36,293 nt of DNA from Betaproteobacteria bacterium RIFCSPLOWO2_02_FULL_66_14 (GTDB lineage: Bacteria > Pseudomonadota > Gammaproteobacteria > Burkholderiales > SG8-39). Positions 1 through 36,293 of the stretch are shown piece after piece. The notes under the pieces are model-generated. The model was not told where the DNA came from. It did not search any database and was given only the letters and a program-made list of their open reading frames with translations. The position numbers and the translations under genes are program-made. The stretch covers positions 44,147-80,439 of the forward strand of contig MERB01000021.1 in the NCBI GenBank assembly GCA_001770475.1, written 5' to 3'. Within the stretch, counting starts at the first letter, position 1. Every line of letters begins with the position of its first letter.

Positions 1-266
1 GCGCGCAAGCGCATGCCGAAGCGGCGGGCGGCGACCGGCGCGATTCTCCCGACCTCCTTTCCTGCCTGGCGCCGCCCCCGCCGCGGTTCTCTAGCGCCTC
101 GAGGGGCGCAGACGATTGTGCAAAACCACGCGACGCGCGATCCGGCGGATCCGAATGAGGATTCGCGAGCGCCAGCCGGCCGGCGCCGCCGAGCGCGGCA
201 TCCGAAAACCGGAAGGCATGGCGGATTCGATTCCGAGCGCGACATCGCCGTAAGCGGAATCGCGCT
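1..266. other. Left-edge stretch with no supportable gene
   Basis: I see no convincing gene here. A plus-strand open frame starting at position 13 runs through the region and on across the small minus-strand gene, but its translation is arginine/proline-rich low-complexity sequence typical of a GC-rich shadow frame. It has no recognisable domain, and no ribosome binding site precedes its ATG. A gene entering from the left on the minus strand cannot be excluded. Confidence 0.5.
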
Positions 267-440
267 TCATGGCCGAGCCTTCGAGGCTTGCGCCGGTCGC
301 GCAGGATTCGAATCGTTCACCGCGTCACCCGCCAGAACCAACGTGGCACCGGCGAGGACCAGACTCACGCTCAGGCCGATCGCCAGAGCCAGGGCGACCT
401 GGGTTGCAAGCTCCACCGCGAAAATTCGAAATCTGCTCAT
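267..440 (-). CDS. Small single-span membrane protein (57 aa), function unknown
   Basis: This short frame is supported by a good ribosome binding site, GGAGG, about five bases before the ATG on the minus strand. The 57-residue product has a short charged N-terminus (MSRFRIF), one hydrophobic segment at about residues 12-38 rich in L, A and V, and a polar Pro/Ala/Ser/Lys tail. It should be a single-pass inner-membrane protein, with the signal-anchor or uncleaved signal at the N-terminus. It is divergent from the response-regulator gene at 567, with 126 bases between the starts, so it may be a target or accessory of that two-component system. I do not recognise a family. The much longer minus-strand frame that contains it is a shadow of the regulator gene. 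Confidence 0.55.
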   Translation of the reverse strand: MSRFRIFAVELATQVALALAIGLSVSLVLAGATLVLAGDAVNDSNPARPAQASKARP

Positions 441-554
441 CCTGGCCTCCGAGATCCTGACTCCGATTTGAGACCTCGAATGCGCACCTCGCGGGCGGGA
501 AATGTGACAGACCGCGGGAGAAAGATGCAGCAAATATGACGCCACGCGTTCCGG

Positions 555-560
555 TATAGT
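555..560 (+). promoter_or_regulatory. Putative -10 element of the response-regulator gene
   Basis: TATAGT matches the sigma-70 -10 consensus at 5 of 6 positions. It ends six bases before the ATG at 567, which puts the expected transcription start on the start codon itself. No Shine-Dalgarno sequence lies between. No good -35 box is visible at the usual spacing. A leaderless mRNA is the simplest reading, but this is inference. Confidence 0.4.
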
Positions 561-566
561 CGTTTC

Positions 567-1256
567 ATGCCCCGCAGAATCGCGCTGGTCGAGGACGAAC
601 CGGCAATCCGCGCCAACTACGCCGAGGCGCTCCGCCGCCAGGGCTACGAAGTCTCCGCCTACGACGGCCGTCGCGGCGCGCTGGAAGCGTTTCGGGTCCG
701 ACTTCCCGACCTGGCGATCATCGACATCGGCCTCGGCGAGGACCCGGAAGGCGGATTCGCGCTGTGCAGGGAGTTGCGCGCCCTTTCTGCACAACTGCCG
801 ATCGTCTTTCTCAGCGCCCGCGATTCGGATTTCGACGTCGTTTCGGGGCTGCGCATCGGCGCCGACGACTACGTCACGAAGGACGCGAGCCTGCCGCAGT
901 TGCTCGCGCGCGTCGGTGCGCTGTTTCGCCGCGTCGAGGCGTTGCAGGAGGCGCAGCCGGTGGAAGAACGCGTCGTCCGCGGCCAGCTCGAACTCGACCT
1001 CAAGCGCTTCAGCGCGCACTGGCAGGGCAGCCGGGTCGACCTGACGCTGACCGAGTTCTGGGTGGTGCATTCGCTCGCGCGCCATCCGGGCCACGTGAAG
1101 AATCGCGATCAACTGATGCGCGACGCCGAGCTGGTCGTGGACGATGCCACCGTGACCTCGCACGTCAAGCGGGTGCGAAGCAAGTTCGTCGCCGTCGATC
1201 CGGCCTTCGACTCGATCGAGACCGTGTACGGGATGGGTTACCGCTGGAAGGGCTGA
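567..1256 (+). CDS. OmpR/PhoB-family response regulator, PdsR-like
   Basis: The 229-residue cytoplasmic transcription regulator has a receiver domain at about 1-120 and a winged-helix DNA-binding domain at about 130-229. The acidic pair is in VEDEP near residue 9, the phospho-acceptor Asp in IIDIGLGED near 53, and the conserved Lys in YVTKDASL near 105. The C-terminal end, TVYGMGYRWKG, is the usual OmpR-type wing. It is followed four bases after its stop by a histidine kinase, so the two form a standard two-component pair. The receiver and kinase resemble the pair named PdsR/PdsS (proteobacterial dedicated sortase system). No sortase or LPXTG protein is visible in this window, so that name is tentative. 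No ribosome binding site precedes the ATG. Confidence 0.9.
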   Translation: MPRRIALVEDEPAIRANYAEALRRQGYEVSAYDGRRGALEAFRVRLPDLAIIDIGLGEDPEGGFALCRELRALSAQLPIVFLSARDSDFDVVSGLRIGADDYVTKDASLPQLLARVGALFRRVEALQEAQPVEERVVRGQLELDLKRFSAHWQGSRVDLTLTEFWVVHSLARHPGHVKNRDQLMRDAELVVDDATVTSHVKRVRSKFVAVDPAFDSIETVYGMGYRWKG

Positions 1257-1260
1257 GCCG

Positions 1261-2862
1261 ATGCGCCTGACGCTGCGCTCGAAGCTCGGGCTCGTCGCCA
1301 CGGTCCTGCTTGCGCTGCCGTGGGCCGGTTACCTTTACGTGCGCGAGACCGAGCGATTTCTTCTCGCCGCGCAGGAAGCCGCGCTCGGTGCGACCGCGCG
1401 CGCGGTGGCCACGGCGCTGCACGATCGACCGGGGCTGCTGGAGTACCGTACGAGCGACGAGTCGGCGCTGCGCCGCGAAGCCGAACGGGAACTGAAGCGA
1501 CTTCGCGACGGCACCTCGTTGCTCGGCGAGAGCGACGAAGCGGCGCGCGGGCAGACCGCGAACGAAGAAATCGGCGCCATCCTGAAAGGGGTCGCGCGGG
1601 CGAGTTCGCGCATCTGGGTGGTGAGCCGGGACTACCGGGTGCTGGCGCTTGCCGGATCGTTGCATCGCACCGATCTGGTCGCGCAGGGCCCCGTGCAGCG
1701 GGCGCTCGGCTGGTTGATCGGCGCTCCGACCGAGGATTTCGACGAAGCCATCGCGGACGAGGCGATCGGCGCCGGCCGCGAGGTCGCCTCCGCCCTGCAG
1801 GGCGCCGCGGGCGCACGCACCCGCAATACGCGCGACAGCCGCGCGCGAATCGTCTCTGCCGCGCATCCGATCTGGGTCGGCGACCAGGTCGTGGGGGCGG
1901 TGGTCGTCGAGGAAACCACCAATCGCATCGCCTCGCTCACGACGCAGGCTCTGGAACGGCTTCTGATCGTGACACTGGCGACTTTTGCACTGGTCACTGC
2001 GGTGCTGTTGTGGTTCGCAACCCGGATTTCCAACCGCATCACCCGATTGCGCGACGAGGCCGAGGCCGCAATCGATGCGCGCGGGCGCGTGGCGCAGCTC
2101 GTGACGGGATCGGACTCGGCGGACGAAATCGGCGATCTGTCGCGAAGCTTCACGACCGCGCTCGGAAGGATGCGCCGCTACAGCGCCTATCTGGAGGAAC
2201 TGGCCGGCCGGCTGTCGCACGAATTGCGCACTCCGATCGCCGTCGTCCGCTCGTCGCTGGAAAACCTGCGCGCGGCGCGCAGCAACGAGGAGATGCTCGT
2301 GTACGCGGCGCGCGCCGACGAGGGATTGGCGCGGCTCTCCACGATCCTGGCTCGCATGACCGAAGCGAGCCGGCTCGAACAAAGCCTTTCTTCCGCCACG
2401 AACGAGCGATTCGACGCGATTCAGGTGGTGCAGGGATGCACCGAGGGTTATCGCACCGCATACCGACAGGCGAGGTTCGACCTCGCGCTGCCGCACGGGC
2501 CGGTGATGCTGGAAGGCAGTGCCGACCTGATCGCGCAGATGCTCGACAAACTGGTCGAAAACGCGGTGGATTTCCATGAACCCGGAACGGTCATCGGCAT
2601 CGCTTTGGACGCCGAAGGCAGGCTCAGCGTCACGAACCACGGTGCGAGGCTGCCGGAGGCGATCCGCGAGTCCTTGTTCGAGTCGATGGTCTCGGCGCGC
2701 ACGGCGCGTGCAGGCGACAATCCGCATCTCGGGCTGGGCTTGTACGTGGCGCGGCTGATTGCGGAATTCCACGGCGGCGGTCTGAAGGCCGAAAACCTGC
2801 CGGATGGAAGCGGCGTCGCATTCACGGCATCGCTCAAAAATTCGCCTGGCGTGGACCTATAA
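1261..2862 (+). CDS. Membrane sensor histidine kinase, PdsS-like
   Basis: This 533-residue inner-membrane kinase should phosphorylate the adjacent response regulator. It has a transmembrane helix at about 8-27, a periplasmic sensor region of about 190 residues without a recognised domain, and a second helix at about 235-257. A HAMP-like linker follows. The HisKA H-box GRLSHELRTPIAVV carries the phospho-accepting His320. The HATPase domain has an N-box (LVENAVDF) and a G-box (GLGLYVARLIAEFHGG). The ATG follows the regulator stop by four bases, so the genes are co-transcribed. The stretch LFESMVSAR between the ATPase motifs is, from memory, typical of the PdsS family; that assignment is inference. 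The signal sensed is unknown. Confidence 0.9.
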   Translation: MRLTLRSKLGLVATVLLALPWAGYLYVRETERFLLAAQEAALGATARAVATALHDRPGLLEYRTSDESALRREAERELKRLRDGTSLLGESDEAARGQTANEEIGAILKGVARASSRIWVVSRDYRVLALAGSLHRTDLVAQGPVQRALGWLIGAPTEDFDEAIADEAIGAGREVASALQGAAGARTRNTRDSRARIVSAAHPIWVGDQVVGAVVVEETTNRIASLTTQALERLLIVTLATFALVTAVLLWFATRISNRITRLRDEAEAAIDARGRVAQLVTGSDSADEIGDLSRSFTTALGRMRRYSAYLEELAGRLSHELRTPIAVVRSSLENLRAARSNEEMLVYAARADEGLARLSTILARMTEASRLEQSLSSATNERFDAIQVVQGCTEGYRTAYRQARFDLALPHGPVMLEGSADLIAQMLDKLVENAVDFHEPGTVIGIALDAEGRLSVTNHGARLPEAIRESLFESMVSARTARAGDNPHLGLGLYVARLIAEFHGGGLKAENLPDGSGVAFTASLKNSPGVDL

Positions 2863-2863
2863 T
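2858..2863 (+). promoter_or_regulatory. Perfect -10 element in front of glpD
   Basis: TATAAT matches the sigma-70 -10 consensus exactly. It overlaps the last codons of the histidine kinase gene. The expected transcription start (about 2870) is one base before the TTG taken as the glpD start. The -35 region (around 2834-2840, TCAAAA) is poor. This would make glpD separately transcribed with an essentially leaderless message. Confidence 0.4.
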
Positions 2864-2870
2864 CCGCAGC

Positions 2871-4373
2871 TTGCAAGCGCAGCAACTTCCTGGCGGAACG
2901 GTCGACCTGCTGATCATCGGCGGCGGCATCAACGGCGCGGGCATCGCGCGCGATGCGGCAGGACGCGGACTGTCCGTGATGCTCGTGGAGATGGACGACC
3001 TCGCGAGCGCCACTTCGTCGTGCTCCTCGAAACTCATCCATGGAGGCTTGCGCTATCTCGAGCACTTCGAGTTCCGGCTCGTCGCGGAAGCGCTTGCCGA
3101 GCGCGAAGTTCTGCTTTCGACCGCGCGCCACCTCGTCTGGCCGGCGCGCTTCATCATGCCGCACGTCCCGGAATTGAGGCCCCGCTGGATGATCCGCGCC
3201 GGCCTGTTCCTGTACGACCATCTCGGCCGCTGGGTCAAGGCGCCGCGTTCGCCAAGGCGGTCGCTCCCGGGCTCGCACGGCGTGCGGATCGATCGTGGAC
3301 CATTGGCGGAGGCACTGAAACCGCAGTTCCGGCATGGCTTCGAGTATTCCGACTGCCGCGTCGACGACGCGCGACTCGTGCTCGCCAACGCCCTCTGCGC
3401 GCGCGAGTCGGGCGCGGTCGTGCTGACGCGGACCGCCTGCGTCGAAGCGCGCAGGCAGGAAGGAATCTGGCACGCGAAACTGTCGAACGGCGCCCTGGTT
3501 CAGGCTCGCGCAGTGGTCAATGCTGCGGGACCCTGGGTCAAGGAAGTGCTCAATCGCCACCTCGGCCAGCCGTCGCGGGATTCGGTGCGACTGGTGAAGG
3601 GGAGTCATATCGTCCTGCCGCAGCTCTATCCGGGCCAGCATGCGTTTCTGCTGCAGAACGACGATCGCCGTGTCGTGTTCATGATTCCCTACGAAGACCG
3701 TTACACCCTGGTCGGCACGACTGATGAAGAGGTGCCTGATGCGGAGCGGCCCGTGGCGAGTGCGGCGGAAATCGAGTATCTGTGCCGCGCGGTGAACCGC
3801 TACCTGAGGCGCTCCGTTTCGGCCGCCGAGGTCCTCTGGAGCTATGCGGGCGTGCGGCCACTGTACGACGACGGCACCAGCGATCCTTCCTCGGTCACGC
3901 GAGACTACACGCTGCGGCTGGACGCGCCGGCGCAGGCAGCGCCGGTGCTCTCGGTCTTCGGCGGCAAGATCACGACCTACCGAATGCTGGCCGAGCACGC
4001 GATGCAACAGCTCGCTCCGTTCTTTCCCGCGATGAAACCGGCGTGGACGGCGAGCCGGTCGCTGCCGGGGAGCGAGTTCGGCGGCGAGGGCCGCGATGCC
4101 GCCCGCGCAACCTTGTTTGCCCGGTTCCCGCAACTGCCGCGCGAGACTTTGGGTGGGATTTTCCGGCGCCACGGCGCGCGCGCGATCCAGGTGATCGGCG
4201 ACGGTGAGCTCGGCGAGCATTACGGCGCCGGGCTGCACGAGCGCGAGCTGCGCCATTTCGTCGAGCACGAATGGGCCCGGACCGCCGAAGACGTTCTCTG
4301 GCGGCGCTCGAAGACGGGATTGCGGATGACGGAATCCGAGCGCGCGCGCGTCGCCGCGCGGCTGGCCGCATGA
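2871..4373 (+). CDS. glpD: Aerobic glycerol-3-phosphate dehydrogenase (FAD)
   Basis: This enzyme oxidises sn-glycerol-3-phosphate to dihydroxyacetone phosphate and passes electrons to quinone at the inner membrane. The 500-residue protein begins with a Rossmann FAD-binding motif (LLIIGGGINGAGIARDAAGRG, about 13-33). It then shows the GlpD signature TSSCSSKLIHGGLRYLEH, the motif VGTTDEE and the C-terminal FGGKITTYRMLAE. A DAO_C cap domain follows at about 390-500. Length is normal for the family. The start is uncertain: TTG at 2871 is the only plausible start before the FAD motif and lacks a ribosome binding site. It begins eight bases after the kinase stop. Its own stop overlaps the next ATG, so the HAD phosphatase is translationally coupled to it. 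No glpK or glpF is present. Confidence 0.93.
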   Translation: MQAQQLPGGTVDLLIIGGGINGAGIARDAAGRGLSVMLVEMDDLASATSSCSSKLIHGGLRYLEHFEFRLVAEALAEREVLLSTARHLVWPARFIMPHVPELRPRWMIRAGLFLYDHLGRWVKAPRSPRRSLPGSHGVRIDRGPLAEALKPQFRHGFEYSDCRVDDARLVLANALCARESGAVVLTRTACVEARRQEGIWHAKLSNGALVQARAVVNAAGPWVKEVLNRHLGQPSRDSVRLVKGSHIVLPQLYPGQHAFLLQNDDRRVVFMIPYEDRYTLVGTTDEEVPDAERPVASAAEIEYLCRAVNRYLRRSVSAAEVLWSYAGVRPLYDDGTSDPSSVTRDYTLRLDAPAQAAPVLSVFGGKITTYRMLAEHAMQQLAPFFPAMKPAWTASRSLPGSEFGGEGRDAARATLFARFPQLPRETLGGIFRRHGARAIQVIGDGELGEHYGAGLHERELRHFVEHEWARTAEDVLWRRSKTGLRMTESERARVAARLAA

Positions 4374-5152
4374 TGCTGCCGCTTCGAGACTGGGACGCGC
4401 GGGAGATCCGCGGATTGCTCTTCGACATCGACGACACGCTGACCACCGACGGCCGGCTCGGGGCCGAGGCGTACCTAGCGATGCAGCGGTTGCACGAGGC
4501 CGGGAAACTCGTCGTGCCCGTCACCGGGCGCCCCGCAGGGTGGTGCGACCAGATTGCGCGGCTGTGGCCGGCCGACGCCGTCGTGGGGGAAAACGGCGCC
4601 CTGTATTTCCAGCGCTGCGAAGGGCGCCTGCTCAGGTGCTTTCACGACCCCGAAGCCTTGCGTGCCGAGCGGCGCGAGCGTCTCCGCGAAATCGCCCGGC
4701 GGATCCTCGACGCGGTGCCGGGGAGCGCGCTCGCTTCAGACCAACCGTACCGCGAGACCGATCTCGCGATCGACTACTGCGAGGACGTGCCCGCGCTTCC
4801 GCTCGAAGCGGCGGAACGCATCGCGGAGCTGATGCGCAAGGAGGGTCTCACCGCGAAAATCAGCTCGATTCACGTCAACGGCTGGTTCGGCGACTACGAC
4901 AAGCTTGTCATGACTCGCAGGCTGTTCGCCGGGCGCTTCGGAGTCGATCTCGATCGCGACAACGCGCATTTCGCGTTCGCCGGGGACTCGCCCAACGACG
5001 CGCCGATGTTTGCGTTTTTCCGCCACTCGGTGGGGGTCGCCAACGTTGCGCGGTTCGACGGGCGTCTGGGCGCCTCTCCCAAGTACGTGACGCGCGCGGC
5101 GGCCGGCACCGGCTTTGCCGAATTGGTCGATCACCTGTTGCGCGTCCGGTGA
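4370..5152 (+). CDS. HAD-IIB family phosphatase, translationally coupled to glpD
   Basis: The 260-residue cytoplasmic protein is a haloacid-dehalogenase superfamily phosphatase of the Cof/sucrose-phosphatase-like class. Motif I is FDIDDTLTTDG, with nucleophile Asp19 and acid/base Asp21. VVPVTGRPAGWC supplies the motif II Thr/Ser region, and GDSPNDAPMF near residue 206 binds Mg2+. The cap domain lies between motifs II and III, as in type IIB. The ATG at 4370 overlaps the glpD stop (ATGA). A frame open further upstream is not needed. The substrate is unknown. The coupling suggests a sugar- or triose-phosphate linked to glycerol-3-phosphate metabolism, but mannosyl-3-phosphoglycerate or sucrose-6-phosphate cannot be excluded. 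A large hairpin follows the stop directly. Confidence 0.85.
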   Translation: MMLPLRDWDAREIRGLLFDIDDTLTTDGRLGAEAYLAMQRLHEAGKLVVPVTGRPAGWCDQIARLWPADAVVGENGALYFQRCEGRLLRCFHDPEALRAERRERLREIARRILDAVPGSALASDQPYRETDLAIDYCEDVPALPLEAAERIAELMRKEGLTAKISSIHVNGWFGDYDKLVMTRRLFAGRFGVDLDRDNAHFAFAGDSPNDAPMFAFFRHSVGVANVARFDGRLGASPKYVTRAAAGTGFAELVDHLLRVR

Positions 5153-5202
5153 GGCGCGCGGCGGCCTCGAACGGGCTTCGAATGGCCGCTCAACCGCGCG
5201 CC
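5153..5202 (+). terminator. Large GC-rich hairpin after the HAD phosphatase gene
   Basis: The base of the stem is GGCGCGCGG (5153-5161) pairing with CCGCGCGCC (5194-5202). Inside it, CGGCC (5162-5166) pairs with GGCCG (5184-5188), and TCGAA (5167-5171) pairs with TTCGA (5177-5181) around a CGGGC loop. It starts at the base after the stop codon. No U-tract follows, so it is either a pause/RNA-stability structure or an atypical terminator. Confidence 0.5.
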
Positions 5203-5225
5203 AGCACCGCTAGGAGGGGGTGACG

Positions 5226-5243
5226 GGGGAACCTGGGTTCCCC
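5226..5243 (+). promoter_or_regulatory. Perfect inverted repeat between an AGGAGG and the permease start
   Basis: GGGGAACC (5226-5233) and GGTTCCCC (5236-5243) form an 8-bp perfect dyad around TG. A consensus Shine-Dalgarno AGGAGG lies at 5212-5217, too far from the ATG at 5259 to act directly. Folding of this repeat would shorten that distance. It could equally be a protein-binding site. Confidence 0.35.
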
Positions 5244-5258
5244 TGTACCCTAGCGCCG

Positions 5259-6053
5259 ATGGATTGGTGGTGGGCCTACCTGCTGACCGGCGCTGCGGTC
5301 GGTTTCCTCGCCGGGTTGCTTGGCATCGGCGGCGGCATGGTGATGGTGCCGGCGCTCGTATTCATTTTCACCGCCAAGGGCTTTCCCGTCGCGCAGATCA
5401 TGCACCTTTCGCTCGCGACCGGGATTGCGACGATCGTATTCACGTCGATCGCGAGCGTGCGCGCGCATCATGCCCATGGCGGCGTGGATTGGCCGATCGC
5501 GCGGGCGATGGCGCCCGGCATCGTCGCCGGGTCGTTCGCCGCGGCGCTCATCGCAGGCTTCGTGCCGACGCGCACGCTTGCGGTATTCTTCACCGGGTTC
5601 CTGTTCTTCGCCGCGACCCAGATGCTGTTTCACAGGCAGCCGAAAGCGACTCGTGGACTGCCGCGAACGGCGGGACTGTTCGCCATCGGAACTGCCATCG
5701 GCGGGCTCTCCAGCCTGCTCGCGGCGGGCGGGGCGTTCCTGTCGATCCCGTTTCTCACCTGGTGCAACGTGCCGTTGCGGCGCGCGATCGGAACGGCCGC
5801 CGCGATCGGCTTTCCGATTGCGGTCGCCGGATCGGCGGGCTACGTGCTTCAGGGCCTGCGCCTCGGGGGTCTTCCCGCGGGCAGTCTCGGATTCGTCTAC
5901 CTGCCTGCGCTGGCGCTGATCGTCGCAACGAGCATGCTGGTCGCACCCTGGGGCGCGCGGCAGGCGCACCGCCTGCCGATCGGCCGGTTGCGAACCGTTT
6001 TTGCGTTCATGCTGTATGCGCTCGGAGCGCGCATGCTGACCACACTGTGGTAA
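5259..6053 (+). CDS. TauE/SafE family membrane permease
   Basis: This 264-residue polytopic inner-membrane protein has about eight hydrophobic segments. Two related halves are typical of TauE/SafE (DUF81) carriers: the N-terminal GFLAGLLGIGGGMVMVPAL and the second-half copy IGGLSSLLAAGGAFLSIPFL. Family members move sulfite, sulfoacetate, other sulfonates or organic anions, usually outwards. The substrate here is unknown. I chose the ATG at 5259 (MDWWWAYLL) because it starts directly at the first membrane span. A GTG at 5220 is in frame but abuts its own AGGAGG with no spacer and would add a non-membrane N-terminus. The next gene begins 32 bases after the stop, so the permease and CoA-transferase may be co-transcribed. 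Confidence 0.85.
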   Translation: MDWWWAYLLTGAAVGFLAGLLGIGGGMVMVPALVFIFTAKGFPVAQIMHLSLATGIATIVFTSIASVRAHHAHGGVDWPIARAMAPGIVAGSFAAALIAGFVPTRTLAVFFTGFLFFAATQMLFHRQPKATRGLPRTAGLFAIGTAIGGLSSLLAAGGAFLSIPFLTWCNVPLRRAIGTAAAIGFPIAVAGSAGYVLQGLRLGGLPAGSLGFVYLPALALIVATSMLVAPWGARQAHRLPIGRLRTVFAFMLYALGARMLTTLW

Positions 6054-6085
6054 CCCATCGAACTGGATATGAGGAGCCGAACCGC

Positions 6086-7309
6086 ATGCCTGGTCCCCTG
6101 TCGCACATCCGCGTTCTCGATCTTTCCAGGGTGCTCGCCGGACCCTGGGCAGGCCAGAATCTCGCCGATCTGGGCGCCGAAGTGATCAAGGTCGAACGCC
6201 CCGGCGCCGGGGACGATTCCCGGGCCTATGGACCGCCGTGGATCAAGGATCGCGATGGCCGCGATACCAGCGACTCCGCGTATTTCACTTCGGCGAACCG
6301 GGGAAAGAAATCGATCACCGTGGATCTTTCGAAGCCGCAGGGCCAGGCGATCGTCCGCGAGCTGGCGCGCGTCTGCGACGCCTTGATCGAGAATTACAAG
6401 TTCGGGGATCTCGGGCGCTACGGTCTGGGTTACGAAGACCTGCGGCCGCTGAATCCGCGTCTGGTGTACTGCTCGGTGACGGGTTTCGGCCAGACCGGTC
6501 CGTACCGCGATCGACCGGGCTACGATTTCATGATCCAGGGCATGGGCGGAATGATGAGCGTCACCGGCGAGCCCGACGGCGCTCCAGGAGGTGGGCCGCA
6601 GCGCGCGGGCGTCCCGGTGGCAGACATCATCACCGGCATGTACGCCTCGATTGCAATTTGCGCCGCGCTTGCGCACCGCGCCGAGACCGGAGCAGGGCAG
6701 CACCTCGACTTGGCGCTGCTCGACTCGCAGATCGCGATGCTCGCCTACCAGAACACGAATTACTTCTCCACCGGGACGCCGCCGCGGCGGATCGGTAATC
6801 TGCACCCCAACATCGTGCCGTACCAGCCGTTTCGTACGAGCGACGGCGAGGTCATCCTCGCCTGCGGCAACGACAACCTCTACCGGAAATTCTGCGAGGC
6901 GGCGGGCTGCGCGGAACTGGCCCGCGACCCGCGGTTCGCCACCAACGGCCAGCGCGTCGGAAACCGCGCGGAACTGACGCGCCTGCTGCAGGCCGTGTTC
7001 GTCGAGCGCAGCACGAGCGAGTGGATCGAACTGCTCGAGGCCGCAGGTGTGCCGAACGGGCCGATCAATGACATCGCACAGGTTTTCGAGGAACCGCAGG
7101 TGAAGGCGCGCGGCATCCGCATCGAGGCGGAGCATCCGGTCGCAGGCCCGCTGGCGATGGTGGCGAGCCCGATGCGGTTTTCCGCAACTCCGCTCGAGCA
7201 CAAAGTGCCGCCACCGCTGCTCGGGCAGCACACCGACGAGATCCTGCGCGCGTTGCTCGGAAAGAGCGACGGCGAAATCCGTCGACTTCGCGCCGATCGC
7301 ATCGTGTGA
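6086..7309 (+). CDS. CaiB/BaiF (family III) CoA-transferase
   Basis: The 407-residue enzyme should move CoA between acyl groups through an aspartyl-CoA thioester. The N-terminus (LSHIRVLDLSRVLAGPWAGQ, then DLGAEVIKVERP) is the family III signature. ADIITGMYAS and HLDLALLDSQ follow, with Asp213 in the position of the catalytic Asp of formyl-CoA transferase. The central RIGNLHPNIVPYQPF and the C-terminal GVPNGPINDIAQVF also fit. AGGAG sits nine bases before the ATG. The longer in-frame extension upstream overlaps the permease gene and is a shadow. It converges on malonyl-CoA decarboxylase. Members of this type use succinyl-CoA with glutarate, oxalate, malate or related acids; which one applies here cannot be read from the sequence. 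Confidence 0.92.
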   Translation: MPGPLSHIRVLDLSRVLAGPWAGQNLADLGAEVIKVERPGAGDDSRAYGPPWIKDRDGRDTSDSAYFTSANRGKKSITVDLSKPQGQAIVRELARVCDALIENYKFGDLGRYGLGYEDLRPLNPRLVYCSVTGFGQTGPYRDRPGYDFMIQGMGGMMSVTGEPDGAPGGGPQRAGVPVADIITGMYASIAICAALAHRAETGAGQHLDLALLDSQIAMLAYQNTNYFSTGTPPRRIGNLHPNIVPYQPFRTSDGEVILACGNDNLYRKFCEAAGCAELARDPRFATNGQRVGNRAELTRLLQAVFVERSTSEWIELLEAAGVPNGPINDIAQVFEEPQVKARGIRIEAEHPVAGPLAMVASPMRFSATPLEHKVPPPLLGQHTDEILRALLGKSDGEIRRLRADRIV

Positions 7310-7347
7310 ATCGCGGCCGGATCGGCGGCGAGGAATCGCGCCGGTCG

Positions 7348-8661
7348 TCAGCCTGCCTTCCAGAGGTCGCGCGAGGCGGCGAGGTGGCCCTTCACGAAGC
7401 CCTCGTGATAGTCCTCGATCCGCTGCAGGTCGTAGACGTAGTTCACCATCATCCCGAAGGATTCGCTGAGTCCGCGGCGCGAGCGATTCGCCGCCGGATT
7501 CAGGCGCTCGATCCGGGCGCCGTTGTTGAGGTGAAACTTCGCCACGGGATCGCTCGCCGGATCGCCGTCGCGCGTCGCGTATAGATAGGCTGCGCCGAGA
7601 AAGCGGAGCGCATCCCGTAGCGGACGCTCCAGGGCTTCGATGCGTTCGGCGTCGGCAGACAGCCCACCGGATTGCAGCGCGGCGGCGATCACGGCGCGCG
7701 CGCTTTCGATGCGCGGCATGAATCCGCGCGGCATCCGCTGCGCGTCCAGATTCGCACCGGAGCGCAGCCAGGATGCGAATCCGGGCATCGGGGAGAGCGT
7801 GCAGAACCGCTTCAGTCCGGGGAATTCGCGGCGCAGAATTTCGCACACGCGCTTGATGAGGAAGTTGCCCAGGGAAACGCCGCGCAGCCCCGGCTGGCAG
7901 TTCGAAATCGAGTAGAACACCGCGCAGCGCTCGGCCTCGCGGTCCGTGCTCTCGTCGTGGTTCTCGATCAGCGGTGCCACGGCGGCCGGCATCTCTTCCA
8001 GCAGGGCCACTTCAACGAAGATCAGCAGTTCATCAGGCAGCGCAGGATGCAGGAAGGCGAAGCAACGCCGATCGGGCTCGAGCCGACGCCGCAGGTCGTC
8101 CCAGTCGCGGATCGCGTGCACCGCTTCGTGCCGGATGATCTGCTCGAGCAGGCTCGCCGGAGAACTCCAGTCGACGCGGACCAGATCGAGGAACGCCGGG
8201 CTGAACCAGGACCCGAACAGGTGCGTGAAGTCGGCGTCGACCGCAGCAAGCGCCGGGTTGCCCTTCATCGCTTTCAGCAGATCCACGCGCATGTTCACCA
8301 GATTCGCGGTGCCGCTCGGGGCGCGGTTGATCCGCCGCAGCAATTCCTGCCGCGCGGGCTCCACCGTCTCGAGCAGCTGTGCCAGGGACTCCGGCGAGGG
8401 GTGCTCGGCGTACGCGCGGGCGCTTCCGAGCACCCGCTCGGGGTCGGGCGAGTAACGCGCAGCGAGCAGGGCGAAAAATTCGCTGCGCGCAGGCTCATCG
8501 AGCTCCCGGTAATGCTCCATCGCCTGCCCGGCAAACTTGGTGCTGTTGGCGGCACCGCGTTCGCCGAGCAGCAAGTCGCAGGTCTCCTGCAATCGGCGCA
8601 GCGCCGCGGCATCGCGGCCGCGGCGCGTGCGGAACAGCCGGTCGAAAAGATTAACCGCCAC
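7348..8661 (-). CDS. mcd: Malonyl-CoA decarboxylase
   Basis: This enzyme converts malonyl-CoA to acetyl-CoA and CO2. The 437-residue protein has the helical N-terminal domain (about 20-170) and the GNAT-like catalytic domain (about 175-430) of the family. Ser290 in TLSPMPGF and His377 in KFHLNNGARIERLN match the catalytic Ser/His pair known from the human enzyme. GVSLGNFLIKRV is another family motif. No cleavable signal is seen, so it should be cytoplasmic. The start is GTG at 8661, without a clear ribosome binding site. It lies 39 bases downstream of the serine-glyoxylate aminotransferase gene on the same strand and probably shares its promoter. No malonyl-CoA synthetase gene is present, so the malonyl-CoA source is not evident here. 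Confidence 0.92.
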   Translation of the reverse strand: MAVNLFDRLFRTRRGRDAAALRRLQETCDLLLGERGAANSTKFAGQAMEHYRELDEPARSEFFALLAARYSPDPERVLGSARAYAEHPSPESLAQLLETVEPARQELLRRINRAPSGTANLVNMRVDLLKAMKGNPALAAVDADFTHLFGSWFSPAFLDLVRVDWSSPASLLEQIIRHEAVHAIRDWDDLRRRLEPDRRCFAFLHPALPDELLIFVEVALLEEMPAAVAPLIENHDESTDREAERCAVFYSISNCQPGLRGVSLGNFLIKRVCEILRREFPGLKRFCTLSPMPGFASWLRSGANLDAQRMPRGFMPRIESARAVIAAALQSGGLSADAERIEALERPLRDALRFLGAAYLYATRDGDPASDPVAKFHLNNGARIERLNPAANRSRRGLSESFGMMVNYVYDLQRIEDYHEGFVKGHLAASRDLWKAG

Positions 8662-8700
8662 GGCTGCACCGAAGCGCGCTCAGCCGCGCCTCTGCGGCCG

Positions 8701-9897
8701 TCATGCCGCGACGCGCTGCTGCGCGGGCTTGCTGGCGGCGAGATACGCCATCGCGGCCTGCACGCCCTCGCACCGCGCGGGTACGCCCGCGATCGTCAGA
8801 CCCATTTCGCAGCCGGCGAGCGTGCCGACGAGCGACAGATCATTGAAATCGCCGAGGTGACCGATGCGGAACACCTTGCCGGCGAGCTTTCCCAGTCCCG
8901 TCCCGAGAGACATGTCGAAATTCTCGAGGATGATCCGTCGCAACCGGTCCGCGTCGTGCCCGGCTGGCAGGATCACCGCGGTGAGCGAGCCGCTGTACTC
9001 GGCCGGGTTGGACGCAAGCACCTCCAGACCCCAGGCGCGCACGGCGCGTCGGGTCGCTTCCGCGTGGCGCTGATGGCGCGCGAAAACGGTCTCGAGGCCC
9101 TCTTCCTCCAACAGCATGTGCAGCGCCTCGCGCAGACCGTAGAGCAGGTTCGTCGCCGGGGTGTACGGAAAATATCCGGAGGGTGCGCTCGCGAGCATTT
9201 CGTCCCAGCCCCAATACGAGCGCGGCAGCTTTGCCGAGCGCGACGCGGCGAGCGCCCGCTCCGAAATGGCGTTGAACGACAGTCCGGGCGGAAGCATGAG
9301 CCCCTTCTGCGATCCGCCGACGGTGACATCGACACCCCACTCGTCGTGCCGGTAATCGATCGAGGCCAGCGAGGAAATCGTGTCCACCATGAGCAACGCC
9401 GGATGACCCGCGGCGTCGATCGCTTTACGCACCTCCGCGATGCGAGAAGTCACGCCGGTGGAGGTTTCGTTGTGCACCACGCATACGGCCTTGATGCGTC
9501 CTTCGCCATCGGCGCGCAGGCGCGTCTCGATCGCCTGCGGATCGGCGCCGGTGCGCCAGTCCCCGGGCAGGAATTCCGGGCGCAGACCGAGCCGGACTGC
9601 CATCTTTTGCCAAAGCGTCGCGAAATGCCCGGTCTCGTACATCAGCACCGCATCGCCCGGCGATAGTGTGTTGACGAGCGCCGCTTCCCACGCGCCCGTT
9701 CCGGAGGCCGGATAGATCACGACCGCCCCCTTCGCCTTGAATACGCGCCGCAGGCCGTCGAACACCGTCTTGCCGAGATCGGCAAACTCCGGTCCGCGAT
9801 GGTCGATGGTGGGGGCGTTGAGGGCCCGCAGGACCCGGTCCGGCACGTTGGTCGGGCCTGGAATCTGCAGGAAATGCCGTCCGGACTTGTAGCTCAT
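8701..9897 (-). CDS. sgaA: Serine-glyoxylate aminotransferase
   Basis: This class V, PLP-dependent aminotransferase of 398 residues converts serine plus glyoxylate to hydroxypyruvate plus glycine in the cytoplasm. The start region FLQIPGPTNVPDRVLRA and TIDHRGPEF are typical of the SgaA/AGXT group. The PLP lysine is Lys198 in VTVGGSQKGLMLPPGL, and Asp172 in LLMVDTISSLAS binds the PLP ring nitrogen. Alanine-glyoxylate aminotransferase is the main alternative. AGGAAG lies nine bases before the ATG. It is divergent from the GntR regulator, and one TTGCATGCAA palindrome lies 15 bases before its ATG, which suggests repression by that regulator. The neighbouring 2-hydroxyacid dehydrogenase could supply glyoxylate. 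Confidence 0.93.
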   Translation of the reverse strand: MSYKSGRHFLQIPGPTNVPDRVLRALNAPTIDHRGPEFADLGKTVFDGLRRVFKAKGAVVIYPASGTGAWEAALVNTLSPGDAVLMYETGHFATLWQKMAVRLGLRPEFLPGDWRTGADPQAIETRLRADGEGRIKAVCVVHNETSTGVTSRIAEVRKAIDAAGHPALLMVDTISSLASIDYRHDEWGVDVTVGGSQKGLMLPPGLSFNAISERALAASRSAKLPRSYWGWDEMLASAPSGYFPYTPATNLLYGLREALHMLLEEEGLETVFARHQRHAEATRRAVRAWGLEVLASNPAEYSGSLTAVILPAGHDADRLRRIILENFDMSLGTGLGKLAGKVFRIGHLGDFNDLSLVGTLAGCEMGLTIAGVPARCEGVQAAMAYLAASKPAQQRVAA

Positions 9898-9912
9898 GGG
9901 TTTGACTTCCTA

Positions 9913-9922
9913 TTGCATGCAA
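9913..9922. promoter_or_regulatory. Putative GntR operator O1 (sgaA side)
   Basis: TTGCATGCAA is a perfect 10-bp palindrome, identical to the one at 9984-9993. It lies between the sgaA ribosome binding site and a weak minus-strand promoter candidate (-10 TACAAA at 9936-9931), so binding here would block sgaA transcription. Assignment to the adjacent GntR protein is inference from position. Confidence 0.5.
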
Positions 9923-9977
9923 AACGGTTATTTGTAACTGCTAAAGAAAAACGTCGAAGCATATTCCAGAGGCTTTT

Positions 9978-10005
9978 TGCATTTTGCATGCAAACATGAC
10001 AGAAT
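9978..10005 (+). promoter_or_regulatory. Putative promoter of the GntR gene, overlapping operator O2
   Basis: TTGCAT (9978-9983) as -35 and CAGAAT (10000-10005) as -10, with 16 bases between, place the transcription start at the ATG at 10012. No Shine-Dalgarno precedes that ATG, so the message may be leaderless. Both boxes are weak matches (3/6 and 4/6). Confidence 0.3.
9984..9993. promoter_or_regulatory. Putative GntR operator O2 (autoregulatory)
   Basis: This is the second exact copy of TTGCATGCAA, 71 bases from the first. It sits inside the spacer of the proposed regulator promoter, a classic position for autorepression. Confidence 0.5.
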
Positions 10006-10011
10006 GCAAGC

Positions 10012-10710
10012 ATGACCCCTGCGAAATCCGCAAGCATCGCGTCGATCGACCCGATCGAGCGCCGCCCGCTGCACGAGGCCGCGATCGACCGCCTTCGGGA
10101 GTTGATCTTTCAGGGGGAATTGACCCCCGGGTCGCGCCTGAACGAACGCCTGCTCGCGCAGCGACTCGGCATTTCGCGCACGCCGCTGCGCGAAGCGTTC
10201 AAGCTGCTCGCCGCCGAGGGGCTGGTCGAGCTGCTGCCGAATCGCGGCGCGATCGTCGCGCAGCTGGACGCGGTGCGAATCGGCGAGACGCTGCAGGTGA
10301 TGGGCGCGCTCGAGGCGCTGATCGGCGAACTCGCGTGCAGGCAGGCGAGCGATGCATCGATCGACGAGGTCCGCGCGCTGCATTTCGAGATGCGCGCGGC
10401 GCATGCGCGGCGCGATCTCGCAGCTTATTTTCGTCACAATCAGTCGATCCATCTGCGGCTTGCGGAAGCTGCGGGCAATGCGATTCTTGCGCAGACCTAC
10501 CGCCAGCTCAACGCCAACGTGCGCCGCGTCCGCTACATGGCGAACCTGTCCGCCGAGCGCTGGGACGCCGCGGTACGCGAACACGACGCCATCCTCGACG
10601 CGCTTTCGATGCGTGACGGCGAGCGGCTGAAGTCGCTTCTCTCGGAGCACCTGGCGCACAAGACGGCTTCTGTACTGGCGGCGCTCGAGCCGGCGCAGGC
10701 GGCGGCATGA
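10012..10710 (+). CDS. GntR-family regulator, FCD (FadR/VanR-type) subfamily
   Basis: The 232-residue regulator has an N-terminal winged helix at about 18-85 (LRELIFQGELTPGSRLNE, then LGISRTPLREAFKLLAAEG) and a helical FCD effector domain at about 95-220. His residues in FRHNQSIHLRLAEAAGN and in the C-terminal REHDAILDAL and LSEHLAHK are candidate metal or carboxylate ligands, as in other FCD proteins. It probably senses a small hydroxy- or dicarboxylic acid. It is divergent from sgaA and its stop overlaps the ATG of the FAD/Fe-S dehydrogenase (ATGA). It is therefore placed to control both directions through the two TTGCATGCAA palindromes. The effector is unknown; glycolate or glyoxylate would fit the neighbours. 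Confidence 0.9.
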   Translation: MTPAKSASIASIDPIERRPLHEAAIDRLRELIFQGELTPGSRLNERLLAQRLGISRTPLREAFKLLAAEGLVELLPNRGAIVAQLDAVRIGETLQVMGALEALIGELACRQASDASIDEVRALHFEMRAAHARRDLAAYFRHNQSIHLRLAEAAGNAILAQTYRQLNANVRRVRYMANLSAERWDAAVREHDAILDALSMRDGERLKSLLSEHLAHKTASVLAALEPAQAAA

Positions 10711-13544
10711 ACGCGCCGGCCGCGGTCCGGCCGCGATCGATCGCGCCGGGCGAACCCGGGCTGGCGGCGCGCTTGCGCGCGGCGATCGACGGCGAGGTGC
10801 TGTTCGATGCCGCGAGCCGCGCCCGCTACTCGACCGACGCTTCGATCTACCAGGTCGAGCCGATCGGCGTCGTCGTGCCGCGCAGCGAGGAGGCGGTCCG
10901 CGCGACGATTGCGCTCGCCGCCGAAGCGCGCGTTCCGCTGCTGCCGCGCGGCGCCGGGAGTTCGCAATGCGGGCAGACGGTCGGCACGGCGCTCGTCATC
11001 GACGACTCGAAATTCCTCAACCGCGTGATCGAGCTCGATGTTTCCGAGCGGCGCGTCGTGGTGCAGCCGGGAATCGCGCTGGATCGGCTGAACGCCGAGC
11101 TTCGGCCGCACGGGCTGTGGTTTCCGGTCGACGTGTCGACTTCGGCCCAGGCGACCCTCGGCGGCATGGCGGGCAACAATTCCTGCGGCTCGCGCTCCAT
11201 CGCCTACGGCAACATGGTGCACAACGTCCTCGCGATCGACGCCGTCACTGCCACGGGCGCCCAGTGGCGCTTCGGACCGATGGGCCGTGCCGACGGTCCC
11301 GCGGACTACCGCGATTTCGTGCAGCGGTTACGCGCGTTGTACGAGCGCGAGAAGGCCGAGATCTCCGCGCGCTTTCCGCAGGTCATGCGCCGGGTCGCCG
11401 GCTACAACCTCGATCATCTCGGTCCGCCGCACGCCAACGCCGCGCATCTCCTGGTCGGATCCGAGGGCACGCTCGCTTACTTCGAGCGCCTGCACCTGAA
11501 GCTGTCGCCGCTTCCGGCCGCGCGGGTTCTGGGGGTGTGCCATTTCCCGCGCTTCTATACCGCGATGGATGCCGCGCAGCACATCGTCAGGCTGGGTCCG
11601 ACGGCAGTGGAATTGGTGGATCGCGCCATGATCGGTCTGGCGCGCGAAATCCCGGCGTTTGGCAAGACGGTGAACGCGTTCATTCAGGGCGAGCCGGATG
11701 CGATCCTGCTGGTGGAGTTTGCGGGTGAGGACGCCCAGGAGCCGCGCCGAAAACTGAAGGGCCTGGTCGAGCTGATGAGCGACCTGGGCCTGCCGGGCAG
11801 CGTCGCAGAGATCGTCGAGGCGAAGCCGCAGAAGGACCTCTGGGAAGTGCGCAAGGCGGGTCTCAACATCATGATGTCGATGAAGGGCGATGGAAAGCCC
11901 GTGTCCTTCATCGAGGACTGCGCGGTCCCGCTCGAACACCTCGCCGAGTACACCGACCGGCTGACGCAGGTGTTCGAGAAGCACGGCACTCGCGGCACCT
12001 GGTATGCCCACGCATCCGTCGGGTGTCTGCACGTGCGGCCGGTGCTCGACATGCGACGCGAGGGCGCGCGCCAGATGCGGGCGATCGCCGAGGAAGCCTG
12101 CGCGCTTGTACGCCAGTTCAAGGGCGCGTATTCGGGTGAGCACGGCGACGGCCTGGTGCGCTCGGAGTGGATCGCACCGATGCTCGGCGGGCGCCTGACC
12201 TCGGTGCTTGCGGAAATCAAGTCCTGGCTCGATCCGCAGGCGCTGATGAATCCCGGAAAAATCGTCAATCCGAGCCGCATGGACGACGCGTCGCTGTTCC
12301 GGTTCAAGCCGGGCTACCGGGCGATTCCGCTACGGCCCGCGCTCGACTGGAGCGAATGGGGCGGTTACGACAAGGCGGTCGAAATGTGCAACAACAACGG
12401 GCACTGCCGGAAGTTCGATGCCGGCACGATGTGCCCTTCGTACCGCGCCACGCGCGACGAGCTGCACGTCACTCGCGGCCGCGCCAACACCCTGCGGCTC
12501 GCGCTCTCGGGCCAGCTGCCGCTCGACGAGGCGAAGGAAGCACTCGATCTGTGCGTCGGCTGCAAGGGCTGCAAGCGGGAGTGCCCGACCGGCGTCGACA
12601 TGGCGCGCATGAAAATCGAATACCTGGCGCAGTACCGCAAGCGCCACCCGCTTTCGCTTCGCGATCGCGCGATCGCATACCTGCCGCGCTACGCGCCGAT
12701 CGCGGCGCAGATGGCGCCGCTTGCAAATCTGGGCACGCGAATTGCGGGGCGCATGCTCGGGTTCACCGGCAAGCGCTCGCTGCCGAGCTGGCGCCGCGAC
12801 GCGTTCGTCGGTGCGGCCGACGCCGGCGCCGACGTCGTGCTCCTCGTCGACACGTTTACGCGCTACTTCGAGCCGGAGAACGCCCGCGCGGCGCTCCGTG
12901 TGCTCGCGGCGGCGGGGCACCGAGTGCACGTCACCGAACCCCTCTGTTGCGGGCGCACGTTTCTCTCGGTGGGCCTGGTGGAGCACGCCAAAGCCGAGGC
13001 GAATCGAATGCTTGCTGCCCTGCAGCCGTTCGTGGAGCGAGGCGTGCCCGTAGTCGGCCTGGAACCGTCGTGCCTGCTGACGCTGCGCGACGAGCTGACG
13101 GCGATGCTTCCGGGCAAGGAATCCGAAGCGCTTGCACGGCACGCATTTCTGATCGAGGAATATCTCGCACGGGAAAACGAAGCCGGCCGGTTAAAACTCG
13201 CGCTCAAGCCGGTTGCCGCGCGGACGCTCCTGCACGGGCATTGCCACCAGAAGGCGTTCGACGCGATGCGTCCGGTCGAGCGCGTGCTGCGATTCATTCC
13301 CGGGCTCGAAGTCGAGACGATCGAATCGAGCTGCTGCGGAATGGCGGGCAGCTTCGGCTACGAGGCGGAACACTACGAAATTTCCATGAAGATGGCCGAG
13401 GCGAGCCTGCTGCCCGCGGTGCGCAGCGCGCCGCCGGACTCAACCGTCGTCGCCGACGGCACCAGTTGCCGGCAGCAGATCGCTCACGGCACGGGGCGTC
13501 AGGCGGTGCACGCGATCAGGATGCTCGATCAAGCGCTGCCTTGA
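10707..13544 (+). CDS. FAD-linked 2-hydroxyacid dehydrogenase fused to Fe-S/CCG domains
   Basis: The 945-residue fusion combines the FAD subunit and the iron-sulfur subunit found separately in glycolate oxidase (GlcD/GlcF). Its FAD-binding-4 domain is at about 40-220 (PLLPRGAGSSQCGQT; GGMAGNNSCGSRS). The FAD-oxidase C-terminal domain is at about 260-545 (GEHGDGLVRSEW). Two Fe-S motifs follow: C561-x5-C567-x8-C576-P and C616-x2-C619-x2-C622-x3-C626-P. Two CCG domains end the protein (PLCCGRTFLSVG; SSCCGMAGSFGYE). It resembles the YdiJ/Dld-type D-lactate or D-2-hydroxyacid dehydrogenases. Glycolate is a reasonable substrate because sgaA is next door, but D-lactate or D-2-hydroxyglutarate is possible. 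It should work on the cytoplasmic side, feeding electrons to quinones or a carrier. Confidence 0.9.
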   Translation: MNAPAAVRPRSIAPGEPGLAARLRAAIDGEVLFDAASRARYSTDASIYQVEPIGVVVPRSEEAVRATIALAAEARVPLLPRGAGSSQCGQTVGTALVIDDSKFLNRVIELDVSERRVVVQPGIALDRLNAELRPHGLWFPVDVSTSAQATLGGMAGNNSCGSRSIAYGNMVHNVLAIDAVTATGAQWRFGPMGRADGPADYRDFVQRLRALYEREKAEISARFPQVMRRVAGYNLDHLGPPHANAAHLLVGSEGTLAYFERLHLKLSPLPAARVLGVCHFPRFYTAMDAAQHIVRLGPTAVELVDRAMIGLAREIPAFGKTVNAFIQGEPDAILLVEFAGEDAQEPRRKLKGLVELMSDLGLPGSVAEIVEAKPQKDLWEVRKAGLNIMMSMKGDGKPVSFIEDCAVPLEHLAEYTDRLTQVFEKHGTRGTWYAHASVGCLHVRPVLDMRREGARQMRAIAEEACALVRQFKGAYSGEHGDGLVRSEWIAPMLGGRLTSVLAEIKSWLDPQALMNPGKIVNPSRMDDASLFRFKPGYRAIPLRPALDWSEWGGYDKAVEMCNNNGHCRKFDAGTMCPSYRATRDELHVTRGRANTLRLALSGQLPLDEAKEALDLCVGCKGCKRECPTGVDMARMKIEYLAQYRKRHPLSLRDRAIAYLPRYAPIAAQMAPLANLGTRIAGRMLGFTGKRSLPSWRRDAFVGAADAGADVVLLVDTFTRYFEPENARAALRVLAAAGHRVHVTEPLCCGRTFLSVGLVEHAKAEANRMLAALQPFVERGVPVVGLEPSCLLTLRDELTAMLPGKESEALARHAFLIEEYLARENEAGRLKLALKPVAARTLLHGHCHQKAFDAMRPVERVLRFIPGLEVETIESSCCGMAGSFGYEAEHYEISMKMAEASLLPAVRSAPPDSTVVADGTSCRQQIAHGTGRQAVHAIRMLDQALP

Positions 13545-13584
13545 GGCGTTCTTGCGGACGCCTGGGAATTGCGGTTTTCCCCGA

Positions 13585-13623
13585 TCTCGGCTTTTCGGCG
13601 AGATTCATGCCGAAAAGCCGAGA
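13585..13623. repeat. REP-like hairpin element, copy 1
   Basis: A 15-bp perfect stem (TCTCGGCTTTTCGGC at 13585-13599 with its complement at 13609-13623) encloses a 9-base loop. It is 39 bases long, and copy 2 is its inverted relative. It sits in the convergent gap after the FAD/Fe-S dehydrogenase gene. Confidence 0.75.
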
Positions 13624-13671
13624 CCATGAAGCGGCGATGTCCGCCTCCCGCTCGATTTGGAGTTCGTTAGA

Positions 13672-13710
13672 TCCCGGCTTTTCGGAATGAATCTTTCCGA
13701 AAAGCCGGGA
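13672..13710. repeat. REP-like hairpin element, copy 2 (inverted)
   Basis: A 16-bp perfect stem (TCCCGGCTTTTCGGAA at 13672-13687 with its complement at 13695-13710) encloses a 7-base loop. The reverse complement matches copy 1 at 34 of 39 positions. Four of the five differences are two base-pair-preserving changes. The pair could act as a bidirectional terminator or mRNA-end stabiliser. Confidence 0.75.
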
Positions 13711-13737
13711 CCCTGAGAAGTCAAAATCCGTTTGCCC

Positions 13738-14496
13738 TCAGCACTTCGGCAGCCAGCGCAGCAACCACTCTTTCGCCCGCTGGCGAGCGTGGCGGGTTGC
13801 GATTCTTTCTTCCGGCGTCTGATCGCGCCTGAAATCGAACGCGCGCCGCGCCAGCGGATACATCTGCAACTCGACCGGCACGCCGCGTTCCCACAGCGCG
13901 TAGAAGGCGCGTCCGTTCGACAGGCGCCGAACCTCGAAATCCTGCTCGCCGATCAGCATCAGCACCGGCGCCTTGATCGTCTGCACTTCGGGCGCGAACG
14001 AGTAGATCTGCGCCGGTTCCGGCGCGTTCGGATTCTGGAAGTGGCCGTAATAGGAGACGATGGCGGCGACGTCCTGCGGTCGTTTTGCCGCAAGCCGCAG
14101 CGCGTAATAGGGCCCGCGCGACACCCCGACGATGCCCACCGGTCCCTTGCAGGCCTCCGGGCGTTTGAGCAGCGCCTCGAGTGCAGCCTCGACGTCGGCC
14201 TCGGTCTCGGGGTCGTGCGCCACGGGCCAACGCTCGATCAGGCGGCCCTTCTGCCAGTCCGGCGCGAGCACCAGGAACCCCTGCGAGGCGAGTTCGCGCA
14301 CGTGGGCACGCTCCTCGTCCTCGTAGCCGCGGCGCGCGTGGACAAAGAGCACGGGTCGAAAGGGCCCCGCGCCTTCCGGGCGAACGAGTTCCGCCGGAAC
14401 GTCGATGCCGTTGGCGCGAAGGTTCAGCAGCTCCGCCGATTGCGCAGCGACCCATAGCGGCCAGGCAGCGAGAAGCGCGGCCGAGAGCGTTCTCAA
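13738..14496 (-). CDS. Exported dienelactone-hydrolase-like protein, catalytic His apparently missing
   Basis: The 252-residue alpha/beta-hydrolase of the dienelactone hydrolase family starts at TTG (14496), which overlaps the lgt stop as TTGA. GGAG lies about a dozen bases upstream. Residues 1-20 look like a signal peptide (hydrophobic [15 protein letters not shown]), so it is probably periplasmic. The nucleophile elbow is [13 protein letters not shown], with Ser126 in place of the Cys of classical dienelactone hydrolase. Asp186 lies in LIGEQDFEV. Where the family has YPGAxHxF, this protein reads [11 protein letters not shown], with Arg in the expected His position. It may be inactive, or may use another base. 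Start choice is moderate: an ATG 63 bases upstream lies inside lgt and would hide the signal peptide. Confidence 0.8.
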
Positions 14497-15281
14497 GTGC
14501 GCCTGCCGCTCCAGTAAACGAGGCCGAGCCCAGCCGCGATCATCGGCAGGCTGAGCCATTGCCCCATGGAAAGCCCGAGCGCGAGCAAGCCGAGAAAGTC
14601 ATCCGGTTCGCGCGCAAATTCGACCGCGAACCGGAAAACGCCGTAGCCGAGCAGGAACACGCCGGAAATCTGGCCGCGCGGCCGCGGTTTCGACGAAAAC
14701 CACCACAGCAGTGCGAACAACGCGAGGCCCTCCAGCGCCATCTCGTAGAGTTGCGACGGATGCCGTGGCAGGGGCCCTGCGCCACGGAACACCATTCCCC
14801 AGGAAACCTCGGTCACCCGGCCCCAGAGTTCGCCGTTGATGAAATTGCCCAGGCGCCCGGTCGCAATTCCAAGCGGCACGAGCGGCGCGAGGAAATCCAT
14901 CACGTCGAACCACGCGAGGCGATGCCGGCGGGCAAAGAACACCATTGCGAGCAGAACGCCGAGGAACCCGCCGTGAAACGACATGCCCCCCTGCCAGATG
15001 GCGAAGATCTCGAGCGGATGCTCGGCAAAGTGCGCCGCCTTGTAGAACACGACGTACCCCAGGCGCCCGCCGAGGATCACTCCGACGATCGCAGCGAACA
15101 GCAGATCGTCGAACTGCGCCCGCGTGAGGAGCGCGGTGCCGGACGGCGTGGCGGCGCGAATTCTCCGGGTTCCAAGCCACCAGGCAGCAGCGAATCCCGC
15201 AAGGTACATGAGCCCGTACCAACGTACCGCCAGGGGGCCGACGGAGAACGCGACCGGATCGATTTGGGGATGGATGAGCAC
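14493..15281 (-). CDS. lgt: Prolipoprotein diacylglyceryl transferase
   Basis: Lgt moves diacylglycerol from phosphatidylglycerol to the lipobox cysteine of prolipoproteins at the inner membrane. The 262-residue protein has about seven membrane spans. The N-terminal [20 protein letters not shown] and the motifs [14 protein letters not shown] and [14 protein letters not shown] (the Lgt signature) are clear, as is [12 protein letters not shown]. The start is GTG at 15281. It has no clear ribosome binding site and faces ilvD across only 36 bases, so both genes must share a compact divergent promoter region. The stop overlaps the start of the hydrolase gene. A long in-frame extension upstream is antisense to ilvD and is a shadow. 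A substrate is in the window: the Liv binding lipoprotein at 19692. Confidence 0.95.
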
Positions 15282-15317
15282 GCTAAAATGGAATTCTAAT
15301 ATGCAAAGGAGACCCGC

Positions 15318-17009
15318 ATGGCGTTCAACCGCAGGAGCCGGCTCATCACGCAGGGCGTCGCACGTTCTCCGAATCGCGCGATGCTGCGCGCCGTGGGCTT
15401 CAAGGACGGCGATTTCGACAAACCCATCGTCGGCGTCGCCAACGGCCACTCGACGCTCAATCCGTGCAACGCCGGGATCCAGCCGCTCGTCGATCGCGTC
15501 GTCGCGGCGCTCGAGGCCTCGGGGGCAAAACCGCAGATGTTCGGGTTTCCCACAGTCACCGACGGGATCGGCATGGGCACCGAGGCGATGAAGTATTCGC
15601 TCGTATCGCGAGAAGTCATCGCGGACGCGATCGAGACCTCGGTCAACGGCCAGGCGATGGACGGAGCGGTGGTCGTCGGCGGCTGCGACAAGAACATGCC
15701 CGGCGGCGTGATGGCCCTCGCGCGCATGAACGTTCCGGGAATTTTCGTCTACGCCGGGACCATCAAGCCGGGAGTCTGGAAGGGCCAGACGCTGACCATC
15801 GTGAGCCCGTTCGAAGCGGTCGGGGCTTTCGGCGCGGGCAAAATGTCGCGGGAGGATTTCGACGGCATCGAGAGAAACGCCTGCCCAACGGTGGGGGCCT
15901 GCGGCGGCATGTACACCGCCAACACGATGTCTTCGTCGTTCGAGGCGCTCGGCATGAGTCTGCTCGGTTCGTCGCAGATGGCTTCGCCGGACGCCGAAAA
16001 AGCGGACTCCGCTGCCGAATCGGCGCGCGTGCTGGTCGAAGCCGTGAAGCGCGACCTCAAGCCGCGCGACATCATCACGCGCAAGTCGATCGAGAACGCA
16101 GTCGCGCTCGTCATGGCGACCGGCGGCTCGACCAACGCGGTGCTGCACTACCTCGCGATTGCGCGCGCGGCGGGCGTGCGCTGGACGATCGATGACTTCG
16201 AGCGCGTCCGGAAGAAGGTTCCGGTGCTCTGCGATCTCAAGCCGTCGGGTGAGTACGTCGCCGTCGATCTGCACCGCGCGGGCGGCGTGCCGCAGGTGCT
16301 GAAAATCCTCCTCGAACACGGCGTGCTGCACGGCGAATGCGTGACGATTTCGGGCCGCACGCTCGCCCAGGAGCTGAAGGGCGTTCCGTCCGAGCCGCGC
16401 GCGGGCCAGAAGGTCATCCGGCCCTGGTCGAAGCCGATGTACCCTCAGGGGCACCTCGCAATCCTGAAAGGCAATCTCGCCACCGAGGGCTGCGTCGCGA
16501 AGATCACCGGTCTGAAGAACCCCTCGATCACCGGCCCCGCGCGCGTGTTCGATTCGGAAAACGCGTGCATGAAGGCGATCATGGCGAAGCGCATTCGGCC
16601 CGGCGACGTGATCGTGATTCGCTACGAGGGGCCCAAGGGCGGACCGGGAATGCGGGAAATGCTGGCGCCGACTTCGGCGCTGATCGGGCAGGGTTTCGGA
16701 GAATCGGTCGGGCTGCTGACCGACGGGCGGTTTTCCGGCGGCACCTGGGGCATGGTCGTCGGGCACGTCGCGCCCGAAGCCTACGTGGGCGGCGTGATCG
16801 CGCTGGTGAAGGAGGGCGATGCGATCACGATCGATGCGCGCAAGCGCCTCATCCACCTGGACGTGCCGGCGAAGGAAATCGCGGCGCGGCGCAGGAAATG
16901 GAAGGCGCCCAGGCCGCGCTACACCCGAGGTCTGCTCGCGAAATACATGAAGCTCGTCTCGACCGCGTCGCAGGGTGCAGTGACGGACTGGGACACACCG
17001 GGTTCCTAG
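15318..17009 (+). CDS. ilvD: Dihydroxy-acid dehydratase
   Basis: IlvD dehydrates 2,3-dihydroxy-isovalerate and 2,3-dihydroxy-3-methylvalerate to the 2-oxo acids of valine and isoleucine synthesis. The 563-residue length is that of the shorter IlvD class. Fe-S ligands are Cys50 (TLNPCNAG), Cys123 ([12 protein letters not shown]) and Cys195 ([16 protein letters not shown]); Lys125 is the likely carbamylated Mg ligand. [19 protein letters not shown] near the C-terminus is the second family signature. AAAGGAGA (15305-15312) is a strong ribosome binding site before the ATG. Its stop overlaps the stop of the convergent DUF924 gene. A terminator-like palindrome follows ten bases later, inside that gene. 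No other ilv genes are adjacent. Confidence 0.97.
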
Positions 17010-17569
17010 AAGCTCGATCCGGGTTCCTGCAGGAACCCGGTTTCTTCGGCGGTGCCGGCGCGGCCGAGCGCCGCGTTGCGATGGGGAAACCGACCGAAGC
17101 GTTTCACGATTTCCCAGTGCCGCAGTGCCCACTGGTAGTTCGGGTGGCCGGCGAACAGCTGCAGGGCTTTTTCCTGGTCCGCGAGCGCCTCGCTGTGCTC
17201 AAAGGGAAGATAGAAAAAGGTGCGCGCGGCGTCCGCAAGCCCGCGATCGAATCCTGAAGCGACCGCGTGGCGCGCCGCCTCGAGCGCCGGCGCGTCGGTC
17301 GCGAACGCGCGCCGCGCATCCGGCCCGGGATCCCGGAACAGGTTGCGCGGAAACTGGTCGAGCAAGAGGATGAGCGCGAGGCAGTCTCCCGGTTCGCTCT
17401 TCCAGTGCCCGATCGCGCCGCTCGCCGCGCTTTCGTAGAGGTCGTGGAAGCGCGCCCGGATCTCGGCGTCGAACGCCGGATCCTTGCGAAACCATTCCTT
17501 GCGCATTTCGCTGCCGCGGAACCAGAAATCCAAGACCGCTTGCGCGCGCGGGTCTTTGCAGGGAGGCAT
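17006..17569 (-). CDS. DUF924 family protein
   Basis: The 187-residue soluble helical protein belongs to the DUF924 (YlaN/TPR-like) family. The opening [20 protein letters not shown], the core [17 protein letters not shown] and the later [16 protein letters not shown] are the conserved blocks. [23 protein letters not shown] is the C-terminal signature. Biochemical function is unknown for the family. ATG at 17569 is preceded by ACCGCG with no obvious Shine-Dalgarno. Its last codons include a perfect 22-bp palindrome (17019-17040), and its TAG stop overlaps the ilvD stop by three bases. The start faces the plus-strand DUF255 gene, 38 bases away, so the two share a divergent promoter region. Confidence 0.88.
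17019..17043 (+). terminator. Palindromic terminator candidate for ilvD
   Basis: CCGGGTTCCTG (17019-17029) is followed at once by its complement (17030-17040), then TTT and C. As RNA it gives a stable stem with a short U-run after ilvD. It lies within the coding sequence of the convergent DUF924 gene. The half-site CCGGGTTCCT also occurs at 16998-17007 across the ilvD stop. Confidence 0.5.
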
Positions 17570-17607
17570 CGCGGTATGCTGCGCGAAATTCGGTCTCGGA
17601 GCAACGC

Positions 17608-19617
17608 GTGGCCAATCGTCTCGCCCAGGAAACCTCCCCTTATCTTCAGCAGCATGCGGACAACCCGGTGGATTGGTACGCCTGGGGCGAGGAGGCGCTT
17701 GCGCGGGCGCGCAACGAAGACAAGCCGATTCTGCTCTCGGTCGGTTATTCCGCGTGCCACTGGTGCCACGTGATGGCGCGCGAGAGTTTCGAGGACGAGA
17801 TGGTCGCCGCGGTGATGAACCGGCATTTCGTCAACATCAAGGTCGATCGCGAGGAGCGGCCCGACATCGATCACATCTACCAGACGGCGCATCAGATGCT
17901 CGCGCGCGGCGCGGGTGGCTGGCCGCTGACGATGTTTCTCGCCCCGGACGGTGCGCCGTTCTTCGGCGGCACCTACTTCCCGAAGGACGCGCGCTACGGC
18001 CTGCCCGGATTCCGGGGCCTGCTGGAGCGCATCGCCGCGGTGTGGCACGAACGGCGTGCGGAAATCGTGGAACAGGGGGAGCAAGTCCGAGTGGCGCTCG
18101 GCCGCACGCTGCCATCGCGCAAGGCAAGTCGCGCAGAACTCTCCGGCGCGGCGCTCGATGCGCTCATCGGCCAGCTACGCGCCAACTTTGATGCGCGCCA
18201 TGGCGGTTTTGGCAGTGCGCCGAAGTTCCCGCATCCGAGCGATCTCGAACTCTGCCTTCGCATGGGCGAGGTCGGAATCGTCGAAACGACGCTGCGCAGA
18301 ATGTGCGAGGGTGGAATCTACGATCAGCTCGGCGGCGGATTCTGCCGCTACAGCGTCGACGCCGAATGGATGATTCCGCATTTCGAAAAGATGCTCTACG
18401 ACAACGGCCCGCTGCTCGCGCTGCTTGCCGATGCGTGGCTCGTAACGCGAGAGCCGCTGTTTGCGCGCTGCGCCGCGCAGACCGCGGAGTGGATGCAGCG
18501 CGAAATGCACTCGCCCGAAGGCGGCTTCTATTCCTCGCTCGACGCGGACTCGGAACACGAAGAGGGCAAATTCTACGTCTGGGACCGCGACGAGGCGCGC
18601 GAGCTGCTCACGGCTTCGGAATGGGACGCCGTCGCGCCGCACTATGGATTCGACAAGGCGGCCAACTTCGAGGGGCGCTACTGGCACCTGCGCGTGGCGC
18701 AACCGCTCGCTCCGGGCGCCGACGCGCTGCTTGCGTCGGCGCGCGCCAAACTGCTGGCCGCGCGCGACAAACGCGTGCGACCGGGCCGCGACGAGAAGGT
18801 GCTCGTTTCATGGAACGCGCTTGCGATCCGCGGCCTCGCGCACGCGGGGCGCGTGTTCGCGCGCCCCGAGTGGATCGTTGCCGCGCGGCGCGCCTTCGAT
18901 TTCATTCGCGCGCAGATGTGGCGCGATGGTCGACTGCTTGCGACCGCGAAGGACGGGCGGGCGCATCTGGCCGCCTACGTCGACGACTATGCCTTCCTGC
19001 TGCACGCGCTGGTCGAACTCATGCAATGCGAGTTCGAGCCTTCGGATCTCGAGTTCGCCGGCCGGCTGGCCGACGTGCTGCTCGAGCAATTCGAGGACCC
19101 GGAGGCCGGCGGGTTCTTCTTCACCGCCCGGGATCATGAGCAGCTCGTTCATCGTCCAAAGCCCGGGCACGACTCGGCGATGCCCTCAGGGAACGGGGTT
19201 GCAGCCTTCGCGCTCAATCGACTGGCGGCGCTCACGGGCGAGGATCGGTACGCGCGGGCTGCCGAGCGCGTGCTGGGGTTGTTCTACCCGCAGATGCTCG
19301 AATACCCGGCCGGGTTCGGCATGCTCGCCCAGGCGCTCGACGAAGTCCTCAGGCCCCCTGCGACTCTCGTCCTGGGGGGCGCGCCGGGACCGGTGGCGGC
19401 TTGGATTGCGAGCCTGGCGTCTGAATACCTGCCCGATAGCATAATTCTCGGCATTCCGGATGGCCTCGCCGGGCTTCCCCCCTTGCTCGACAAACCCGCT
19501 CGCCCGGGGCCGGTGAACGGATGGCTTTGCCGCGGAACGACCTGCCTGGAACCCAGCACGGATCTGGACGCGCTCAAGCAGGCTTGCCGAAGATCAAGAG
19601 CCTGCGCGGAACGATGA
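17608..19617 (+). CDS. Thioredoxin-domain DUF255 protein (YyaL/spermatogenesis-associated 20-like)
   Basis: The 669-residue protein has an N-terminal thioredoxin-fold DUF255 domain (about 1-165) followed by an (alpha/alpha)6-barrel like N-acylglucosamine 2-epimerases and glycoside hydrolases (about 180-620). The opening [20 protein letters not shown] is diagnostic. [18 protein letters not shown] carries Cys50 and Cys53 in a CxxC arrangement, and [13 protein letters not shown] is the cis-Pro region. Later blocks [13 protein letters not shown] and [18 protein letters not shown] are also conserved. No signal peptide is visible, so it should be cytoplasmic. Function is not established in bacteria. 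The start is GTG at 17608 with GGAG seven bases before it. Confidence 0.9.
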
Positions 19618-19636
19618 TTTTGGGGCTGCGTCAAGG

Positions 19637-19642
19637 TATGAT
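19637..19642 (+). promoter_or_regulatory. Possible -10 element upstream of the Liv binding-protein gene
   Basis: TATGAT matches the -10 consensus at 5 of 6 positions, about 50 bases before the ATG at 19692. The -35 region shows no convincing match, so this is a weak call. Confidence 0.25.
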
Positions 19643-19691
19643 TACGCGCCATTTTTCAACCCAAACCTGACCCCCCAATTCCGGAGGCTGC

Positions 19692-20918
19692 ATGACGCAA
19701 GTGAAATTCGGATCGATCATTCTGGCTGCTGCCGTAGCGGCTGCGCTCGCCGCTTGCGGCGAGCAGAAACCGGCGCCCAAGGCAGAGGCCGCGAAGGCGC
19801 CGCCGCCACCCTCGATGGAAATCAAGATCGGCCACGTCGCGCCGCTGACCGGCGGGATCGCGCATCTGGGCAAGGACAACGAGAACGGCGCGCGCCTCGC
19901 GATCGAGGAAGCCAACGCCGCCAAGATCAAGATCGACGGCAAGGAGGTCAAGTTCGTGCTCGTTGCCGAAGACGATCAGGCCGATCCCAAGGTGGGCACG
20001 ACGGTGGCGCAGAAACTGGTGGACGCCAAGGTCGCCGGCGTGGTCGGCCATCTGAATTCCGGCACTTCGATTCCGGCCTCGCCGCTTTACAGCCAGGCCG
20101 GCATTCCGGTGATCTCCGGCTCGGCCACCAACCCCAAGCTCACCGAGCAGGGTTTCAAGACCCAGTTCCGGGTCGTGGCGCGCGACGATCAGCAGGGTCC
20201 GGCGATCGCCAATTTTCTCGCGACCGAGAACAAACCGAAGCTGGTCGCGGTGATCGACGACGCCACCGCTTACGGCGAAGGCATCGCCAACGAAGTCGAG
20301 AAGACCCTCAAGGCGGCCAATGTCAAGGTGCTGCCGCGCGAAAAGGGCACCGACAAGACGACCGACTGGAAGGCCGTGCTCACCAAGCTCAAAGGCAAGG
20401 CGCCGGATGCCGTGTTTTATGGCGGCATGGACGCCACTGGCGGACCGCTCATGAAACAGGGGCGCGAACTCGGCATCAAGGCGGTGTTCTCGTTCGGCGA
20501 CGGCGCCTGCACCGACGAGATGACCAAGCTCGCCGGGCCCGCCGCGGAAGGGCTGCTGTGCTCGCAGGCGGGCATTCCGCCGCAGGCCGCGTCCAAGGCA
20601 TTCCTCGACGCCTACAAGAAGAAGTACAACGTCGATCCGATCCTGTATGCGCCCTTCACCTACGACGCGACCAACCTGCTGATCGCGGCGATGAAGAAAG
20701 TCGACTCGGCCGATCCGGCGAAGTACCTGCCGGAACTGGCGAAGAGCGAGTTCTCGGGCGCCACGGGCAAGATCGCGTTCGACGCCAAGGGAGACCGCAA
20801 GGACGCCGAGATCACGATATTCACGATGAAGGGCGGCAAGATCGAGCCGGTCGCGGTGGTCAAGGGCGGCAGCACGATGTCGTACGCCGATTTCCTGAAG
20901 TCGATGGGCGGCGGCTGA
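19692..20918 (+). CDS. livJ: Branched-chain amino-acid-type ABC transporter binding lipoprotein
   Basis: This periplasmic substrate-binding protein of the LivJ/LivK (peripla_BP_6) family captures substrate for the permease encoded downstream. The 408-residue precursor has a lipoprotein signal ending in LAAC, with lipidated Cys22, and then a Pro/Ala/Lys-rich tether to about residue 38. The core begins MEIKIGHVAPLTGGIAHLGKD and contains GVVGHLNSGTSIPASPLY, both typical. CCGGAGG lies before the ATG. It is separated from the permease genes by a strong terminator, so the binding protein can be made in excess. Leucine, isoleucine and valine are the textbook ligands, but many relatives bind other amino acids, amides or aromatic acids; the symbol is by similarity. 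Confidence 0.92.
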   Translation: MTQVKFGSIILAAAVAAALAACGEQKPAPKAEAAKAPPPPSMEIKIGHVAPLTGGIAHLGKDNENGARLAIEEANAAKIKIDGKEVKFVLVAEDDQADPKVGTTVAQKLVDAKVAGVVGHLNSGTSIPASPLYSQAGIPVISGSATNPKLTEQGFKTQFRVVARDDQQGPAIANFLATENKPKLVAVIDDATAYGEGIANEVEKTLKAANVKVLPREKGTDKTTDWKAVLTKLKGKAPDAVFYGGMDATGGPLMKQGRELGIKAVFSFGDGACTDEMTKLAGPAAEGLLCSQAGIPPQAASKAFLDAYKKKYNVDPILYAPFTYDATNLLIAAMKKVDSADPAKYLPELAKSEFSGATGKIAFDAKGDRKDAEITIFTMKGGKIEPVAVVKGGSTMSYADFLKSMGGG

Positions 20919-20940
20919 TCGCGCGCTGAATCTGTGGGCG

Positions 20941-20967
20941 AAAACGGCACCTGCGGGTGCCGTTTTT
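20941..20967 (+). terminator. Rho-independent terminator after the binding-protein gene
   Basis: AAAACGGCACC (20941-20951) pairs perfectly with GGTGCCGTTTT (20956-20966) around a TGCG loop, and the run of five T residues ends at 20967. It would end or attenuate transcription between the binding-protein gene and the permease genes. Confidence 0.9.
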
Positions 20968-20990
20968 GCATCTGCTAGGCTTCGCCCGGC

Positions 20991-21977
20991 ATGGACATCT
21001 TTCTCCAGCAGGTGATCAACGGACTCACGCTGGGCAGCGTCTATGCGGTCGTGGCGCTCGGCTACACCATGGTGTACGGCATCATCCAGCTGATCAACTT
21101 CGCGCACGGCGAGGTCGTGATGATCGGCGCCATGGTCGCGTTCTCGGTGATCACCACGCTGGCAGCGGCGGGCCTGCCGCCGCTCGCGCTGGTGCTGCTC
21201 GGCGTCGCCTGCGCGATGGTGGTGTGCATGCTGGTCGGCTACGGCGTCGAGCGCCTCGCCTACCGGCCGTTGCGCGGCGCGCCGCGCCTCGCGCCGCTGA
21301 TCACCGCGATCGGCGTGTCGATCATCCTGCAGCATGTCGCGATGCTGGTATGGACGCGCAACGTGATCGCCTTTCCGCAGATCATCAAGATCGAGCTCTA
21401 CACCTTCGGCGGCGCGACCATCACCAACGTGCAGCTCGCCATCGTCGTGCTGTGCGTCGTGATCATGGCCGGGCTCGCCGGGCTGGTGTACCGCACCCGC
21501 CTCGGGGCCGCGATGCGCGCCACGGCGCAGAATTCGAAGGTCGCCGGACTGATGGGCATCGACGTCAATCGCGTGATCGCGGCGACCTTCGTGATCGGCG
21601 CGGCGCTCGGCGCGGTGGCTGGCGTGATGGTCGGCACCTACTACGGCATCGCGCAGTACACGATGGGTTCGATCCTCGGGCTGAAGGCGTTCGCCGCCGC
21701 CGTGCTGGGAGGCATCGGCAACATCCCGGGCGCGATGGTCGGCGGTGTGCTGCTCGGCGTGGTCGAGGCGCTCGGCGCCGGCTATATCGGCGACCTGACC
21801 GACCTGTGCCGTTACGGCTGGCTCGCCAGCCTGCTCGACGAGCGCTGCGCGCAGGGCGGGCATTTCATCCTGTTTGGCTCCAACTATCAGGACGTGTTCG
21901 CGTTCGTGGTGCTGATCCTGGTGCTGGTGTTCCGGCCTTCCGGATTGCTCGGCGAGCGGGTCGGCGACCGCGCATGA
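20991..21977 (+). CDS. livH: LivH-type ABC transporter permease
   Basis: The 328-residue inner-membrane permease has about eight spans. Its opening MDIFLQQVINGLTLGSVYAV, the following YTMVYGIIQLINFAHGEV and the EAA-like loop RATAQNSKVAGLMGIDVNRV are signatures of LivH. The end, FRPSGLLGER, is also typical. It pairs with LivM to form the translocation channel. It starts 23 bases after the terminator and shares an ATGA overlap with the next gene. No strong ribosome binding site is seen before the ATG (the upstream bases are GGCTTCGCCCGGC). Confidence 0.95.
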   Translation: MDIFLQQVINGLTLGSVYAVVALGYTMVYGIIQLINFAHGEVVMIGAMVAFSVITTLAAAGLPPLALVLLGVACAMVVCMLVGYGVERLAYRPLRGAPRLAPLITAIGVSIILQHVAMLVWTRNVIAFPQIIKIELYTFGGATITNVQLAIVVLCVVIMAGLAGLVYRTRLGAAMRATAQNSKVAGLMGIDVNRVIAATFVIGAALGAVAGVMVGTYYGIAQYTMGSILGLKAFAAAVLGGIGNIPGAMVGGVLLGVVEALGAGYIGDLTDLCRYGWLASLLDERCAQGGHFILFGSNYQDVFAFVVLILVLVFRPSGLLGERVGDRA

Positions 21978-23050
21978 GGCCGCTGCTCGACACGCGCGGC
22001 AAACCGGCGCTGGTGTGGCTGGGGGTGGCGATCGTCGCGCTGGCCCTGCTCGCGCTGCCGTTTGCGCTCGCCACCGCCGGCACGACCTGGGTGCGCGTCG
22101 CCAACTACGCGATCCTCTACGTGCTGCTTGCGCTTGGCCTGAACATCGTCGTCGGCTTCGCCGGGCTGCTCGATCTCGGCTACATCGCCTTCTACGCGGT
22201 CGGCGCCTACGTCTACGCGCTGCTGGCGAGCCCGCACTTCGGCCTGCACCTGCCGTTCTGGGTGATCCTGCCGATCGGCGCCGCGGTGGCGGGGTTCTTC
22301 GGCGTTCTGCTGGGTGCACCGACGCTCAAGCTGCGCGGCGATTACCTCGCGATCGTCACCCTGGGCTTCGGCGAAATCGTGCGCATCTTCCTGAACAACC
22401 TGTCGCGCCCGGTCAATATCACCAACGGCCCTCAGGGCGTCGCTCAGATCGATCCGATCCGGATCGGGCCGCTCGACCTTTCGCGCAGCGACACCTGGCT
22501 CGGGCTCACTTTCAGCGGCCCGCTCAAGTACTACTACCTGCTGCTCGCGTTCGTGCTGGTGATCATCGTGATCAACATCCGCCTGCAGAATTCGCGCATC
22601 GGCCGTGCCTGGGAGGCGGTGCGCGAGGACGAGATCGCGGCGCGCGCCATGGGCATCGACACGACGCGCATCAAGCTGCTCGCCTTCGCCATGGGCGCGA
22701 CCTTCGGCGGCGTCGCGGGCGGCATGTTCGCGGCGATCCAGAGCTTCATCTCGCCGGAGAGTTTCGTGCTGGTCGAGTCGATCATGGTGGTGGCGATGGT
22801 GGTGCTGGGCGGCATGGGCAACATCTGGGGCGTGATTCTCGGGGCACTGCTGCTTTCCTTCGTGCCCGAGATCCTGCGCTGGACGGTGGAGCCGATGCAG
22901 CATGCCATGTTCGGCGAGCAGTTAGTCGCCCCCGAGGTGATCCGGATGCTGATTTTCGGGTTGGCGCTGGTGCTCGTGATGCGCTTCAGGCCCGCGGGCC
23001 TGTTGCCCTCGGCGGTCCGGCAGCGCGAACTCGCGGAGCGCTCTGGATGA
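21974..23050 (+). CDS. livM: LivM-type ABC transporter permease
   Basis: The 358-residue second permease of the transporter has about nine membrane spans. Family motifs are YVLLALGLNIVVGFAGLLDL near residue 45 and GAPTLKLRGDYLAIVTLGFG. The coupling loop AVREDEIAARAMGIDTTRIK and the late VVLGGMGNIWGVILGA also fit. The ATG overlaps the livH stop and its own stop overlaps the livG start, so translation is coupled along the operon. Frames extending further upstream overlap livH and are not real. Confidence 0.95.
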   Translation: MRPLLDTRGKPALVWLGVAIVALALLALPFALATAGTTWVRVANYAILYVLLALGLNIVVGFAGLLDLGYIAFYAVGAYVYALLASPHFGLHLPFWVILPIGAAVAGFFGVLLGAPTLKLRGDYLAIVTLGFGEIVRIFLNNLSRPVNITNGPQGVAQIDPIRIGPLDLSRSDTWLGLTFSGPLKYYYLLLAFVLVIIVINIRLQNSRIGRAWEAVREDEIAARAMGIDTTRIKLLAFAMGATFGGVAGGMFAAIQSFISPESFVLVESIMVVAMVVLGGMGNIWGVILGALLLSFVPEILRWTVEPMQHAMFGEQLVAPEVIRMLIFGLALVLVMRFRPAGLLPSAVRQRELAERSG

Positions 23051-23820
23051 GCGCCTTGCTCGAGGCCGACGCGGTGAGCAAGCGCTTCGGCGGCGTGCAG
23101 GCGCTTACCGAGGTGTCGTTCTCGATCGCCCGCGGCGAAATCTACGGCCTCATCGGCCCGAACGGCGCCGGCAAGACGACCCTGTTCAACGTCCTTACCG
23201 GAATCTACGCGCCGGATGAAGGACGCTTCGGGTTCGATGGCAGACCGCTGCTCGGCCTTTCGCCGCACGCGGTCGCGGCCGCGGGAATTGCGCGCACGTT
23301 TCAGAACATTCGCCTCTTCGCCAACCTCTCGGCGCTCGAAAACGTGATGATCGGGCGGCATGTGCGCAGCCGCACGGGCGTGATTGGCGCGATCCTGCGC
23401 GACCGCGCGACGCGCGCGGAAGAGGCGGCGATCGAACGCCGCGCCGCGGAACTCCTCGAGTACGTCGGTATTCGCGCCCGGGCCAACGATGCGGCAGGAA
23501 GCCTGCCTTACGGCGACCAGCGACGGCTCGAGATCGCGCGCGCGCTCGCGACCGACCCGAAGCTGCTTGCGCTCGACGAACCCGCGGCGGGCATGAACGC
23601 CTCGGAAACGCAGGCACTGCGCAGGCTGCTCGAATCGATCCGCGCCGACGGCACCACGATTCTCCTGATCGAGCACGACATGCGCCTGGTGATGAACGTC
23701 TGCGACCGGGTCCTCGTGCTCGACTACGGCGAGCGCATCGCCGAAGGCATCCCGGCGGAAGTGCAGCGCGATCCGAAAGTGATCCAGGCCTATCTCGGAG
23801 CCGCCACCCATGCTGCTTGA
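23047..23820 (+). CDS. livG: LivG-type ABC transporter ATPase
   Basis: The 257-residue cytoplasmic ATPase energises the LivHM channel. Walker A is GPNGAGKTT near residue 38, and the Q-loop lies in GIARTFQNIRLF. The signature motif is modified to LPYGDQRRLEIARAL, as usual in LivG proteins, and Walker B is LLALDEPAAGMN. The H-loop is LLIEHDMRLVM. The start overlaps the livM stop, and its end overlaps livF by 11 bases. Confidence 0.95.
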   Translation: MSALLEADAVSKRFGGVQALTEVSFSIARGEIYGLIGPNGAGKTTLFNVLTGIYAPDEGRFGFDGRPLLGLSPHAVAAAGIARTFQNIRLFANLSALENVMIGRHVRSRTGVIGAILRDRATRAEEAAIERRAAELLEYVGIRARANDAAGSLPYGDQRRLEIARALATDPKLLALDEPAAGMNASETQALRRLLESIRADGTTILLIEHDMRLVMNVCDRVLVLDYGERIAEGIPAEVQRDPKVIQAYLGAATHAA

Positions 23821-24523
23821 AGTGCGCGGGCTTGCGGTGCACTATGGGGGCATTCGAGCGGTGAAGGGGATCGACCTCGACATCGACGCCGGCGAACTGG
23901 TCTGCCTGATCGGCGCGAACGGCGCAGGTAAGAGTTCCACGCTGCGCGCAATCTGCGGCCTGGTTCCCGCGCACGCGGGGACCGTCAGTTACGCGGGCGC
24001 TGACCTGGGCGGCCTGCCGGTGTTCGAGCGGCCGCGGCGCGGACTCGTCATGGTGCCGGAAGGCCGCGGCATCTTCCCGCAGCTCACGGTCGAGGAAAAC
24101 CTCGCGATGGGCGCTTTTTCGCGCAGCGACGGGAAAATCGCCTCGGATCTCGATCGACAGTTCGACCTCTTCCCGCGGCTCAGGGAGCGGCGCGGTCAGA
24201 CCGCGGGCACGCTCTCCGGGGGCGAGCAGCAGATGCTGGCGATCGGTCGCGCGCTCATGGCGCGCCCGAAGCTGCTGCTGCTCGACGAACCGTCGATGGG
24301 TCTCTCGCCCATTCTGGTTGCGAAGATCTTCGGCATCATCCGGGAAATCGCGTCCCAGGGCGTGACCATCCTTCTGGTCGAGCAGAACGCGCGCATGGCG
24401 CTGGAAACGGCGAGCCGCGGGTACGTCATGGAATCGGGCGCCGTGACGCTCGCAGCGGAGGCCCGGCAACTGCTCGCGGACCCCAGGGTGCGCGAGGCCT
24501 ACCTGGGCGAAGGCGCGGCCTGA
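23810..24523 (+). CDS. livF: LivF-type ABC transporter ATPase
   Basis: The 237-residue second ATPase of the transporter has Walker A GANGAGKSS near residue 37 and the LivF-typical VPEGRGIFPQLTVEENL. The signature is LSGGEQQMLAIGRAL, Walker B is LLLLDEPSMGLSP and the H-loop region is LLVEQNARMAL. It overlaps livG by 11 bases and ends the transporter operon. The lap locus begins 28 bases later on the same strand; I see no terminator between them, so read-through is possible. Confidence 0.95.
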   Translation: MLLEVRGLAVHYGGIRAVKGIDLDIDAGELVCLIGANGAGKSSTLRAICGLVPAHAGTVSYAGADLGGLPVFERPRRGLVMVPEGRGIFPQLTVEENLAMGAFSRSDGKIASDLDRQFDLFPRLRERRGQTAGTLSGGEQQMLAIGRALMARPKLLLLDEPSMGLSPILVAKIFGIIREIASQGVTILLVEQNARMALETASRGYVMESGAVTLAAEARQLLADPRVREAYLGEGAA

Positions 24524-24551
24524 ACCGGGCCCGCGCCAGGGATTTGTCAGT

Positions 24552-25232
24552 ATGATGCTCCCCCCTATGCGCCTCTTTGCGTCGCGCTGGCCGAAAATCG
24601 TCCTGCTGCTGGTGGCGCTCGCCGCCCTGGCGCAGGACGCCGCGGTCGGCATCACCGAGGCGCAGATTGCAAAGCTCGCGGCGCAGTTCGGGCCGATTGC
24701 GAAATCCCGGCTGACGGGCTGGCGCGACATTCTGGCGAACCCCAAGTACAAGGCGCTCCCGGAGAACGAGAAGCTGCGCGTGGTGAACGACTTCATGAAC
24801 CTGACGCAGTTCGTGGACGACATCAAGCACTGGGGCAAGGAAGACTACTGGGCGACGCCGATCGAGTTCCTGTCGACCGACGGCGGCGACTGCGAGGATT
24901 TTTCGATTGCCAAATATTTCACACTGCGGGCGCTCGGGGTTCCCGACGACCGGCTGCGCATCACGTACGTGAAGGAGACGGTCATATACAATCAGGCCCA
25001 CATGGTGCTCGCGTACTTCCCAACGCCCGACGCCGAGCCTCTGGTCCTCGACAACATCAACCCGACGATTCAGCCCGCATCCCGTCGCACCGACTTGGTG
25101 CCGGTGTACAGTTTCAACGGTTCGAACCTGTGGCTGGCGAAGGAGCAGACCGGTCGCGGCCAGTCGGTCGGCAGTTCCGACCGCATCGGGCATTGGCGCG
25201 ACCTACAGGCGCGACTGCGTGCGGCAAGCTGA
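24552..25232 (+). CDS. lapG: LapG-like periplasmic cysteine protease
   Basis: This transglutaminase-like cysteine peptidase (BTLCP family) would cut the adhesin N-terminus and release it from the surface when c-di-GMP is low. The 226-residue precursor has a Sec signal in the first 30 or so residues (KIVLLLVALAALA). The catalytic triad is visible: Cys114 in GGDCEDFSIAKY, His150 in QAHMVL and Asp167 in LVLDNINP. Conserved WATPIEFLSTDGGDCEDF precedes it. Start is uncertain between ATG 24552 and ATG 24567; the latter gives a cleaner signal peptide (MRLFASRWPK), and neither has a clear Shine-Dalgarno. It is followed 33 bases later by lapD, its expected regulator, and the window holds a fitting T-A-A-G site in the adhesin. 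Confidence 0.93.
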   Translation: MMLPPMRLFASRWPKIVLLLVALAALAQDAAVGITEAQIAKLAAQFGPIAKSRLTGWRDILANPKYKALPENEKLRVVNDFMNLTQFVDDIKHWGKEDYWATPIEFLSTDGGDCEDFSIAKYFTLRALGVPDDRLRITYVKETVIYNQAHMVLAYFPTPDAEPLVLDNINPTIQPASRRTDLVPVYSFNGSNLWLAKEQTGRGQSVGSSDRIGHWRDLQARLRAAS

Positions 25233-25265
25233 GAAACCCATGACATTCCAGAGGACGGGGTCGAC

Positions 25266-27227
25266 ATGAAACTCTCCCGGTTGCTGGGGACGCTGATTTC
25301 CCTGCTGTGGGTGCTGGTGTTCATCGGCACGCTCGGAATCGTCATTCAGAGCACCAAGGATTTCCTTCAGAAAACGCTCGAATCGCACGCCCAGGACACT
25401 GCGACGTTCCTTGGCCTCGCGATTACGCATAGCGGGCGGGTGAAGGACGTCGAGACGGTAGAGCGCATGACTGCGGCGATCTTCGATCGCGGTTACTACC
25501 GCGAGATCCAGGTGCGCGCGATGGACGGCAAGCCGCTCGTCACGAAGCGGGTCGAACAGGCGGTCGAAGGCGTGCCGCAGTGGTTCATCGAGCGTTTCCC
25601 GCTCGAGACGCCGCGGATGGACGCGATCGTGATGGACGGCTGGCGCCAGGCGGCGAAAATCGAGGTGGTGAGTCACCCCGGGCACGCGTACGCCGAGTTG
25701 TACCGCGTGTCGTCGCAATCGTTCTGGATCCTGCTTGCCGCCGCCATCGTCTCCCTGGTGGTCGTGCTGACGGCGCTGAAGCTCGCGCTGCGGCCCCTCG
25801 ACGATATGGAAGCGCAGGCGATCGCCATCACCAAACGCGAGTTCAAGGTGCTGCCGAAGCTGCCGTGGGCGCGCGAATTGCGCCGCGTGGCCGGCGCCCT
25901 GAACCAGATGGTGGTGTCGGTGGAGCGCATGCTCACCGAGCAGACCGATCTGGCCGAGAAAATGCGCAAGAAGGCCTACATCGACCCGGTCACCGGCCTG
26001 ATGAACCGCAACGATTTCGCCGAGCGCGTTTCGCACCTGATCGGCGCGCCGACCAAGTTCTCCACGGGCGCGCTCGCGGTCATCCGCATCCGCGGTTTCA
26101 TGGCGTACAACGAAAAAAATGGACGCGTCGAGGGCGACGCGCTGCTGAAGCGGGTGGCGACGCTGCTCGGTATCGTCACCGAAAAAAGGGCTGGCGCGCT
26201 GCTTGCGAAGCTCGACGGCCCGGAATTCGGCGTCGTCGTGCCGGAACTGCTGGACGCCGACGTTCCCAAGCTCGGCGACGAGTTGATCGGCGCGCTGGCG
26301 GAGATCGAGGAATTTCCGCGCACCGAAGCGAGCGTCATGGCGCACGCAGGCATGACGTACTACCGGTTTCACGAGGGCGCGTCGTTCGGCAAGCTGATGG
26401 CGACCATGGGTGCCGCGCTTGGCGTGGCCCAGGCGCGCGGCATTCCGGCGTGGCACGTGGAGATGGAGGGCGCGGCGCAGGCGGTCAACACGATGTATGC
26501 CGAAATCAACGGCATGTTCAAGGTGGGTTTGCCCGCCGATCGCGTGGCGCTGCAGTTCCAGCCCGTTCGGGCGACCCGCATGCCCGAATCCGACTGGGCC
26601 TATCGCAGCGAGTCCTGCGTCCGGATTCTCGGTTCGGACGGGCAGCTCATCCGAGCCGGCCTGTTCATCGCCACGGCGAAACGGCTGGGCGTACTGCAGT
26701 TGCTCGACAAGGTGGTGGTGGAAAAGGTCATGCAGCGCATTGCGGCGAGCGGCCCGGTGCGCGGCGGTGCGACCGCCGTGAATCTGTCGCTCGAATCGAT
26801 CATCGATCCGCCGTTCGTCGAGTGGCTGCATGCGAAGCTCAAGGCCCAGCCCGAAGTCGCGCGCCACGTCATCGTCGCGGTCATGGAGCAATCGATCATC
26901 GGTCACATCGACAGCGTGAAGGCTGCCTTCGGCCGCCTGCGCGAGACGGGCGTACGCCTGTCGATCGACCGGTTCGGCCAGAGCACGGCCTCCGTCGGCC
27001 ATCTGCGCAGTCTCGACGTGGACTACGTCAAGCTCGACGGCAGTTACACCCGCGGCATGGCTGATTCGAGCGACAAGCAGTTTTTCGTTCAGGCAATCGT
27101 TGGAATCGCGCACGGCCTCGGCATCCAGGTGCTGACCGAGTACACGGAGACCGAGACCGACTTCGAACTGGCGAAGAGCCTGCTCGTAGACGGTGCGCAG
27201 GGTTATTTCATCGGCAGGCCGGAGTAA
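25266..27227 (+). CDS. lapD: LapD-like inside-out c-di-GMP receptor
   Basis: The 653-residue inner-membrane receptor should bind c-di-GMP inside the cell and then hold LapG in the periplasm, which protects the adhesin. Membrane helices are at about 6-28 and 152-172, flanking a LapD/MoxY-type periplasmic domain. Trp126 in VMDGWRQAAKIEVVSHPGHAY matches the Trp known to contact LapG in Pseudomonas. A HAMP domain follows. The GGDEF motif is degenerate (LDGPEF, 316-321) and the EAL motif is replaced by LQFQP (429-433), so neither synthesis nor hydrolysis is expected. The EAL-like fold is otherwise complete to FIGRPE at the end. GAGG precedes the ATG. No active diguanylate cyclase is encoded nearby. 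Confidence 0.93.
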   Translation: MKLSRLLGTLISLLWVLVFIGTLGIVIQSTKDFLQKTLESHAQDTATFLGLAITHSGRVKDVETVERMTAAIFDRGYYREIQVRAMDGKPLVTKRVEQAVEGVPQWFIERFPLETPRMDAIVMDGWRQAAKIEVVSHPGHAYAELYRVSSQSFWILLAAAIVSLVVVLTALKLALRPLDDMEAQAIAITKREFKVLPKLPWARELRRVAGALNQMVVSVERMLTEQTDLAEKMRKKAYIDPVTGLMNRNDFAERVSHLIGAPTKFSTGALAVIRIRGFMAYNEKNGRVEGDALLKRVATLLGIVTEKRAGALLAKLDGPEFGVVVPELLDADVPKLGDELIGALAEIEEFPRTEASVMAHAGMTYYRFHEGASFGKLMATMGAALGVAQARGIPAWHVEMEGAAQAVNTMYAEINGMFKVGLPADRVALQFQPVRATRMPESDWAYRSESCVRILGSDGQLIRAGLFIATAKRLGVLQLLDKVVVEKVMQRIAASGPVRGGATAVNLSLESIIDPPFVEWLHAKLKAQPEVARHVIVAVMEQSIIGHIDSVKAAFGRLRETGVRLSIDRFGQSTASVGHLRSLDVDYVKLDGSYTRGMADSSDKQFFVQAIVGIAHGLGIQVLTEYTETETDFELAKSLLVDGAQGYFIGRPE

Positions 27228-27299
27228 GTGCATAATCGCTGGCCTTGGGTTTGACGGAGATTCCTGCGCCTGCAGGCAGTTCGTGATCGGAGTTGTTCG

Positions 27300-29468
27300 G
27301 TGAACGAAGCAATAGCCAAGAAGCAGTGGGAAATTCCGCCGACACGGCTGTCGGCGGACGACCCGTTGCTCAAGTGTCTCGTCCTGCTGACGCGATTCTT
27401 CAATCGTCCGTTTTCGGCCGAGACCCTGTCGGCGGGCTTGCCGCTGGTTGACAATCGCCTGACGCCCGCGCTTTTCGCGCGTGCAGCCGAGCGCGCCGGG
27501 CTGACGGCCAGCGTCGTCACACGCAAGTTGGAGAAAATTTCGCCGCTGGTGCTTCCGGCGGTGCTGCTGCTCGATGACGGGCGCGCTTGCATCCTTCGAA
27601 GTGTCAAGCCTGGCGGGATCTGCGAAATCGTCGATCCCGACACGGGCGGTGCCGCGGACAGGTCGCTCGCGGAGGTGCAAAAGGAGTACTCCGGGCACGC
27701 GATTTTCCTGCGCCAGCAGCTGCGGTTCGATTCCCGCACCGAGCACAGCGCGGTGCCGCGAATCGCCCACTGGTTCTGGGGCGTGGTGCGGCAGGCTTGG
27801 CCGATCTACGGCGAAGTGCTGCTGGCTTCGGTGCTGATCAATACGTTTGCGCTCGTGATGCCGCTGTTCATCATGAACGTGTACGACCGCGTGGTGCCGA
27901 ACGACACGACCGAAACGCTTTGGGCGCTGGTCGTGGGGGTTTTCATCGTGCTTGCGTTCGATTTCGGCATGCGGATGTTGAGGGCCTATCTCATCGACAT
28001 CGCCGGCAAGCGGATCGACGTCATCCTGTCGGCGAACATATTCGAGCGCGCCATGGGAATGCGGATGGAGGCACGGCCGGCGTCCGTGGGTTCGTTCGCC
28101 AGCAACGTGCAGGAGTTCGAGTCGTTCCGCGAATTCATCACCTCCGCAACGATCACCGCGCTGGTCGACTTGCCGTTCGTGTTCCTGTTCATCGGGGTGA
28201 TCTTCTGGGTCGGCGGCAATGTCGGTCTGGTGCCGCTCGCCGCGGTGCCGATCATCATCCTGGTGGGTCTGCTGCTGCAGCGCCCGCTGGGCGAAGTGAT
28301 CCAGCAGACCTTCCGCTACGGGGCACAAAAGCAGGGGCTGCTGATCGAAAGCCTGGCCTCGATCGAGACGGTCAAGGCGCTCTCGGCCGAAGGCGCGCTG
28401 CAGCGCAAGTGGGAGCAACTCGTCGGCACCATCGCGCGGCTCGGGATCAAGGCGCGCACGCTGTCGCAGGCGATCATCAACATCTCGATGACGGTGCAGC
28501 AGCTCGCGAGCGTCGGGGTCATCGTGATCGGCGTGTACCTGATCTACGAGCGCGAACTCACGGTCGGGGCGCTCGTCGCCTGCACCATTCTCACCGGCCG
28601 CGCGCTTGCGCCACTCGGTCAGGTCGCCGGCCTGATGACGCGCTACCACCAGTCGGTCGTGTCGCTGCGCACGCTGCAGAACATCATGCAATTGCCGCTG
28701 GAGCGCCCGGCCAACAAGAGCTTCGTCCACCGACCGAACGTGCGTGGGGACATCGAATTCCGCAACGTCACGTTCTCCTACCCGGGACAGAAGACACCGG
28801 CGCTGCAGGGCGTGTCGTTCAAGGTTGCGGCGGGCGAGCGCGTCGGCCTGATCGGGCGCATCGGGTCGGGCAAGTCCACGATCGAGAAACTGGTGCTGGG
28901 GCTTTACACGCCGACGTCGGGGTCGATTCTGATCGACGGCGTCGACGTCAACCAGATCGATCCGGCGACGCTGCGCAAGAACATCGGATACGTTCCTCAG
29001 GACGTCGTGCTGTTCTACGGCACGGTCAAGGAAAACATCCTGTACGCGGCGCCTTATGCGGACGATGCGGCGATGCTGCGCGCGGCGGATATCGCCGGCG
29101 TCACCGAATTCGTCCATCCGTCGGCGCAGGGTTTTGACCTGCACATCGGCGAGCGCGGCGACGGGCTTTCGGGCGGGCAACGCCAGACGGTGGCGGTCGC
29201 GCGTGCGCTGCTGCTCGATCCGCCGGTTCTGATCATGGACGAGCCGACCAACGCCCTCGACAACCGGTCCGAGGAGACGTTCAAGCGCAAACTGGACCTT
29301 TACCTCGCCGGCAAAACCGTCATGCTGGTCACGCACCGTGCGTCGCTGCTGACGCTGGTGCCGCGCCTGATCGTGCTGGACGGCGGGCGAATCGTTGCGG
29401 ACGGTCCGAAGGAGCAGGTGATGCAGGCGCTTTCGGGTGGAAAAATCAATGTCGCCAAGCGAGCCTAG
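27300..29468 (+). CDS. lapB: Type I secretion ABC transporter (LapB-like)
   Basis: The 722-residue inner-membrane exporter ATPase powers adhesin secretion. Residues about 20-130 form a C39-like domain in which the peptidase Cys-Gly is replaced (DPLLKCLVLLTRFF), so it should bind substrate without cutting. The ABC membrane domain is at about 155-440. The nucleotide-binding domain has Walker A GRIGSGKST (519-527, Lys525), signature LSGGQRQTVAVARAL (623 on), Walker B VLIMDEPTNALD (Asp647, Glu648) and the H-loop VTHRASLL. The start is GTG with GGAG seven bases before it. The 72-base gap after lapD has CATAAT at 27231-27236, which could be an internal -10. lapC starts nine bases after the stop. 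Confidence 0.95.
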   Translation: MNEAIAKKQWEIPPTRLSADDPLLKCLVLLTRFFNRPFSAETLSAGLPLVDNRLTPALFARAAERAGLTASVVTRKLEKISPLVLPAVLLLDDGRACILRSVKPGGICEIVDPDTGGAADRSLAEVQKEYSGHAIFLRQQLRFDSRTEHSAVPRIAHWFWGVVRQAWPIYGEVLLASVLINTFALVMPLFIMNVYDRVVPNDTTETLWALVVGVFIVLAFDFGMRMLRAYLIDIAGKRIDVILSANIFERAMGMRMEARPASVGSFASNVQEFESFREFITSATITALVDLPFVFLFIGVIFWVGGNVGLVPLAAVPIIILVGLLLQRPLGEVIQQTFRYGAQKQGLLIESLASIETVKALSAEGALQRKWEQLVGTIARLGIKARTLSQAIINISMTVQQLASVGVIVIGVYLIYERELTVGALVACTILTGRALAPLGQVAGLMTRYHQSVVSLRTLQNIMQLPLERPANKSFVHRPNVRGDIEFRNVTFSYPGQKTPALQGVSFKVAAGERVGLIGRIGSGKSTIEKLVLGLYTPTSGSILIDGVDVNQIDPATLRKNIGYVPQDVVLFYGTVKENILYAAPYADDAAMLRAADIAGVTEFVHPSAQGFDLHIGERGDGLSGGQRQTVAVARALLLDPPVLIMDEPTNALDNRSEETFKRKLDLYLAGKTVMLVTHRASLLTLVPRLIVLDGGRIVADGPKEQVMQALSGGKINVAKRA

Positions 29469-29477
29469 GGCATAGCC

Positions 29478-30809
29478 ATGGCACAGGCGATGGAGCACCG
29501 GGAAGACATCGATTACATGAGCGAAACGGCTGCGGCCGCGATGCAGGGTCCGCCGACGTATTCGCATGCGCTCCTCTGGGCGGTGGTCGCGTTCATCGTG
29601 GCGTTCGTGGTCTGGGCCGCGTATGCCAACATCGGCGAGACGACGGTCGGAGACGGCAAGGTCATTCCGTCGAGCCAGGTTCAGGTGATTCAAAACCTGG
29701 AGGGCGGCATCGTTTCGGAGATCCGGGTCAGGATCGGCGACGTGGTGAAAAAGAATCAGATCCTGATGCTGATCGACGACACGCGCTACACCTCTTCGTT
29801 CCGCGAGAACAAGGCGAAGAACGACGCACTCGGCGCCAAGATTGCGCGCCTCACCGCGGAGGCTTCGGGAAAGCCGATCGATATGCCGGCGAACGTGCGC
29901 CGTGACAATCCGGATCTGGCCGAGCGGGAGTTGACGCAATACCGCTCCCACCAGGCTGAATACAATGCCAACGTCGCGGCGATCAATCAGCAGATCGACC
30001 AGCGCACCCAGGAGTTGAAGGAAAAGCGTTCGCGCCTGGTTCAGATCAACGCCAGTATCGAACTGCTCGACCGGGAACTTGCGATGTCGCGGCCGCTGGT
30101 GAAGCAGGGCGCGATGTCGGAGGTCGAGCTGCTCCGGCTCGAGCGCCAGGCCGTCGAGCTGAAGGGCGAGTTGGACTCGACGAAGATTTCCATTCCGCGG
30201 CTCGAATCCGCAGTCTCCGAGGCGCGCCAGAGGTTGGAGGGCTACATTGCGAAATTCCGCAATGACGCGCAAGGGGAACTCAACCAGGTGCGCGCCGAGC
30301 AGGAAGGGGTTGCCGCGACCAGCGTCGCGCTCAAGGACCGGGTCGAGCGGGCGGTCGTGCGCTCACCCGTGACGGGGACCATCAAGTCGGTCAAGGTGAC
30401 CACGATCGGAGGCGTCGTCCAGCCGGGTTCTGAGCTTCTCGATATCGTTCCGCTGGAAGACAATCTGCTGGTCGAGGCGCGGATCAAGCCGCGCGACATC
30501 GCATTCATTCGCCCCGGCCAGGAAGCGCTGGTCAAGATCACGGCCTATGATTTCTCGATCTACGGCGGGTTTCCGGCCAAGGTCGAGAACATCAGTGCGG
30601 ATTCCATCACGGATGAAAAGAAGGGCGACAGCTACTATCTGGTGCAGGTTCGCACGACCAGCAACGTGCCTGCGCGAAGCGACAAACCGGTGGCGATCAT
30701 TCCGGGAATGACTTCTACGGTCCACATCCAGACCGGGGAAAAAACGTTCCTGCACTACCTTTTGAAGCCGATCATCAAGACCAAGGAAATGGCGTTCCGC
30801 GAGCGCTGA
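29478..30809 (+). CDS. lapC: Type I secretion membrane-fusion protein (HlyD family, LapC-like)
   Basis: The 443-residue adaptor links the LapB exporter to the TolC-like channel across the periplasm. It has a short cytoplasmic N-terminus, one membrane helix at about 30-50 and a split lipoyl domain (NLEGGIVSEIRVRIGDVVKK, then VRSPVTGTIKSVKVTTIGGVV). A long coiled coil at about 105-270 separates the halves. The C-terminal barrel ends in the family motif IIPGMTSTVHIQTGEKTFLHYLLKPI. It is co-transcribed with lapB, with a nine-base gap. Confidence 0.95.
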   Translation: MAQAMEHREDIDYMSETAAAAMQGPPTYSHALLWAVVAFIVAFVVWAAYANIGETTVGDGKVIPSSQVQVIQNLEGGIVSEIRVRIGDVVKKNQILMLIDDTRYTSSFRENKAKNDALGAKIARLTAEASGKPIDMPANVRRDNPDLAERELTQYRSHQAEYNANVAAINQQIDQRTQELKEKRSRLVQINASIELLDRELAMSRPLVKQGAMSEVELLRLERQAVELKGELDSTKISIPRLESAVSEARQRLEGYIAKFRNDAQGELNQVRAEQEGVAATSVALKDRVERAVVRSPVTGTIKSVKVTTIGGVVQPGSELLDIVPLEDNLLVEARIKPRDIAFIRPGQEALVKITAYDFSIYGGFPAKVENISADSITDEKKGDSYYLVQVRTTSNVPARSDKPVAIIPGMTSTVHIQTGEKTFLHYLLKPIIKTKEMAFRER

Positions 30810-30837
30810 TACGCGCGCCGCGAACCCCTAAGCGAAC

Positions 30838-31494
30838 ATGGCGATCCTGGTTGCGTCTCAGGATACTGAACTGATCGACCGCTGCCGACGGGCGGTGAGT
30901 GCCGAGCACCAGCTCGAAGTGAGGGGCGATTTCGCGCGAACCCTGGAGAGGATCCAGTCGCTCGCGCCCGCCGTCGTTCTGCTGGATGCGGGATTGCTGA
31001 CTTCACCGATCGAGAAGCAGGTCGCTACGATCGTCGCCGCTGGGCGCACGGCGCGCGTCATCGTCCTGACCCAGGTCTTCCAGGAAGACGAGGAAATTGC
31101 CCTGCTGAAGGCCGGCGCCAAAGGCTGTTGCCGGCGCGGCGTCGATGCGGAGTCCCTGCAGCGCGTTATCAACGTGACGCAGAGTGGGGGCGTTTGGGTC
31201 ACCCGGACCCTGCTCCCGAGGCTGGTGATGGAATTGCGACGTGCTGCTGCAGCGCAGCAGGCCCCGACCCCGCTCAGGTCAGCGACCGGAAAGCACGTCT
31301 CGGACAAACTGGCCGGGCTCTCGGTCCGTGAACGTGAAATCGTGAGGCTTCTGGTGGATGGCGCCACCAACAAGGAGGTCGCAGGCGCCCTGAACATCTC
31401 CGAACGCACGGTGAAGGGTCACTTGTCGAACGTGTTCCAGAAACTCGGCGTCACCGACCGGCTCAAACTCGTTCTCATGGTGCGCGGCGAGTGA
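30838..31494 (+). CDS. LuxR/FixJ-type regulator with degenerate receiver and WVTR motif (VpsT-like?)
   Basis: The 218-residue protein has an N-terminal receiver-like domain (about 1-117) and a C-terminal LuxR helix-turn-helix (about 150-215: LSVREREIVRLLVDGATNKE, then SERTVKGHLSNVFQKLGV). The receiver is atypical. The usual acidic pair after the first strand reads VASQD, and the conserved Lys is Arg (GCCRRGVD). An Asp remains in VVLLDAGLL and a Thr in VIVLTQ. Just after the receiver is Trp120-Val-Thr-Arg123. In the same place VpsT of Vibrio cholerae has W[F/L/M][T/S]R, which binds c-di-GMP. Control by c-di-GMP instead of phosphorylation is therefore possible. Many NarL-type regulators have loosely similar residues here, so this is inference. 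It lies 28 bases after lapC and probably controls the adhesin locus. Confidence 0.9.
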   Translation: MAILVASQDTELIDRCRRAVSAEHQLEVRGDFARTLERIQSLAPAVVLLDAGLLTSPIEKQVATIVAAGRTARVIVLTQVFQEDEEIALLKAGAKGCCRRGVDAESLQRVINVTQSGGVWVTRTLLPRLVMELRRAAAAQQAPTPLRSATGKHVSDKLAGLSVREREIVRLLVDGATNKEVAGALNISERTVKGHLSNVFQKLGVTDRLKLVLMVRGE

Positions 31495-31567
31495 CCTGGA
31501 TTGAGCGGATTGGGGCCGGTGGAGCGGCGGACCGATTTTTGTGCAATGCATGATGTGGCATCGTGCG

Positions 31568-31596
31568 TTGTTAAACTCGGACAAACCTGATAGAAA
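31568..31596 (+). promoter_or_regulatory. Candidate extended -10 promoter in front of the TolC-like gene
   Basis: TTGTTA (31568-31573) and TAGAAA (31591-31596) are spaced by 17 bases, and TG at 31588-31589 gives an extended -10 context. Each box matches the consensus at 4 of 6. They lie in the 275-base, relatively AT-rich gap (31495-31769) between the regulator and the TolC-like gene, in which I find no gene. This would give the TolC, small-protein and M23 genes their own start of transcription. Confidence 0.35.
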
Positions 31597-31769
31597 TGAT
31601 CGCGTTGGGAAGAGTGTTGCAGGATCACGACAGGGAATTTTTCCGCATCGAGCAAAAGCTGTTTTTCCATTTACGCCAATCGGTTAGATCAGTAACCTTT
31701 CAAACAGACTGAATAACGCGTGGACTGGCGAAGGGTGGCGCGCTCCCCGTTTCCTAGAGGAATGACTCA

Positions 31770-33125
31770 ATGAAAAAACATTCGGTTTCTATTCTGGTCG
31801 CTGCGGTTGCGTTGGCGTTCGGTGCACCGGTCGGTGCGGAGACGCTCAAGGAAATCGTGACCTTGGCGGTGGAAACTCATCCCGAAGTGCTGAGCGCGAC
31901 CCACAAAAAAGATGCTGCAGATTCGGCGAAAGAGGCGGCCTTCGGAGGCTACTTGCCGCGCATCGATGCGGTGATCGCCGGTGGAAATGAGCGAAGCCAG
32001 AACCCGAGCACGCTCCTTCTCAATCCGCCGCCGAACAACCCGACGGGAAATCCGGGATGGGTCAAGCTGCCGCGCTACCAGGAAACCGTCATCCTCAACC
32101 AGATGCTCTGGGACGGGCTCGGCACACGCGCCGAAGTGGCTCGGCGGCAGGCGATTTCGGACTCTTCCGCGCACCGCGTCTACGGCACCTCGGAAGACAT
32201 CGCGCTGCAGACGATCGATGCGTATCTGGACGTGCTCAAGAATACCGATTTCGCCGGCTTTGCGAAGGAAAACCTGGCGGCCCATCAGAAGACCTACGAT
32301 CAGGTGAAACTGCGCGCCGACCGCGGCGTCGGTCGCAGGGCGGATCTGGAGCAGATCGAAGCAAGGCTCGCGCTGGCGCAATCCAATCTTTCAGCCGCGG
32401 AAAGCACCCTGCGGGATTCGGAGATTGCGTACCTCAAAGTGGTGGGCAAGGCGCCGATCAGTTTGACCCGGCCCGATCGCCCTGCGATCCCGGGGTCGGT
32501 GGACGAAGCGGTGGCCACCGGGTTTCAGAACCACCCGATCCTGAAATCGTCGCTCTCGGACATCGAGGCCGCGCAAGCGCAACGCGAAATCGCAAAATCG
32601 TTCTATTCACCCAGGATCGAGCTGGAGGCGAGCTTTTCGAACAACCGGGATCTGGACGGCGTCTCCGGACCGAACCGGGATCGCCTGGTCATGATGTTCA
32701 TGAAGTGGAATCTGTTCCGCGGCGGGTTCGACCTCAACCGCAACCGGGAAACCGCAAAGCAGATCAGCGAGGCGCAGGAAATCTCGCGCAATACGCGGCG
32801 GCAGGTCGAGGCTGCGGTTCGCCTGGCCTATAACGCCTTCGCCACTGCGCGTGACCGGCTTCCGTCCCTGGACCGCTACGTCAAAGCGAGCGATGCGACG
32901 CGCGTCGCTTACGCGCAGCAGTTCAACATCGGCCAGCGCACCCTGCTCGACTTGCTCGACGCGGAAAACGAATACTTCACGTCGCGCAAGACCCAGCTGG
33001 ACGCTCAGATCATCGAGCTGCAGGCCCGGTTCCGCGTGCTGAATGCGATGGGCGCGCTGCTCCAGTCGCTCGAAGTCAAGCCTTCAGGGCACGCTTTCGT
33101 TGCGACCGGGTCTGAGGGTAAATAG
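31770..33125 (+). CDS. lapE: TolC-family outer-membrane secretion protein (LapE-like)
   Basis: The 451-residue precursor has a signal peptide cleaved after about residue 24 (ILVAAVALAFGAPVGA-ET). The mature part is a typical outer-membrane efflux protein: long helical repeats with two related halves. These include TLKEIVTLAVETHPEVLSA at the N-terminus, LDVLKNTDFAGFAKENLAAH and LRADRGVGRRADLEQIEARLALAQ. The second-half counterparts are NIGQRTLLDLLDAENEYFTSR and FRVLNAMGALLQSL. It would complete the LapB-LapC channel in the outer membrane. AGAGGAA precedes the ATG at a good distance. The symbol follows the Pseudomonas lap nomenclature by position and type. Confidence 0.93.
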   Translation: MKKHSVSILVAAVALAFGAPVGAETLKEIVTLAVETHPEVLSATHKKDAADSAKEAAFGGYLPRIDAVIAGGNERSQNPSTLLLNPPPNNPTGNPGWVKLPRYQETVILNQMLWDGLGTRAEVARRQAISDSSAHRVYGTSEDIALQTIDAYLDVLKNTDFAGFAKENLAAHQKTYDQVKLRADRGVGRRADLEQIEARLALAQSNLSAAESTLRDSEIAYLKVVGKAPISLTRPDRPAIPGSVDEAVATGFQNHPILKSSLSDIEAAQAQREIAKSFYSPRIELEASFSNNRDLDGVSGPNRDRLVMMFMKWNLFRGGFDLNRNRETAKQISEAQEISRNTRRQVEAAVRLAYNAFATARDRLPSLDRYVKASDATRVAYAQQFNIGQRTLLDLLDAENEYFTSRKTQLDAQIIELQARFRVLNAMGALLQSLEVKPSGHAFVATGSEGK

Positions 33126-33155
33126 GCGAACTCTCGCGCCTCGGCGCGATTCGGC

Positions 33156-33178
33156 GGGGCGCGATGCGCCCCGTCTTT
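33156..33178 (+). terminator. Weak terminator-like hairpin after the TolC-like gene
   Basis: GGGGCGC (33156-33162) pairs with GCGCCCC (33166-33172) around GAT, followed by GTCTTT. The U-run is short and interrupted, so partial read-through into the next three genes is likely. Confidence 0.4.
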
Positions 33179-33197
33179 GCTTGAGGTGGCGGAAGAC

Positions 33198-33536
33198 ATG
33201 CCGTACGTGACGCGCGACAAGTCGGGCAAAGTCAGCGGTGTCTCGGATCGTGCCGAGATCGGCCTTTCAGAGGAAGTTGGGCCGGACCATCCGGAACTGG
33301 TGCAGTTCCTGGTCGATCAGGGCCTTTCTACGCCGGAGTCGATCCGTCAGACGCTGGCTGAGAGCGACCTGCAAATGGTGCGCCTGGTCGACGACCTGAT
33401 CGACCTGCTCATGGACAAGGGACTGATCAAGTTCACCGATCTGCCGCAGGCGGCCGGGGAGAAATACCTGCACCGCCAGGTGGCGCGCAAACAGCTGCAG
33501 GGCAACCTCGTCGTCGACGAAAACGACATTCTGTAG
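33198..33536 (+). CDS. Small acidic protein of type I secretion loci (112 aa), function unknown
   Basis: The 112-residue protein has no signal peptide or membrane span, so it should be cytoplasmic. It opens MPYVTRDKSGKVSGVSDRAE. Its core is LAESDLQMVRLVDDLIDLLM, followed by DKGLIKFTDLPQAAGEKYL and an acidic end, VVDENDIL. I recall similar proteins, often mislabelled 'tryptophan synthase subunit beta-like', beside T1SS adhesin genes in other proteobacteria; this is memory, not a search. I chose ATG 33198 because GAGGTG lies nine bases upstream. A TTG at 33177 would extend it by seven residues. Its place between the channel and adhesin genes suggests a role in adhesin production or targeting, but nothing in the sequence proves this. 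Confidence 0.8.
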   Translation: MPYVTRDKSGKVSGVSDRAEIGLSEEVGPDHPELVQFLVDQGLSTPESIRQTLAESDLQMVRLVDDLIDLLMDKGLIKFTDLPQAAGEKYLHRQVARKQLQGNLVVDENDIL

Positions 33537-33552
33537 CCGGCGCGTCCCCGGC

Positions 33553-34884
33553 ATGCCTGGCTTGGTTCGATGTCTTGGCACGGCAATCGCCATGTTCATG
33601 CTGGTTCAGGGCCACGCAGCGGGGGTCGCCGGGGCGGAGGCACCGCTCGTCGCCGAGGGCATCCCGCCCAAACCGCTGATCGAGGTCGTCGGTTTCGGCG
33701 TAGCCCCGGTTGCCGGGATCGACTCGGACGACGCAATCAAGCCCAAGCCGGGCGATATCGTCCATCGCCGGGAACCGATCGAGTCTCCCGCAGAAACCCG
33801 GGTGGCGACCGAAACTCGCGTGCGCGCAGGAGAATCTTGGCGGGATCTCATGCGTCGATTGGGATCGCCGATGCCCGACGCGGTCCAGGCACAGGTCGGT
33901 TTGCTGCCCGCTCTCGCGGCAGGCAAGTACGTGCGCGCCTTCGACGCTTCGGATTCTCGCCCCGCGGAAATCGAATATGTCGTCAGCGACCGCGAGGCCT
34001 ATACCGTCACGGTCCGAGAGGACAGCCTCCAGGTGCTGCCGCACGCGAGCGACCCTCAAACCGTCGAGCGGGTGCGTGCCGATCCATCGAAGGCTTCGCT
34101 CTTTACGGCGACCGACGCCATCGGCCTGCCCGACGCCTTGGTGCTTCAACTCGCCGAGATCTTCTCCGGGGACGTCGATTTCCTCAGGGAATTGCATTTC
34201 GGCTACCGCTGCTCGCTCGTCTACGAGGTGAATTACCGCCACGGACACATCGACCGGCCGGGGCGCATTCTCGCCGCCGAGTTCGTCATCCGAAATCGGA
34301 ACCTGCAGGCGTATTACTTCGATGGCGAGCCCGGACTGCCGGGCTACTACACGGCGGACGGACGCAGCATGAGGAAGATCTTTCGCCGCGCGCCGATGGA
34401 ATTCTCCCGCGTGACCTCCGAATACACGCTCGCACGCTTTCACCCCATTCTTGGGATCTGGCGGGCGCACCGGGGAATCGATTACGCAGCTCCCGAAGGC
34501 ACCCCCGTCGTGGCCACGTCAACAGGCGTGGTCGAATTCGCCGGGGAACGAAACGATTTCGGGAATCTCGTCATCCTCGATCATCGCGACCGCTACCAGA
34601 CCTACTACGGACATCTCAAGGGATTTGCCGATGGGCTCAGGGCGGGCGTCAGTGTCGAGCAGGGGCAGGTCATCGGTTACGTTGGAATGACCGGTCTGGC
34701 GACGGGGCCGCATCTGCACTATGAGTTCCGGGTGAGAGGCGGCAATGGAGATTGGCTCAGCGTACCGGAGCCCGAAACCGTGGAAGCGCCGCGGATCGAT
34801 ACGGCTGCCTTCATCGAGGCGGTCGCGGAGTACCGGGAAAAGCTATCCCTCGCGGCCCGTGCTCATTTCGTGATTTTGGACTGA
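33553..34884 (+). CDS. Exported M23-family metallopeptidase (LytM/MepM-like)
   Basis: The 443-residue precursor has a signal peptide (about 1-28, hydrophobic core LGTAIAMFMLVQG). An OapA/LysM-like region follows at about 88-180 (VRAGESWRDLMRRLG). The M23 domain is at about 295-400, with metal ligands His306 and Asp310 in HRGIDYAAPEGTPV and His389 in GPHLHYEFRV; His354 (YYGHLKG) and His387 complete the site. All key residues are present, so it should cut peptidoglycan peptide bonds in the periplasm. A C-terminal helical tail follows. It starts 16 bases after the small acidic protein and directly precedes the adhesin gene. It may open the wall for the large secretion channel or adhesin, or may simply be a MepM relative; the link is inference. 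Confidence 0.93.
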   Translation: MPGLVRCLGTAIAMFMLVQGHAAGVAGAEAPLVAEGIPPKPLIEVVGFGVAPVAGIDSDDAIKPKPGDIVHRREPIESPAETRVATETRVRAGESWRDLMRRLGSPMPDAVQAQVGLLPALAAGKYVRAFDASDSRPAEIEYVVSDREAYTVTVREDSLQVLPHASDPQTVERVRADPSKASLFTATDAIGLPDALVLQLAEIFSGDVDFLRELHFGYRCSLVYEVNYRHGHIDRPGRILAAEFVIRNRNLQAYYFDGEPGLPGYYTADGRSMRKIFRRAPMEFSRVTSEYTLARFHPILGIWRAHRGIDYAAPEGTPVVATSTGVVEFAGERNDFGNLVILDHRDRYQTYYGHLKGFADGLRAGVSVEQGQVIGYVGMTGLATGPHLHYEFRVRGGNGDWLSVPEPETVEAPRIDTAAFIEAVAEYREKLSLAARAHFVILD

Positions 34885-34891
34885 TTCTTCC

Positions 34892-34930
34892 TGTGCGAAA
34901 CCGCACAACCGGTACCAAGGTATCGGTACC
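34892..34930 (+). promoter_or_regulatory. Dyad and GGTAYC repeat cluster in the adhesin leader
   Basis: TGTGCG (34892-34897) pairs with CGCACA (34902-34907). Then CCGGTACC (34909-34916) and GGTATCGG (34919-34926) form a near-perfect dyad around AA. A further GGTACC is at 34925-34930, so GGTACC, GGTATC and GGTACC follow each other. TATAGA at 34931-34936 could be a weak -10. The cluster is a candidate operator for the adhesin gene. A further hairpin, CGGGCG (34981-34986) with CGCCCG (34992-34997), lies nearer the start. Confidence 0.4.
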
Positions 34931-35036
34931 TATAGACCTGCCATTCCCGGAGAAATCCATTCAGAATTCAGTCGTGTGATCGGGCGGTGGGCGCCCGGTT
35001 CGGTGAAACGACAATCCCTCAAGGAGGGGTAGACAA

Positions 35037-36293
35037 ATGGCTGCGACAGGCAAAGTTCTCGGCACGGTGACCTCGATCGTCGGTGAAGTCAAGGCGACGG
35101 CGGCGGACGGCACGGTTCGAATCCTTCAGGTCGGCGACCAGATTCACGCCGACGAAACCATCAACACCGGCACGCTCGGCTCGTTGGTCATCACGCTGTC
35201 GAATGGTGCCACGATGGATTGCGGCGCCAATACCGATCTCGCGATGAGCGAAAGCATGCTGGGCGTCGCGTCGGCAGTCACGGCGCCGACCCCGGGCGCG
35301 GCGACGGATGTCGCGGCGCTGCAGGCGGCGATCGCCGCGGGTCAGGATCCCTCCAAGATCGCCGAGGCCACTGCGGCGGGTGGTGCGCCGGCGGCGGGTG
35401 GCGCGCTGGATGGCGGTTCGCATTCACCGGTCATCATCGAACAGTCGAACAGCGCGGGCGTCGTGGCCGCAGGGTTCACCACTACCGGCGCAGGGATCGG
35501 TTTCCCGGCACCGGAGTTCGAATTGGTGGCTGCCGAACCGCAGCCAACGGTCGGAGTCCAGCCTGTTCCGCCAAGCGCGGTTCCGGGAGCTGGCGGCAGC
35601 GAGCAGGGAGTTGTCATTTCAGGGCAGGCCGTAGGCGTAATCGAGGGGACCAATGGCATAGAGGCGAAAATCGTGGCGTTCCTGGTCAGCCTCAGCAGCC
35701 CCTACAGTCAACCTGTAACTGTCACGTATCAAATTCTGGAAGGCACCGCCACGACGCCGTCGGACTTCTACGATGGACCGATGACGGGCACCGCCACGAT
35801 ACCCGCGGGAGCGACAGAGTTCTTCGTTACGGTCAGTATCGTGCAGGACCACTTTGTAGAAGGCAATGAAACATTCCGAATCGAGTTGACCGGCGCGACT
35901 AACGCGACGATCAATCAGGACGCGGATGCGGTGGTTGTGACCATCATCGACGACGATTTCCCGCCCTTGGCGAACGCGGATGCCTATACGACCGCCGAGG
36001 ACACGCCGCTCACGATTGCGGCAGGAAGCGGCGTCCTGACGAACGACACCGGCGCTGAGTCGAACGAAGTGCTGACGGTCACGGGAAATACCAGTCCGAG
36101 CCACGGCACGGTGACGCTCAACCCCGACGGCAGTTTCACCTATACGCCGAACGCGGACTACAACGGCCCGGATTCGTTCCAGTACTCGATGACCGATGGC
36201 TTCAACGGCACGAGCACCGCGACGGTGAGTATCAACGTCACGCCGGTGAACGATCCGCCGCTGGCGGCGAATGACGGCTACAGCACGAACGAA
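35037..36293 (+). CDS. Giant LapA-like RTX-type surface adhesin, N-terminal part (runs off the window)
   Basis: The frame is open for 419 residues to the right edge. AAGGAGGGG gives a strong ribosome binding site. There is no Sec signal, as expected for type I secretion. Residues about 1-105 form the LapA-type retention module (GKVLGTVTSIVGEVKATAAD, then INTGTLGSLVITLSNGA) that plugs the TolC channel. A T-A-A-G site at 112-115 follows and fits LapG cleavage. After a Gly/Ala/Pro-rich linker there is a Calx-beta-like domain at about 195-300, ending VVVTIIDDD. A cadherin-like/VCBS-type repeat comes next at about 302-405 (NADAYTTAEDTPLTI, then TYTPNADYNGPDSFQYSM and VTPVNDPP). The last residues start the next repeat. 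The C-terminal RTX repeats and secretion signal would lie outside the window. It should anchor cells in biofilm while c-di-GMP is high. Confidence 0.93.
   Translation, partial: MAATGKVLGTVTSIVGEVKATAADGTVRILQVGDQIHADETINTGTLGSLVITLSNGATMDCGANTDLAMSESMLGVASAVTAPTPGAATDVAALQAAIAAGQDPSKIAEATAAGGAPAAGGALDGGSHSPVIIEQSNSAGVVAAGFTTTGAGIGFPAPEFELVAAEPQPTVGVQPVPPSAVPGAGGSEQGVVISGQAVGVIEGTNGIEAKIVAFLVSLSSPYSQPVTVTYQILEGTATTPSDFYDGPMTGTATIPAGATEFFVTVSIVQDHFVEGNETFRIELTGATNATINQDADAVVVTIIDDDFPPLANADAYTTAEDTPLTIAAGSGVLTNDTGAESNEVLTVTGNTSPSHGTVTLNPDGSFTYTPNADYNGPDSFQYSMTDGFNGTSTATVSINVTPVNDPPLAANDGYSTNE
35370..35381 (+). other. Predicted LapG cleavage site in the adhesin
   Basis: Codons ACT GCG GCG GGT encode Thr112-Ala113-Ala114-Gly115. 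In Pseudomonas fluorescens LapA, LapG cuts between the two Ala residues of the same tetrapeptide near residue 108. A second, weaker candidate, P-A-A-G, follows within a few residues. Confidence 0.7.

Follow-up and report, generated by a model that had tools for sequence, protein, structure and literature searches.

The gene at 30838 to 31494 of the window, by which we mean the whole stretch of 36,293 nucleotides analysed here, belongs to a Gammaproteobacteria-wide family of LuxR/GerE-type regulators that are mostly encoded just 3' of lapC and beside a LapA-type adhesin gene. Its product probably binds a 16-bp dyad ahead of the adhesin gene and controls the adhesin, a reading to which we give a probability of roughly 0.75 on the strength of sequence comparison. 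In the mechanism proposed here, the gene would encode a dedicated, phosphorylation-independent transcription regulator of LapA-type adhesin genes. The pseudo-receiver would be incapable of a normal phospho-switch, would dimerise and would sense a non-phosphorylation cue through a surface that includes a near-invariant tryptophan (Trp120) at the alpha5/alpha6 junction. The GerE domain would bind the dyad, which lies some 70-150 bp before the start of the adhesin gene, and would in this way set transcription of the adhesin in the lap locus as well as of a second, unlinked one. The family, its linkage, the loss of the phospho-site, the conservation of the tryptophan, the dyad with its near-uniqueness and adhesin placement, and a covariation at residue 194 were all computed.

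The regulator gene within the lap cluster

The regulator gene lies among the following features of the window:

24552 to 25232, forward strand: LapG-type periplasmic cysteine protease (PF06035; NF045674 220.9 bits, under the equivalog cut-off)
25266 to 27227, forward strand: LapD-type c-di-GMP receptor (LapD_MoxY_N, GGDEF and EAL)
27300 to 29468, forward strand: LapB-type type I secretion ATPase/permease (TIGR03375, 995 bits)
29478 to 30809, forward strand: LapC/HlyD-type adaptor (TIGR01843)
30838 to 31494, forward strand: lap-linked pseudo-receiver LuxR/GerE-type regulator gene, encoding 218 aa and starting 28 bp after lapC
31770 to 33125, forward strand: TolC-type outer-membrane channel (TIGR01844)
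35037 to 36293, where it leaves the window, forward strand: LapA-type adhesin with N-terminal retention module, the predicted target gene (NF033682 94 bits, cut-off 50)
35370 to 35381, forward strand: TAAG, predicted LapG di-alanine cleavage site within the adhesin (Ala-Ala rule)

A retention-module adhesin with a LapG site, LapD, LapG and a type I secretion system are thus gathered in a single cluster, as is characteristic of a Lap system. Besides its N-terminal retention module the adhesin has the TAAG site and tandem-95-like repeats, and LapG is known to cleave by the Ala-Ala rule (PMC9430717, PMC4933386). A first-pass annotation, made from the sequence alone, had placed the regulator gene between lapC and a TolC-like gene in a locus containing LapD, and the neighbours were identified as such. 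The adhesin gene and the dyad ahead of it go beyond that annotation.

Several other elements of the cluster were also recorded. A gene flanked by tolC and an M23 peptidase gene encodes a conserved 119-aa protein (33177-33536, forward strand) that is kept in orthologous loci and gave no match in Pfam or NCBIfam. Upstream of tolC lies a dyad of the form TGTTG-N8-CRACA (31615-31632), which is unlike the adhesin dyad, is also present at six of the seven other orthologous loci and is followed by a conserved TTTACGCCAA block; no exact further copies of it were found in the window. Just ahead of the adhesin start, CCCTCAAGGAGGG (35016-35028) forms a small hairpin that would mask the ribosome-binding site and that close orthologues keep. 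No riboswitches, c-di-GMP types included, were found in the window with Rfam at the gathering threshold, and a sigma-70-type promoter scan gave no match.

Close orthologues of the regulator (65-75% identity) occupy the equivalent place in six other Betaproteobacteria contigs, lying between lapC and tolC or the adhesin. When 399 genomes of the order were searched with a profile, about 71 matches with E up to 4e-39 were separated by a gap from ordinary NarL-type regulators, which began at 5.5e-34; a class-wide profile search supplied further family members. Of the 108 family loci, 83 encode LapC directly 5' of the regulator and 93 contain a lap gene or a retention-module adhesin in the retrieved stretch. 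The gap between lapC and the regulator has a median of 4 bp, and the two genes are therefore probably co-expressed. Furthermore, the regulator is present in every one of the 53 Burkholderiales genomes whose retention module exceeds the cut-off; at a strict threshold it was found in 22 of 29 retention-module genomes of the class sample, and in G569, G681, G769 and the sub-cut-off G776 the adhesin has a divergent copy as its neighbour. The window gene shows each of the marks of this family: adjacency to lapC and the adhesin, Trp120 and the adhesin dyad. The lap-linked pseudo-receiver regulators are apparently an undescribed family, the open-access literature having given only an Achromobacter annotation as an earlier description. 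A W-[IFVL]-R-R sub-family in family f15 (L045, L088-L090, L092, L097 and L102) is mostly unlinked to lap and found in genomes without a retention-module match.

A receiver with a degenerate phosphorylation site

The residues and domains of the regulator discussed below are as follows:

30856 to 30861, forward strand: S7-Q8, where the receiver acidic pair would be (alignment with NarL and VpsT)
30985 to 30987, forward strand: D50, the phospho-Asp position, kept here and in 75 of 108 family members
31135 to 31137, forward strand: R100, where the conserved receiver Lys would be (Lys in 44 of 44 ordinary relatives)
31195 to 31206, forward strand: W120-V-T-R123, aligned to VpsT W131-L-T-R134, at the start of alpha6
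31318 to 31482, forward strand: GerE (LuxR-type) helix-turn-helix domain, residues 161-215 (Pfam PF00196)
31417 to 31419, forward strand: recognition-helix residue G194; half-sites are CG[GA]TAC where this residue is Gly and mostly [CT][TA]GTAC where it is Ala

The C-terminal helix-turn-helix was recovered by Pfam well above the cut-off (GerE, 72.7 bits against 23.5), and no Response_reg match was found in the 218-aa protein. Receiver residues were assigned using NarL (1A04) and VpsT (3KLN) as reference rows. On this alignment the canonical response-regulator set is incomplete, with S7/Q8 in place of the acidic pair and R100 in place of the Lys, and only D50 and T78 are retained; VpsT likewise combines a degenerate phosphorylation site with a kept Asp. 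The degeneration is family-wide, as the acidic pair and the Lys are absent from nearly all of the 108 sequences and position 50 is His or Arg in 24. The first-pass view that this receiver lacks both the acidic pair and the Lys, making normal phospho-signalling doubtful, is borne out. Position 16 (30883-30885) is Trp in 84% of the non-redundant family and Cys in the window's clade.

The W-V-T-R motif

The same annotation had proposed a c-di-GMP-binding, VpsT-like protein because W-V-T-R at residues 120-123 is one residue off the VpsT motif, and the motif is indeed encoded at that place. It aligns gap-free to VpsT W131-L-T-R134 at the alpha5/alpha6 junction and fits W[F/L/M][T/S]R at three of four positions, Val replacing F/L/M at the second. 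PMC7288161 gives K120 and W[F/L/M][T/S]R as the c-di-GMP ligand residues of VpsT, and R134A abolishes c-di-GMP binding by VpsT (PMC3359988). The resemblance exceeds chance, since among 44 ordinary phosphorylatable relatives of the NarL/FixJ type only 2 have Trp at column 120 and none has Arg at column 123.

Alignment of the family divides the motif. Of all receiver residues Trp120 is conserved best, occurring in 107 of 108 members (93 of 94 at 80% redundancy), but Arg123 is present in only 61 and has been lost in the other 47, with at least nine changes on the tree. Residue 122 is Gly in most members, and T/S122 is rare outside the window's clade. The counterpart of VpsT K120 is R109 in the window protein, with K/R in 19 of 61 non-redundant family members and Gln in L034/L036. 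The complete W-x-[TS]-R is found in nine family sequences, which are exactly the nine members of the window's clade; this WVTR clade spans two bacterial families with identity down to about 52%. VpsT homologues of other genomes also retain W-x-x-R. As such, the Trp, rather than W-x-T-R, is the family trait. Because the Trp alone is family-wide, c-di-GMP binding is confined as a plausible property to the WVTR clade and is no trait of the whole family. The expectation that orthologues would keep the motif while their phosphorylation residues drift therefore held for the Trp, the degenerate phospho-site and the clade, and failed for the Arg in the wider family.

In a quick tree with long branches, built without the motif columns, VpsT and CsgD group together (SH-aLRT 99) and the lap family falls outside this group; membership of the VpsT/CsgD clade is thus not supported. 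AlphaFold2 models have a mean pLDDT of 81.9 for the full length and 89.2 for the receiver, which is folded as expected of this domain; residues 104-115 form alpha5 and 123-139 form alpha6. The motif thus sits at the start of alpha6, as in VpsT, and VpsT chains rank 3 and 5 when the full-length model is compared with the PDB, where many ordinary response regulators score alike. With the receiver alone, however, VpsT falls to rank 49, the best matches being NarL/LiaR/VraR-type receivers. Given these near-ties and the receiver rank, the fold is undecisive: it is compatible with VpsT-like binding and is not evidence for it.

A dyad upstream of adhesin genes

One further feature of the window concerns the adhesin gene itself:

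34910 to 34925, no strand assigned: dyad CGGTACCAAGGTATCG, the predicted operator, 127 bp ahead of where the adhesin gene starts

Conservation around this predicted operator extends to 34930. When 7-mers were counted without a prior pattern in the 350 bp ahead of each of 39 family adhesins, the top ones were pieces of TTGTACC-NN-GGTACAA. If up to 4 mismatches are allowed over the 16 positions, a site occurs in 24 of these 39 upstream regions against 2.2% of shuffles, and in 31 of 51 regions against 1.8% of shuffles in a second adhesin set, taken from profile hits and partly overlapping the first. The counterparts mostly lie 70-150 bp before the start of retention-module adhesins, unlinked adhesins included. 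Most of the family shows the form [CT][TA]GTAC-N4-GTAC-A-[AG], and the window's clade the form CG[GA]TAC-N4-GTA[TC]CG.

The dyad is close to unique in the genome. The 2.43-Mb genome of the window (G000, 87% complete) holds only one further match to the palindrome CGGTACCNNGGTACCG at up to one mismatch, and both sites precede unlinked retention-module adhesins, at 127 and 126 bp upstream. The second site, on contig C14, is identical over 21-22 bp with otherwise different flanks, and no GerE-domain protein was found on that contig. The adhesin behind it (L225 4878-11999, operator block 4752-4767) exceeds 2,370 aa and has two retention-like modules. Exact sites, one or two per genome, are present in five of the six other genomes examined from this genus or from f46, and all but one of them stand before an adhesin. 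Ten further genomes hold 16 exact TGTACYNNRGTACA sites, of which 11 precede retention-module adhesins; three of these 11 lie apart from the regulator gene (G407:C21, G172:C3 and G773:C29), and the pattern read backwards occurs twice. Most of these ten genomes were chosen for a good lap-locus site; the lap-locus sites are thus partly ascertained, and the off-locus sites, which are free of this bias, are the clean evidence. Four of ten off-locus sites (G000 and G164 included) precede retention-module adhesins, of which a genome has one or two, and a rough binomial calculation on four of nine off-locus sites gives 2e-11.

The association is not complete. A clear adhesin dyad was not seen in the regulator-positive L036, G056, G553, G575 and G686, and the G164:C150 site and others precede unrelated genes. 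On G149:C6, dyads that include one tandem pair (L239 1501; L245 1501 and 1517) stand before apparently secreted non-adhesin proteins, a possible sign of a wider regulon. The dyad could also act in part as an RNA hairpin, which is conceivable from the TTCG centre of some copies.

A link between dyad and regulator is suggested by the recognition helix. Residue 194 aligns with V189 of NarL, a base-contacting position in the complex of NarL with DNA. Regulators with Gly194, which are those of the window's clade, go with half-sites that have G at position 2 in six of six cases, and those with Ala194 go mostly with [CT]TGTAC or TAGTAC, that is, with T or A there. This match comes from one clade with six loci in two families and so represents one or two evolutionary events, making it supportive and not proof. 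Together with the placement of the predicted operator, it favours the first-pass suggestion that the regulator controls adhesin expression.

Comparison with known regulators and alternative explanations

VpsT of Vibrio cholerae (3KLN/3KLO) resembles the window protein as a GerE-type regulator of biofilm genes with a degenerate receiver and W-x-T-R at the start of alpha6, and it also affects LapG-controlled adhesin genes (PMC6890996). It differs in forming a separate clade, in its identity of only about 19% in the fold alignment and in ligand residues (the Arg and the K120 counterpart) that are not family-wide in the lap family; the window gene, unlike vpsT, forms part of the lap cluster. Another atypical LuxR-type protein that acts as a master regulator of biofilm components is CsgD of Escherichia coli/Salmonella, but it groups with VpsT in the tree, not with the lap family, and carries Y-F-T-Q at the W-V-T-R position. 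NarL/LiaR/VraR-type regulators share the overall fold and the helix-turn-helix, but keep a full phosphorylation site and lack W-x-x-R. In Pseudomonas, FleQ controls lapA transcription in response to c-di-GMP alongside LapD/LapG retention control (PMC6890996); as an AAA+ domain regulator it has an unrelated fold. The Achromobacter artA/T1SS locus contains an annotated luxR gene, HPS44_23285, in the order hlyB, hlyD, luxR, retention-module adhesin, BTLCP (LapG-like) and EAL protein, as here (PMC9430717), and this gene, known by annotation only, is likened by gene order and not by sequence.

How the regulator is switched admits several answers. A conventional phosphorylated response regulator using D50 with a variant acidic pocket is very improbable: D50 and T78 are indeed kept, but the acidic pair and the Lys are gone, the Asp is replaced by His or Arg in nearly a quarter of the family, the Lys is universal in ordinary relatives, and no histidine kinase gene was found among the neighbouring genes examined. 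A more specific form of our main explanation is that c-di-GMP, held by W120/R123 and R109 of two receivers, would drive dimerisation and DNA binding as in VpsT, so that one messenger would serve both adhesin synthesis and LapD/LapG retention. The gap-free motif and the pairing of R109 with K120 (PMC7288161), the fixation of WVTR in the clade, the degenerate phospho-site, LapD in the same cluster, the W-x-x-R of VpsT homologues and the full-length ranks speak for it. The repeated loss of an Arg whose counterpart VpsT requires, the rarity of T/S122 and of a basic residue 109, the separate clade and a receiver model closer to ordinary NarL-type proteins speak against, and we hold it tentatively, at somewhat under even odds. 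Similar standing is given to an orphan regulator, ligand-free or protein-controlled and equally compatible with the main explanation, in which Trp120 would be structural or part of the dimer interface and activity would be set by a partner protein or by protein amount through lapBC co-transcription. An invariant Trp beside a drifting Arg is what packing of alpha6 would produce, and the gene abuts lapC in many loci, but such a regulator leaves the fixed WVTR and the VpsT parallel unexplained.

Control of the adhesin by the window protein could itself be mistaken if the dyad were bound by another, unlinked regulator and the window protein controlled something else in the cluster. The assignment of dyad to regulator is drawn from sequence, and the distinct conserved dyad upstream of tolC offers another candidate site. 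This alternative is unlikely, given the near-perfect co-occurrence of gene and adhesin, the residue-194 covariation and the genomes G696 and G770, which have an adhesin without a lap-type regulator and whose best dyad site is no better than chance. Direct control of the adhesin by the lap-linked regulator is thus preferred, with c-di-GMP as the leading, though still tentative, candidate cue in the WVTR clade. The first-pass VpsT-like reading survives in the degenerate phospho-site, the Trp and the clade's WVTR, and is weakened by the loss of the Arg, the tree position and the receiver fold rank.

Implications

Control of both LapA-type adhesin synthesis and retention by c-di-GMP is described for FleQ in Pseudomonas and for VpsR/VpsT/FlrA in Vibrio (PMC6890996); what would be new here is a regulator built into the lap cluster, together with its operator. 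A defined operator addresses the question of how transcription of LapA-type adhesin genes is controlled beyond Pseudomonas and Vibrio. Moreover, an operator that occurs once or a few times per genome makes the question easy to test and points to the probable regulon, namely retention-module adhesins, whether linked or not. With a shade more reserve than for the cue itself, a two-level switch may be envisaged in which the regulators of the clade bind c-di-GMP via W120/R123 and couple transcription from the adhesin dyad to the messenger of LapD-controlled retention. If the c-di-GMP part is true, a single messenger would govern adhesin synthesis and surface retention from one cluster.
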